Shown here one piece after another: positions 1 to 64,000 of a stretch of 64,000 bases of DNA. Origin of the DNA: Ailurus styani (Eukaryota > Chordata > Mammalia > Carnivora > Ailuridae); assembly GCA_002007465.1 (NCBI GenBank), contig LNAC01000751.1:294537-358536 (forward strand), given 5' to 3'. The stretch's first letter is position 1, and each line of letters opens with the position of its first letter. The translations under genes and the position numbers were made by a program. The notes under the pieces were generated by a model, which did no database searches, was not told the origin of the DNA, and worked only from the letters and a program-made list of their open reading frames with translations.

Positions 1-729
1 AGGACTTAGAGCGCGTGTGCAGAGGGGAGCAGCAGAGGGAGGAAGACAAGCAGTTCCCCACTGAGCACAGAGCTAAGTAAAATCACACTGTTCGTCTTTG
101 TTTGGCTTCTTTCATTTGGCCTAAGTCCGTCAAGGTCCACCGATGTTGTTGAAAATTGCAGAATTTCCTTTTTGTAGCTCAGTAACATAGCGTTACGGGT
201 ACAGACCGCATTTTCTTTATCCACTTGTCCATCAGGGGTCACGTAGGTTGTTCTGTGTTTTGGCCAATGTACATAATGCTGCAGTGAATGTGGGGGCACA
301 GAGAATTCTACAGTGTTTTCCTTTCATTCAGTTACATTCCCAGAAGTGGAATTGCTGGTCATAGGGTTAGTTCTACTTTTAACTTTCCAGGTATCTCCAT
401 AGTGTTTTCCACGGTGGCTGCACGGATCGGATTCCCACCAACAGTGCACAAGGCTTCCTTTTCTCCACCTCCTCACCAACACTCCCCATTTCTTGTCTGA
501 TCACCACCATTCGTGCTACCAGGTGCGAGGTGGTGTCTTGCTGTGGTTTGAATTTGCATTTCCCTGACGATGAGTGACGTTGAGCACCTTTTCGTGGACC
601 TGTTGCCCAGCTGTGTGTTTTCTTTGGAAAAAATATCTATTTAGATTCACTTCCCATTTTTTTATTAGATTGGGTTTTATTTCTTCTTTTTTTTCTCTTT
701 TTCTCTCTCTCTTTTTAGCTCTTTTCACT
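1..729 (-). mobile_element. L1 fragment (ORF2 3' region), antisense, part 1
   Basis: The + strand carries the reverse complement of the conserved L1 ORF2 3' region: the 'aactttccaggtatctccat' and 'cccaccaacagtgcacaagg' blocks, then 'tttgcatttccctgacgatg'. The element therefore lies on the minus strand. It is diverged and has no usable reading frame. It continues after the SINE at 730-903, which split it. Confidence 0.85.
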
Positions 730-903
730 TTTTTTTTTATTTGACACAGAGAGAGAGATTACAAGTAGGCAGAGAGACAGGGAGAGGAGGAAGCAGGCTC
801 CCTGCTGAGCAGAGAGCCCGATGCGGGCCTCGATCCCAGGACGCTGAGATCATGACCTGAGCCGAAAGCAGAGGCTTTAACCCACTGAGCCACCCAGGCG
901 CCC
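730..903 (-). mobile_element. CAN-SINE inserted in L1
   Basis: Reverse-oriented SINE running from its poly-T end to CACCCAGGCGCCC. It is flanked by an imperfect 13-bp target duplication, AGCTCTTTTCACT (717-729) and AACTCTTTTCACT (904-916), so it inserted into the older L1. Confidence 0.9.
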
Positions 904-1325
904 AACTCTTTTCACTATTGAGCTGTATGAGTTCTTTACATGCTTTGGGAAGATTTGCTCCCACTGGGTACATTGCCTTCTCCTTTTGTTGACGGCTCCC
1001 TTTGCTGTGAGCAGCTTTCCAATGTGATAGAGTTTTGCTTTTGTTGCCTTTGCTCTTGGTGTCAGATCCAAAAAATTACTGACAAGACAATGTCTAGGCA
1101 CTGGCTCTCTGCTTCCTTCTAGTTTTATGGTTTCAGGTCATTGATCCACTTTGAGATCATTTTGTAGATGGTGTAAAATAGCGGTCCAGTTTCATTCTTT
1201 TGCATGTGGCTATCCAGTTTTCCCAACACCCAGATGTGAGCTTTTAAACCGATGATGCTCGGACGTCTGGTTGGCCATTTGAAAAAAGAATTAGGCCATT
1301 ACCTTACACCATATAAATTCCAAGT
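904..1325 (-). mobile_element. L1 fragment, antisense, part 2
   Basis: Continuation of the interrupted L1. It contains 'ttgctcttggtgtcagatcc' followed by 'aaaaaattactgac', and 'tttcattcttttgcatgtgg', which are L1 ORF2 blocks in antisense. Confidence 0.85.
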
Positions 1326-1479
1326 AGGTCAGGGATCTAAATGTAAAAAAAAAAACTGCAAATGCAGAAGAAGAACTACACAGGTGAATTTCTGTATTTA
1401 CTGGAGGTAGGCTCAAGCTTTCTAAGTATGATTCGAAATCCACAGGCTATAAAAATTTAATTAAAAGGAAGGAAATCGT

Positions 1480-1752
1480 GACACATGACATGGATGAACC
1501 TTGAGGAAAGGCCCCATGAAATAAGCCATTCACAAAAGAACAAGGAGTTTATGGTTCTGTTTGGATGTACCTAGAATCATTCATGGAGACAAAGTAGAAT
1601 GGGGGGCACCAGGGGCTGGGGAAGGGAAAATGGGGGGTTGCTGTTTAATGCCTAGTTTTAGTTTTGCAAGATAAAAAGAGGACTGGGAGTAGGCTGCCTA
1701 ATGATGTGAAGTATTTAACACACTGAACTGCACACGTAAAAATGGCTAAGAT
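1480..1752 (+). mobile_element. L1 3' end fragment, sense
   Basis: Sense-oriented L1 3' end: 'catggatgaaccttgaggaa', 'gaaataagccattcacaaaa', 'caccaggggctgggg' and 'tgaactgcacacgtaaaaat'. It points toward the antisense L1 just upstream, so two elements or an inverted rearrangement are present. Confidence 0.8.
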
Positions 1753-1758
1753 GCAGGA

Positions 1759-1853
1759 GGGGCGCCTGCTGGTTCAGTCCGTAGAGCATCTGACTCCTGC
1801 TCTTGGGGTCATGAGTTTGAGCCCCACGTCGGGTGTAAAGATGACTTTAAAAA
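1759..1853 (+). mobile_element. old short CAN-SINE
   Basis: Older tRNA-related SINE type with the 'catgagtttgagccccacgt' box and an A-rich tail. It lacks the later CT-rich tail module. Confidence 0.75.
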
Positions 1854-2400
1854 TTAATTTTAATACAAATTAACTTTAAAAAACAGTTAAGATAGTTTTA
1901 TCTCTATTTTACCACAATTAATAAGTACATTTTTAAAATTTTCGCATGGCCTAGAATGTAAGCGAAGTGCCCACTAGCAGCCTGGTAGAAAACACTGGCA
2001 ATGCACACTGCAGACAGAGGGCTCGTAGCACCTGGTCCAGGGAGAGCCCTCTTAGGAAGGCAGAACAGCTTGTCCCAACAACCTGCTGGACAGCTTTCTT
2101 ACATCCCCAAGTGACAGAGAAAAACACCAGCTCAGAGAATCAGGAGTGAAAGCCAACTTTATTTGCAAATGTGCCATCCCAAAAGGCAGGCAATCGCTTC
2201 TTACAGGAAAATAAGTACAACGGATTGAGTCCAAAGGGCTCTGGTTTCTGCATTGTTTTTCCTACTATGAAAAACAGAGGAATGAATGAATGTCTCTAAC
2301 CCCGAGATTTGGGTGTGGAAACATAGCCAAAGAGAGGAGAGATCCCCTGGAAATCCTCGTGTGACCTAAAACCATATTTTTCAAAAAATTTGAGAGAGAT

Positions 2401-2732
2401 TGGGCTCCTGGGTGGCTCAGTGGGTTAAAGCCTCTGCCTTTGGCTCCAGTCATGATCTCAGGGTCCTGGGACCGAGGCCCACATCGGGCTCTCTGCTCAG
2501 CAGGGAGCCTGCTTCCTCCTCTTTCTCTGCCTGCCTCTCTGCCTACTTGTGATCGCTCTCTGTCAAATAAATTTAAAAAATAATAAAAAAAAATTAGAGA
2601 GATTGAGAAAGGCAGAGGGCGAGGGAGAACCTGCTGAGCAGGGAGCCTGCCATGGGGCTCGATCCCAGGACCCTGGGATCATGACCTGAGCAGAAGGCAG
2701 ACGCTTAACGACTGAGCGCGCAGACTCCCCTA
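2401..2732. mobile_element. pair of CAN-SINEs in inverted orientation
   Basis: A + strand copy (2401-2592) is followed at once by a minus-strand copy (2593-2732), tail to tail. Together they form an imperfect inverted repeat that could fold as a long hairpin if transcribed. The second copy is the more diverged. The pair lies just 3' of the homeobox gene's last exon. Confidence 0.85.
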
Positions 2733-2760
2733 AAACCCTAACTTTTGAAATCCGCGGGCT

Positions 2761-3234
2761 TCACCATCCTGGCAGCTCTTCGCAATGTCCAGCTTGCGCC
2801 TGTGCTAGAGGGATCGATAGCCTTGCAGAGCCGAGGGGCGGGGCCCGGACCCGGTAGCGGCCTCGCCCCCGCTGACGCGCAGGCTGGGAGAGGTATTGAT
2901 AAAGGCACTGGAAGGCGTTGGAACCCTCCTCTCCCAGACACCCATACGCTTCTGTCACCTGGCGGATGTCATAAGGGGCAGAGGACAAGACGGGCGCCGT
3001 GGCGACCAGTCTGTCCAGCTCGGAGTCACCGTGTTGAGAAGCGCAGGCTGGGTCTGTCTCCCGTGCCTGCCTCTGGGGGACGGGAAAGTCTGGGGAGAGT
3101 GGGTCTGCCGTGGCTGAGGTGTGTGGGTGCTGGGGCTGTGTTCCTCCTGGCTGCAGGGCAGGGGCTGGAAGCCCTGCTTCTTGTCCTTTCTCGACACTCT
3201 TTCTCCATTTAACTCGGCGGCTCTTAAACCAGAC
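2761..3234 (-). CDS. PARGFX: PRD-class homeobox gene (ARGFX/PARGFX-like), last exon
   Basis: This exon would encode the end of homeodomain helix 3 and the C-terminal tail of an ARGFX-type transcription factor, a CRX-derived family active in early embryos. It follows a clear acceptor (cttcactccccag, before 3234) and begins with V-W-F-K-S-R-R-V-K-W, the recognition helix. The frame stays open for about 157 codons to a stop at 2761. Near the C terminus are LDRLVATAPVL, APYDI and FQCLYQYLS, which from memory resemble the C-terminal block of human ARGFX (ERLVASVPAL, DAYDI, FHCLYQYLS). Human ARGFX lies on another chromosome, while its proposed parent PARGFX belongs to the CRX-derived set, so PARGFX fits the locus better. 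Odd point: homeodomain Asn51, almost invariant and base-contacting, is Ser. The family is fairly sure; the exact orthologue is less so. Confidence 0.72.
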   Translation of the reverse strand, partial: VWFKSRRVKWRKSVEKGQEAGLPAPALQPGGTQPQHPHTSATADPLSPDFPVPQRQARETDPACASQHGDSELDRLVATAPVLSSAPYDIRQVTEAYGCLGEEGSNAFQCLYQYLSQPARQRGRGRYRVRAPPLGSARLSIPLAQAQAGHCEELPGW

Positions 3235-3734
3235 CTGGGGAGTGAAGAGGGGAGATGAGGGGAGGGTGTGAACCCAGAAAGTGGAGGGGACCCAGGGTGG
3301 TGGCCGTCCATCTTCCCTGGGAACCGGCTTCCTCGGGGAGGCGAGGGCGGACTTCTGCCCACTGTACCCGAGGCCGGGTAGGAGCTGTTTCTCACCCGTG
3401 GCCGGGATGGAGAAAGACAAAAGGAGGGGAGGGCTTGGACCCCAGAGCAGGAGTTGGGGGCACTCTGCTGAATGCCGGGAGCTCTCTGCAGGACAGAGGG
3501 CCAGGACCCCATAGGACAGCGTAGAGCGTGGGGTCTGACTGAGTTGGTCCTCAGCAAATATCTTTGTTAGTCTGGTCTGGTTGCTTAGTGCCCTCACTGA
3601 GCAAGTCCCAGGGACAAGCTTCAGCGAACAATGGCGTGTCCGACTCTACAGGATGGCCCTTCTCGTCTTGGGGGTTTTGTGTAAGGCACAGTGTAGGACA
3701 GTGCTCCACACGTAGAAAAGTTCCATCTCGACAG

Positions 3735-3805
3735 TGCTGGGGAAGCTCCCGTGCCATTTTGTGCCTCAGTTTACCCCCTGCATAAAATGGGTTTCTAGCA
3801 CAAGA
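3735..3805 (+). repeat. MIR fragment in homeobox intron
   Basis: Short MIR-like core, 'tgtgcctcagtttaccccct' followed by 'gcataaaatggg'. It lies inside the intron between the two homeobox exons. Confidence 0.6.
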
Positions 3806-3948
3806 GTCAGGTTATCGACACTTGCTCCACAAAGGAGGATTAGTCCGGACTATTTGGTCACAGGGCAAGGGGACGGGAGAGGGAGCAGGCATGCAGGAGA
3901 AGGGTCTGGGGAGCCCAGGACAGGCTGGCACACCCCCAGGGGTCAGAC

Positions 3949-4101
3949 CTGCACTACGGTGTATTGTAAATTGATTTTCGATGCCAGCGACTCCTGGGTG
4001 ACATAGTCTGGAAACTGAGTCAGACTAAACAAGGCTTCCAGCTCTGCTTTCTGGTGGGAGGTGAACGAGGAATGAACATTCTCGGCTTCTCTTTGGTTTG
4101 G
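3949..4101 (-). CDS. PARGFX: PRD-class homeobox gene (ARGFX/PARGFX-like), homeodomain exon
   Basis: This exon would encode homeodomain helices 1-2 and the start of helix 3. The acceptor is ctctctgcag and the donor is CAG followed by gtctga. Translation in the phase that joins the next exon gives HSSFTSHQKAELEALF, then SLTQFPDYVTQESLASK, then INLQYTVVQ, joining to VWFKSRR. The intron falls between homeodomain positions 46 and 47, the usual place in CRX-derived genes. ELEALFS.T.FPD matches ARGFX. The N-terminal arm is poor: the basic stretch ending in Arg5 is replaced by EAENVH. The exon is 153 nt, while the equivalent CRX exon is 152 nt as I recall it, so a one-base insertion near the arm is possible. 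No upstream start exon was identified. It may be a decaying gene. Confidence 0.7.
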
Positions 4102-5414
4102 CTGCAGAGAGGGGGACGCTTGGTCAGCCCGAACCCACCCTCCCTCCCTGCACCGCGAGCACAGACCCTGCAACTCAGTCTGGCCCCTAATGAGCCCAGC
4201 TCTTTGCCCTGGCACTTTGTTCTCTGCTCAGCTCTGACAGGTACTGCGTGAAAAATCTGTTCTAAACAAGAAAAGGCCAGTCTCTCCAGCCGCTGCGTCC
4301 CCTCCTCTCCCATGTTTGACTCAAGGAAACCGCGGGCCTCCGGGTGTCACTCTTTCCCCATTCGTTCTCGGCTCGCAGGAGTCCCTTTGGGACTGGGGTC
4401 CTAGCCAGTCTCCTGGATCTCTGGGTGCCTCTCAGAAGGAAGGGAGATTTGGTAATCCAAGAAGGGCTCTTTTTTTCTGAGAGAATGTACGTTTACCACA
4501 TTTGGCCAAACAGCATGGACTCCGAGGCTTTATTAACCTGAAAAGAAAAATAATCACAGTTCCACCCAAAATATTACGTGAGGGGATAAAATGGGTAAGA
4601 TCTCCTAATATTTAAGGAAAGACCACTCCATGATGCAGTAAACTATCCCAGGTGGGAGGAAAAGTGGTCGCTTCCCAGCCAGAGGTGGGAACCCATGACC
4701 TTCAAGTGGCCGGCTCGGGTCACCTCCTCTGGGCTCGCAGCAGTTAATGTTGACGTGTTTTGCAAACCTCAATGCATCAGCCGCTTGAAACCCATTTTTC
4801 GAGTGTTTGCATCCCTGTAATAGGCAAACTGTACAAATTCGGGCTCCTTCCCTGGTGGCCGTTCTGCCCTTTCTGCTTGGGGAGTAGAGAGTCTTTCTTC
4901 AGCCCTAACGCTGTCCTCGTCGGCTCCTTGGGTGGGAATGCAAACGGTACAAATCCAAGGGCCCTGTGCTCCCCGGACCCCCCTTCTGAAAGGCCCCTCC
5001 CTGGCATCCGTCCTCCACCCTCTCAAAGTTTCCAGGGCCCTGGGTCCGTGAAGAACAGCGGGGTACAGTGGAGCCCCGGCCACTGGCCACATTAGCCCCA
5101 GGACAGCAGGGAACAGTAAATACATATATCAATACGTGGATATCTAGTTTGGCTGGATTTCCTCGCGGCCCTGGCACAAGGCGAGATGTTTCGAGGGGGC
5201 TACATCTGGGGACGTGTTTGGTCACAAGCGAGTGGGGACGGGGGTGTAGAAGGCAGAGCCAGGAATCAGGATGCGAGCAAGGATGTAGAGGAGCGCCCCT
5301 ACAACGAAGTCACCCGGTGCCCCGCGTCACTCCTGCTGCGGCCGCAAAACCCTCATCTCTTCTGATATTTTTGCTAATATTTAATTTTGAATTATATCAA
5401 AAGTATCTCTGGTA
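4102..5414. other. no supported gene; 5' side of homeobox gene
   Basis: About 1.3 kb of mostly unique sequence upstream of the homeodomain exon on the minus strand. A first exon with the start codon would be expected here or further right, but I found no ORF that I could join with confidence. No repeat family stands out. Confidence 0.5.
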
Positions 5415-5780
5415 GGGGCCTGGGTGGCTCAGTCGGTTAAGCATCTGCTTTCAGCTCGGGTCATGATCTCAGGGTCCTGGGATTGAGCCCGGCATCGGGC
5501 TCTCTGCTCAGCAGGGAGTCTGCTTCTCCCTCTGCCCCTCCCCCATCTCATGTTCTCTCATTCTCTCTCAATTAAATAAAATCTTTTAAAAAGTATCTTT
5601 TTAACAATATTTTACTTCATTTTAAAAAGATTTATTAGACTTATGAGCAGGGTGGGAGAGGGTGGCAGAGGGAGAGGGAGAAGCAGATTCCCCAGATGTG
5701 GGGCTCGATCCCAGGACCCTGAGATCGTGACCTGAGACAAAGGCAGACGCTTAACTGACTGAGCCACCCCAACGCCCCCA
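5415..5780. mobile_element. two CAN-SINEs, opposite orientation
   Basis: A + copy (5415-5590) carries an approximate target duplication AAAAGTATCT on both sides. It is followed by a minus copy (5622-5780). Confidence 0.85.
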
Positions 5781-5989
5781 TAATATTTTTTAAATTTGAT
5801 ATCCAGGTGACCCTAGGCGCATGAGGTTTTGCCTGATTTTTCTTTCTTTTTTGAGTCAGTGATACTGTCTAGCCATTGTGAGGATCAAAAATGGGGTAGG
5901 TGGGTTGAGGGGGGCCTTTGTTGTACTGTGGCCTTGATTCTTAAAAGTGCAAGGTCTGGACTTCAGTTAGTTAAGAACTTCAAGGACCA

Positions 5990-6078
5990 GGGCGCCTGGG
6001 TGGCTCAGTGGGTTAAAGCCTCTGCCTTCGGCTCAGGTCATGATCTCAGGGTCCTGGGATCGAGGCCCGCATCGGGCT
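5990..6078 (+). mobile_element. CAN-SINE cut by assembly gap
   Basis: The head and middle of a + strand SINE run into the N block; the tail is missing. Confidence 0.85.
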
Positions 6079-6366
6079 NNNNNNNNNNNNNNNNNNNNNN
6101 NNNNNNNNNNNNNNNNNNNNNNNNNNNNNNNNNNNNNNNNNNNNNNNNNNNNNNNNNNNNNNNNNNNNNNNNNNNNNNNNNNNNNNNNNNNNNNNNNNNN
6201 NNNNNNNNNNNNNNNNNNNNNNNNNNNNNNNNNNNNNNNNNNNNNNNNNNNNNNNNNNNNNNNNNNNNNNNNNNNNNNNNNNNNNNNNNNNNNNNNNNNN
6301 NNNNNNNNNNNNNNNNNNNNNNNNNNNNNNNNNNNNNNNNNNNNNNNNNNNNNNNNNNNNNNNNNN
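6079..6366. other. assembly gap (288 N)
   Basis: A run of 288 unknown bases. It is flanked by the 5' half of a + strand SINE and the 3' half of a minus-strand SINE, so the missing part is probably an inverted SINE pair that the assembler could not resolve. Apparent reading frames across it have no meaning. Confidence 0.95.
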
Positions 6367-6478
6367 AGCAGGCTCACTGCTGAGCAGAGAGCCCAATGTG
6401 GGGCTCAATCCCAGGACCCTGAGATCATGACCTGAGCTGAAGGCAGAGGCTTTAACCCACTGAGCCACCCAGGTGCCC
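6367..6478 (-). mobile_element. CAN-SINE cut by assembly gap
   Basis: The remaining part of a minus-strand SINE, ending in CACCCAGGTGCCC. Confidence 0.85.
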
Positions 6479-6645
6479 TCTTTTTATTTCTGATATGTTT
6501 TTTGGTACCTTTTTCTAAGTTCTTATTCAGTATCTGTAGATGTTTATTTTGTCCTTTTATTTTATTATTTTTTTTAGTGCAAGCATTCTCACATTTACTA
6601 GCACCTTTAAAATAAGCATCATTACATTTTAAAAATGAATCTATA

Positions 6646-6854
6646 GGGCGCCTGGGTGGCTCAGTGGGTTAAAGCCTCTGCTTTCGGCTCAGGTCATGAT
6701 CCCAGGGTCCTGGGATCGAGGCCCGCGTCGNGGCTCTCTGCTCAGCAGGGAGCCTGCTTCCTCCTCTCTCCTCTCTCTCTGCCTGCCTCTCTGCCTCCTT
6801 GTGATCTCTCTCCCTCTGTGAAATAAATAAATAAAATCTTTAAAAAAAAAAAAA
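6646..6854 (+). mobile_element. CAN-SINE
   Basis: Full-length, with target duplication GAATCTATA on both sides. A single N at 6731 sits in the body and marks a base the assembly left unresolved. Confidence 0.9.
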
Positions 6855-7126
6855 AGAATCTATAAATGGTAATATAATTTTAAAAATACAAACTTAAATT
6901 TAACCTTAGTTACGGTATCAGAAATGCTAAACACAGTGAATCATTGCCTGGGAGTCGTTAAAATGTCTTTAAACAGGACGACAGCATCCTACCAGCACAT
7001 TAGAAGCCACATGGCCCTGAGTCTCAGACTTACATGACCTATACCTGATACTGTGTTCTTCCGTGGGTAGTCAATCAGTGCTATGATTTCCAGAACTAAG
7101 TTCCCAAGTCTTACTTTTCTTTCTTT

Positions 7127-7330
7127 CTTTTTTTTTTTTTTTAAAGATTTTATTCATTTATTTGACACAGAGAGAGATGACAAGTAGGCAGAGAGGCAGG
7201 CAGAGAGAGAGGAGGAAGCAGGCTCCCCGCTGAGCAGAGAGCCCGATGTGGGGCTTGATCCCAGGACCCTGAGATCATGACCTGAGCCGAAGGCAGAGGC
7301 CTTAACCCACTGAGCCACCCAGGCGCCCCC
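7127..7330 (-). mobile_element. CAN-SINE
   Basis: Full-length reverse copy with target duplication CCAAGTCTTACTTTTC on both sides, so it is a fairly young insertion. Confidence 0.9.
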
Positions 7331-7600
7331 CAAGTCTTACTTTTCAATAGATCTTTTCACGCCTAGTGTTGAACACATGGCTCTTCTCAAATGAATGAGG
7401 CAAAGTGCATCTGGTTTAGAGATCCATTTAGGCTCACTCGACTGAAGCCATCTCTGGCAGGTGACCTTGTACAACTAACGGAGCTCTGTTTCAGAGGCCG
7501 TGAGAACCTCTCTAAGGCAATGAGAGTTTCTCTCCAGCTCCCTTTGATACTACTTTTGATCTGGCCCCGTTAAGCTATTGTTTGTTTTATTTTATTTTAT

Positions 7601-7893
7601 NAAGATTTTATTTATTCATTTGACACAGAGAGAGAGATTACAAGTAGGCAGAGAGGCAGGCAGAGAGAGAGGAGAGAGGAGGAAGCAGGCTCCCTGCTGA
7701 GCAGAGAGCCCGATGCGGGCCTCGATCCCAGGACCCTGGGATCATGACCTGAGCCGAAGGCAGCGGCTTTAACCCACTGAGCCACCCAGGCGCCCTTATT
7801 TTATTTTTTTAATGTAAGTTCTACACCCAACATGGGGCTTGAACTCAACCCCAAGATAAAGAGTTGCGTGCTCTACTGACTGAACCACCCAGT
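7601..7893 (-). mobile_element. young CAN-SINE next to an old short SINE
   Basis: A full reverse copy at 7601-7795 starts with an unresolved base (7601). It abuts an older reverse tRNA-type SINE (7796-7893) with 'acccaacatggggcttgaac'. Confidence 0.85.
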
Positions 7894-8192
7894 TTTTTCC
7901 TTAAAGCATTGTCACATGGCTTTTAGTAAAATCTTCAGAGCAGGCTGGTAGTTTATTATGAAGTCTGAAAAGTTTGGGGTCACTGGCTATTTCAGATAGA
8001 AACACCTAGGCCACTTCCAAAAGCCCCTGATGTCTGGTTGCACATACAGATCCCTAGAGTGCTGTCTGAAGCATCTTGGGGTCTGCTGGATCCCAAAGGG
8101 TTGCAAATGACACCTGTTGAGTCTTCTATGTATCTTCAATACCAGCTTCAGTTGGGTTTAGATGATCTCTGTGAGTGACACTGGCCCTTGTC

Positions 8193-8312
8193 TTAATACA
8201 AGGGAAAGTTGAATTGTTCATGAAGCTCCCCGTGGACATGACCATCTGAAGTGAAGGGTATGCAGTACATAAAATAGCTAAGATCTTGATGTTGGTCAAA
8301 ATAAATGATTCT
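8193..8312 (-). pseudogene. unrecognised ORF, 3' part, beyond a SINE insertion
   Basis: On the minus strand the reading frame of the ORF at 8525-8793 continues here once the inserted SINE is ignored, and ends at a TAA at 8193-8195. About 39 more codons are open. I do not recognise the protein. It may be chance, or an old gene fragment split by the SINE. Confidence 0.25.
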
Positions 8313-8524
8313 GGGGCGCCTGGGTGGCTCAGTGGGTTAAAGCCGCTGCCTTCGGCTCAGGTCATGATCCCAGGGTCCTGGGATCGATCCGCCTGCCTCT
8401 CTGCCTGCTCAGCAGGGAGCCTGCTTCCTCCTCTCTCCTCTCTCTCCGCCTGCCTCTCTGCCTGCTTGTAATCTCTCTCTCTCTGTGTCAAATGAATAAA
8501 TAAAATCTTAAAAAAAAAAAAAAA
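8313..8524 (+). mobile_element. CAN-SINE interrupting an ORF
   Basis: Full-length + copy with target duplication ATGATTCTG on both sides. It cuts a minus-strand reading frame that is open on both sides. Confidence 0.9.
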
Positions 8525-8793
8525 TACATGATTCTGTCTTTCATCCCATATGTGTCAAAATGTGTTTCCATATAGGTAATCTGAGTACATTCCTCATTGG
8601 GGTCTAATATGCACTTGTCTATAGGGTTAGAACCCTTGATCACTTCAGCCATGTGCTCTCCAAATCTCTCCACAAAATCCCCCCAAACCGTTAGGGAGAG
8701 ATCTCTCTGCACATTCATTGGGTCATTGCAGGCTCGTCGTAAACAAACTCCTATCCATCCACATCCCAAACCGAGCACTGTAAAAACCAACAC
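8525..8793 (-). pseudogene. unrecognised ORF, 5' part
   Basis: An open minus-strand frame of about 90 codons containing [31 protein letters not shown] and [13 protein letters not shown]. It has no low-complexity bias and is not SINE or L1 sequence that I recognise. A 'tttttacag' just inside the 5' end could be an acceptor, so an exon is possible. No family was identified; WGDFVE has a faint OB-fold flavour, which I do not rely on. Confidence 0.25.
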
Positions 8794-9084
8794 AAAAGCA
8801 GGTATTCACTGTAGTATTCTTTTAAGTTAATTTCTGCTCTTAACTTTATCACTTCCTACTTCCCCATTTTACTGATCGCTCCCATGTCTTTATGTTCATA
8901 GAGGCCCTGGCTGCACCTCACAAGCTCTAAAGCATAATTACTTTGCTGTCACTTGGTCTTACATATCTCATTTTCTTTAGTTTCCAGATGAATGAGGAGT
9001 TGCCATCTTTAGGAGTTTGCTTCTGTTTGTTATTGCATTACATTTTTTTATTGTGGTTAAAATATACAGAACATTCCCATTTTT

Positions 9085-9293
9085 GGGCGCCTGGGTGGCT
9101 CAGTGGGTTAAAGCCGCTGCCTTCGGCTCAGGTCATGACCCCAGGGTCCTGGGATCGAGGCCCGCATCGGGCTCTCTGCTCAGCGGGGAGCCTGCTTCCT
9201 CCTCTCTCCTCTCTCTCTGCCTGCCTCTCTGCCTCCTTGTGATCTCTCTCTCTGTGTCAAATGAATAAATAAAATCTTAAAAAAAAAAAAAAA
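9085..9293 (+). mobile_element. CAN-SINE inserted at L1 edge
   Basis: Full-length, with target duplication CATTCCCATTTT on both sides. It inserted at the start of the antisense L1 fragment that follows. Confidence 0.9.
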
Positions 9294-9800
9294 ACCATTC
9301 CCATTTTTACCATTTTTAAGTGTACAGCTCAGTTCCAGTAAGTGCATTCCCACTGTTGTACAACCGTCCCCAAAACTTCATCATCTCAAACTGAAACTCT
9401 GTACCCATTAATAAACAGTAACTTCACATTCCCCCCATCCACTGGCAACCACCATGCTACTTTCCATCTCTTCAAATTCGACTCGTCTAGATACTTTATG
9501 TAAGTGAACTTGTACCATATTTGTACTTTGGGCATCAGCTTATTTTACCCAGCAGTGTTTCCCATAACATCGGGGTCTATCCATGTTGTAGCCACGTGTC
9601 AGCATTTCCCACTTTTTTAAGGCTGGGTAGTGTTCTATTATATGTATATATCACATTCTGTGTGTCCATTCATGCCATTGATATGTGGATTGTCTCCACA
9701 TTTTGGCTCTGGCATTACATTTTTGTTGCATGTGTTGCTTCAGAAAATATGGTCCGTATGATCGATTGCATGATGTGTGGAGGCTTCTTTAGTATGCTTC
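9294..9800 (-). mobile_element. L1 3' end fragment, antisense
   Basis: Antisense copy of an old L1 3' end: 'catttttaagtgtacagctc', 'actggcaaccaccatgctac', 'atccatgttgtagccacgtg' and 'ccattcatgccattgatatg'. Confidence 0.85.
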
Positions 9801-10236
9801 TTTTTCAGTTAAGATGGAATGCATTCTGGAAGAGTTTATGAATTCTGTGTTCACAGTCCATACCCAACAGTTACCTCTGGTATAACCAAATAGTACTGGA
9901 ACAGTCACCTACAGAGCAGTATGCACTGGGGAGGAGTAAAACTTGGGCTTAGACATGAGTCTCAAAGGAAACTTGATTTTTTTCATGTGTGAAGTCCCCC
10001 AACCCCCATTAAGCTATTGATTATAGTTTAAATGTTGAAATGTAGTTTTTGTTTGCATTGGAAAGTTGGTTTCCTAGAGAGAGGCAATATCTTGACTTCC
10101 CCTGGAAAAATCTGTAAAGAGTCTCTGAATGCCAGCAGGTTCCCTCTTGACCCATCTGGAGCCCTCACTTGCTTCTCCTCTGAAAAATGAGCTACAACCA
10201 AAGCCAGAAGTTCATGGTGTTACTTCTTGGAACATA

Positions 10237-10359
10237 AAGGGCACCTGGGTGGCTCAGTCAGTTAAACGTTTGGCTTCAGCTCAGGCAGTGATCTCAGGGT
10301 CCTGGGATCAAGTCTTGCATTGGGATCCCTGCCCTGTAAGGAGCCTGCTTCTCCCTCTG

Positions 10360-10399
<40 letters not shown>

Positions 10400-10424
10400 A
10401 TAGGGCTTACTTAAAAAAAAAATT
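10237..10424 (+). mobile_element. CAN-SINE with long (CT)n
   Basis: Diverged + copy. The internal CT-rich module has expanded into a pure (CT)n run of about 30 bases (10365-10394). Confidence 0.85.
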
Positions 10425-10699
10425 TGTTAGTACTCAAAATGCTTACCTGTAACATAAGTATTTCTAAAATATGGTACATTCATTCTATGGTGTTCTAGGC
10501 TGCAGAAGAATGAAGAAAGCTCAACTAGATTATCTGGGGGAAAAGGAAAAAAAAGTTTTAAAATCAACAGCAAGTATTCCTTTATTTACATAGAAAAACA
10601 AAATGTCAATGTTCAGAGAAAGATCTGGCCATAAGTTTGAGTGGAAAGGAAATCTTTTTTTATTTATTCCTTAGGTCTTTATTTTTTTAATAGGGAATC

Positions 10700-11075
10700 T
10701 TTTTTTCTTTAAAATTTTATTTATTTGAGAGATAGAGCATGAGGCAGGGGAGAGGGGCAGAGAGAGAGGGAAAAGCAGACTCCCAATGAGCAGGAATCAG
10801 ACCTAGTGCTCAATCCCAGGATCCTGAGACCAAGTGACCTGAGCTAAAGGAAGATGCTTTACTGACTGAGCCACCCAGATGCCCCTCTTTAGGTCTTCAT
10901 TTAAAATGGGAATAGAAAAAAGTAAAAACAAACAAACAAACAAACAAACAAACAAACAAATAAATAAATAAAATGGGACTAGAAGAGGGCATCTGGCTGG
11001 CTTTCTTAGTCTCTAGGTCATGAGTTTAAGCCCCATACTGGGTGTAGAGGTTAAATTAAAAACTTTTAAAAAATA
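10700..11075. mobile_element. diverged SINE (-), (CAAA)n and old SINE (+)
   Basis: A reverse SINE (10700-10886) is followed by a (caaa)n/(taaa)n microsatellite (about 10926-10973), then an old short + SINE with 'aggtcatgagtttaagcccc' (10985-11075). Confidence 0.75.
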
Positions 11076-11083
11076 GGAATAGA

Positions 11084-11290
11084 GGGCACCTGGGTGGCTC
11101 AGTGGGTTAAAGCCTCTGCCTTTGGCTCAGGTCATGATCTCAGGGTCCTGGGATCGAGTTCCACATCGGGCTCTCTGCTCGCCAAGGAGCCTGCTTCCTC
11201 CTCTCTCTCTGCCTGCTTCTCTGCCTACTTGTGATCTCTCTCTGTCAAATAAATAAAATCTTTAAAAGAAAATAAAAATAAAAATAAAAA
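11084..11290 (+). mobile_element. CAN-SINE
   Basis: Near-complete + copy ending in an (AAAAT)n-type tail. Confidence 0.88.
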
Positions 11291-11747
11291 ATAAAAGAGA
11301 ACCAGGGGTTGGGAGGGTGGATGGGAGCCTTCTCAGCCCAAAGACCAGTGTCTGCGATGCCTTGAGAGGCCGGGGGATTGCGGGGACCTGACTTCCATGA
11401 TTAAATTAACCGTGCCTTCATTCTGAGAGTCTTGGGAGCTTCTGAACAGCTGCTGGGTTGGTTCCGTTTCTGGAGATTTTACCATCACCCTTGCTTTCAA
11501 AGAGGTAAAAGAACACACACCACGCACAGCCGTGTTCATAGCAGCGTTATCCACAGCAGCCCAGAGCTGGGAAGAGCCCAGAGGGTGCAATGAGCAGATA
11601 AGTCTTGGGTGTCACTAGGCTTCGCATCCGTGGAAATTGCCGAGAACCCCTCTTCCATGGGCCACACGCTGAGGGCACGTCGACTAGGTGGTCTGAAGCC
11701 TTTCTCTGCCCCCTCCATACAGCGGCCTTAGAAGTAGCTGTTGCCAT

Positions 11748-11960
11748 GGGCGCCTGGGTGGCTCGGTGGGTTAAGGCCTCTGCCTTCGGCTCAGGTCATG
11801 ATCTCAGGGTCCTGGGATCGAGGCCCGCATCGGGCTCCCTGCTCAGCGGGGAGCCTGCTTCCTCCTCTCTCTCTGCCTGCCTCTCAGCCTACTTGTGATC
11901 TCTCTCCCTCTGTGAAATAAATAAATAAAATCTTTAAAAAAAATAAAAATAAAAGATCTT
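11748..11960 (+). mobile_element. CAN-SINE
   Basis: Full + copy of the mustelid-type subfamily, ending in AAATAAATAAATAAAATC and an A tail. Confidence 0.9.
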
Positions 11961-11984
11961 AAAAAAAAAAAAGAATCCAGTTGA

Positions 11985-12275
11985 CATGAGACAGATGAAT
12001 GGGAGAAAGTAAAATTTAATAGGGTACATCTGGGCAATCCAGAAATTTCCAAAGACAGGCGAGACAGGCAAGATGAGGTATGTATGTCATCCTGATCTAA
12101 GAAGGGGCAGGAGTCTGGGACTTGGGAGGGAAGGAATGCACTTCGCAGGGCAACAGGAAGGGCAGAGGTCTGCTAATTAGAGTTTTGCCTACCATACCCA
12201 TGGGCCATTCAGATAAAATGTATGTCTGGTCAAAACCCTTATTCTGGGAAAGACCTCCAGTTTTGAGGAGGGGAG
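11985..12275 (-). mobile_element. LTR-like fragment
   Basis: Reverse complement of a motif seen five times in the window: 'ctcccattcatctgtctcat' followed by 'gtcaactgg', close to a T-rich AATTTTACTTT stretch. The repeated CTGT..ATCTGTC..ATGTCA block followed by TTAATT looks like the 3' end of a retroviral LTR. Family not assigned; no viral genes are nearby. Confidence 0.45.
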
Positions 12276-12546
12276 GCAAATGCTTCCCTTGAGCCCGTAC
12301 GGTCTCGAGTATCTTCAGCCAAAGTGGTCCACGGATGCAGGGTGGGGGCCTGTCCCAAGCGCCTTCCGTTCCAACCAGACAACACCCAGATGCCAGCAGC
12401 TAAAACACCTCACGCAGGAAGCATTTTCTGTTGGTTGGTTTGGAGGAAAGTACTTCCCAGATGAGCCGCTCCCAGTGAGGGAAGCAGTTCTGAACCACGG
12501 CGGATGTTGGCAATGACCACCGAGCCAATTTGCAGATGCAAATGTG

Positions 12547-12749
12547 ATTTTTTTTTTTAAGATTTTATGTATTTATTTGTCAGAGCCAGAGAGAGTGAAC
12601 ACAGCACAAGCAGGGGGGAGCGGCAGGCAGAGGGCAAAGCAGGCTCTCCGCTGAGCAGGAAGCCCGATGTGGGGCTCGATCCCAGGACCCCGAGATCATG
12701 ACCTGCGCCGAAGGCAGCCGCTTGACCAACTGAGCCACCCAGGCACCCC
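12547..12749 (-). mobile_element. CAN-SINE
   Basis: Reverse copy with a diverged middle, ending in GAGCCACCCAGGCACCCC. Confidence 0.85.
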
Positions 12750-12989
12750 AGAAATTAACTTTAATAGGTGGTTGGATCCTGATAGAAGGCTCTGTTCTAC
12801 CCACTGGTAAGCACATCCCAGTGACAGGTCAGCTTTTTTTGTGCAGGAGAAATGCATATTGTTTTTTTCCTTTTCACTGGAGAGAATTCAGAGCCGGGAA
12901 GGCTGGATGCAGCTGAATTAAGTGGCCTTATTACTTCCTCTCCAATGTACTCCTCCCACCCCAAACCCCCTCGTCTTGTCGATTCTTCA

Positions 12990-13110
12990 CAAATTCACCG
13001 TAATAATAGCTGCCCACATTTGGCCATTTCTGAAATTATGTTTATTTTTCTCCTGTTAATCCGTCTCATGTCGATTTAATTATTCGACCAGCCAAAGAGC
13101 CTGGGTCTCC
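12990..13110 (+). mobile_element. LTR-like fragment
   Basis: 'tttctcctgttaatccgtct' followed by 'catgtcgatttaatt' matches the shared LTR-like motif at 11985, 19465, 46960 and 47500. Confidence 0.45.
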
Positions 13111-13479
13111 CTCCTGCCGGCCGGCACAGCCTCCTTGCTCCGCAGCCCTCGCCGTGTTCGCGAGAGGGCAGGGCTCTCTCCACGGAGTCTTCTCCGCGCC
13201 CCGTGGCTGATCGCCAGGCAGTGGTCGCGGGTGGATGAGAGTCCATGGAGAGCTGGACTCCCTGGGACCCTGCCCTTGCCACCTGAGCCCCGAGGGACAG
13301 GAAGGACCCCACCAAGTCCAGAATGAGTCTCAGGAAGAGAGAAGCCAAAGGGAAAAAAGGAAGCAATGGGGTCTGGTTTTTCCTTCCACTCTTTACAGTT
13401 CTGCTTCATTTTCATAGTCTTCATGGAGAAAAGAGTCACCATAACGGTCACCATTTTAAGAGCATAGAGTTCATACATT

Positions 13480-13725
13480 CCCGGGGTCATGTGATATCCC
13501 CACTGTCTAATTCTGGACCACTCTCATCCCCTGGAAAAGGAACCCGTACCCATCGGCTGCCCAGTCAGTCCCCTGTCCCTCCAGCCCTGGGCAACCACCC
13601 GTCTGCTTTCGGTCCGTATGGATTTGCCTCCTCTGAACATTTCACGGAGGTGAAATCCACACCACAATAGGTGGCGTTTTGTGTCTGGCGTCTTTCACTT
13701 GGCATACTGTGGTTTGGTTCACTTT
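13480..13725 (-). mobile_element. L1 3' end fragment, antisense
   Basis: Contains 'ctgggcaaccacccgtctgc', 'atttgcctcctctgaacat' and 'tctttcacttggcatactg', diverged copies of the antisense L1 3' end. Confidence 0.7.
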
Positions 13726-16490
13726 GGTTTGTCTGATGATGAGACTCTCATAATTGGGGAGCAATCCTTGGAACATGGAGCACGTGGCTGGGAGATTCTG
13801 GGGCTGAATAACCGCCCCTCCCCCAGGAATTGAGGGGTGTAGGCAGATCCTGATGATGGGAGCCAGACCTGGGATGGTCATGAGGGCGGAAACCCTGTTC
13901 TGGTCCCTGGGGTCAGTGAAGTACCTCCTGCCTGCAGGGGGGTGTAGGGGAGGGAGAATGGAAGGACCCTCTGGCTTGGATGATGAGGGCATTGCCCTCC
14001 TGCACAGTGTGGGCTGAGGCAGAGGCGGGAAAGAGGGCGGCAGGACGTCTATCAGGAGGCAGTGTGGGGTTTGCTCTGAGCTGAATGGGGAGAGCAAGCC
14101 ACCCGGATTCCCCATCTGTCCTCCCGACATCTCTCCCCAGGGAAAGGACCTAGCCCATTTCTCCAGCCCAGCCGTCCTTCCTGCCCAGACTCCCACTCTT
14201 GTGCAGAATTTATGGATCTGACAGGGATTCTGAAGAGCGATGGAGACCCTCTGATCCAAACCCTTCGCTGGGGTCTTACGTCCCAAGCCCCTGGTCAAGG
14301 TGCAAACCATCTGGAGAGACGCCTCCCTGCCTTCCCCAGGGGAGTTCTCCAGGATACGGTACCAGCTGGAGCAAGTAGATTACCAGATGCCTGGCACAAT
14401 TTGAAATTCAGATCAACAGTGTTTTAGTATAAATATGTCCCATATACATTGTATGCACGGGGCTGTGGAAATTATTTGTTGTTCGAGCCTGCAATGCACG
14501 AGATGTGTTGAAATCCAAACGTAACTGGGCGTCTCATTCTATGTGACCCTTCTTCATTCTATGTGACCCTTCTTTCACTGCCGGTGGCCCGTGAGTGCCC
14601 TTGTGGGTGAGAACGGTCTCGCCCCTTTGTTTAACGGGGCCAGATGGTGCTTAGTCTCACACAGAAGACTCGGCGTCCGGTCTTTAGGGAATGGATTGAA
14701 AGAAGTGTTTCCGAGTGACCGCTACTCCGTGCCAAACCTGCCCCCTCTGTGTGGATGGCGGACTCCAAACTCACACCTGTCCTCAAGGATCTTAGGGTCG
14801 CAGCGGGATACAGAAACACACCATTAAAATGAAGATGGTGAGGACTCACATAAAGCACTCATGGAGAAATGATACTCCCTCCTTTTCTGACGCTGCTCCA
14901 CCAGCCGGACCCTCTGGGTGTCAGACTCCCTTTGCTGCTGTCTGGGCAGCGGCGCCGAGGCACGGAACTGCCTGGATGTCCCAGGGTCTGCGTCTTCCTG
15001 GCCGCGCACCCTCAGGGCCATGCACGCTGTTCCCGAGTCATCTCAGGGTCCCCAAGCCACGGCGAGGCCAGCATTCCCAGTGCACTCTTGTTCGGTTGGC
15101 ACCATTTTGTCTAAGATAAAAAGAATAAAATCAGAGCTATAGTAGAAGCTTCTGAGAATTGAAAAACAAAGAACGGTGATCTGTTTTGCAAAAGAGAAGA
15201 ATGGGGCATCTTGGTTTTGTAGGGAGCAGTGGACGTCGTGAGGAGGGAGACGGAGAGCAAGTAATTCCGTTGAAGAAACTAACAGGGACAAGGTTATTGA
15301 GGTCTAACCTGCGAGCGCTGGGTAGGATGTGGCTTTCCAAGGACACTGGGGACCAGTAAGGTCTTTCTGGCTGGTTTCATGTCAGGGTAATTATTTGCAT
15401 TTGGAGAAGAACATTCTGGTCCAGCTCGAGCCCGTATCCCGGGGAGGCCTGCATGGATGTAGGGCAAGCACAGCGCGCTGATTGGTCAGCAGGTGGGACC
15501 CAGCGACCCAGCGGGAGGCCGCGGGGGTGGGGAGGGGTTTGCAGGGGCGCGTCCGAGGAGGTGGCTCACAGGCACTGTGCATTTGAACTCGTGCCCCGCA
15601 ACCCCGGCCAGGACAGCAGGGGAGATGGCAGTGCTGCACAGCGAGGGGAGCGCGTACAAAAGATCAGTCAACAGAACGTGCCCTGCGTGCAGATAGCCGC
15701 GAGCACTTGGCGAGCCCCCGAGCCGGGATGCGCTTTCCCATGGCGGTCACCAGGGGGCGCGCCGAGCCCGGCCATCCGGTAAACCGGGGCGCTGAGGCCG
15801 CGAGCGCTTCCTTCTCTGGCCAGAAGGGGGAGAACACGAGCCAGGCCAGACTCGCCCCGCGGCGCAAGCACGCTTCCCAGGCTGAGTCCCGGGTTCAAGA
15901 GCTGCTGCACCGCGGGCCAGCCACGGACCCCTTTAATATCTACCTGTGTGCATTTTAGAGAACGAGCCACTCACACACTGTTCGGCTGTGGACAAATGTT
16001 AGTCCCCTGTCCTGGCCCGCGGGTGACCACGTGACCTCCTGTCCCACACGTGTGCCCTTAGGATGCAGAGTGGCCCCCCAGAAAGACAAAACCCAAAGTA
16101 TTCCTGAAAACAATCCGGAAAACGAACAATCCCTCAGGTTTCATTTGGTTTTTTTCTTCTGTGCTCTCCCCCGGAGCTGTGACTCTCAAAAAGGGACAAA
16201 GTAGGACCTAGCATTTCCTGGTCCTTTTTCTTGTTCTTTACATTTTGATCAATAAAAGGATATCTTTGGTTAAATGTATGTGGTTGCACGTTTTCACAGG
16301 GGTTTGTAGACGGAAAGAAAGTGACAGGTGTCTCTGCCATGCACCCTTGTTTCTTTGTTCTCAGTCATGCCCGCTCCCCCATACAGACACTCCCCTGCCG
16401 GCCCTTGCGTCCGCTGCTGCTCTCATCTTGAACAGGATTTTCTTCCATTACTATATGCCTTAGCCTGCACCTTTTAAAAAAATTGGAGGG
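13726..16490. other. gene-poor stretch, one CpG-rich patch
   Basis: No gene is supported. An ancient interspersed repeat lies at about 14380-14550. A 20-bp direct duplication 'tcattctatgtgacccttct' lies at about 14533-14574. A CpG-rich patch without a recognisable gene spans about 15420-15960. The 222-codon minus-strand frame at 13642-14310 overlaps L1 at its end and has no domain that I recognise. Confidence 0.5.
14380..14550. repeat. ancient interspersed repeat
   Basis: 'ctggcacaatttgaaattca', 'ttttagtataaatatgtccc' and 'aacgtaactgggcgtc' belong to a familiar old mammalian repeat. I cannot assign its class from memory. Confidence 0.5.
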
Positions 16491-16494
16491 AGGA

Positions 16495-16695
16495 CCGTCT
16501 GGGTGGCTCAGTGGGTTAAGGGTCTGCCTTCAACTCAGGTCTTGATCCCAGGGTCTCGGGATGGAGCCCTGCATGGAGCTCCTTGCTCATCGGGGAGCCT
16601 GCTTCTCCTTCTGCCCCTCCCCCAGCTCATTCTCTCCCTCTCTCTCTCTCTCTCTCTCAAATAAGTAAGTAAATAAAATCTTTAAAAATTTTTTT
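16495..16695 (+). mobile_element. CAN-SINE
   Basis: Diverged + copy with a (TC)n stretch and an AAATAAAATCTTTAAAAA tail. Confidence 0.85.
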
Positions 16696-16832
16696 TTAAT
16701 TCAGAAGTGTCCTGCAGAATTCTCCAAATCAGAGCTTCCTCACTTCTTTGCATACCAGGTACATAGCATTCTGGTATGTGGTGTGTGTGTGTGTCATCAT
16801 TTTTGTATAATCCCTCGTTGACAAATTGCTTC

Positions 16833-16943
16833 TAAGATTTTATATTTTTTTAAGTCATCCCTGCACCCAGCGTGGGGCTCGAACTCATGACCCCAGGATC
16901 AAGAGTAGCACACTCCACCGTCAGAGCCCACCAGGCACCCTGA
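16833..16943 (-). mobile_element. old short SINE
   Basis: Reverse old tRNA-type SINE with 'acccagcgtggggctcgaac' and the 'caagagtagcacactccacc' box. Confidence 0.75.
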
Positions 16944-18880
16944 TAGATTATTTCTCCTGTTAATTCTGAGCTTGTGCTGTTATACCTGCAGGCTAAGTAG
17001 CAAGAAGTGGGAAAAGGGCAAATGCTTTTGTCATTTTCACGGCCAGATGGCCCCCACCGCGTCCTGCCATTTTTTTTTTTTTGTGCTACAGCCTCAGTGT
17101 CTGAGCTGTTCTGTTTCTTCACTGCTTTTCCAACAGAATGAATTTAGTTCCACAGACTCTTTGTTCATATCCTTTGCCCACTGGGGACAGACAATGCCAA
17201 ACGTTTGACCATCTGTTTTGGGGGGCCGTCATCTCTGTTCACGGGGCTGATCTGAAAGCAGGACACCTCCTTATCTCATTTCACACGGCCTGGCCCTCAC
17301 TGTAACACCATGAAATCACCATCTTTGGAATCCTCGTTCGGGACTTGTGCAAAATGAGGCTGAGCCTGGGGGAAGGCATCTCTGTGTAACCTGCGGGCAT
17401 CTGGTCTTACTTGGAAGTTCTCGTTGACTGGGAGACGACACAGGAAGTATTACTAGATGGTCGGTCACCTTGTTACTATTACTATATTCATAAGTATTAC
17501 CATTATCGCTGTTACAGTTAGCATGTGAATGACTGTTATTCCTTAGAAGTGTTGCTATTTTTCCAGCAACATAGTTTACTGTTATCACCATTGCTTTTAC
17601 TATTATGTAGTATAATAAGTATCACTGTTATTCTCCGAATTCCAGGCTCCTGGGCCCTGGAGGAAGACCGCCGACCCCTCTCTGCCCTGCCCGCCTTCTC
17701 CGGCCCAAGGAGAGCCCCCAGGCAAACACTCCCCAGCCGTTGGCTCTGAGCTGGGCAAGGATGGAGGTTTTCCTGCACTTCTTGGGCTGCTCCCCCAGGT
17801 GCCATGCGTACCATTGACCAAGGACTGTAGCAAGCCTCCATCCACCATGACCGTGAACAAATGGGTTGACTTCTCTGGGTTCTCAAATACCCCATGCCTT
17901 CTCACTGCGGGGACAAACGCAGGAAAGAAGGTGCCTCGGGCGCTGGGCATGCCGGTTAGCAAGCAAGCACTCCCTACTCAGTGAAAGGAGCCTTCGTTGA
18001 CTGAGCCATCCGCCGGGTCCTGGTGGCTGGCGGCGGCTCGCTGGGTTCTGCTGTGCTGGGGCTCCTTGACTCGCTCGTCAGTCGGTCCATCCATCCATCC
18101 GTCTGTCCACCTGCAGTCAGCTTTCTGCAGGCCAGCGCCAAAGCTAAGTGACACCAGGGATGCGTCCCAGACCTTCCTGGGCTTAGGGGAAGGCAGCCAT
18201 GCCCAGGGCAGCCCGAGCGGTGGATTACCTGGCAAGGCACAAAAGACGCTTTTCTGAACATTAGTTCTCACCCGGAGAGGAACTGTCTTTGCAGAGGTGC
18301 ATCTTCCTGGGGGCTTATTTCTAGTCTCCACCGGCTTCTGCTCCATGTGCACCCAGATGTGCTCCTGGGCCCTTGGCTAGATGGCTGCTGGGACCTCACA
18401 CCGTCCCTGCCAGCGTCTCCGGTGCCCACCTACCAAAGGGGGAACAAGGACACCGTTTACTGCGTTCCAACTGACCCGGGATTTAAAAACAAAAGCAAAA
18501 AACCTTAGGATAATATTCATAAATGACTCATCAAATACACCCACAGATGCAACTGGGCTGGAAAGACGCCGTTAATCCCTTCAGAGCTGACCTCTGCTCT
18601 CAGGGGGCTTGTTTCAGACCAGGTTCCTGTTCAGAGGCTTCAGTCCTGCTCACGGGCCTCACTACTCATCCCCGGCCTCGGGAAGGCCTCCCCCAGAATT
18701 TGCACCCATCACCACACACGGTTGTCATTTTGGTTTCCTTGTGATGAGAACTTCCAAACACACCATCGAGTATTAGTACCCATAGTCCCGTGTCGTCCGT
18801 GACACCCCCCAATCGGCTCTGTAGCTGGAGTTTGTCCTTCGCGACCCCGTCTCCCGGTCCCCAGCCCATAGCCTCCGGTC
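16944..18880. other. no supported gene
   Basis: Mostly unique or ancient-repeat sequence. A weak MIR-like patch lies near 17270-17380 and a short (CCAT)n stretch near 18088-18105. Several overlapping open frames on both strands show no domains. Confidence 0.45.
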
Positions 18881-18995
18881 TGCCCTCTGTATTGGTGAGT
18901 TTGGGTTGTTTCTATCTTTAATTTTTTTTTAGATTCCACATAGAAGGGAGACCATATGGTATTTGTCTTTCTCGGTCGTACTTATTTTATTGAGC
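18880..18995 (-). mobile_element. L1 fragment, antisense
   Basis: 'accatatggtatttgtcttt' followed by 'ctcggtcgtacttattttat' is the antisense L1 block seen in full in other copies. Confidence 0.65.
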
Positions 18996-19464
18996 AGACT
19001 GCCCTGAGAAAACGGCCTGGTCTTTCCGAACCAGCCCCGGATCGGCTCGAGCCAGTGCCGGCAGGTGTGCCGGCCGCCCACACGCACCTTGCTGCCCGTC
19101 TCCCCAGGCTCGGGGGCAGGGACCCGCCTGGAGCCCAGAGCTGCCATCGAGATTATCGTATTTGTCCCAAAGTGGAGACACTTGAGCTAGAGAAGATGCA
19201 GAAAGAAATCTTAGATGAACTTCCTTCCCAGAAAAAGAAAAAAAAAAAAAAAAGGCGCTGCCCTCTACCCCCCTCTGGGGGAGTTTCCGGCCAAGTCGCT
19301 GCCAGGAGGGACTCGCGGGCCCATTTCCCTTAGCATCAAAAAGCCCCCAAAGAATCTTCCAGCCTCTCCCGTGCAAGCCCTAACGACCTTCCTTTTGTTA
19401 AGTCGGTACTATCAACGTGTCTTCAGGCCTCGCTCCAGTTTGCGGGAGGTCCCTCATGCACGTG

Positions 19465-19560
19465 TAAATAAACCCGTCTTTCTCCTGTTAATCTGCCCAT
19501 TGTCAGTTAATTTCCAGGCCCCCAAAGCCCGGACCCCGGCTGGAAGAGGAAAGTGTTCCC
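19465..19560 (+). mobile_element. LTR-like fragment
   Basis: 'aataaacccgtctttctcct', then 'gttaatctgcccattgtcag' and 'ttaatttccaggcccc': the shared LTR-like 3' motif, with an AATAAA. Confidence 0.5.
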
Positions 19561-20344
19561 TCCCAGCGTTTTCTCCGGAACACCTGCCAACGCAGCCCCC
19601 GCCGCGGGGAGCCAACCCGCCCCGGCTCCCCGGGTCCAGCCTTTTCCGATTCTGAGCTCTGGGCGACGGCCCCGGGTGGGAAGGAATCCCGTCCCCCTCC
19701 TTCCTGTTGGACCGGGGAAGCGGCAGGTGTCCGGGGATACTCGTAGGACAACTAAGATCCACAGGCATCTTCTAAGTGGGCCCTGGAAACTCGAACATCT
19801 TTGTATTATGTGGGGGTAGGGGGTCCGGCGGGGGAGAGCTCAGGCCGAAACCCAGCAGATCCTCGAGAGGCAGAGGGGAGATTCTCCCCCACGCCAGCCC
19901 TCCAGGGTTCTGCGTTCATGCGAAGCAAGCTCCCTGTGGCGAACAGGCCCTGTCGCTGGTCTGTGTCACTTCAGACAAACGCACACGACGTGTTTGCATC
20001 AAGCTCATCAGAAGCTATTCTCGGAAGACCCCAGCACCTGAAATCTCTTTTTGCAGAAGCTGCAGATTGTGTGATTCACGCCCGGCGGTGTCTTCCCATC
20101 TCCTAGACCGCGGTCATACCTGCTCTTCCTTCCGGCTCGGTGCCCTCAGCCCTGTCCCTCCTCATCCTCACGTCTGATGGTGTCCACGCCAGCCGCTTCG
20201 CGCCTCCCTGCCCAGCCACGCACCCGCGGGGACGCGGATGTGCGTCCGCACTGTCCCGCTCAGGGAGCTGAATGTCAGCCCTAGGGCGCCCGGCTCAATG
20301 TGCTCCTCACTCCTTGGAACATCCGGGGACCGAAAACTCACACC
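19561..20344. other. CpG-rich unique stretch, no supported gene
   Basis: GC- and CpG-rich sequence with no recognisable ORF or RNA. The open frames are what GC-rich DNA gives by chance. Confidence 0.4.
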
Positions 20345-20450
20345 AGGGGCCCCGGGCCGGCTCAGTCGGTGGAGCAGGTGACTCTTAATCTTGGGGCCAT
20401 GAGCATGAGCCCCACGTTGGGCCTGGAGCTTACTTTAAAAAAAATAAAAA
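20345..20450 (+). mobile_element. old short SINE
   Basis: Old tRNA-type SINE: 'ggctcagtcggtggagcagg', then 'atgagcatgagccccacgtt' and an A-rich tail. Confidence 0.75.
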
Positions 20451-21743
20451 TGGTAGGAAAGCGTGTACTCAAGACGAATGACTAGGGATCGTCAGGAAGG
20501 GGAAGGAATTCTAACAATTCTCTAGGACCCTTCTAGGTTCCGGGCTGAGCTCCCCCCCACCCCGCTGGACCCCCTCCCCACACAATAAAAAGATGACCAG
20601 GGACAACAAACTGAATTGTGTGCCCAGACGTACTCGTGGGGGGGCCTCCCAAACAGGTGAGACTCGACGGGAAGCAGAGCAGGGCGCTTTCAGACCTTTT
20701 AGAAAAAGGCGTGAAGAATGGACAAGAGAAAGGGGTTGGGCTCGGGGTGGTTCACGGGGGCGGTTTCCACGGCCCCCGGGCCCGCGCTCCCCCTCTCTGG
20801 TGAGGAAGGTGTTGGTGTCCCTTCCGGCTGCCAGGAGGCATCTTTCACAGGAGACATTCATGTCCTGCTTTCAAGGACAGAGGAAGGTCGAAATGGCCTC
20901 CTTGGACCTGTGGTCGCTCCTGCATCTTAAGCAGTGTGGCAACGTGGCCTGTTGCAGGGTGATGCATTCCGAATCCCTACAGGGTCGTGACGATTGCAGC
21001 AGGGGGGAGAAGATGTCGGGCTCCAGCGGGAAATTACAGGGGGGGCGGGGCACGGGAAGGGCGATTCCTGCCGCACTGGCCTCGGGCTTCTCCAGGAAGG
21101 TGAGCGAGGACCTGGAGGAGGTCCTCAAAGGTGGAGGAGAGAAACTTGATCAGATATCAAGGGTGGGAGGAGGTGACAGCAGGATTCTTTGCTAAGACAG
21201 GCGGGGCCGGCCCCAGACAGGTCAGGGCCAAGGTCAAGGCCTAGTTAGGAGGGCCGGGCAGCTGGTCAAGAAGGGCCTCTGGGCCAGGCTGTCCCCTTGA
21301 AGTGGGATGAAAAAGGCATGCACCTCCATGCTCCTTCTCCCCAAGTCCCACTGTCCCAGGCTAATAGGACAAAAAAAGTCAGACCAATCCCAACGGAAGC
21401 CCTTTCTACAGAGTCTGACCAGGATGCCCCAACCCAGTGATTGTCCTCAAAGATAACTGCTCTGAGGAGTCGTCCTGAAGACAAAATGAATCGTTCTCTG
21501 GATGGGAGCCGGGACATGAGAAGAGAGAAAAAACAAACCAAAGCCCTAAGGAAATTGAAAAAACTAAGCCCTGTGGGCAATCGTATTAATGATACTGGTT
21601 CTTGAACTGTAACAAATACGAATGTATTTCTAAGAGGAGAAGCCGGGCATACAGGGCGGCACGGGAACTCTCTTACCTTCCCGGGTTTTCTAGAACTCTG
21701 AACTTGTTCTAAAATTTAAAGTTTTGTTTAAAAAAAAAAGTCT
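20451..21743. other. no supported gene
   Basis: A 200-codon + strand frame (20593-21195) is rich in R, G and S, has no recognisable domain and looks like a chance frame in GC-rich DNA. No repeat family was identified. Confidence 0.45.
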
Positions 21744-22262
21744 GGGCGCCTGGGTGGCTCAGTGGGTTAAAGCCTCTGCTTTCGGCCCAGGTCATGATCT
21801 CAGGGTCCTGGGATCGAGGCCCGCATCGGGCTCTCTGCTCGGCAGGGAGCCTGCTTCCCCCCTCTCTCTGCCTGCCTCTCTGCCTCCTTGTGATCTCTCT
21901 CCCTCTATGAAATAAGTAAATAAAATCTTTAAAAAAAAATTAAAAAAAAAAAAAGTCTGAGGACCAGCCAGGCTCGGTTTGTGGAGCGTGAGACTCTTAA
22001 TTGTTGGGACTTCGAGCCCCACATTGGGTGCATGGATTACTTAAAGATAAATCTTCAGGGGCGCCTGGGTGGCTCAGGGGGTTGAGCTTCTGCCTTCGGC
22101 TCAGGTCATGATCTCAGGGTCCTGGGATCGAGGCCCGCATCGGGCTCCCTGCTCTGCGGGAGCCTGCTTCTCCCTCTCCCACTCCCCCTGCTTGCATCCC
22201 TTCTTTCGCTGTCTCTCTCTCTGTCAAATAAACAAATAAAATCTTAAAAAAAAAAAAAGATA
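21744..22262 (+). mobile_element. three SINEs in tandem, same strand
   Basis: A full copy with an A8-GTCTG target duplication (21744-21948) is followed by an old short SINE (21957-22055) and another copy (22058-22262). The last has the general caniform CT module with 'tctcccactccccctgcttg' rather than the mustelid one, so it is an older subfamily. Confidence 0.85.
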
Positions 22263-23350
22263 AAATCTTTAAATTTTAAAAGAGGAAAAAAAAGGTCTCT
22301 GGCTTGGCAAATTCCTAGAAATCCAGCGACTGGGAGTGTGTTCCATTTCCCGCCCCCAACCCCCCAACCCCCAGGGCTTAGTAAACAGAACTGAATTTGC
22401 CATTTTAACCGATGCATGCCTACCCTTTGTATTCCCTGGTATTCAAAATACTCCCTGAAACAGCTCATCAGCTCTCATTCTTTGCATAGAAGGAGGGTCT
22501 GACTGTCTGCGGCACCCTGTGGAGGGGGGAATTCCCATCTCTGGTTCCCGGTCCCATTTGGTCACCCCGCCCCGCCCCCGTCGCCCGGGGCCGTCCGTGG
22601 ATTCCTGCGGCCCCACAGCTAGGACTTCGTGATGGCCGGTCACAGACGGTCCTCAAGGCTCAGCACCACTTTGCGCCCAGCCCAAGAAGCTCTCGGATCA
22701 TTTCCTCTTTTGGGATTCATGGATTTTGAGCATAAGAGCTGCCCCTGACCTCGACCTTGGCGTAGGACCTTTCAGGCCTGCCCAGCCCCGTCTTGATAAA
22801 GAATCCTGCTGTTACCCCCACCCTTGGTATCTCGTGACTCTCGGTATCTGATGAATCTGTGGAGTTCCCATCTCTGCTCTTAACTGCCCCCATCCTGCAA
22901 AAAGCCTGTGAGGCCGGCTCAGCAAGAATCCCCCGACCCGAGGTGTCTCTCCTCCTAGTTTCCATCCACTGACCGCCTCCCTCAGCCGCTCGGCTGCAAA
23001 TCCCCATTTCTCCTGTTCCATCGGGCGTTGACTTAAATCAGTCTCCCCACGGAGAGAGTCTGGACCCCGAAGGATTTCAGAACATGCCACCCCAAACCTA
23101 CACCACTCTGCTCAGATTGGCTATTTTGAGTGAAAGACACCCAAAACACAGCAAATCCACAAAAACACCCTCTTTTCTTCTGAAAAGCGGGAGATGGAAT
23201 TTCCAGGTGAAAGACATCCACCCTCGCCAAGGGGAAGCCATACTGTTGTCTAGCAGGAGAAGCCGGGACTCCCCCTACTTCGTGGTGGGGACGTGAGGAT
23301 GAAGGTCCTACAGGTGGTCAGTGCCAGAGCCCGGGTTTGGTTTGGTTTGG
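22263..23350. other. no supported gene
   Basis: About 1 kb of unique-looking sequence with several short overlapping frames on the minus strand and no domain that I recognise. Confidence 0.45.
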
Positions 23351-23354
23351 TTTT

Positions 23355-23540
23355 AAGACGTTATTTATTTATTTCACAGAGGGAGATCACAAGGAGGCAG
23401 GGAGGCAGACAGAGAGAGAGGAGGAAGCAGGCTCCCTGCTGAACAGAGAGCCCGATGCGGGGCTCGATCCCAGGACCCCGAGATCATGACCTGAGCTGAG
23501 AGCAGAGGCTTTAACCCGCTGAGCCCCCCAGGTGCCCCCA
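23355..23540 (-). mobile_element. CAN-SINE
   Basis: Reverse copy preceded by a (TTTGG)n run. Confidence 0.85.
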
Positions 23541-23754
23541 GAGCCTGGGTTTTAAAGCCGCAGTCTCCCCTTCTCTGAGCGCCTGCTCCCAGCTTCTCAA
23601 ATCTTCAGGCTTCCCCGACGCCGCAATGCTAGCGAGCTGGAGCCAACAGGCCACAAGGCAACAAGTGTGTTTGTGCAGTTAGGGCCGGGCGCTGCCCTGT
23701 GGAAGTGAACAGAGTGAGCCCCGTTTGAAAGGGGAACACGGTGAAAGGTTTTTA

Positions 23755-23941
23755 ATTTTTTTTTTAATATTTATTTCTCTGAGAAAGCAAGAGAGCACGC
23801 GTGGGGAGAGTGGCAGAGGGAGAGGGAGAAGCAGGCTTCCCCCTGAGCAGAGAGCCCAACGTGGGGCTCGATCCCAGGGCCCTGAGATCATGACCTGAGC
23901 CGAAGGCAGACGCTTCACTGACTAAGCCACCCAGACACTCC
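23755..23941 (-). mobile_element. CAN-SINE
   Basis: Reverse copy of an older subfamily, ending in GCCACCCAGACACTCCC. Confidence 0.82.
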
Positions 23942-24713
23942 CAGAATAGCCATTTTCTGATGACATTTTGGTTCTTGGTGCGGGAGAAAGTCAGCAAAGC
24001 AATGATTGAGGACAAGAGCCAAACGCGGAAGGAAACTGCATGCACGCTTTTGCAGCTGAGAGAACATCCCAGAACGAGCAGTGATAGGACATCTGAGCAG
24101 AGCGGCTTCGCCCTGGAAGCTTTTAGAAAGGAATGCGCAGGACAGTGTGATCACCGGTCTGAGGGGACCCCCTGGACAGGGACCATTTCCCTCTCTAGTT
24201 CCAGGATCGTCCCTCCAGCTAAAGCATCCGCATCCGGGGGACACGGAACAGGGAGCCCGGGGTCTGGGTCTGGCCTTGTCCGCAGGGGCAGGCATAAAGG
24301 GCAGAGATCAGTGTTTGGCCTTGTCTCGGGACAGGGGAGTCTGCTGGGCACACGGAGAAGGGTGGCGGTTTGCAGAAAGTCTTTTCCCGGAACACGGAAG
24401 TGTCCGGAAGGGACTTCTTCACCAGCCCGGCTTTCAGGACACAGGCCAAGGCTGGCCAGCAAAACCACAATCATACAGTTTGTCTGATGATCCCAAGGGC
24501 ACTGATGAGAAATCGAGTGGTGTGAGGCGGTGGGACGGTGGGGGGGGGGCAGGCTGGGATCCTGAGGTCATGGACATCCTTAGGGGTATTTCGGGGGAGG
24601 TTTGAAGGACGAGAGAGGCTGCAGCCCCGGGGTGAAGACCACAGGAGGGTCTCTGCAGCAGGATTGCCGAGAAGACCCCAGACCACCTGTAGAATATCAT
24701 CACTGCCGTCCTG

Positions 24714-24862
24714 GGGGCGCCTGGGGGGCTCAGAGGTTAAAGCCGCTGCCTTCGGCTCAGGTCATGGTCTCAGGATCCTGGGATCGAGGCCCGCATCGGG
24801 CTCCCTGCTCATCGGGGAGCCTGCTTCCTTCTCTCTCTCTGCCTGCCTCTCTGCCTACTTGT

Positions 24863-24896
<34 letters not shown>

Positions 24897-25108
24897 AAAT
24901 AAATAAATAAAATCTTTACAGTTTTTTTTTTTTTTAATTTCACAGAGGGAGAGAGATGACAAGGAGGCAGAGAGGCAGGCAGAGAGAGCGGGGGAAGCAG
25001 GCTCCCCACTGAGCAGGGAGCCCGATGCGGGCCTCGATCCCAGGACCCTGAGATCATGACCTGAGCCGAAAGCAGAGGCTTTAACCCACTGAGCCACCCA
25101 GGCGTCCA
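24714..25108. mobile_element. inverted pair of CAN-SINEs
   Basis: A + copy (24714-24920) with a (CT)n run meets a minus copy (24921-25108) tail to tail with almost no spacer. It is an almost complete inverted repeat of about 190 bp per arm. A (TA)n run follows at about 25131-25144. Confidence 0.88.
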
Positions 25109-25638
25109 ATAAATAAAATCTTTAATAAAATATATATATATATACCACCACTGCCTTCCTCAGATGAGTGCAGAGGTCCAGGGACCTTGAGTAACCTTGG
25201 AGGTCAGATCCCTGCTGACCCCAAGCCGAGGCCTCCTGGCTGATGACCAAAGGCACTTGCTGTGTCCGACTCCCCCAGTCCAGAGCGCGGGACCACCACG
25301 AACTCTCCCGTTCTACCACCAGAAACCCCGATTTCCTACCAAGTCCACTCCTTGGCGGCGACCTCCACCGGCCCGGGGAACACAACAGACTTACAAGGTG
25401 GGGGTTGTGTCTTTTCTTTAACATCAGCGTTTTTTGGTCTTTGAGAGCGAGCCTGGGGTCGGGACCCTGACATTACAGATGCTGAGTTTCCTTCCCTCAG
25501 CCCCTCAGCACATCTGGGAGAGACAGAAACTCACCCTCCTCCCTGGATTTCCTCACCGCACCAGGTATGCGTGCACCCTGAAGGAAAAAGAACATATTGA
25601 GGCGAAAACCGGCACAGAACCCGCCAAGATGCCTCAGA

Positions 25639-25750
25639 GGGGCTCCTGGCCGGTTCTTGGTAGGGTATGCAACTTTTGATCTCAGGGTCGCGAGTTCGAG
25701 CCCCACGGCCCCACACTGGGCATGGATCCTACCAAAAAAAAAAAAAAAAG
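25639..25750 (+). mobile_element. old short SINE
   Basis: Old tRNA-type SINE with 'cagggtcgcgagttcgagcc' and a long A tail. Confidence 0.75.
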
Positions 25751-26014
25751 CCTCAGAAAATGTTCCACACTGGGGCTGTCTCAGTCCATGCCTACCATAC
25801 CCTAAGCCCTTGTGCTTGTGAAGAATGAACATCTAAAATGTCTCTCAAAGTCTTCTACTAGCTGCTCTGGTGGTGTTCCCAAAAGTAGTTTTGCTTATGC
25901 TTTTCAAATACAAAATTATCACAACACAGCACATTCACCTGGATTCCTCCAGTTTCTAAAGTGTTCCCCCAGACTTGACCTTTTTCCTTTTTTTTTTTTT
26001 CCAATTAACAGATT

Positions 26015-26145
26015 CGTTGACTCAGTAAATATTTTGAGCCTCTATGGGAATTACAGCCCTGAACAAAACAGGAGAACGTTCTACCCTCAGCAAGCTCGCA
26101 TTCTAGTTGTGGAGACAGGACCACAAATAAACAAGTGGATTTATT
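26015..26145 (+). repeat. L2 3' end fragment
   Basis: 'acagccctgaacaaaacagg', then 'cattctagttgtggagacag' and 'aaataaacaagt', as in the L2 3' end. Confidence 0.6.
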
Positions 26146-26301
26146 GAACGTATTATAGACGCAGCACGGGGAAAAGCATGAGGGCCGGCTGCTCCGGAAA
26201 CCCCGCCGGAGGAAGCGTCCAGAAGCAGGCACGATTGGATCTGCGGCCTTGTGCGGAGCCCAGGAGGTCACGCCCGGACACGTGGGCCTTCCGTGTTTGC
26301 G

Positions 26302-26366
26302 CCTGCACTGTTCCCGGCCTCGCCTGCACTGTTCCCGGCCTCGCCTGCACTGTTCCCGGCCTCCCC
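26302..26366. repeat. 21-bp minisatellite, three copies
   Basis: The unit CCTGCACTGTTCCCGGCCTC plus one base occurs three times in tandem, almost without change, so it is a young expansion. A related GTTTGCG copy precedes it. Confidence 0.9.
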
Positions 26367-26399
26367 GTCCCCCTTCCACAGGGTATGACGTCCTAACGT

Positions 26400-28131
26400 A
26401 ACCTCAGGTCCTGTTGGCGGATGATGTTTCTTGCCCGCTCTCTTCCCGGCTCGAATGCAAACTCCAGGCGAGTCGGGACTTTGCTTTAGGGTTTCTTAGG
26501 CAGCACTGAGCCTTGCCAGGCCCCCCCTAAGTCTCAGGACATATTAAGGGATCTGTCCTAAGTCTTGGGAGGCGCTGGGCACAGATAGACATCAGCAACG
26601 TCCTGAGTGCCCTTGAGAAGCATCTCAGCTGCTCAGGAAAAAATCCTTCCCCACGTTTTCTCCCAAACCTCGTCCCAAAGCAGTACATTTAGATAAAATA
26701 GCAGGATTCTCCTAATATCATAAATAGGATTATCGACCCTCCCCACCCTGGGCTGCAGGTAACTGTAGAGCAAAAGAATATGGGATTAGAGGGGGAACAG
26801 CACCGACGTAAAAGGATTTCAAAAAACTGCTGGGATGGTCACAAGAGAATCCATTCTCATTGCTATGGAAACGAGCCAGATTGTGCTGAGGACTGGGTGG
26901 GGAGGGCGTGGGGGGAGGGGAGTCCAGGGTGATCGTAATGACAACGAGGTCTAGTGACTTGCAAATGAAGATCTTCCAATTGTGTGGGAAGAATTCCTGA
27001 TTAGGTAAAACTCCTTCGGCGAAGTCCCAACCTCCCCCACCACCTCCACCTCGGGCTATCAAATCAAGCCTGTGGAATTTCTGATTCTTCTCATTAGGAA
27101 TCCCTCCCCGCCCCAAAACCAACAACAAAAAACCCAAAAAAATCCTTCGAATATTAATTTGAGACTTTAAGTCAATACAGCTGGAAAAAAGAAAGCAGAA
27201 CCCGGGGAAAATAGCTAACGATGTTAACTAGAGACTTTCAACAGGTGTGTTAAATTGCCAAAATGCAACAGTTATACCGAGCTTGGAATTGGTGAATCAG
27301 AGGAAGGCGTGAGGGGCACATTCTCCCACTGTCTCACCACAAATATCACAAATCGCTGGGAAAATATCAAATTGGTCCTTTACTATCAATTTACTTAAAA
27401 TCATCTTTACAAATAGTCTTTAATGTTCCTTAAATTCAATTGCCTTGGCCACGTTTATCAGCCGGAGGGGGGAGATGCCTCCTGCACCTTTACCGTGTGT
27501 CAGACCCAGGACTGATTTGGGGGATGGGGGCCGGAGGGAGGTGGGACAGGTGAATAAGACAGACAAGGTGTCGCTCCCAGGAGCTATGCACAAAAGGCAA
27601 GTAAAAAACTGGAAAATAACCAGAACCAGTAAGTGCTTCATTAGAGAAGCAGAACTGGTGGACAGGTGGAGCATACAGCCAAGAAGGGACACAGGATGCT
27701 ATCTCTGCAGCGCCTACAGGACCCCCCTAGACGAGGCAACTTTCAGTAGGAGAAGAAAGGCATGTGGGGATCAAGGGCAGGAGGAGAAAGCTGCCGCTGG
27801 CCCAGAAAGTTGCAAGGACAATGTGCAGTGATGGGCGAGAGCTTGCGGAGTTTGGAGGAACACCTGCAGGTCCAGGTGTGGAGGGGGGCTGGGGGAGGGG
27901 ACCCGTTCAGATCTGAATCTGGAACAGGAGTGCGGTCAAATGCACGGCCGCCCAGCAACTCAACAAGGGCCAAAGCAAGAATTTGGAGGCTGGACTTTTA
28001 AACGTTACTTCTTTCTGGCCTTTGTTTTCCTGGGCAAAATCACTGCATCTCCGGGCATTCGCACCTGTCAACTGCCCACAGCCTTTGGAGGGGTAACTGG
28101 GATTCCCAGATGACCTCAGAAATGCCTGCAC
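26400..28131. other. no supported gene; L2 remnant
   Basis: Mostly unique sequence. About 27480-27610 carries an L2-like block ('gtgtgtcagacccaggactg', 'aataagacagacaaggtgtc'). No coding exon is supported. Confidence 0.45.
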
Positions 28132-28304
28132 TCTTTTTTTTTTTTAATTTATTTATTTGAGAGAGAGAGAGATCACAAGTAGGCAGGGAGGCAGGCAGGG
28201 GGAGAGGGCGAAGCAGGCTCCCCGCTGAGCTCGATCCCAGGACCCTGAGATCATGACCTGAGCTGAAGGCAGGGGCTTAACCCACTGAGCCACCCAGGTG
28301 CCCT
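28132..28304 (-). mobile_element. CAN-SINE
   Basis: Reverse copy missing part of its centre: the 'gcccgatg' segment has been deleted. Confidence 0.85.
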
Positions 28305-28373
28305 GGAAATCCCTGCGCTCTTAAAGCTGCGTTCAGAAACGTTTAGGATAACTTTTAATTGTCCTAAAATTGT

Positions 28374-28469
28374 GGGGTGCCTGGCTGCCCCAGTCGGTAG
28401 AATATCCGATTCTTGATCTTGGGTCCAGAATGCAAGCCCCACGTTGGGTGAGGAGCCTACTTAAAAAAT
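28374..28469 (+). mobile_element. old short SINE
   Basis: Old tRNA-type SINE ending in 'gttgggtgaggagcctactt' and an A tail with (TA)n. Confidence 0.72.
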
Positions 28470-28746
28470 ATATATATCCTAAATTTTTTGTAGGTCTAAC
28501 AGTAGGGGATTCATGAAATTATGATAAAAGCATTGTCTGTTTTGCCCTTCAGCCTTTAAAACACATTTTATCTGTTTCTCTGTGGTTTTGCTTGGGTATT
28601 CTCATTCCCCCAACCTCCCTTAGCAGGTCCCATGGGCTTCAGATACACCTCCAAGATCTACCATGGGGAGAATTCCAGTAAGGCCTCAGACCTCAACAAG
28701 ATGCATGAAATAAGTAAAACAGTGCACAATTTCAAACTTATGGTTG

Positions 28747-29068
28747 TTTTTTTCTTAAGATTTTATTTCTTTATTCGACACAGAGAAAGAGATCACAAGT
28801 AGGCAGAGAGGCAGGCAGAGAGAGAGAGGAGGAAACAGGTTCCCGGCTGAGCAGAGGGCCCGATGCCGGGCTTGATCCCAGGACCCTGAGATCATGACCT
28901 GAGCTGAAGGCAGAGGCTTTAACCCACTGAGCCACCCAGGCGCCCCAAACTTATGGTTATTAACACGTTTTAAGATTTTGATTTGTAAGTAATCTCTGCA
29001 CCCAACATGGGGCTCAGACTCAACAATCAAGAGTCCTCGGCTCCACCGACCCAGCCAAACAGACGTCC
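28747..29068 (-). mobile_element. young SINE and old SINE
   Basis: A full reverse copy (28747-28946) has target duplication AAACTTATGGTT on both sides. An old reverse short SINE follows (28966-29068). Confidence 0.85.
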
Positions 29069-29832
29069 CTAAAATACATTTTAAATACTTTGTAACAGAC
29101 TGTTGAATTTAAAAAGCACAGAGGTGTGTTCCCCAAACCAACACTTGCGAGTATGCTGTAACACTGACGAAATCATCTGAACAGCAGTTACATGTATGCG
29201 TGCTTCTTGGCGGCGGGGGAAGGGCAGCGGGAAGCTTTCTTTTTTTATGACTCTGCAACCTCGTGCTAAATCAGTTCCTTGACTTTGAGGCTGGGGACGC
29301 TTCCTCATGGAGAAGGGCTGCCGGCGTTGGAAGATGCTTACCAGCAGTCCTTGGGCCCAGCACTAAGTGCTGGAACCAATCTGCCCCCCACAACCCAGCT
29401 GTGACAACCAAAAAGCTCCCTGACATTGCCAATTGTCCCCTGGGGAGAAAGAATCCCACCCCTGGTTGGAGACACAGTTCTGGACCTACAACATGGTCTT
29501 CCTGTCCCTCCCACCGGAGCTTAGCGAAGTGCCTGGTAAATCTCATAAATCCAATCAATGTAATCCAGATTATACTTCAGTGTTTGCTAAATGAATAACC
29601 GACCTCCCCACCCCGACCCACCCACACTCCGGGAAATGGAATTACTTTCTTCCGGGTATGTGTCTGCATTTCCCCAGGAGAGACTCCCAACAAAAGAGAC
29701 AGTTTAACAGACAGGTAAGGGAGTGTCTGACCCAGACCCGCTCCAATCGGAGGCACTCAGGTGGGTCTGGGCGGAGAAGGGGAGGGGAGAAGGGTCCTCC
29801 CCCGCAGGTCTGGGGGCAGCCGGCCGTCAACT

Positions 29833-29840
29833 TATAAAAG
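29833..29840 (+). promoter_or_regulatory. TATA box of the miR-371~373 promoter
   Basis: TATAAAAG about 600 bp before the first hairpin, preceded by a G-rich stretch. Transcription would start near 29860-29866. A TATA promoter is the known conserved feature of this microRNA unit in eutherians. Confidence 0.8.
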
Positions 29841-30433
29841 AGCCCCCAGGCCGGCGTCACGGCCTGCTGGAGAGCAGCCTGCAACGCTCCTGTCTCCTCG
29901 TGAGTGTGGTCTACCCCTCCTCAGCTTCCCTCCTCCTTCCTGTGGAGCCTTCCGTTTCTTCTGTCTCGCGTTTGGAGGTTGTTGCTTGGCGGTTTAGTGT
30001 AACTTTCTCTGCCTGGGTTCTTTCTCAGCCCAGCATTTCAAACGTTCTCGTGTTCTGTGGCTTTCCCCAGTGGAAGTCAACTTAGAGGTTAGAGGGTGTG
30101 AGTGGGTTTTTTCCCAATGGCGTTGAACGGGGAAAACTTGGGTTCTCCTGTTGGCGTTTGGGCTAACATTTGTTTCCCATGCTCAAGTGTCTGATAAAAA
30201 TGCCTTAACTTGGAGCCCGAGGATGTGTGTGAGTCCTAAGGTCAACGTTACCAAACCTTAAAGCATGGTTTTTCACCTTGACTGGTTACGTGCGTCCAGA
30301 GAGGTAAACTGGACGAGTTTAACACCTGTTCATTGTTTGCAGACTCTCAGCGGCAAAGGTCTAATCTCTCGTCCTGCAAGACTTCACCTGGTAAGAGGTT
30401 CCTCCGTGGGTGGCCACCGCCGGTACTTGGCCT

Positions 30434-30501
30434 GTGTTACTCAAACTGTGGGGGCACTTTCTGGTCTAAGTAGGCAAGTGCCGCCATTTTTTGAGTGTCA
30501 C
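30434..30501 (+). ncRNA. MIR371: mir-371 hairpin
   Basis: A 68-nt hairpin. The 5p arm at 30439-30458 is identical, over 20 nt, to the human miR-371a-5p I recall (starts ACTCAAACTG). The 3p arm at 30476-30498 (23 nt, starts AAGTGCCGCC) differs from human at one position, T for C in the CAT(C/T)TTTTGAG segment, outside the seed. The outer stem pairs GTGTTACTCAAA with TTTGAGTGTCAC, and the loop is TCTGGTCTAAGTAGGC. The 3p seed is AGTGCC, of the AAGUGC family. Confidence 0.96.
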
Positions 30502-30601
30502 CGGTTGAGAAGGTCTACGCGGACGTGGGACGGGTCCCTGACTGTCCGGAGCCACGTTTTGAGTGAAGGGGGACCGGGCCACGTCCCTGCAGAGCCCCCC
30601 C

Positions 30602-30670
30602 GTGGCACTCAAATGTGGAAGCACTCTTCGGACAACTCAGGGAAAAGTGCTACAATATTTGGGTGTTGCT
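30602..30670 (+). ncRNA. MIR372: mir-372 hairpin
   Basis: Second hairpin, about 100 nt after the first. The 5p arm starts near 30607 with ACTCAAATGTGGAAGCACT. The human arm starts CCTCAAATGTGGAGCACT, so this copy has an extra A. The 3p arm at 30644-30666 starts AAAGTGCTAC and ends TTTGGGTGT. The human arm starts AAAGTGCTGC, so the seed is kept while the 3' half has drifted. The stem still closes. Confidence 0.93.
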
Positions 30671-30902
30671 GGTGGGCCCCACCAAAAAACCCAGATCTGG
30701 CTCTGCTCCCGGCCATCCTTGGGCCTTCTCTTGTCAGCAGCTGAGGACTTCGTTGGGAAATGGGGTTTTGGGATAAAGGGAATGTCTGGACATCCCCAAC
30801 CAGCCGTGGGATTTCTGGCCATTTCAGTGCATGTCAGTGTTTGAAGTTCACTAACGTCGGTCCCCTTTCTGGTGACTTGGGCAGCTCCCAACTGCTCACG
30901 CT

Positions 30903-30967
30903 GGGATACACAAAATGAGGGCACTTCCTGTTCTCCGTCTGGAAAGTGCTCCCATTTTTGTGTGTCC
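30903..30967 (+). ncRNA. MIR373: mir-373 hairpin
   Basis: Third hairpin. It starts GGGATACACAAAATGAGGGC (human GGGATACTCAAAATGGGGGC), with a 3p arm at 30943-30965 starting AAAGTGCTCC and ending TTTGTGTGT. Matched changes on both arms (ACAC with GTGT) keep the stem paired, a sign of selection on structure. The seed AAGTGC is kept. Confidence 0.92.
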
Positions 30968-31289
30968 TTGTATGAGGAAAGCAGCTGCATTCTTGGGACC
31001 GAGTGGGAAGTGAGGGCTTTGGGCAAACGTACTCAACTGGCTTCCACACTTCAGCTGCCGCCGCCGGGTCCGGGGCCTGAGCCTCAGCCTCCAGCCCAGC
31101 CGTCTGCCCTGCAGCTCCGCTCTGCCCACACCCCACGTTATCCTGTGGCCTGTTCTGCCTCGCAGGCTTACCCTACAACTCACGCTTTTTTCCTTTTCCA
31201 TAAACTGACCCTTAAGAGCTTAAAGGTTTGTTTACCAGGACCGACCTTCTGTACTGCAACTTGCTCTCAATATCAAGATGTGCCTTTCT

Positions 31290-31479
31290 GGGCGCCTGGG
31301 TGGCTCAGTGGGTTAAAGCCTCTGCCTTCGGCTCAGGTCATGATCTCAGCGTCCTGGGATCGAGGCCCGCATCAGGCTCTCTGCTCAGCAGGGAGCCTGC
31401 TTCCTCCTCTCCCTGTCTCTCTGCCTGCCTCTGCCTACTTGTAATCTCTCTGTGTCAAATAAATCTTTAAAAAAAAAAA
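31290..31479 (+). mobile_element. CAN-SINE inside the microRNA transcript
   Basis: Near-complete + copy with a perfect 15-bp target duplication AAGATGTGCCTTTCT (31275-31289 and 31478-31492). It lies downstream of mir-373 and upstream of the poly(A) signal. It is young and sense-oriented, so it would be part of the primary transcript. Confidence 0.95.
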
Positions 31480-31564
31480 GATGTGCCTTTCTAGTTCACA
31501 AAATTGGGTGCTTTCTCCAGCTTTGCTGTTCTTCTGCTAGCTTTGTCTCAAGTGAAATCTGATC

Positions 31565-31570
31565 AATAAA
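31565..31570 (+). terminator. poly(A) signal of the miR-371~373 transcript
   Basis: AATAAA followed within 30-50 bases by a T/GT-rich stretch (tgttgctttgtcc, gggttggggtgttc), the usual arrangement for cleavage. Confidence 0.7.
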
Positions 31571-32278
31571 AAAACTTATGCTGCTTCTGTGTTGCTTTGT
31601 CCATGGGTTGGGGTGTTCAGCTCGGTCACCTGGTGTGTCTGCTGCTGGTCGTGATCCAGGTTCGTCACTAAGGCCCTCCAGCTCAGGGAAGCTGCTCCCA
31701 TCTCCCAACTACTGTTCCCGATCACCTGCCTTGTGAGGAGGGAAGGAGGGTATGCTTTCATGTACAGGAAACGCCTGCCTGTGCAGGTTTGGAAATCTAA
31801 CTTGAGCCCCAAGTGGCCTGCGGTTCCCACGCTGGTGTGATGGCAGCTACCGTGTTCTCCTGTCCCACTAAAGAACCCCCGCTGCTCCTGCACTTAGCCA
31901 GGAGACTTAAGCTGCAAGTTCGCAATTCTGTTTCCTAGAGCCCAAGCTCAGGTGAGCACCCTATTGAAAAAGGGTGATGGGTGTGCGGTGTGCAGTAAAA
32001 GCCTTGTACTTGTATTGGGGGGGTAACGGGTGGAATACAGGCCCCCGAAATTAAAGCTGGCCTAGGGAGCTGCCTTGGCTAGCATCCTGCTGTATGAGGC
32101 ACCCACAACTGCTCCCCGGCCTTGTGTAGCAGCCCGGGCGGGGTCTATGCGTCTGGCGCCCGTTTCCCAGAGACAAGGCTGTGACCCATCGAGGGGGTTT
32201 CAGACGCCGGTGACAAAGGCCTCAGTAACAGGAGGGCTGGCTTCCCACGGGCCTGTGCGACATGGCCATGTGGAGACA

Positions 32279-32284
32279 TTTATT
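32279..32284 (-). terminator. NLRP12: possible NLRP12 poly(A) signal
   Basis: The first AATAAA on the minus strand after the NLRP12 stop codon, giving a 3' UTR of about 0.8 kb. The downstream element is weak, so another site may be used. Confidence 0.4.
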
Positions 32285-33116
32285 AATGCCCACAGGAATG
32301 TCTGCAGGAACGATTTCACTTTGGAGGCTTCCACAGGTTACAAGCCCCCGTCTCCCCCACACACAGTCCCTCTGTTTCCCGTGCCAGACACGTCACGGAG
32401 GCCTTCAGTGTGTCACACTCACGGTGTCCGGGGTGGGGTTCCTGCCCATCACGGGCTGGGGGCCGAGGGGCCCCACTTCAGGGGAAACCTGGATTGATTT
32501 GAGCTCTCAGCTGAGACACGGTTATTGGACAGCCTACAAGTCGGAACCCGGCAGGGGCTCCAACCAGGTGCACCTCCCTGCGGCCAGCACCACGTGCAGA
32601 CCCAGACTACAAGGGGGTGTGGGTGGGGCTGCTGGGGTGACCGGTGTCCTATAATGAGGCGCACTGGCCTGCAAGCCTGCCTGGCACCCGGTGCACCGCC
32701 GATCTTGAATGAGGTTTCTCCACCTTGCCATGGGTGTCATTTCAGCTAGACGTCATTTCAGTTAAACATTCGGGCGCTGGCTTGTCCTCTGTGGGATGTT
32801 CAGAAGGCCTCCACCCGCCCCATCCAGTAGCTCCCAGCACTGCCCCAATGTCCCCTGAAGTTCTCAAGTGCCCTGGGGAGGGAGAGGGCACAAAACCACC
32901 TTCCGCTGAGACTCCTCTGAGGCCCGGTCCTGAGTTTTCTCCAGGACCTCAGCATTTCCAAAATGCTCTGCCGCACACGATGACAGAGTCCCCAGGGATT
33001 GGTCCTGCGTGGGAGTTTGCAGGCTGTAAAAGATCTGACCATCAGGTTGACTGGCGGGTCCCGGGACCGCCTTCCTCTGCCCTGACTCCAAGGGAAGAGC
33101 CAGCGGCTAGAGCCAT

Positions 33117-33204
33117 TCAGCAACCGGTGTCCAGGTGAGGTTTTGTTAGCCGAAGGGCGGCCAGCCTTCTGTGGGTCATTTTATTCAGGTCCATTCCAAA
33201 TAAC
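33117..33204 (-). CDS. NLRP12: NLRP12 exon 10 (C terminus)
   Basis: 88 nt coding for LFGMDLNKMTHRRLAALRLT, then KPHLDTGC and TGA (33117-33119). Human ends KPYLDIGC. The acceptor is ctgtgccctcag. With the two bases carried from exon 9 the frame closes exactly. Confidence 0.95.
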
Positions 33205-33627
33205 CTGAGGGCACAGACCGGGACACGTTACTCAAGGCCACGCCTCCTGCCTTATCGCCATAATTTCATTGTCTAGTACCTCGTTGGAAACCTCAAATCC
33301 CATCGGGAACCAGACTGGACTCCCAGCTCCACACCATCGTAGGTCCCTGACCTGCGCCAACCCATTCAATCTGGGGGACCCCGAGGAGCCAAGAGATTGA
33401 GCCGTGGGCAGAAACCCATCACAAAAAAGCAAGTGGCCAAATTAGAACGTGAAAGGAAGGCCTCCCCGACATTCCACGCTAATTGCACACACGAGTGCAC
33501 GAAGGAAACATTAGCAAATTTGCTGGCTTCTCTGTCCCTCCCAGCTGTGGCTCTCAATCACTGACCCTGACTCCCAGCTCCAGGCCCCACGCCCTGCCTC
33601 CTTCCGAACCAGAAACCCGTCTCTCAC

Positions 33628-33798
33628 CAGAGGACTTGAAGTTTGCAGCCGGGATGACTCAGGCCCTTGCAGAGCAGCCTGACGCCGGCGTTCCCCAGGG
33701 TGTTGTTGGTCAGATAAAGCTCCCTCAGGGTCTGGCTGACTCCAAGCGTGGAAGAAAGTTCCTCACAAGCTTTGGCTGTGAGGCCGCAGCTATCCAGC
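33628..33798 (-). CDS. NLRP12: NLRP12 exon 9 (LRR)
   Basis: 171 nt, 57 codons, two leucine-rich repeats: LDSCGLTAKACEELSSTLG, then LRELYLTNNTLGNAGVRLLC. Acceptor cttcctcag; donor gtgaga. Open. Confidence 0.95.
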
Positions 33799-34436
33799 CT
33801 GAGGAAGACAAGTTGTGGTGGCAGAAACCTAAGGAGCTATTTTGGAAAGTCTCTGGAGAGGGACTCGGGGTGATGTTTTTAGGGGACCCGTTGAAGAGAC
33901 AGCAGAGCAGAACCCAACCGGTCCTGATTAAGGCCACTGTGGTGACGGAAAACATTTAAGGGAGGCATTCAGGGATGCTTGTCAACTCACAGCTCCATCT
34001 TTCTAGGATACCCACTGATTTTGCAGCTGAGCACCCACTTCCCTTCCTGGTAATTCTACCCCAATTTCTCCTTGAAACCCCAGTCTCAGCCCCTCGGGGG
34101 TTCACACGGTCCTTCAGCTCAGGATCCAGGCCTGAGTTGGTTGCTTTCCACGTCTCCAGTCACCATGTTTAGTTGGACATAGGACCCACAGAAACCAATG
34201 AATCAGAAACTTGCTCGATTCCTGGAGGTTTTTTTTTCAGAACTTAGACCTGGTAAGAAGTCCTCCATAGAGCTGCAGGTGTTTTGCCACCAAGTAGGAT
34301 TAAAGCTAAACTTCTTCGATAGAGGAGCCAAGGCAGCAACAAGTATGGAAGATAACAGAGATCAAGGCTCCAAACACCTAGACCAAGCCATGCCTGAAGC
34401 CATCTGTTTTCAGTTACACACGTCGATAAGTCCTCC

Positions 34437-34643
34437 TTTTTTTTTTTAATTTTTTTTTATTTATTCATTTGACACAGAGAGAGAGAGATCACAAGTAGGC
34501 AGAGAGGCAGAGAGAGAGGAGAGAGGAGGAGGCAGGCTCTCCGCTGAGCAGAGAGCCCGATGCGGGCCTCGATCCCAGGACCCTGGGATCATGACCTGAG
34601 CCGAAGGCAGCGGCTTTAACCCACTGAGCCACCCAGGCGCCCC
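34437..34643 (-). mobile_element. CAN-SINE in NLRP12 intron 8
   Basis: Full reverse copy, so it is sense relative to NLRP12. Confidence 0.9.
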
Positions 34644-35138
34644 GAAGTGGAAATATTTTAATCTTAATTTGGCGGAGGCTCTGAGGCAGGAGAAGCCAGC
34701 TTCCACAATGAGGTACAAGACAATGGCTCCGGACGTGCAGAGAAGAGAACAAACCAGCTTGGTGATAAAGAGCCACCCCATCCCAGGTGCAGAAGGGTCA
34801 GGACAGGAAGGTTCGAGCGAAAGCCGTGACGGGGGGTTTGCTACATCAGGGAGTCGGCCCAGATTCCACGTCAGGAGACTGGGCAGTCGGGGCACTTCTG
34901 GGGGTCCCGTAAGAACGCCCACGTGATCCCCACGACAGAAGTGGCGTTTGGATGCCGGCCAGATGGGGGGAGATACTGACATCCCGGGGCCCTAGCAGCA
35001 CCAGTAAGGGGGACGTGCTCTCCCTGAGCCCCCATCTCCATGGCCGCTTACCCAGGCCGCAGATAATCGAGAGACTCAGAATCGACCACGACAGCGACGG
35101 AAGGTCCCCCAGGGTGGGGGCCGAGCGGGTTCCGGGGA

Positions 35139-35161
35139 GGAGGAGGAGGAGGAGGAGGAGG
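35139..35161. repeat. (GGA)n microsatellite
   Basis: About eight GGA units in NLRP12 intron 8. Confidence 0.9.
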
Positions 35162-35459
35162 GACAATTCGCATTTGCCTGGAATTCACACTGGGGCAGAC
35201 CGAGTTTTTATTCTATAAAGGTCACGGAAGAGCTACGCAGCTGCGCAAGTAAATGTCAACAGAAAAGGGGAATTTTACGGAAAATGTTGACAGGCAAGGA
35301 GCCAGGGGAAAGGGAGGCATTTTACGTTTGCGTCCCGGAGAGAATGAACTCCGTGAGGTGTGTGCACCTCTCGGGGCTCCGGGGGTGTCTCCCGGGGCTG
35401 CGGAGGGTCGGCCCTTCCGGCGAGGATGCGCCCCCCCTGGCCCGACGCCCCGGACTCAC

Positions 35460-35630
35460 CACAGTTTCTCCAGCCTGCACGTGGGATGTCGCAGCCCCTC
35501 GCACAGCGGCCCCATGCCCGCGTCCTCCAGGTCACTGAAGCTCAGGTCCAGTTCCCGAAGGTGCGGGTTGGCCCGGAGCACAGCGCACACACCCTCGCAG
35601 GCGGCCGGGCTGAGCCTGCAGATGCCCAAC
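35460..35630 (-). CDS. NLRP12: NLRP12 exon 8 (LRR)
   Basis: 171 nt: LGICRLSPAACEGVCAVLR, then LRELDLSFSDLEDAGMGPLC. Acceptor cgtcttccag; donor gtgagt. Open. It lies in a GC-rich stretch that also gives long chance frames on the + strand. Confidence 0.95.
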
Positions 35631-36489
35631 CTGGAAGACGGAAGACAGGACGGCCCAGCTGCGCGGCCCCGGGGAGGGCTCCCGGCCGGCGGCCCACGCA
35701 GAGGGAGGGAGAAGCCAGGAGCAGGCGGTGGGCAGGCAGAAGGAAGAGAGAGACAAGAAAGAAAGAGGGGAGCAGGAAGGGGTGCCCTCGCCAGCAGCTC
35801 CCAGGGCCGAAGCTGCCAGTCTCGTGATGCCGGGAGCCTGCGTCCCTCCACGGCCCTGAGCACCTGCTGCGGCCCCGGCCCCGGGGAGTCTTCGGTGTTC
35901 GCTGCCCTGGAGAAGCATCGCCCCGCTCTCTGCCCCATGCGCACTCTGCATCCCCCTGCCTGTACTCTGTGTCCGGGGCGCCCCACTCCAGCAGGCCCTC
36001 GCCTGAACGGAGCCCCGACGGACAGACGTCATGCGCTGCTCAAGGTCACCGACGGGGGCCCCTCAGCCGCTGTCCTCACCGCTAATGCAGCTGTCCTTGC
36101 GGCTGAAGACTAGGTGGGGGCTTACGAGGGTCCGAAGGGCTGTATTTCATGGCATAGCATGTTTTCTAGTTTTCAGATCTTTGTGCCTGGATACAGCTCC
36201 CAACGGCGAAACCCTGAACTCTCCTTTGAGGGAGACGCGCAGGATCTGCGTAAGTGTCTGGCTGGCCCGCTGTGTGAGAAGGAGCCAGCCTCAGTCAGCA
36301 AGTTAGAGCCACACTGGGGTAACTGGACCAATGCGTTCTAAAAAGAGGTTTTTTTTTTAATGCATCCTAAAATGTAACGACAGAATAAATGTCTACGAAT
36401 AACCGAAAATCTGCAAAAACAAAAAGCAAAAGACAGAATCTTCCTCACCATGGAGCACGTGATGAATGACAGCAAGTACAAGGGCAGAA

Positions 36490-36612
36490 AATAAGATCAG
36501 GAGCACAGACGACATGGGGAGAGCAGAGGAGACATGGGGAGGGCAGAGGAGACATGGGGAGGGCAGAGGAGACATGGGGAGAGCAGAGGAGACATGGGGA
36601 GAGCAGAGGATG
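36490..36612. repeat. 20-bp minisatellite in NLRP12 intron 7
   Basis: The unit GGCAGAGGAGACATGGGGAG (or AGCAGAGG...) is repeated about five times with only G/A exchanges at one site. The long proline/serine-rich frame on the minus strand here is only this repeat. Confidence 0.9.
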
Positions 36613-36616
36613 GGGG

Positions 36617-37370
36617 AGGGGGGCCTGGTCGGCTCAGGCGGAAGAGCCCGGGAGTCTTGATATCAGGGTCATGAGTTCGAGCCCCATGCTGGAGGTAGAG
36701 GTTCCTTAAATAAATAAATCTAAGAAAAAGAAAACTACAATATGGGAAAATAGTTTGCAATAGGACTGGCATTACAAATCAGCAAGGAGAGCACGGATCC
36801 TTTATTAAATGGCATCACAAAAGTTAGAGGAAAAAAACTCAACTGTGCCTAACCACACATGTGAACACAAAGAAGAAACTGAATACACCTGCGATGGTGT
36901 ACTAGCAAAGGATTTTTTTTACGTTATTTTTTTTTTAGTAATCTCTGCACCCAACATGGGGGGCTTGAACCCACGACCCCGAGATCAAGAGTCGCCTACT
37001 CCACCAACTGAGCCAGCCAGGCGGGCGCCTGGCAAAAGAATATAAATCACAGAACGACATACGGATTTGACCTCAAAACATAAAGATTTCAGTTTGCTGA
37101 AAGCATCCACAGACAATTTGACAGATTGGTGACCCGCTGAGCAGACATTTCCAAGGTCTGCCGCCAACACAAGATTAATGCCTGAAGCTGGGAACATCTG
37201 TGCATGAAGACAAATGTAGGACACATCCCAAAGAAATAATAAATTACATGAATAGGCAATTCACAGAATGGGAAAACCAAAAAAGCAGATAAGCACAGGA
37301 AGAGAGATACTCAACACTGAAATGCCATTTAAGACCGTTTTACACCCACCAGGGTTTTAAAGATAGAGAG
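36617..37370. mobile_element. old SINEs and L1 fragments
   Basis: An old + SINE (36617-36725), an L1-like sense fragment (36726-36915), an old reverse SINE (36916-37026), then a further sense L1 ORF2-like fragment (37030-37370, with 'aggcaattcacagaatggga'). Confidence 0.65.
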
Positions 37371-38059
37371 TTGAATAACCATCCAGATCCCGGCAGAGTA
37401 GCTTTCCTAAATTGCGGGCGCAAGTGTAAAGGGCGGATCTTTCTAGAGAGCTATTCAGAAGGGTTGAGGTATCAAGGATGCAAATCCAGGCTGAGTGCGC
37501 GACTCCGCCCTGGAGTGGGATCTCACTGGGGTTCAGAGAGGGACGCGTCCAAGAAGGAACAGCAGAGCGGGGTGGGGGAGGAGGGGCATGGCTCCTTAGC
37601 TTCTGGGGCGTGCAAATGATGGCATGCAAGTCAGTGCAAAGGGATGCGTTAGGAATGTCTACACCGAGTCAGCGCATCCTGAGGTACAGAGCTAAGGGGG
37701 GCGGGGGCGGGAAGAGAGGGCCATTGGTGAGATGACGGGGTGCCTGCAGGTGAGCTTTGGGGTGCCAGTGAAGGAGACAGAATTAAAGCACAGGCGTGTG
37801 TAGGTCCGTAGCTATACTGTGGTTCGGGATGCAGTGAAGAATGTGAAGAAGCAGGGCACTTCTCCAAATGTAACAAAAGCAATAGAAGGCACACTATTCA
37901 CAACGTCTTGAAAGGAAACAAAACAAAACAAAGAAAACCTTCCACCGTGAAGGACATCAGATGAGGCTTTTGTGGGACAGACAGGCTCTCCTTTGGGACT
38001 ACAGAGGAAAATTATTTTCTTTTTTTCTTTTTTTTTTCTTTTTCTTTTTCTTTTNTTTC
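37371..38059. other. NLRP12 intron 7, unique stretch
   Basis: No exon is supported. It ends in a T-rich run with one unresolved base at 38055. Confidence 0.5.
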
Positions 38060-38437
38060 TTTTTTTTAAAGATTTTATTTATTTATTTCACAGAGGGAGA
38101 GAGATCACAAGGAGGCAGAGAGGCAGGCAGAGAGAGAGGGGGAAGCAGGCTCCCCGCTGAGCAGAGAGCCCGATGCGGGCCTCAATCCCAGGACCCTGAG
38201 ATCATGACCTGAGCCGAAGGCAGAAGCTCAACCCACTGAGCCACCCAGGCGCCCTCTTTTCTTTTTTTTTAAGATTTCATTTATGTACCTACTTGAGACA
38301 GAGAGAGAGCATGAGTGGGGGAGAAGCAGGCCTCCCACCGAGCAAGGAGCCCCATGCAGGACTTGATCCCAGGACCCTGGGATCATGACCTGAGCCAAAG
38401 GCAGTTGCTTAATCAACTGAGCCTCCCAGGAGCCCCA
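38060..38437 (-). mobile_element. two reverse CAN-SINEs
   Basis: A young full copy (38060-38254) is followed by an older diverged one (38262-38437). Confidence 0.88.
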
Positions 38438-38741
38438 AAAAATGATTTTCTGAGAATTAACAGCCCTCTGCATTTTCTTTTTGTTCGCTGGGTGTATTCA
38501 CGCGTTCACTTATTTAAAAACATGTTAACTAACTTGGAATTAAGACAAAAAACTTAATAAAAAAATAAAAATAAAATATACATATTTCCAAACACTCCTC
38601 CCTGGCAGGTCTTACACCCGCCCTCAGAGTATAGAGCTGACACAGCTCCTGCACTGTTGGAAGACCACACCCATGCACAGATGACAAGTCTTAATGAAAC
38701 TTATGCTGAGAAGCATCAGATCAAATTAAATCCTACAACTA

Positions 38742-38945
38742 GGGCGCCTGGGTGGCTCAGTGGGTTAAAGCCGCTGCCTTCGGCTCAGGTCATGATCCCA
38801 GGGTCCTGGGATTGAGGCCCACATCGGGCTCTCTGCTCAGCGGGGAGCCTGCTTCCTCCTCTCTCCTCTCTCTCTGCCTGCTTCTCCGCCTACTTGTAAT
38901 CTCTCTCTCTGTGTCAAATGAATAAATTTAAAAAAAAATCTTAAA
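38742..38945 (+). mobile_element. CAN-SINE
   Basis: Full + copy with a 15-bp target duplication AAATCCTACAACTAG on both sides, so a young insertion. It is antisense to NLRP12. Confidence 0.93.
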
Positions 38946-39261
38946 AAAAAAAATCCTACAACTAGGTATCTAGACCTTATTTAGGGGTCAGGGAAGCCAT
39001 GCAGGGGGAAGAAGCATTTGTTTTTCCTCACAGATAAAACAGATGTCACCATGTTAAAAGGGGGATTATCAAAGCAGAAGAGCATCCCAGGAAGAAAAAA
39101 AAAAACCTGCTTGTGCAAAGGCCCTGTGGCAGGAAAATCTTTGAGGCAGATGTAGTCAGAGGTCAGGAGAAGAGGGGAGTGAGCATGACTGCAATGCACT
39201 CGGACGTAAGAGCAAGGATTGTGGACTGGACTCAGGTCACGGTGAGCAAAGCAAGACTCAC

Positions 39262-39432
39262 CGAAGGGTCTGAAGCCTGCACTGGGGATGCGTGAGGCCC
39301 TCGCACAGCAGCAGCACGCCGGGGTCCCCCAGGTCATTCAGGCTTAGATCCAGCTCCGTCAGGCTCTGGTTCACACAGAGGGTGGAGGCGAGGTCCTCAC
39401 AGGCAGCAGCAGTGAGGTGGCAAATCTTTAAC
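39262..39432 (-). CDS. NLRP12: NLRP12 exon 7 (LRR)
   Basis: 171 nt: LKICHLTAAACEDLASTLC, then LTELDLSLNDLGDPGVLLLC. Acceptor tttccggcag; donor gtgagt. Open, and very close to human. Confidence 0.95.
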
Positions 39433-39549
39433 CTGCCGGAAATCCAATTCGGCATGGATCGTGGATGTTCCCACACAACACTGACTTTATCCTCCCTGCC
39501 CCCAACCGTAATCATTTTCAAACAAACAACTCCTTTAAAAAAAAAATGG

Positions 39550-40420
39550 GCAAATGCTTTTTGAATAGACGTTTCTCCACAGAAAAGAAACAAAGGGTCC
39601 AAAATCAGAGGAAAAGATGCTCGGCACCACTTATCATGAGGAAAATGCAAACCAAGACCACCGCGAGATTCCACGCCACATCCATTAGGGGAACTACTAT
39701 GAAAAATAATGATAAAGTTTTTTAAGAATTAAAAAAAAAGAACCCAAAAATCACAAGCGTTGGCAAGAATGTGAAGAAATTGGAAACTTTCTGCACTGTC
39801 GGTAAGAATGAATAATGGTAAGTAGCTGTGGGAAACAATATGGCAGCTCCCTGAAAAATTAAAGAAACCGTAAGATCCATCCATTCCAATTCTCGGTTAC
39901 ACAGCCCAAAGAATCAGAAGTACGGGCTCAAAGACATATTTGTACCCGTGTTTACAGCATTATTCAAAATAGCCAAAAGGGAAAAACAACCCAAATGCCC
40001 ATCCGCGGATGAAATGAATGGATAAACCGTGGTATATCCATCCAATAGAGTGTCACTCATGAGGAGTGACCTCCCTCCTGAATGACCTGGGGGACCCTGG
40101 GGTGCTGAGGATGAGGAGGAATGAACCTGGAACACACACTACAGTGCGGATGAACCTTGAACAGATACTAAGTAAGTAAGCCCCCCCCCACACACATAAA
40201 TACTTTGTGCCTCATATGAGGCACCTACAGTAGTCAAATTCAGAAAGACAGAAAGTAGAACGGAGGTTATCAGGGGCCGGGAAAGGGAGACGGGGAGTCC
40301 GTGTTGAACAGACAGTCTTAGCTTTGCAAGATGAAAAAGTTCATGATGTGGATGGTGGTGATGGTTACACAACAGGGTGAATGTGCTTAAGACCACAGAA
40401 CTGTGTGCCTCGACTTGGCG
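39550..40420 (+). mobile_element. L1 3' end, sense, about 0.9 kb
   Basis: A long old L1 3' segment: 'aaaagatgctcggcaccact', 'atgaggaaaatgcaaaccaa', 'gcattattcaaaatagccaa', 'gatgaaccttgaacagatac' and 'aggcacctacagtagtcaaa'. It has no coding potential left. Confidence 0.88.
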
Positions 40421-40431
40421 AGATGGTAGGG

Positions 40432-40525
40432 GCGTGCGGCTCAGCCGGTAGAGCGTGCGACCCTTGATCTCTGGTTCCTGAGCTCGAGCCTCGTGCTGGG
40501 CACAGAGACTACTTAAAAAAAAAAA
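40432..40525 (+). mobile_element. old short SINE
   Basis: 'gcggctcagccggtagagcg' and 'gagctcgagcctcgtgctgg' followed by an A tail. Confidence 0.72.
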
Positions 40526-41077
40526 GTAAGACCATACATTTTCTGAAATGTGTATTTTATTTATTCATTTTTTTTAAGTGAGACGCATTTTCTTGGAGAA
40601 AATAATCAAGAAAACACAGAACGTTTCTGTGCTTGTCATGTGTGATTCCTCCACCTCTCTTTGATGCTGCACCGTAAACCTGTAGTAATGTGTTTGGGGT
40701 GCAGTTAGAAGCGCCTTCGCTGATAGAAATATAGAGCAGGAAAACACTATCATCCCTCAAAACGTCCTCTGTCGACATTTCACATAGTGTCTTCCTATAT
40801 ATAGAAAGGGAAGCAGACACAGAGTCCTGACTTTACCACGTGGGTCCCTGGATTCAGCTGTGCCTGAAGCCAGCGTTTCCCTCCGGACTTCTTGGTCACA
40901 GAAGCCAACAAATTCACTTTTATCTTCAACCACACTGAGATGGGGTGTCTGTCACTGGCGACCACACGCGTTTTTGGGGAAGGTCGTTATTTCAGGGGGC
41001 TCTGTGATACTTGTCACTGATGCTACTATCCGCTTAATGTTTATTTATGTTTTGTTCTGGTAAAATATATATCACAT

Positions 41078-41430
41078 GCGGTGCCGGGCTGGCTCAGTCA
41101 GTAAAATGTGCAATTCTTGATGGCTGGGGTCTTGAGTTTGAGCCCCACGTGGAGCATAAAACTTACTTTTAAAAAGTATATATGTAAATATAGATGTAAA
41201 ACATAAAATTTGCCTTCCTAACCTTTTCTTTCTATTTAGGACTCTCTGCCCCCAACCCAACCTGGGGTTCGAATGCACGCCCCCAGGATCAAAAGTCATC
41301 CCCTCTTCCGACTGAACCAGCCCGTTTTAACCGTTTTTAAGTGTGCGACTCAGTGGTGCTAAGTACTTTGGCTGTACAACCATCTCCACCATCCATGTCC
41401 GGAACTCTGCATGGTCCCAAATCTTTTAGA
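41078..41430. mobile_element. old SINEs and L1 end
   Basis: An old + SINE (41078-41178), an old reverse SINE (about 41237-41327), then an antisense L1 3' end (41330-41425, 'accgtttttaagtgtgcgac'). Confidence 0.7.
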
Positions 41431-41843
41431 TTTTATTTATTGGACAGAGAGATCACAAGTAGGCAGAGAGGCAGGCAGAGGGAGAGGGGGAAGCGGGCTC
41501 TCTGCTCAGCAGAGAGCCTGATGCGGGGCTCAATCCCCAGACCCTGGGATCATGACCTGAGCCGAAGGCAGAAGTTCAACCCACTGAGCCACCCAGGCGC
41601 CCCAGGACAGGCATTTTTATACCATCCCTCGATACAAGGAGACTTGCATTTTTTTAAATCTTTTTGTTTTTGTTTTTGTTTTAAGATTTTATTTATTTAT
41701 TTGACAGAAATCACAAGTAGGCAGAGAGGCAGGCAGAGAGAGAGGTGGAAGCAGGATCCTCATGCGGGGCTCGATTCCAGGGCGCTGGGATCATGACCTG
41801 AGCCCAAGGCAGACGCTTCACCCACTGAGCCACCCAGGCGCCC
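41424..41843 (-). mobile_element. two reverse CAN-SINEs
   Basis: Copies at 41424-41603 and 41680-41843. The second lacks the 'gagcagagagcccg' segment. It ends about 40 bp from NLRP12 exon 6. Confidence 0.88.
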
Positions 41844-41884
41844 TGGTAGACTTGCGTCTTAAGTCGGCCCCAGGAAGAACTCAC

Positions 41885-42055
41885 CACAGGATCTGCAGTC
41901 TACACGCCGGGTGCTTCAGGCCGTGACATAAGAACCTCAGCCCCGAATCCTCCAGCGCGTTCCCCGTGAGGTCCAACTCCACCAGGTGTCGGCTGGTGCT
42001 GAGCACGGACGCGATCTCGGGGCAGGCCCCGGCCTCCAGCTGACACTTCCTCAGT
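41885..42055 (-). CDS. NLRP12: NLRP12 exon 6 (LRR)
   Basis: 171 nt: LRKCQLEAGACPEIASVLS, then LVELDLTGNALEDSGLRFLC. The acceptor is ctttcctcccgag, with G before AG, which is unusual but valid; the donor is gtgagt. Open. Confidence 0.94.
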
Positions 42056-43209
42056 CTCGGGAGGAAAGAGACGGTGAGGAGGGCACCGCTCTGCTGTCCT
42101 CTCTCCTGCCGGCTCCTCCCCGGCCCCCGGAGTCACTCGACAGAAACCCACACCCATGTCACTACCGCTCGGGGATGAACGAGACTTCATCCTTTCCAGC
42201 AAGGAGCGTCCTGCCCCCGCTGGTGAGGCCGAGGGGTGAGCAAGGACCCTCCAGGGAAGGCAGTGCCAATGAGGCCGGAGTGCAGCGTAGCTCAGGGAGG
42301 GGACCCCGGAGCTCAAGCCCTGGGGGTGTCCGCCTCGGCCGCTCACAGCCCCGCGCCCCGAGCAAGCTGTCAGCGAGCGTGTCTCACGTTTCCGGGAGCT
42401 GCCGCTGGGCCTTAGGTTCACTGCCTCTGCAGTCAGTAACAGCCACACCTGCTTCATCCGGGTGTTGCAAGGATGCACCCCCTACTCAAGGGACCAGGCA
42501 CACAGCAGGTGCTCGGACAGTGAGCTACTGTCGATGAGAACCAGGCCGGCGGAGGGGACGGCTAGCTCAGCTCTGACACACCGTGCACAGTTAGGGAGGA
42601 CTCTCTGGGTCATCCGAGACGGTGCTTGAGGGCTGAGTAGGAGTTCGCTGTCAGGACCAGGATGAGACACGTGGCAGGACACGGTGGACAGCACATGCGC
42701 CGGTCTCGGTCTCGGCCCCACCACCCCTGTTCCCAAACCGGGGTTCCTGGAACCCCTGCATTTCCCCTGTGACAAGAGCGCGAGCTCCTCTCTGGCTCTA
42801 AAGGGTGGGCTCCCGTGTGGGGCTGGGCACCAGAGAGACGGCGCCAGGACGAGGGGCTGGCACCGCGCAGCCCTGCCCCCCCCCTCCTCCAGAGAGGGGG
42901 AGGGGCCGGGAATGCAGTTAATGACCTGCGGCCACAAGAGGAAGGCTCCACAAGATCCCGAGAGCACGTGGCTCAGGGGTGCCAGGCGGGCGACCACGTG
43001 CAGGCCGGGAGGGTGACGCGCCCCAGCTCCGTGGGGCCGAAGCTCCTCCACGCAGATGGTGGCAGAATAGACTTGAACTCTAAGGGACTGTAGGACGCCC
43101 CACTGGGGTGCACACCTGCTTGCTGCGGGAAACCCCACACATCTGTGACCAGAAGTATCGGAAGGGAGTGAAGCCGGCCCCCCGGGGGCAGTGAGGGGCA
43201 GAGACTCAC

Positions 43210-43380
43210 CGGATCACCTGCAGCCTGCATCCGGGATGCCGGAGCCCCTGGCACAGCAGCCTCACGCCCGGCAGCCCCAGCGCGTTGCCGCTGACGTCCA
43301 GCCTCGTTAGGGTCCGGTTGGCCATCAGGGCGGCCGCCAGGTCCTGGCAGGCAGAGCTGGCCATGCAGCACCTCTTCAGG
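43210..43380 (-). CDS. NLRP12: NLRP12 exon 5 (LRR)
   Basis: 171 nt: LKRCCMASSACQDLAAALM, then LTRLDVSGNALGLPGVRLLC. Acceptor tccctccccag; donor gtgagt. Open. Confidence 0.95.
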
Positions 43381-43487
43381 CTGGGGAGGGAGGGGAGAAG
43401 GGCCGGTCCCCGAGGTGGTGAATTCTGGCCCTCGCCCTTTGCCTCTCCCCTTCCTTTGGTCTTTACCTATTCCCCCCTCCTTTTTTT

Positions 43488-43685
43488 TCTTTTAAAGATT
43501 GTATTTATGTATTTGCCCGAGAGAGACAGTGAGAGAGGGAACACAAGCATGGGGAGTGGGAGAGGGAGAGGCAGGCTCCCCGCTGAGCAGGGAGCCCGAT
43601 GTGATGCACGGCTCGATCCCGGGACCCTGGGATCATGACCTGAGCCAAAGGCAGACGCCCAGTGACTGAGCCACCCAGGTGCCCT
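43488..43685 (-). mobile_element. CAN-SINE in NLRP12 intron 4
   Basis: Reverse copy with a diverged middle ('cccgatgtgatgcacggctc'). Confidence 0.85.
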
Positions 43686-43809
43686 GGAAATAGGGTCCTT
43701 AAAGAGGTAATCAAAATGAGGTCACGGCTGTGACTGGTGTCCTTACAGAAAGAGGAAATGGACACAGATAATGCACGTGTGAACACGCAGTAAGGAGACA
43801 GCCCAGGGG

Positions 43810-43930
43810 AAAGCAGCCCCGCCCACACCTGGACCAGGAACCCAGCAGCCCCGCCCACACCTGGACCAGGTACCCAGCAGCCCCGCCCACACCTGGACCA
43901 GGTACCCAGCAGCCCCGCCCACACCTGGGT
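43810..43930. repeat. 33-bp minisatellite in NLRP12 intron 4
   Basis: CAGCAGCCCCGCCCACACCT followed by GGACCAGGTACC recurs about four times with very few changes. A variable-number repeat between individuals is likely. Confidence 0.92.
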
Positions 43931-44077
43931 GCAGAACCCCGGGGAAATGAATTTCTGTTGTTTAAGCCCCCGGGCTGTGGTGGTTCCTGAGCGCAGTGAG
44001 AGCGAGCACCACCACCGGGTCTTTCCGACGCAGCCCCCCTCACCCCGAAGATGGGGTGCAGGCCCCCCCGAACTGAC

Positions 44078-44248
44078 CTCAGGTTCCGAAGTCTGCAGCC
44101 GGGGTGTCTGAGCCCCTGACACAGGAGCCTCACACCCCCACTGCCCAGCACGTTGCGGGACAAAACCAGCTCGGTCAGGGTGGGCCTGGTGCTCAGAGCG
44201 GCGGCGAGCTGTTTGCTGTAGGCCTCGGGCAAAACGTTTTTCTCGGGT
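44078..44248 (-). CDS. NLRP12: NLRP12 exon 4 (LRR)
   Basis: 171 nt: PEKNVLPEAYSKQLAAALS, then LTELVLSRNVLGSGGVRLLC. Acceptor ccctccttgcag; donor gtcagt. The first base completes the codon begun in exon 3 (TC+A). Open. Confidence 0.95.
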
Positions 44249-44344
44249 CTGCAAGGAGGGGACACAGGACAAGGCGGCGCTGTACCCGACGCTGCGCAAT
44301 GGCTGTGCGCGGACTGTGTGTCACCGCATTTGTCATCTCCCCTG

Positions 44345-44678
44345 CTTACTTTTTTAAGGTAGGCTCCAAGCCCCACTCAGGGCTTGCACTGCCAACCCTG
44401 AAATCAAAGCCGCACACTCTACCAACAGAGCCCACAAGGCCCCTCATGCGTGTATTTTAAATATCCCACTGTAATTATTATTATTGGGTTTTTTTAAAGA
44501 TTTTATTTATTTATTTGACAGAGAGATCACAAGTAGGCAGAGAGGCAGGCAGAGAGAGAGGAGGAAGCAGGCTCCCTGCTGAGCAGAGAGCCCGAGGCAG
44601 GGCTCGATCCCAGGACCCTGAGACCATGACCTGAGCCGAAGGCAGAGGCTTTAACCCACTGAGCCACCCAGGCGCCCC
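44345..44678 (-). mobile_element. old SINE and young CAN-SINE
   Basis: An old reverse SINE (44345-44444) and a full young reverse copy (44492-44678). Confidence 0.85.
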
Positions 44679-44679
44679 G

Positions 44680-45478
44680 GGATCTGACTCCTATTACCCC
44701 AAGCACAGCAGCTTGAAACAACACAGTCGGTTGTCTTTTAGCTCTGGGGGTCCGAATGTGAAAGGGGTCTCCCGGGACGAGCGTCAAGGCGGACTGTATT
44801 CCTGCCAAAGGCCCTGCGTCCCTTGGCAGGTGTCTCACCTGCTAATCCAAGACAGTCTCCCCACTTCAAGATCCTGAATTTAATCTCACCTGCCAAGTCC
44901 CTTTTAACCTGGGAGGTGACATAATCACCGATTCCAGGATTAGGGCGCAGGTGTCTCTGGGGGCGGGGCGTTATTCTGCACCCCCACTCTGGCCTTGGCA
45001 AGTGTTTGCATTTGTAATTCCTGCTTACGAGACAATAGAAAATATATATATATTGTCTCTGCCCCTGGTTCCTGGGGCACAAAGCCCCTAAAACCTTAGT
45101 GATTTCCTAAGTGGTAAGAGCACTAGGCCCATCTCTTGTTCCAGTATGTGGTCTTTGACCCCCTCCCTGACCCAGGGCTCCTAAGTCCTTTGGACTCTCT
45201 GGGTGATGGGAGAAGCTTTAGTTCTCGCAAGGTGACTCAGGGTGAGCCTCGGGGTGGGGCTGGTGACTAGAAAGACCAAGCTATAGTTAGAAGCTCTGCA
45301 CTTTCTGGGGAATTTTGGGAGATACTGTAAATTTGGAATCTCTAAAATCTTTATGAGAGTCCCTTCCTCTGAATCAGTCTGGGATGGAGAATGGGCTGAG
45401 TCGCATGGCATGGGGCATGGCATGTAAGGCCTCCTGATTTACTCTAGTGATACGGTCCCTCTTAGAACCTGTGTTTAG
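44680..45478. other. NLRP12 intron 3, unique stretch
   Basis: No exon is supported. There is a short (TA)n run near 45043-45054. Confidence 0.5.
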
Positions 45479-45685
45479 GGGCGCCTGGGTAGCTCAGAGC
45501 ACACGACCCCAAGAGGTGGCATCTCTAATGTCTTGAGTTGAAGGAGTCTGAGAAAGAGGCAGAGAGATAGGAGGGTCACTGACCCCCTACCCCAAAACCG
45601 TCTGGCCCTTCTTCCCCGAGAGCAGAGATCAGTCTCCTGCGTGCAGGGTGCCAGAGGGAGACGTCCTGATCACGAGAGAGTGAAG

Positions 45686-46162
45686 GCCCAGCCAAGGAGG
45701 CTCTCTAAACAGCCTTGTTACTCCTTCACCTTGGACTGTCCCCAGCCCAAAGCCCTTCGTCTTATCAATTCGTGTCTTTTTTCTTTTAAGTAAACCTCCA
45801 CGCCCAATGCGGGGCTCCAACTCATGACCCCGAGATCAAGAGTCGCATGTTTCACTGACTGAGCCAGGCACACCCCTCATTTCAGAGATCTTTCATTGTA
45901 TTTATTTATTTATTTATTTATTTATTTTTTANGCCCAGCCAAGGAGGCTCTCTAAACAGCCTTGTTACTCCTTCACCTTGGACTGTCCCCAGCCCAAAGC
46001 CCTTCGTCTTATCAATTCGTGTCTTTTTTCTTTTAAGTAAACCTCCACGCCCAATGCGGGGCTCCAACTCATGACCCCGAGATCAAGAGTCGCATGTTTC
46101 ACTGACTGAGCCAGGCACACCCCTCATTTCAGAGATCTTTCATTGTATTTATTTATTTTTAA
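45686..46162. repeat. identical 230-bp tandem copies around a single N
   Basis: The segment starting GCCCAGCCAAGGAGGCTCTC at 45686 recurs, as far as I can read without change, at 45933, directly after one N (45932). Both copies carry the same old reverse SINE (45779-45875 and about 46025-46122) and run into the same (ATTT)n. An exact copy starting at an N is more likely an assembly join than biology. Confidence 0.85.
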
Positions 46163-46276
46163 AAGATGTTATTTATTTAANGAGATCATGACCTGAGCCG
46201 AAGGCAGAGGCTTTAAACCACTGAGCCACCCAGGCGCCCTGTATTTATTTATTTTTAAAAGATGTTATTTATTTAA
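46145..46276. repeat. second suspect join: 36-bp duplication with N
   Basis: The 36 bases at 46145-46180 before the N at 46181 recur at 46241-46276. Between them lies the 3' half of a reverse SINE (46182-46240) with no 5' half. Same pattern as the neighbouring suspect join. Confidence 0.8.
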
Positions 46277-46280
46277 TTTT

Positions 46281-46477
46281 TTAAAGATTTTTTTTTTTTA
46301 TTTGACAGAGAGAGAGAGATTACAAGTAGGCAGAGAGGCAGGCAGAGAGACAGGGAGAGGAGGAAGCAGGCTCCCCGCTGAGCAGAAAGCCCGATGCGGG
46401 CCTCCATCCCAGGACCCTGAGATCATGGCCTGAGCCGAAAGCAGAGGCTTTAACCCACTGAGCCACCCAGGCGCCCT
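46281..46477 (-). mobile_element. CAN-SINE
   Basis: Full reverse copy immediately before a nested SINE pair. Confidence 0.88.
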
Positions 46478-46483
46478 ATTTAA

Positions 46484-46874
46484 TTTTTTAAAAAAGATTT
46501 TATTTATTTGACAGGGGGAACACAAGCAGGAGGGGAGAGAGAGGGAGAAGCAGGCTTCCCGCCGAGCGGGGAGCCCGATGTGGGGCTCCATCCCAGGACC
46601 CTGAAATCATGCCCTGAGCCGAAATCAAGAGTCAGACGCTGGGGCGCCTGGGTGGCTCAGTCGTTAAGCACCTGCCTTCGGCTTGGGTCATGATCCCGAG
46701 GTCCTGGGATCCAGCCCTGCATCAGGCTCCCTGCTCAGCAGGAAGCCTGCTTCTCCCACTCCCCCTGCCTGTGTTCCCTCTCTCGCTGTATCTCTCTCTG
46801 TCAAATAAATAAATACAATCTTTAAGAAAAAAAAAAAAGAGTCAGACGTTTAACTGAGCCAGCCGGGTGCCCCC
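46484..46874. mobile_element. SINE nested inside a SINE
   Basis: A reverse SINE (46484-46639) is cut by a + SINE (46641-46838) and resumes at about 46839-46874, ending in GAGCCAGCCGGGTGCCCC. The 12-bp target duplication AAGAGTCAGACG is at 46627-46638 and 46837-46848. The order of events is therefore clear: outer copy first. Confidence 0.92.
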
Positions 46875-46928
46875 AACTTCAGAGATCCTTTAGTGCAGCT
46901 CTCTCTGTAATGACATGATAAAGTGGAT

Positions 46929-47180
46929 CCGAAACTCAGCCTGAGGTGTCCCCGGATGGCCTGTCAACTCTTCACAAGTTGATTGGTTTTTGTCCGAACG
47001 TATGAGAGCCTCCTGCTGCAGTGTAGGCTCCCGGGCACATGTGAAAATTCAATAAATTGTGTCTGCTTTCCCCTGTGAATCTGTCACATGTCAGCTTAAT
47101 TCTTGGGCCCAGCCAGAGACCGAAGAGGGAAGAAGAGAATTTTTCTTCCCTGCAGCTCGAAGCCAGACCTGAACGAACAG
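46929..47180 (+). mobile_element. LTR-like fragment
   Basis: 'caataaattgtgtctgcttt', 'ctgtgaatctgtcacatgtc' and 'agcttaattcttgggcccag': the fullest copy of the LTR-like motif in the window. Confidence 0.5.
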
Positions 47181-47290
47181 GTCAGCCCATTAGCTTCCCC
47201 CATATTTCTGCCTTCCCGCAGTCAACCTCCGGAGGAACTCAGCGTCCTTTTCCTTTGTCTTGCCACTTCTTTAAAAATGTATTGTACATT

Positions 47291-47477
47291 TTTTTTTGGA
47301 TTTTATTTATTTATTTGAGACAGAGACAGAGAGAGCGCAAGAGCACATGAGCAGGGAGGAGGGGCAGAGAGAGAAGGAGAAGCAGGCCCCCCACTGAGCA
47401 GGCAGCCCAAGCTGGGCTCGGGATCGTGACCTGAGCCGAAGACAGTCGCTTAACCCACTGAGCCACCCAGGGGCCCC
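47291..47477 (-). mobile_element. CAN-SINE
   Basis: Reverse copy with target duplication AAAAATGTATTG on both sides. Confidence 0.88.
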
Positions 47478-47499
47478 TAAAAATGTATTGATCTTGTGT

Positions 47500-47835
47500 T
47501 AGGATGCGATAAAAGTCCAGGTTCTAACCAGCCCTTTGAGTTACTCATCTCTGGAGACTCCCAGGTGTAAGTGAGAACATACTAATAAACTTCTTTTTTT
47601 TATGCCCAATGTGGGGCTTGAACTCGTGACCCTGAGATCAAAAGTCGCATGCTCTACTGACTACACCAGTCAGGCACCCCAGAACTAATAAACATCTAAT
47701 CTTTGTTCTTCTCTGGTACTCTGTCTTTCGTCTGTTTAATTTACAGGCCTCCATGCAAGACCTAAGAGGGTAGAAGGGAAAAGGATGATTTTCCTCTTCT
47801 ATTTTACTTACATTCAACTCTTCATGTCTAAGGTT
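47500..47835 (+). mobile_element. LTR-like fragment split by an old SINE
   Basis: LTR-like sequence continues after an old reverse SINE (about 47595-47680, target duplication ACTAATAAAC) with 'ctctgtctttcgtctgttta' and 'atttacaggcctccatgcaa'. Confidence 0.5.
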
Positions 47836-48239
47836 TTTCCTTGCCAAAAAGCCAAAGAATCCTTGAGCTTCCTTCCTCCATCCCCCTTAATGCCACCCAA
47901 CCCTCCAAATCCCTGTCTCTTACACCTCCCTGTTGTGTTTTCCTTATAATGCTCTATCGGAAACTACCCAAATGATCAATTTTTTTGCTTGTTTGCCTGT
48001 TTGTTTATTTATGGTTCGTTGTCTCTCTTCCTTCCCATTAGGATGTCTGGACTGGCAGGGGCACTGCAGGCCTACTCACGCTGTCTGTACTTTGTACACC
48101 CTTGTTAATATTTGTTGGCTGGACACAGTCCCCTTGACTGGGGCCCCAAATTAGTCTGAATGGGTACCGATAAAGAGCAGGACACTAACCTGGACACTAT
48201 TGACATTTGGGGCCAGGCCGTCCTGGGTACTCTGGCCCA

Positions 48240-48385
48240 CACCCCCCCAACCGCCACAGCACCCCCACCTCCTGTAGCTGTGACCACCCAACAACCGCCA
48301 CAGCACCCCCACCTCCTGTAGCTGTGACCACCCAACAACCGCCACAGCACCCCCACCTCCTGTAGCTGTGACCACCCAACACTGC
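48240..48385. repeat. 47-bp minisatellite in NLRP12 intron 3
   Basis: CAACCGCCACAGCACCCCCA followed by CCTCCTGTAGCTGTGACCAC is repeated three times almost unchanged, about 110 bp from the exon 3 donor. Confidence 0.92.
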
Positions 48386-48494
48386 TCCAGATATTGCCGA
48401 GTATCTCCTGGGGTGACGGCGCCATGAGCCCCAGGTGAGGACACGGACGTGGTTGACAGCAAGAACTTGGAGGTGAGCCCCACCAAGTACTTAC

Positions 48495-50196
48495 GACTGG
48501 GCCGGTGGCGTCTGGGGTCCCGACGCCCGTCTCCCCCCCTCATCCTTGTCCCTGCTGTAGGCGGCCCCATGCAAATGCAGCGCCAGGACATTCCTGCAGC
48601 TCTTCACACAAAAGGAGGAAATCACGTGCTCCATCTTGGTGGCCATGTTGCTGACCACCACCACCTGGAAGTGGCTCAGGGCCTGTTGGATGAACTCCTC
48701 TTCCTGGATCTCGTAGAGACAGCTGAAGAGCTCCAGGGAGCCCTGCCGCAGAGCAGAGCCCTCGCTCTGAGCCTTCCTTTGAATCCACCGCAGCAGCTCG
48801 ACCTTGACGTGAGGCGAGACCTTCCAGCAAAGACTCTCCTCCAGGTAGCGCCTCGTCTCCTCGTTCAGGAGTCCAAACAAGAAACGGACGGTGAGCGCCA
48901 AGAAGCTCCGTTCTGAAAACCCATACTCAGCCAGCAGCCTCGTCACGGTCTGCTCCAGGCCGGCCCCGCTCTCCCCGGGATCCAAGAGGTAGGACATGGC
49001 AGCGAAGAACTCCTGGAAGCTCAGATGGATGAAGCTGTAGAACGTTTCGCAGTTGATGTCCTTCTGGAAGATGTTCATGTTGAGGAAGGAAGACACATCG
49101 GCCCCGCAGAGGCCGTGCTTCCGGAGGTCCTGCTCCTCAAACAGGATCTTCTGGTTCCAGAGGCCGTCGGCCGCCAAGGAGCACAGCCCTCTCAGGTTGG
49201 GAGGGGGCTGGAGAGTGGGGCTCCCTGGCTTGGGCTGCATCAGACTCAGGAGGTAGAGCATGTACACCGCGGTTGTGGTCCTGGACGTCTGTCTCAGAAG
49301 CCCCCCGTCCTCCAGCTGCTGCTTGAGGCAGGTGCAAACCACCCAGCACACCATGGGGACGAAGCACAGAGTGAAGAGGGGCTCATTGTCCCTCGTGAAA
49401 TGGAAGACTTGGCCAGCCTGCTCCGCATCCTGGAGATACTTGTAGAAGTACTCCTTCCTTTCTGCCTCCGAGAAGCCCAGGATCTCCACGTGCCTGGGGT
49501 GCTCCAGCCAGTGGTGGAGTTTCTCCAAAGCCGTGGGCCTGGTGGTGATGAGCACTGACCCCTCGGGCAGCAGCTTCTTCCGAATCAGGCTGCAAAGGAG
49601 CAGCTCTGTGGGCCGTTTCTCCTCCCAGCAGAGGCACCAGGGGCCCCGAGGCTCGTGGAAAGAGGGTTTTAGCTCATCAAAGCCGTCGATGATGAACAGG
49701 AGGCGCTCAGGCGCGCGGACGAGCTCCTGGAGGGGCGCGCTGGGCTCGGGCCAGCAGCTGGAGATGAGGTCGTGGGCGCTCTGCTCCGCGGTGCTCTGGT
49801 TCATCTCCCGGCAGTTGATGTAGAAGACGTAATCGAACCTGTCCTGGAAGAGCCGCCCGTCGGCCCAGTCCAGCATCACCTTGTGGGCCAGCATGGACTT
49901 GCCCACCCCTGCGGCTCCCTGCAGGACCACGGTGCGCGGCGGCTCGGGGCGCTCCTCGTCCGGCTCGAAGAGCGTCTCCACCTGGATGAAGCTGGCCTGG
50001 GGCCCCATGGTTCTCGCCTGTCCCCAGCCTGTGTCCAAAAGCTTCTGCTGGGCCCGCATGGGGCTGGAGTGCTCCTTCACCAGGAGGAGGCGGGTGTACC
50101 TGTGGCTGAGGTTGACGCATTCCCCTAGGCGCGCATTGCGGTCTTCCATCAGCCGGAACTTCCTGCGCACATAGTCCCTGTAGGTTTCCCGGGGAT
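48495..50196 (-). CDS. NLRP12: NLRP12 exon 3 (NACHT)
   Basis: 1,702 nt encoding the NACHT ATPase domain with its winged-helix and superhelical parts. It starts DPRETYRDYVRRKFRL. Walker A is GAAGVGKSML, Walker B region LLFIIDGFDEL, then ITTRPTALEKL (sensor) and LSFQEFFAAM further on. No stop or frameshift in 567 codons. The donor is gtaagt after CAGTC. The acceptor is faulty: the polypyrimidine tract cctccttcctcccc is followed by gttGG just before the exon's first base (A, 50196), where AG is required. The phase of exon 2 fixes this boundary. The high conservation argues that any inactivation is recent. Confidence 0.96.
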
Positions 50197-51189
50197 CCAA
50201 CGGGGAGGAAGGAGGGTCCGTGGGAGACTCATCAGCAACGGTTCAGCGATTGTGAGTTAATGCAAACCACGGTCTACTGCCTACTTGTTCTGCAATACCC
50301 ACAGGAGGGTTTTCTGGATGGAGCCTGGGAACCTTGGTACTTCCCTATAAAGATCTCCCCTTCTCTTGGGAAGCAGACACACGAACATGGCAACTGTCCT
50401 TAGGCACAGTATTGTATCCTTGCTACTCGAACGGTGGTCCACACCCGGGAGCTGACGGAAGACCACAAGGGCACTAAGGCACGTGTCAGTCTCGGCCACT
50501 GGTTCCCTCGGGTCCTCCCGGTGAAGAGACACTGAATCCCGTGTGGGCTCACAAGGAGCTGGCAGGAAATGCAAACGTGAGCCCCACTCCCCACCTACTG
50601 CATCAGAAACTGCATTTCTAACAAGACTGATGCGTAATTTACTTGCACATTTGAGATGACAGTGCTGCCAAGTTTTCTGCGCCCCTTTTGGAAAAAGGCA
50701 GATACGTATCTGTAGCAGATTCTCTAAGTCCCGTGCTTAAAGTCTCTTTGGGAAATCTACTTGGTATAGGAGTGAATGTGTAATCTAGAACAGCGGTGCT
50801 CAGCAGGGTGGTGCTGTCCGCCCTGGGGATTTCTGGCAAGGTCCGGAGATAGTTTTGGCTGCAGCAACGGGGGGCTGGGGGGGGCAGGCTACTACCATCT
50901 AGTGGGTGGAGGCCGGGGAGGCTGCTCAAATCCTACAGTGCCCAGGACGCCCCGCAACAGAGAATGATCCAGCCCAAACTGCCGGGGGTGCCTGGTGGGG
51001 GAACCCTGGGCCAGACAAAAATGTAACCCTTTTCTGTTTGGATGTCACCAGTGGCCCATATGATCTGCCCAAAGGAAGGTAAACAAGAGATCTAAATTTG
51101 ATCCCAGGACTGTCTCGAAAGGAACGCATGTACTCTTTTATTTTTAGTTGTAGTAAAATATATATACATAAACTAAATTTCGCATTTTA

Positions 51190-51377
51190 CCTTTTTTTTT
51201 TTTTTGACAGAGAGAGACACAGCAAGAGAGGAAACACAGACAGGCAGGGGGAGTGGGAGAGGGAGAAGCAGGCTTCCTACTGAGCAGGGAGCCCCATGCG
51301 GGGCTCCATCCCGGGACCCCAGGGTCATGACCTGAGCCAAAGGCAGACGCCTAACGACTGAGCCACCCAGGCTCCCC
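51190..51377 (-). mobile_element. CAN-SINE in NLRP12 intron 2
   Basis: Older reverse copy inserted next to an antisense L1 end. Confidence 0.85.
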
Positions 51378-51660
51378 CATTTTAACCATTTGTAAGTGTT
51401 TGACAGACTCGGTGACATTACACACTTTCACGAAATTGTGCAATCATCACCCCTGTCCATTTCCAGAACTTTTCCATCACACTCAGCAGAAACTCTGTGC
51501 CTATTAAACACTAACTCCTCATTCCTCCCCCTACCCCCGCCCCTGGCGGCCACTGTTCCACTTTCTGTCTCATGAACATGACTACTTTAGGTACCTCATA
51601 TAAGTGAAATCACACAGGATCTGCCTTTTTGTGTTGGCTCATCTGACTTAGCATAATGCT
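51378..51660 (-). mobile_element. L1 3' end fragment, antisense
   Basis: 'ttaaccatttgtaagtgttt', 'ctggcggccactgttccact' and 'catctgacttagcataatgc'. Confidence 0.82.
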
Positions 51661-51723
51661 GAAGCAAGGATCGGAATTTCATTCCTTTTTATTTTATTTT
51701 ATTTTTTTAAATGTAATTTTATG

Positions 51724-52140
51724 GGCGCCTGGGTGGCTCAGTGGATTAAAGCCTCTGCTTTCCGCTCAGGTCATGATCTCAGGGTCCTGGGATCGAGGCC
51801 TATATCGGGCTCTCTGCTCAGCAGGGAGCCTGCTTCCTCCTCTCTCTCTGTCTGCCTCTCTGCCTACTTGTGATCTGATCTCTCTCTCTGTGTCAAATAA
51901 ATAAAATAAAAATAAAAAAAATCTTTAAAAAAATGTAATTTTATTTTTTTAAAGATTTTATTTATTTATTTGACAGAGAGAGATTGAGATCACAAGTACG
52001 CAGAGGGGCAGGCAGAGGGAGAGGAGGAAGCAGGCTCCCTGCTGAGCAGAGAGCCCGAGCCAGGCCTCGATCCCAGAACCCTGAGATCATGACCTGAGCC
52101 GAAGGCAGAGGCTTTAACCCACTGAGCCACCCAGGCGCCC
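51724..52140. mobile_element. inverted pair of CAN-SINEs in NLRP12 intron 2
   Basis: A + copy (51724-51925) with target duplication AAATGTAATTTTAT is followed, after the duplicated site, by a reverse copy (51940-52140). The arms are nearly complete and would form a long double-stranded RNA stem in NLRP12 pre-mRNA. Confidence 0.9.
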
Positions 52141-52741
52141 ATCACTGGCTTTATTGTTGACGGTGGCGCTGTCTGTCCAGCAGCCCAGACTCACTTCTTC
52201 CCTGCCAACAATCCTGATTCTATTAAGGTCATGGGTGCGGGTCCCCTGATTCCAGGGAATGCTGTCCCCTCACAGGCCCCAGAGGATGAACGTTGGCTAA
52301 ACCGGTCCTAAGCAATCTCATTCCCTGTTGCCAGTGGCTGGTCTGGGAAATGTGCCCCAGTCCTGACCAGTAAGGCATACGGGGATGACCACTGGGAAGG
52401 GGGAAGCTTGTAGAAAGGATGTTTTCCTGAATAAAACGATACTCTGTTGAGGAAGAAAGCCTTCCGTCTCTCTTTTCTCCCTTGCTTGGAATTCGCGCGC
52501 ATGGTTTGGTCGCCATCTTGCAACCGTGAGGTGACAAGTCTCAGGACAAATGAACCAGCGAGAAGCTGGGGCTCTGACAGTGTTGTCGATCTACTACATT
52601 AACGCTGCAACCACCTAGCCCAAGACTTCTTGTTATGTGCAAACATTAAAGAAACGTCTTTTTTTTGCTTGCTGGACTCTGGTGGATAGTCCGACGTGCG
52701 GGGCCTTGTACGCTCTACGAGATACACGGTTCATAGCTCAC

Positions 52742-52822
52742 CTCTTCTTGGAGCTCCAGGAAGGACTTGCCGAGAACATGCTGACTGGCTTCCCAGGGAG
52801 GATGGTCCACCAGGTGGAGTAT
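52742..52822 (-). CDS. NLRP12: NLRP12 exon 2 (linker)
   Basis: 81 nt encoding the linker between the pyrin and NACHT domains: TPPGGPSSLGSQSACSRQV, then LPGAPRR. The human linker starts TPPGGPSSLGNQSTCLLEV. Acceptor tgtctcttccag; donor AAGAG then gtgagc. Phase 1 at both ends. Open. Confidence 0.93.
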
Positions 52823-53214
52823 CTGGAAGAGACATTTAGGAGATCAGCGAGCATTTTAATGGCTAGCTCGCAATATTATTAGCTCCTGGGCCCACCTGAA
52901 ACCAATATAACTTACAGGTCAACTTACAAAATAGGAGTTACTATTACATCAAACTGTCTAGATAACTCTGCCCAACCACACCCTGAATGTCTGGCAGTCT
53001 CCTCACATACACTCTGCTGTTGAAAACACTCATGCTTCACAACCCACTTTCCTTCCTGGGTGCCCTTCACGGGGATCGGCGTCTCCATCCGTCCAACAAA
53101 GTCCCTCAGACAGGAAGGTGTGAGTCAGCTTGGATTCGCTCCCTGTCCTTCAGTCCTTGGCCACGTCTCATCCATCCCCCCATCCATCCGATCCGCCCAT
53201 CTCCATCCAATACA

Positions 53215-53305
53215 CAGAATCCGTCCACACACAGTCATAAACAGGGGCTCTGCTCCCTGGACCTCACATTCTGGTGGTGTGCGGAGCTGAGCACATAAAA
53301 AAATA
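53215..53305 (+). repeat. L2 3' end fragment
   Basis: 'aacaggggctctgctccctg' and 'cctcacattctggtggtgtg' followed by an A-rich end. Confidence 0.55.
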
Positions 53306-53306
53306 A

Positions 53307-53511
53307 ACACTTCAGCAGCACCTGGACGGCTCCGTCAGCTAAGTGTCTGCCTTCAGCTCAGGTCATGATCCCAGCATCCTGGGACTGAGCTCCACATCGG
53401 ACTCTGTCCAGCAGGCAGCCCCCTTCTCCCTCTGCCTGCTTCTCCCACTGCCTGCCACTCCCCCTACTTTTGCTCTTTCCCTCTCTCTCCGAAATGAATA
53501 AATGAAATCTT

Positions 53512-53566
<55 letters not shown>
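53307..53566 (+). mobile_element. diverged CAN-SINE with (GAAA)n tail
   Basis: A diverged + copy whose A-rich tail has become a (GAAA)n run of about 13 units (53514-53566). Likely polymorphic. Confidence 0.85.
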
Positions 53567-53710
53567 ACAGACAGAAAACATTATGCTAGGTGAAATAAGC
53601 CAGCCACAAAAAGACCCGCGATGATTCCACTTTTACGACACGTCTAGAAGAGTACAATTCATTCATAATAATTTCGCTATGTGTATTTTACCACAATTTA
53701 AAAACGGGAT
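53567..53710 (+). mobile_element. L1 3' end fragment, sense
   Basis: 'gaaataagccagccacaaaa' followed by 'agacccgcgatgattccact'. Confidence 0.75.
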
Positions 53711-54430
53711 CGGTGACTATTACAGCTGACAAAGACATCGGAGATATCCATCTCAGTGTTCTCTGAAGCATGCCAAGACCACCACGCACGTCCAGATGCA
53801 GATTCCTGGTGCCCCAAACCTGCTGGCCTTGGAGCCTACCTCCCCAGCAGGCTGTCTGGACCAAACCCACACACGCAACACTGGAGAAGCACTGAACTGG
53901 TCCAATCCCTTCTGTCTTACTGATGAGACAACACAGGCCTGGAGAGGTACACTGGTTCTCCAGCACAACACCGCTGAAAAAAAGCTGAGCTTCAGACCAC
54001 GGGGCTGCCCTTCCCGTGAACTGAAAGGACACAGTCTGGAGACGGATGCCGGCCAAAGTCATCAGCTGTGATGCTGCCAAGAGGTTTAGGTGCAACGGGA
54101 GAAGGAGGGGGCGCTTAATCCTTGTACAGTGTTTGCATTTTCTAGAAGAAGTATGCCGAACTTCTAGAAGTCAAACAATTGTATGAGATTGTAAGTGAGT
54201 GTTTATCCTTTTTTCTTTATTGCTGAGAGCGCTCTGATTTTCATAGGCGCCCTTGAGTGGAGGTGAAGTCCATCTGACACCCCCCGGTCCGCGGCCTCTG
54301 CAGTGTTCTCCGAGGATGGAGACCAGGGCAGGAGGAGGTACCTCGACCGGGTCTGAGGAGGCCTCTCATCATCAGGCCTCACCAGCGCCAGGGAGTCTGC
54401 CGCTGAATTTCAGGGCATTACAAGCCAGCG
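53711..54430. other. NLRP12 intron 1, no supported exon
   Basis: Unique or ancient-repeat sequence. The 135-codon minus frame here has no domain. A weak MIR-like patch lies near 53895-53960. Confidence 0.45.
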
Positions 54431-55460
54431 GGCATCACGCCGGGAACTGCAAACCGGCCCGAGCAGTATTTACACCACGGAGAGCCGCCGCTGCTACGGG
54501 CCAGGGTCTCTGTTTTCTGACGCGCGCCCCCAACAGCAGCCGGGACCTGCTGCGCTGAGCCTGACACGCTCTGCCTGGCTTCTCCCGGGAGCTCTGGCCG
54601 GGGGCAAACCGTTTCCTTACCTCTGTAACGGGGTGTCCTACTCGTGCCTCGCGCCCGGCGCTGAGAGCACCCAGCGCGTCCTCGTGCAGCGTGGACGCCG
54701 TGTGGTAGGAGGGGCCCCTGGGAGCAGCCCCGACCGTCTCAGAGGACGGGGGGCACAGGAAGCGAACTCGGGGCGCGGCAGAAGCCAGACAGGCTGAGGG
54801 CAAGCGGCAGGCCCGGGGGAGGAAGGAGCTGGCGCACACCCGGGCCTCCAGGGCTCTGGGGGCCAAGCGGGGATTTCCCAGGCAACGGCGGCAGAGCGAG
54901 GGCACCGCGGGCAGATCGCGGCGCGAGCAAGGCCAAGGGCAGACGCGGGAGCGGTGCCGTGCGCCTCGCCTGTGGCCCGCGGCCCCTTACGCCTCACCGG
55001 GTCCTCCCTCCGGCCTCACTGCCACAGGTCGCGCCGGTCGATGCGCTGGAAGAGGCGCAGCGCCAGCGGCCAGGAGGCGTCCGGGCCGCAGCGCGTCACC
55101 AGCAGCCGCGCCGCGTCCAGCCGCCCCCAGGGGATCCTGCCCGCCTCCGCCTCGGCGCCCAGGTACAGCTTGAACTTCTTCAGCTCCGCCGCCTCCAGCT
55201 CCTCCAGGTAGGCCGAGAGGCGACAGAGGCCGGGGCCGGCCGGGGCTCGGGGCATGGGGCCGGCGCCGAGCGCGTCCGGGGAGCGAGGCGCACCTCCCCT
55301 GCCCGCGGAGCGCGGAGTCCTGGTGTCAAGTAGCGCGCCCTCCGCCCGCAGGGCCGCCGCCTGCGCCGCCTCGCCCCAGGTCGCCGGCGTTCCCTTCCTG
55401 GGAGAGGACGTGGGGCAGATGAGGAAATCCCGGGGCCCGCTCGACCATGAGAAAGACTTT
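54430..55460. promoter_or_regulatory. CpG-rich island over NLRP12 exon 1
   Basis: Dense CpG and high GC content across intron 1 start, exon 1 and the 5' flank. A CpG context makes a CGA to TGA change in exon 1 an easy mutation. The transcription start itself is not identified; no TATA box was found. Confidence 0.6.
54991..55255 (-). CDS. NLRP12: NLRP12 exon 1 (pyrin domain) with premature stop
   Basis: The ATG is at 55253-55255. The frame reads MPRAPAGPGLCRLSAYLEEL, EAAELKKFKLYL, GAEAEAGRIPWG, RLDAARLLVTRCGP and FQRIDRRDLWQ, then TGA at 55016-55018 and GRREDPVR up to the donor (gtaagg, exon end 54991). Human has DLWERGQREDLVRD here, so the TGA replaces an Arg codon. The exon's phase still fits exon 2. 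Between IPWG and the ARLL helix about six residues are missing, and about two more lie in the loop before. A GTGAGG at the stop itself could act as a cryptic donor, but it would put exon 2 out of frame. As read, the product is a 79-residue partial pyrin domain. Confidence 0.93.
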
Positions 55461-56437
55461 CACTTCCGCTCGCTCCGCCCGGCTGCCCCTTGGCCAAGAG
55501 CCGCCCTCCTTCCCTCATCCTTCCTGCCGTTTCTCGGGGCGCTCCCGTGCCTGCGGCCCCTTGGACTATGATCAAACCAGCTCCTGCCCCTCCTGTGGGA
55601 TCCTCTGTTGGTGTCGGACCTGGACGGGCATTGGGCAATGGCCCGTGGAGCCTGGAGCCAGAGGGACAGTGAAGTGTGGGCAGACGTGAAGCAAACCTCT
55701 CTTCCAGGTAGAAGCATGAAGATCTTTCCCAGCAGGGGCCTGCTGTTTTCTCTTTTCTTGGCCCTGAGACTGTCATGCACCTACCGGTGTGTGGTACGCA
55801 GGAGAGCGATCCCCTGAAGATGTCTGTGTCCCAGTCCCAGAACCTCTGATATGCTACCTTCCATAGCAAAAGAGGCGTTGCAGATGTGATTGAATGTCAG
55901 GCTCTTGAGATGGCGACATCGCTGTGGATTGTCCTGGTGGGCTTGGTGTCATCACAAGGAGGACCAGACTCGGAGGCAAGCGAGATGGAAGCGGAGGAAG
56001 GAGGGATATGATTGATGTCTGGCTGGAAAAGGCAAGGAAATGGGTTCTCATCTGGAGCTTCCAAAGGAACAGCCTGCTGACACCCTGATTTTAGCCCCTT
56101 TCCAAATTTCTGACCTCAAAATTAAAATAGTCAATGTGTGTAGTGTGGATTTGTTAGAGCAGCATAAGAAATTGATAGAAACTCTTTTATCTGCATTGGA
56201 CCAGGAATGAAAAGAATATAGATGTAACCAGGGCTAACAGGCTCGCAATGAACTTGTAGGGAAACAATGTTGCTATAAGTCACGAAGATAGAAGGCTCGT
56301 TCCTTACTGCGGCATACCTTAGCCAAAACTGACTGGCATAGGATTTAATGATTTTGGGAGGGCAATCAAAGCAGCATTGTTTCACTTAGGATGCCTTGGG
56401 CTGAAACTAGGAATCCTAATTTCTTTCTTTCTTCCTT
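55461..56437. other. 5' flank of NLRP12, no further gene
   Basis: No recognised exon. Possible upstream promoter sequence; nothing specific can be named. Confidence 0.4.
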
Positions 56438-56627
56438 TCTTTCTTTTTTTAAAGATTTTATTTATTTATTTGAGAGAGAGTGAGATAGAGCATAAGAGGG
56501 AGAAGGTCAGAGAGAGAAGCAGACTCCCTGAGGATCTGAGAGCCCATGAGGGACTTGATCCCAGGATTCCGGGATCATGACCTGAGCTGAAGGCAGTCGC
56601 TTAACCAACTGAGCCACCCAGGTGCCC
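56438..56627 (-). mobile_element. CAN-SINE
   Basis: Reverse copy with target duplication GAATCCTAATTTC on both sides. Confidence 0.9.
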
Positions 56628-56689
56628 AGAATCCTAATTTCAATGCCTTAAACAATAAGGAGAAATAAACTACAACTACAAGAAATAAT

Positions 56690-56860
56690 ACAGATTAATC
56701 CTGTGGGCATAATGTTAAGCAAGGGAAGTCAGATATTAAAAAGTGTGTTCTATATAATGACATTTGTACGAAATTCAAAAACAGGTAAAACCAATGAACC
56801 GTGTTAGGAGTTAAGGTATCGGTTGCCTTGGGAAGGGGGTCCAGTTCAGTCCCAACAGTT
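56690..56860 (+). mobile_element. L1 3' end fragment, sense, old
   Basis: 'cataatgttaagcaagggaa' and 'gttctatataatgacatttg' are diverged L1 3' blocks. Confidence 0.55.
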
Positions 56861-57090
56861 CTGATCGCCATTTTCTTCCCAGCAACTAGAACAGTGCCCG
56901 AAATGCTGTAAATGTCCCTGTTATATTTGATGAGCTATATAATGAATGAATCACACATTCATGTAACATTTTATGTGACCCAAGATGGAGACATTACCTA
57001 AGGGAGGGCACAATATTTGGAGAACAAAAATAATATGTATTTTGTTAAACTAGTTGGAATAAAAATGAGACCTTAAATCTACGTCCAGCT

Positions 57091-57297
57091 TCTTTTTTTT
57101 TTTTTTTTAAAGATTTTATTTATTTATTTGACACACAGAGAGAGATCACAAGTAGGCAGAGAGGCAGGCAGAAAGAGAGGAGGAAGCAGGCTCCCCGCCA
57201 AACAGAGAGCCCGATGCGGGGCTGGGTCCCAGGACCCTGAGATCATGACCTGAGCCGAAAGCAGAGGCTTTAACCCACTGAGCCACCCAGGCGCCCC
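57091..57297 (-). mobile_element. CAN-SINE
   Basis: Full reverse copy of the mustelid-type subfamily. Confidence 0.9.
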
Positions 57298-57689
57298 TAC
57301 TCAGCATCTGAGCAGTGCAAATTAGATCATCCTGTGGGGGAAGAGGAAGGCAGAGAAAAACGGTGGGAAGGGGAGGAGAAAGTGGGGAAGGAATTCTACC
57401 AGAGGATAACACCTTCCTCACTTGCATATGAAAATTGTGGAATGCTGGATGGGGGCGGGGAACTCTCATGGAAAGTTGTGAAGGCATTTTTAAATTATTA
57501 TTATCGGTCTGGATTGACTAGGAAGATAAAATAATGGACATGAAGCAGGAGACAGGGAATTAGGAGTGTCATTCCACCAGGATTCATAAAGGAGTGGATC
57601 CCATAGGTAGCAGGGAGTTGGTGCGTGTTTTGCAGGTGCCAACGTGAAGAAGGCGTTTGGGGGAGGCTCCTGCTCACTTGCTGGGGTAG

Positions 57690-57880
57690 CAGTGCAGCGT
57701 GGAGACCCCCAGGATCTCTCTGCGCCACCCTGTGCCCTGCCACCTCACTAGCAGTGTGCCCCTGGAAGAGTCACCTTACCTTCACTCCAAACCTCTGAGG
57801 GCTCAGCAAAGGAATGAAGAAATAGGACACAGGACAAGTCCTTATGTAACTTATGTAAAATGGGAATCTCAGAGGTGAGT
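57690..57880 (+). repeat. MIR fragment
   Basis: MIR-like: 'cactagcagtgtgcccctgg', then 'aagagtcaccttacc' and 'tgtaaaatgggaatctcaga'. Confidence 0.6.
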
Positions 57881-58240
57881 TATTGGGCTCTGACCCTCAA
57901 ATGTGACCTACTTCTATTTTCCTACTTCCACTAACTACTGTGGCCTCCACGAGTGGAGCCGGCCAACGGCAGGGGTGGAGGGATGGGACGGGTAGGCTCA
58001 CAGGGGAGCGGAGGGATTGTGAGAGCCAGTAATGCTTTCCAGACTCAGCATACGCAAAGAATATAGCTTTGGGGGAGGTTATTTAAAGAGTGGGGTTGGG
58101 ATTCGTGATCACTGCTGGGTACAATCTCAAACTCTCATGATTTTGAGTGCTTCTCAAACTTTAATTGTACATGACTCACCTGGGGATCTGATTAAAGTAA
58201 GGATTCTGATTTAGCAGGTCTGAGATTCTGCATTTCTTTC

Positions 58241-58667
58241 TTTTTTTTTTTTTTTAAGATTTTATTTATTTATTTGAGAGAGAGAGAGAGCAGGGGCAGG
58301 AGGAGGGGCAGAGGGAGAGGGAGAAGCGGGCTCCCTCTGAGCAGGGAGCCCAAGGTTGGGTTCAGTCCCAGGACGCTGACATGACCTGAGCTGAAGGCAG
58401 ATGCTTAACTGACTGAGCCCCCCCCCCCCCGGTANCCCCCCCCCCCCCGCTCCCAACCTTTTTTTTTTTTTCAGAGAGAGACCGTGAGTGCTCAAGGGGG
58501 ACGGGGGAGGGGCAGTAAGAGAAGGAGGGAGGGAGAGAATCTCAAGCAGACTCTACGCTACTTTTGGCGCAGAGCCAGATGTGGGGCTCCATCTCGCTAC
58601 CCTGAGATCGTGACCTGATCCAAAATCTGGCTCAGATGCTTAACCGACTGAGCCACCCAGGCGCCCC
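58241..58667 (-). mobile_element. two reverse SINEs joined by poly-C with an N
   Basis: Copies at 58241-58422 and 58456-58667 are separated by two C runs with an unresolved base at 58435. The C run is probably a sequencing or assembly weak point. Confidence 0.8.
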
Positions 58668-58769
58668 TAGACTCCGCATTTCTAACAAGCTCTTGGTTGA
58701 TGTCAGCACTGCTGGACCAAGTCCACACTGGCAAGGAGCCAGACTTGTGTCCAGATTAAACCTCTGTAA

Positions 58770-58848
58770 AAATGTCTTCAGGAGGTCTCGGTATAGAACA
58801 AATGTGAGGAATGTCTTCAGGAGGTCTCGGTATAGAACAAATGTGAGG
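58770..58848. repeat. 39-bp tandem duplication
   Basis: ATGTCTTCAGGAGGTCTCGG followed by TATAGAACAAATGTGAGGA occurs twice in a row without a difference. Confidence 0.92.
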
Positions 58849-58984
58849 AAATAAACAAAAAGCATTTATATAAATGAGGAAAAAAGACGTGGGTTCACTT
58901 TGGATTCTGCAAAGCCATGGAGTTGAGAGTTTCAGATGCCAACGACGCCCCAGACGCTGTCTGGGTTACATTGGTTAAAAGATC

Positions 58985-59180
58985 ATTAAGCACCCAGCGG
59001 TGTGCTGCCATTCACGGTGCCAGAGACAAGCCATGAAAGATGAGCAAATTCTCTGCCTTTATGGGACCTACTACCTAATAGAGCCAACAGACACAAATAA
59101 ATATATCCCGTTTGTATTTCAGACCATGAAAAATGCTATGAAGGGAAAAAATATGGGAAGGAGCATCCAGGAAGCCTTGT
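58985..59180 (+). repeat. L2-like fragment
   Basis: 'attctctgcctttatgggac' and 'gacacaaataaatatatccc' fit an L2 3' end. Confidence 0.55.
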
Positions 59181-59429
59181 GCAGGACATGGTGTGTGAGG
59201 TCAGTCTTGAGGGATGGGCAGGTTCAGCCGTGGAGGGGATGCACACCTTTGTGGACATAGAGACTAGATTGTGGCAGGAGGGAGGTGGGAAAAGGCTGAG
59301 CCATCAGATGGGTCTGGCATGTGGAAGGAAAGCAGGAAAATGTCAGATGAAGTAAGTGAGATAATACAGAGACAGATCAGAAACGCCTTAAATGAGGCTC
59401 GGACTTTATCCTGAGGGCAACAGGGTGTT

Positions 59430-59760
59430 GTGGAGTATTCTCTTTTTAATTGAGATAAGATGCATACCGCGTAACACTGGCCATTTGAACTATTTGCAAA
59501 TATACAATTCAGAGACATTAAATACATGGGCAATCTTATGCAGCCATCACCACTGTCTATTTCTAGAACTTTTTCCATCCCAAAAGGAAAATATCTTCTG
59601 GATATTTTATATAAATGAAATCATATAATATGTGACCTTCCTCTATGTTGGGCTTTTTTCACTTAGTATAATGTTTCAAGTTTCATTCATGCAACAGCAC
59701 AAATCAGTACTCCGGTCCTTTCTGTGGCTATATTATATTCCATTGTACGGCATGGGGTGG
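59430..59760 (-). mobile_element. L1 3' end fragment, antisense
   Basis: 'gcagccatcaccactgtcta', 'tttttcacttagtataatgt' and 'tatattatattccattgtac'. Confidence 0.82.
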
Positions 59761-59876
59761 TTTTGAGCAGGGGAGGGATGGCGTCAGTTCCCCTTTAAGG
59801 AAAATCCTTCAGGGCCCTTGTGGATGATGAACCGAAGGAGGCAGCTTGGAGTCCGGGAGAACGAAGAGGAGGCCAG

Positions 59877-59975
59877 CTGAGGTGTCTGGTTGGCTACGTC
59901 CGTAGAGCATGTGACTCTTGACCTCAGGGTCATGAGTTCGAGCCCCACATTAGGTGTAGAGCCTACTTAAAAAAA
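59877..59975 (+). mobile_element. old short SINE
   Basis: 'gtagagcatgtgactcttga' and 'catgagttcgagccccacat' with an A tail. Confidence 0.78.
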
Positions 59976-60605
59976 AATAATAAAGGACGAGGCTGGAGCC
60001 CTGGTCCCGGGGCCTGCGTGGGGGCAGTAGATGTGTTTGAGGGATGTGGGGGTAAGCAGCAACATCCCAAGGCAGGGGGAGAGGGAGAAGATGCCGCTAA
60101 CTTGGATTCTTTATGGGTTAGAGCTGCGCTTCCCTGCATGACTCACTACCTGACACCTCTCTCCTCACCACTGTCGCAGGAGGAAAAAGATTTCTAAGAA
60201 TGCAGAGGGGAAGGCAGAGGAAGGCCGAGTCTGTAACTATTTTGTACATCCCCTTTCAGAAAAGCCCTGATTTCTCAAGGGAAGGAAGAGAATTGGCAGT
60301 TTCTGGGGACCTGTCCAGCACAGCATTATTTCTACAGGAATGAATCCATCCCAGCCCCTGACTTCAAGGGCCCCAGAGTTTAAGGTCAAGGAAAGACCAT
60401 TTTTTTTAATGACAGTCAATTCAGAAAACACTGAAAATGCTTCCTGAGACTTCTTTCTTGTCAACAAAATGTGATTTTTCTGATTCTAAAAATGCCACGT
60501 CTTTATTGAAATATTCCGGTGTGTTAATAAGTGGAAAGGAACAAAGATGTTAAGAAACGTTTACTATTGTCATGACTGACACCAGGATTTATGTTAAGGA
60601 GAATC
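59976..60605. other. no supported gene
   Basis: Unique-looking sequence with short chance frames only. Confidence 0.45.
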
Positions 60606-60789
60606 TTTTTTTTTTTTTTTTTTTAGAGAGTGAGACTGAGTAGGGGGCCAGGAGGGGAGGGGCAGGGGAAGAGGGAGAGGCAGAATCTTAAGCAGGCTCC
60701 ATGCCCAGTGCAGAGCCCCATCCTTGGTTCATGACCTGAGCTGAAATCAGAAGTTGGATGCTCAACCAGCTGAGCCACCCAGGTGCCCA
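60606..60789 (-). mobile_element. old CAN-SINE
   Basis: Diverged reverse copy ending in GAGCCACCCAGGTGCCC. Confidence 0.82.
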
Positions 60790-60974
60790 AAGGAGGATCT
60801 CGAGGAGCAGGTTGGAAGGCAAAGATGACCAGTAAGAGCAGTAAGGGAAGACACTTGTGTAACCAGAAGAGTGGGATCCAGACGCTGAGCAGGTGTCTGT
60901 AGGATGGGGAGAAGGGGAATGACAGACAGAAGGAGAGGCTGGAACAAGTCGAGGGACCCACCAGAGCCCTCGTG

Positions 60975-61190
60975 AACACTTTATTTTTTGTTTTGTTTTA
61001 TTTTCATTTTTTCATTTTTTCAATTACGTTCAGCGAGCCAGCAGATAGTATATCGTTAGTTTTCGACGTAGCGTCCAGCGATTCATTAGTTGCTTCTAAC
61101 ACCCGGTGCTCATCCCAACACACGCCCTGCTCAGTCCCCATCACCCTGGTGCCCCATCTCCCCACCCCCTTTTGCCAACACTTTTAACAG
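60975..61190 (-). mobile_element. carnivore L1 3' end, antisense
   Basis: 'tcaattacgttcagcgagcc', 'gcgattcattagttgcttct' and 'aacacccggtgctcatccca' are the typical carnivore L1 end in antisense, younger than the other L1 pieces here. Confidence 0.75.
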
Positions 61191-61759
61191 TGATGGATGT
61201 TCTGCAAACGGTCATTTTAAAATTAATTTTTAAAATCTCTCTATCATTTCAGTGATATAAATCTCTCCTCCAGCCCTCCACAAAGTTCAGTAAAGTCTGC
61301 TGTTCTCCGGAATGCTCTGTGTGAGTGGATTTGCCTGGACTCCCGTTTCTGGGGAATCAGAGAATGCGTGCGTGAAATAATACGCCCGGGAGGCAAAGGA
61401 AACTCTAGAACATTATAATCCTTCCACGGTTTGTAGACACTTTGCTAAAGAGCAGCGTGATTGGCAGAGGTTCCAGAGAAGTTTCTTAGATCATCAGAGG
61501 GTCAAGGAAGCTAACATTAAGGTGAAGAATATCACCCACTGTCCAGACAGGGCTGCTTCTAAATATGACAGAAATAACAGATTTCGTGATTTGTTTGATT
61601 GGGCGCAGTATAAATTTTGAAGACTTATACAACTTAGTTTCGGTATTTACTTGTCAATTCCACTGTGATGTAAGTAAGTAGGTTTAATCTTTCCTATATA
61701 ACGAAGCTGGAGGTCAGCTGCCCAGCGGCTCACCGGCACTCTCAAGGCCCCTGGCTCCC

Positions 61760-61972
61760 GGGCGCCTGGGTGGCTCAGTGGGTTAAAACCTCTGCCTTTG
61801 GCTCAGGTCATGATCTCAGGGTCCTGGGATCAAGGCCCGCATTGGGCTCTCTGCTCAGCGGGGAGCCTGCTTCCCCCTCTCTCTCTCTGCCTACTTGTAA
61901 TCTCTTTCTCTCTGTAAAAAAAAAAAAACAAAACCCTAACTAAAAGAAAAATCTTAAAAAAAAATTTAAAAA
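61760..61972 (+). mobile_element. CAN-SINE
   Basis: Full + copy with target duplication CCCTGGCTCCC on both sides. Confidence 0.92.
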
Positions 61973-62382
61973 AAGGACCCTGGCTCCCCCCATTGTGTAC
62001 TCCCCTCCGTCTCTGGCATCTGCTTTCATCGTCATGCTGGCTGCCTCAACCCAGACGTCCACCACAGCTTCCAGCATCCCAACCATGATCAGGGCAGATG
62101 TCAGTGGGGAAACGGGGCTATCGTTTTATCAGGAAGAGCAAATGCCTGCTCAGAAGACAGCCCACTTTGACTTACATTTCACTGGCCGGGACTGGTCCCC
62201 TAGCCCCTGGTGTAGAGTTTACCGGGTAAAAGAATTCTCCTTTTGCCCTTCCACCACAGTCCATTTGCTTCTACCATGCTTCTGGACTCGAGACTGACCC
62301 CAGTCCCCAGTGTCTGAATCTAGTGTCAAGGTGGTCATGATGACAGACTCTAAAATTGTTGTCATGGAAAGTTCAAGCCTGC

Positions 62383-62480
62383 GATGCTGTGATGCAGTAG
62401 AAAGACCACAGTCCTGGAGTCAGACAGGCTGAGTGTGAATTTCGGCTCTGCCTTGTGCTAGCCCTGGGACCTCCTCCTGT
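62383..62480 (+). repeat. MIR fragment, sense
   Basis: 'gtagaaagaccacagtcctg' then 'gagtcagacaggctgagtgt' and 'ggctctgcc', the MIR core. Confidence 0.8.
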
Positions 62481-62699
62481 CCACGTTACCCCAACATCGG
62501 CTGGATTTGCTTTCCTGAGACATGTGACAACACGCCCAGTCCTTGGTGGCACCGAAGGAGGGCGGAGGCTGCCCTGTGGGAGGCCACGGCAGGGGGTGGT
62601 TAACCTTCACCGTGGTTGTCACGGAGACAGGGCGTCGAGGGTCAGCCCTTCGGGCACTGCAGTGACCACCACCGGCATGGTCGGCTCATAAGCAGCTGG

Positions 62700-62840
62700 C
62701 CATAAGATGGAAATCACCCTTGCAGCCTACAGATGGGGAAACCGAGGCCCGGGGGAGCCCCGGGGGAGGGTGCCTGTTTGGCAGAGCTAGACAGTGAGGG
62801 GACGTGACTTCCAAACTCACATCTCTCGGCCTCCCAGGTC
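62700..62840 (-). repeat. MIR fragment, antisense
   Basis: 'tacagatggggaaaccgagg' followed by 'cagagctagacagtgagg', the reverse of the MIR 3' half. Confidence 0.7.
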
Positions 62841-63940
62841 CAGCTTTTAGACCCGTTATCCGCTCGGTAAGGACACTTACTGAGCTTCCAGGCGACTCCT
62901 CCAATTTGGGGTTCACTGGGGCTCGAAGAAGCGACGTGACCTGCACCACCACCGAGCACACCGAAGCTGCGGTCCCCACTCCCGCTGCCTGGGGCCTCCC
63001 GTCCGGCGGTCACAGTCACCCCTTCCCCGGCCTGTGCACAGGGTTGCGAAACTTCCTACAGAGCGGTGTCCTCACCACCCCCCCGGCTCTGACCGCAGCC
63101 TGGAGGAAGTGCCCAGCCCCGCGGGCCCTGCCCCCACGGGGCTGGGTCTGTCTTCTGAAGCCCTCCAGCATCGCCCCTGTTTCTGCCCTCACCAACCAGC
63201 CAGAGCAGGCCACTTCCTGCGGACATGAAAACTCAGTAGTGCGAGGCACTCCACGACAATCTGTTCTGTTCTAACACCTCCGATCGGGTCACGCCTCCCC
63301 GCCACAAGCTCTCCTCGGACGCAGGAGGAGGACGCTTGGCAGAAGTTAGCACGGTGTGGAATTCTGTACTGCCCTCACCCCGTTAGTCTACGACCACCAG
63401 GAACCCCCCCCACTCGGCCGGCTAAGTCAGGTCTGTTCCAGGAGAACCTGGGGCGAGGTCTGCACCGGGGATCGAGCTCTGGGCGTGGAGCGTGGGTCCC
63501 CCCACCTCCTCTCCCCGAGTTTCAGGGTTCCCAAACTGCGGTCTCAGGAAGACCCTCCCCATTCTGCCCCTTCATCTGGACCTCCCCACTCCACGCTCTG
63601 GGAATCTGCCTTTGGAGCCGACTGAGTAGGGAAAGCTTGCCAGGGTGATGTAATGCAGAATCCCAGAAACCACGCGGCCAGCAAGGACGGGCCTGTCTTT
63701 CTCCCCGGCAGAGGTATGGGCCTGGCACGAGGCCAGCCGCTGGCTCTCTTCCAGACGCATCGCGGCCTGGGCTCCTGGGTGCAGATTGCTTCCACGCCTG
63801 GACCTGAGGGGGTCGCTGCTGCTCCCTCCAGACCCCGGCAGCGGGAGGATGGAAGGAGACAACGGAAGGGGAGCAGGCAGTTTTCTTAGGAAACCAGGGT
63901 CCATACAGTACGCAGATCACCTCCCTTCTACCCAGGCCTC
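62841..63940. other. no supported gene
   Basis: GC-rich unique sequence with overlapping frames of 60-156 codons on both strands. None shows a domain or a clear exon boundary set. Confidence 0.45.
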
Positions 63941-63967
63941 CCAAACAGTCACGTGACCAAGGCAGCG

Positions 63968-64000
63968 GCCAGGGGGGTGGGGTGGGGGTGGGGGGTGGGA
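63968..64000 (+). repeat. G-rich run at window end
   Basis: (GGGGT)n-like run with at least four G tracts. It could fold as a G-quadruplex and continues past the window. Confidence 0.7.

What the first reader, a model, noticed from the sequence alone, without database searches (positions are those of the whole stretch)
54991..55255. Premature in-frame stop in the pyrin exon of NLRP12
Exon 1 reads DLWQ, TGA, then GRREDPVR and an intact donor. Human NLRP12 has DLWERGQREDLVRD at the same place, so the TGA (55016-55018) replaces an Arg codon inside real coding sequence, not intron. It lies in CpG-dense DNA, so a CGA to TGA change is an easy event. The full receptor cannot be made from this start.
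Basis: partly seen in the sequence, partly recalled or inferred. Interest (0 to 1): 0.85.

Follow-up and report, generated by a model that had tools for sequence, protein, structure and literature searches.

The report
Disabled NLRP12 immune gene in carnivore
In this carnivore genome the only copy found of the immune sensor gene NLRP12 has a stop signal inside its first domain and splice damage nearby, so its normal full-length protein probably cannot be made, although the rest of the gene still looks intact.

Summary
The TGA is in the assembly: minus strand 55018-55016, codon 80 of the 265-nt pyrin exon (54991-55255) of a complete ten-exon NLRP12 gene. It stands where 134 of 146 related proteins have Arg, 6 Lys, 4 Gln (2 rows unusable; rows include isoforms). 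Walrus, seals, bear, mink and human have Arg; dog has Lys. It is the only internal stop in 1,053 codons. I add three things. (1) The exon 3 acceptor reads GG, not AG (50198-50197); the other 17 of 18 splice dinucleotides are canonical, and NLRP3 in this genome keeps AG at the matching place. (2) Six PYD residues are deleted, four of them invariant in 24 orthologues. (3) The exon 1 donor lacks its usual -1 G. No second NLRP12 was found. Best reading: lineage-specific, fairly recent loss of the PYD-bearing receptor. Exon 3 changes still avoid conserved sites, so a surviving PYD-less product stays open. The CGA-to-TGA origin, mustelid identity and fixation are unproven. Exon 1 is 75% GC and no reads were available.

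The parts
54991..55255 (-). NLRP12 exon 1 (pyrin domain), ATG at 55255-55253, 265 nt, ends in phase 1
   Evidence: (PYRIN PF02758, E 7.6e-16)
55016..55018 (-). In-frame TGA, codon 80; Arg in 134 of 146 related rows
55120..55121 (-). Place of the six-residue deletion (walrus LEPAGP, residues 46-51), between window residues R45 and L46
   Evidence: position counted from the sequence
54989..54990 (-). Canonical exon 1 donor GT (GGC|GTAAGG), lowest score of nine donors on recalled frequencies; -1 base is C instead of the usual G
55018..55019 (-). Alternative donor GT (GCA|GTGAGG) whose T is the T of the TGA; would give a 236-nt exon 1 without the stop, in phase 2
54996..54997 (-). Alternative donor GT (CCG|GTGAGG), scores above the canonical one, keeps the TGA
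52742..52822 (-). Exon 2 (linker), 81 nt, canonical ag and gt
50197..50198 (-). Exon 3 acceptor reads GG (ccctccttcctccccgttGG|ATCC) instead of AG
50178..50179 (-). First AG downstream of the GG acceptor (aaacctacAG|GGAC), possible cryptic acceptor, phase 2
48495..50196 (-). Exon 3 (FISNA, NACHT, winged helix, HD2), 1702 nt, open
50147..50149 (-). First in-frame ATG of exon 3 (LMEDRN), possible start of a PYD-less product
   Evidence: position counted from the sequence
44078..44248 (-). Exon 4 (LRR), 171 nt
43210..43380 (-). Exon 5 (LRR), 171 nt
41885..42055 (-). Exon 6 (LRR), 171 nt
39262..39432 (-). Exon 7 (LRR), 171 nt
35460..35630 (-). Exon 8 (LRR), 171 nt
33628..33798 (-). Exon 9 (LRR), 171 nt
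33117..33204 (-). Exon 10, 88 nt, ends with the normal stop TGA

Best explanation
This is the only NLRP12 orthologue found in the genome of an arctoid carnivore, recently disabled at its 5' end. Shown in the sequence: a nonsense codon in the pyrin exon, GG where exon 3 should have its acceptor AG, loss of the usual -1 G of the exon 1 donor, and an in-frame deletion of six PYD residues of which four are otherwise invariant, in a ten-exon gene that is otherwise open. Inferred: normally spliced mRNA would stop at codon 80, in the middle of PYD helix 6, with all nine junctions downstream, so it should be degraded by nonsense-mediated decay or yield only a 79-residue PYD fragment; the GG would also hinder joining of exon 2 to exon 3. 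PYD-dependent roles of NLRP12 (recruiting ASC, PANoptosome assembly; the PYD's part in this is recalled) are then lost. The loss would be recent on the scale of the branch, because exon 3 still bears the mark of purifying selection.
For: TGA opposite conserved Arg. Model with one internal stop in 1,053 codons and 17 of 18 canonical splice dinucleotides. The exception lies where relatives join exon 2 to exon 3: 115 of 146 rows by a strict pattern; of the other 31, 13 look joined there by eye (one, Tupaia, with extra residues), 10 could not be scored, 8 differ. Same-genome control: NLRP3 has an open PYD exon and TTTACTCCAG|ATTAC at the matching acceptor. Deleted residues E, A, G, P are invariant in 24 orthologues and present in 143, 144, 143 and 143 of 146 rows, two gaps being unusable rows. 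Donor -1 G in 136 of 138. No second copy: exon 1 DNA matches only itself; the next NACHT match to walrus NLRP12 is NLRP3 at 56%. Exon 3: 2 of 23 private changes fall in columns at least 97% conserved, 10.0 expected at random, binomial 0.0004. AlphaFold: 79-residue fragment four helices, mean pLDDT 63.8; walrus PYD six helices, block pLDDT 68-84 over residues 11-90, the TGA position (R86) inside helix 81-89.
Against: One assembly, no reads. Exon 1 is 75% GC, where errors are likelier. One nonsense codon and no frameshift in the model. The exon 3 pattern fits an active gene as well as a recent loss, and bear (3 of 23) and mink (1 of 13) show it too. All three mink models listed bypass the exon 2-3 junction, so the acceptor change may be older, shared and tolerated by other splicing; five dingo, bear and elephant seal models also differ there, though dog and bear have other models with the usual junction. 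The AG of relatives is inferred from protein joins, not read from DNA. The genome search scored 43 of 70 candidates, so a diverged second copy is not strictly excluded. Both AlphaFold models rest on shallow alignments (25 and 24 rows), and the control was folded as part of the whole protein. No transcript evidence.
Confidence: 0.7

Rival explanations
1. A PYD-less NLRP12 persists: transcription or translation starts downstream (first in-frame ATG of exon 3, 50149-50147), giving a NACHT-LRR protein that keeps PYD-independent roles such as NOD2 inhibition while PYD functions are lost.
For: Exons 3-10 open and in phase; exon 3 private changes avoid conserved columns, 2 of 23 against 10.0 expected; damage sits in exon 1 and at the exon 3 acceptor. 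In human cells the PYD (residues 1-98) was dispensable for NOD2 binding (passages of PMC6297353).
Against: Bear and mink, with intact PYD models, show the same exon 3 pattern (3 of 23, 1 of 13), so it does not single out a PYD-less function. LRR private changes in the window show no clear avoidance (4 of 12 against 5.6 expected, p 0.27). Promoters and transcripts were not examined.
Confidence: 0.13
2. Frame-restoring cryptic splicing: donor GCA|GTGAGG (its T is the T of the TGA) plus exon 2 in a shifted open frame plus the first AG after the GG acceptor (50179-50178) gives a full receptor with a replaced linker.
For: The combination is open to the end of exon 3. A Mirounga leonina gene prediction reads exon 2 in the same shifted frame and joins it at the same place (SKK|RDYVRRKF).
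Against: Open combinations are common: 100 of the 1,170 tested (13 donors, 45 acceptors, exon 2 in or out), and this one ranks 13th of the 100 on summed score. Both sites score low on recalled matrices (4.7 and about 0.6), and the stronger donor at 54998 (8.8) keeps the TGA. The elephant seal protein is already out of frame in its PYD, so its annotation is suspect.
Confidence: 0.06
3. Assembly or sequencing error, or a rare allele in the sequenced animal, in a GC-rich exon.
For: Exon 1 is 75% GC with 32 CpGs; the window has single Ns at six places and an N run at 6079-6366; no reads were available.
Against: Several separate changes: stop, donor base and 18-nt deletion in exon 1, and an acceptor change about 4.8 kb away. 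In the same genome the two other PYD exons matched, and the six next-best NACHT matches, carry no stop; weaker matches there, such as those on C832, do.
Confidence: 0.11

Closest known systems
Mammalian NLRP12 (human PDB 2L6A PYD; walrus, seal, bear, dog and mink proteins)
   Same: Ten-exon order and phases, PYD-FISNA-NACHT-HD2-LRR; 520 of 567 residues (91.7%) identical to walrus in exon 3
   Different: TGA in the PYD exon, deleted invariant PYD residues, weak exon 1 donor, GG at the exon 3 acceptor
Lost or pseudogenised inflammasome genes in Carnivora (NAIP, NLRC4, NLRP1, AIM2)
   Same: Lineage-specific loss of innate sensors in the same order of mammals (passages of PMC8411117; of PMC8560141)
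   Different: NLRP12 is not among them in what I saw: the main text of PMC8411117 has no occurrence of the name, and a table in PMC8560141 marks NLRP12 present in all four species columns, dog among them
Human NLRP12 loss-of-function variants of NLRP12-AID/FCAS2 (p.Arg284*, a splice insertion)
   Same: Nonsense and splice loss of the same gene (passages of PMC13116425 and PMC6297353)
   Different: Disease alleles in people; here the assembled sequence of an animal genome, and earlier in the gene
Pyrin-only proteins (POPs; recalled, plus abstract starts listed)
   Same: A stop after most of the PYD would leave a PYD-only product
   Different: Here helix 6 is cut and the fold model is poor; no transcript known

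Membership tests
NLRP12 orthologue | PYD, FISNA, NACHT, HD2 and LRR exons in order, best match NLRP12 | tested here: met
   (best hit walrus NLRP12, 89% over the whole query)
NLRP12 orthologue | Continuous coding frame from PYD to LRR with canonical splice sites | tested here: not met
   TGA in exon 1; GG acceptor at exon 3
Unitary pseudogene | Disabling changes in the only copy | tested here: met
   limited to this assembly and to the candidates scored (43 of 70)
Unitary pseudogene | Relatives keep an intact coding sequence | tested here: met
   walrus, seals, bear, dog proteins; the mink models have an intact PYD but an unusual exon 2-3 region. Protein records only
Unitary pseudogene | Fixed in the species and not expressed as a working protein | not testable with these tools
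   no reads, population or RNA data
Unitary pseudogene | Relaxed constraint across the gene | tested here: inconclusive
   private changes in conserved columns: exon 3 2 of 23, LRR 4 of 12, exon 1 2 of 7 against 0 of 10 for four relatives, Fisher p 0.15
Pyrin-only protein | Complete six-helix PYD | tested here: not met
   stop at the residue that lies inside helix 6 of the walrus model; four helices predicted, at low confidence

The most novel reading that the evidence does not exclude
The lineage has split NLRP12's functions: the PYD arm (inflammasome/PANoptosome) has been lost through several hits around exons 1-3, while exons 3-10 stay under selection as a PYD-less regulator, for example of NOD2, started from exon 3.
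Probability: 0.13. Interest if true: 0.65.

Novelty: new member of a known kind. Interest (0 to 1): 0.42.

Why it matters
Carnivores have already lost several inflammasome sensors (PMC8411117, passages). NLRP12 is described as a brake on NF-kB and NOD2 and as a PANoptosome sensor (passages). If it is also dead in one lineage, that lineage is a natural knockout of a gene whose loss in people gives autoinflammatory disease. It also warns against taking carnivore NLRP12 annotations at face value: 8 of the 146 rows, all of them caniform models, depart from the usual exon 2-3 join.

Tried and rejected
Second NLRP12 copy as a rescue: none found. Reading the TGA as intronic: rejected, the exon continues to a phase-1 donor and matches human through it. 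Extending exon 3 upstream to acceptor 50289 (score 6.1): an in-frame TGA follows. Naming the species: the exon 3 tree groups the window with bear, mink and pinnipeds (97), but inside that group it joins bear plus mink at 66, with bear and mink paired at 69, which is not the accepted carnivore tree (recalled), so no family is claimed. The third protein search was not used. Plasmid DNA search with exon 1: no match. Direct repeats around exon 1: only short families, nothing that explains the deletion. A pyrin-domain census of the genome could not be run: no PF02758 request to the genome search was answered, so the same-genome control rests on the matches. Flank beyond the window for synteny: L002-L005 read only N and L006 partly N; L007-L009 gave no ORF that I recognised. 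Pfam found nothing in the ORFs at 2764-3645 and 62798-63274. Literature: the listings showed no title or abstract start reporting NLRP12 inactivation in a carnivore; that covers only this library.

Full report
What is there. The minus strand holds a complete NLRP12 gene: exon 1 at 54991-55255, exon 2 at 52742-52822, exon 3 at 48495-50196, exons 4-9 of 171 nt each, exon 10 ending at 33117. Phases agree at every junction, and the model has 1,054 codons including the end stop, with one internal stop. That stop is the reported TGA at 55018-55016, codon 80. Aligned to the human PYD structure 2L6A, the stop faces Arg in DLWERGQRED.

How unusual. The two protein searches listed the best 120 of 988 hits and 109 hits; together 146 proteins, many of them isoforms of one species. 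134 have Arg at this column, 6 Lys, 4 Gln; the other 2 (S, V) are a bat protein without a PYD and a fusion construct whose PYD my alignment cut off. An earlier alignment of the first 120 gave R 111, K 4, Q 3, T 1, gap 1. Of the 24 carnivore rows, 21 have R and 3 K (dog, dingo); one of the 21, elephant seal P0027, is out of frame there, so its R means nothing.

Further damage. (a) Exon 3 should begin at ATCCCC, because exon 2 ends in phase 1 and relatives join ...R/K-D-P... there. It is preceded by a strong pyrimidine tract and then GG at 50198-50197, not AG. All nine donors are GT and the other eight acceptors AG. (b) Six residues are missing (walrus LEPAGP, just before the helix at 51-62 of the walrus model); E, A, G and P among them are invariant in 24 orthologues and present in 143, 144, 143 and 143 of 146 rows. 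(c) The last base of exon 1 is C; the junction codon starts with G in 136 of 138 rows with a residue, and the donor scores lowest of nine on recalled frequencies, 3.74. Read-through models of bear, mink and dingo (RGKE) agree with G at that place.

Controls. The same genome's NLRP3 (named by matches to solved structures) has an open PYD exon and AG at the matching acceptor. Three PYD exons were matched in the genome with walrus NLRP12: NLRP12's own has a stop inside, the two others have none. Against this, some weaker matches in that list do carry stops, several of them on contig C832. No other NLRP12 copy was found.

Selection. Private changes are counted against close carnivores, and conservation in up to 37 other mammals (two feliforms among them). 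Exon 3: window 2 of 23 in columns at least 97% conserved, 10.0 expected at random (p 0.0004); bear 3 of 23, mink 1 of 13, dog 3 of 12, walrus 0 of 2. Exon 1: window 2 of 7 against 0 of 10 for mink, dog, bear and walrus together (Fisher p 0.15). LRR exons: window 4 of 12 (5.6 expected, p 0.27), mink 9 of 22 (its model is partly aberrant), bear 2 of 6, dog 0 of 9, walrus 0 of 2. So most exon 3 changes arose under constraint: either the loss is recent, or the NACHT part is still used. The exon 3 branch of the window (0.072) is longer than mink's (0.044) and close to bear's (0.078).

Mechanism. With canonical splicing the ribosome stops at codon 80, inside helix 6 of the PYD (walrus model helix 81-89, TGA at residue 86). 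The 79-residue fragment is predicted at low confidence with four helices (mean pLDDT 63.8), against six helices for the walrus PYD folded as part of the whole protein. The message would be a decay target, and joining of exon 2 to exon 3 is impaired in any case. These steps are inferred from general rules.

Escape routes. An alternative donor GCA|GTGAGG overlaps the TGA. Joined to exon 2 and to the first AG after the GG acceptor it restores the frame with a changed linker. But 100 of 1,170 combinations tested are open, this one ranks 13th of them, its sites are weak, and a stronger alternative donor at 54998 keeps the TGA. A start at the first ATG of exon 3 would give a PYD-less protein; in human cells the PYD was dispensable for NOD2 binding (passages of PMC6297353).

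Limits. No reads, no RNA, one assembly; exon 1 is 75% GC. The AG of relatives is inferred from protein joins. Three of three mink models listed bypass the exon 2-3 junction, as do five other caniform models, so the acceptor change might be shared with mink. The CpG origin of the TGA is not shown.

Known context (passages only). NAIP/NLRC4 loss in Canidae and NLRP1 loss in Felidae are published (PMC8411117). A table in PMC8560141 gives NLRP12 as conserved in its four species. A wolverine genome paper lists an NLRP12 accession (PMC9339297). A SARS-CoV-2 protease paper compared NLRP12 cleavage sites across 21 species, ferrets discussed among them, and called the European mink annotation incomplete (PMC7850364). 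The listings showed no report of NLRP12 loss in a carnivore.

Noticed in passing
window 2761-3645, minus: ORF with VWFKSRRVKWRKS, like helix 3 of a homeodomain; perhaps DPRX, a recalled neighbour of human NLRP12. No Pfam hit at 1e-3.
   Followed up: partly
P0019, P0031, P0039 (mink): All three mink NLRP12 models listed lack exon 2 and read exon 3 from upstream of its usual acceptor (SSPLDPQETY), as do two dingo models and one bear model; possibly annotation artefacts, possibly an unstable acceptor in caniforms.
   Followed up: partly
window 50196-50230: Inference from translated models, not from DNA: the intron end seems to have one C fewer in its pyrimidine tract than in mink, bear and dingo, so their in-frame extension of exon 3 would be out of frame here.
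   Followed up: partly
G000:C832:29536-47053: A further NLR-like locus with stops inside several of its matches.
   Followed up: no
window 6079-6366 and single Ns at 6731, 7601, 38055, 45932, 46181, 58435: N run and scattered single Ns; the 40 kb next to the window's right end that I fetched read only N.
   Followed up: no
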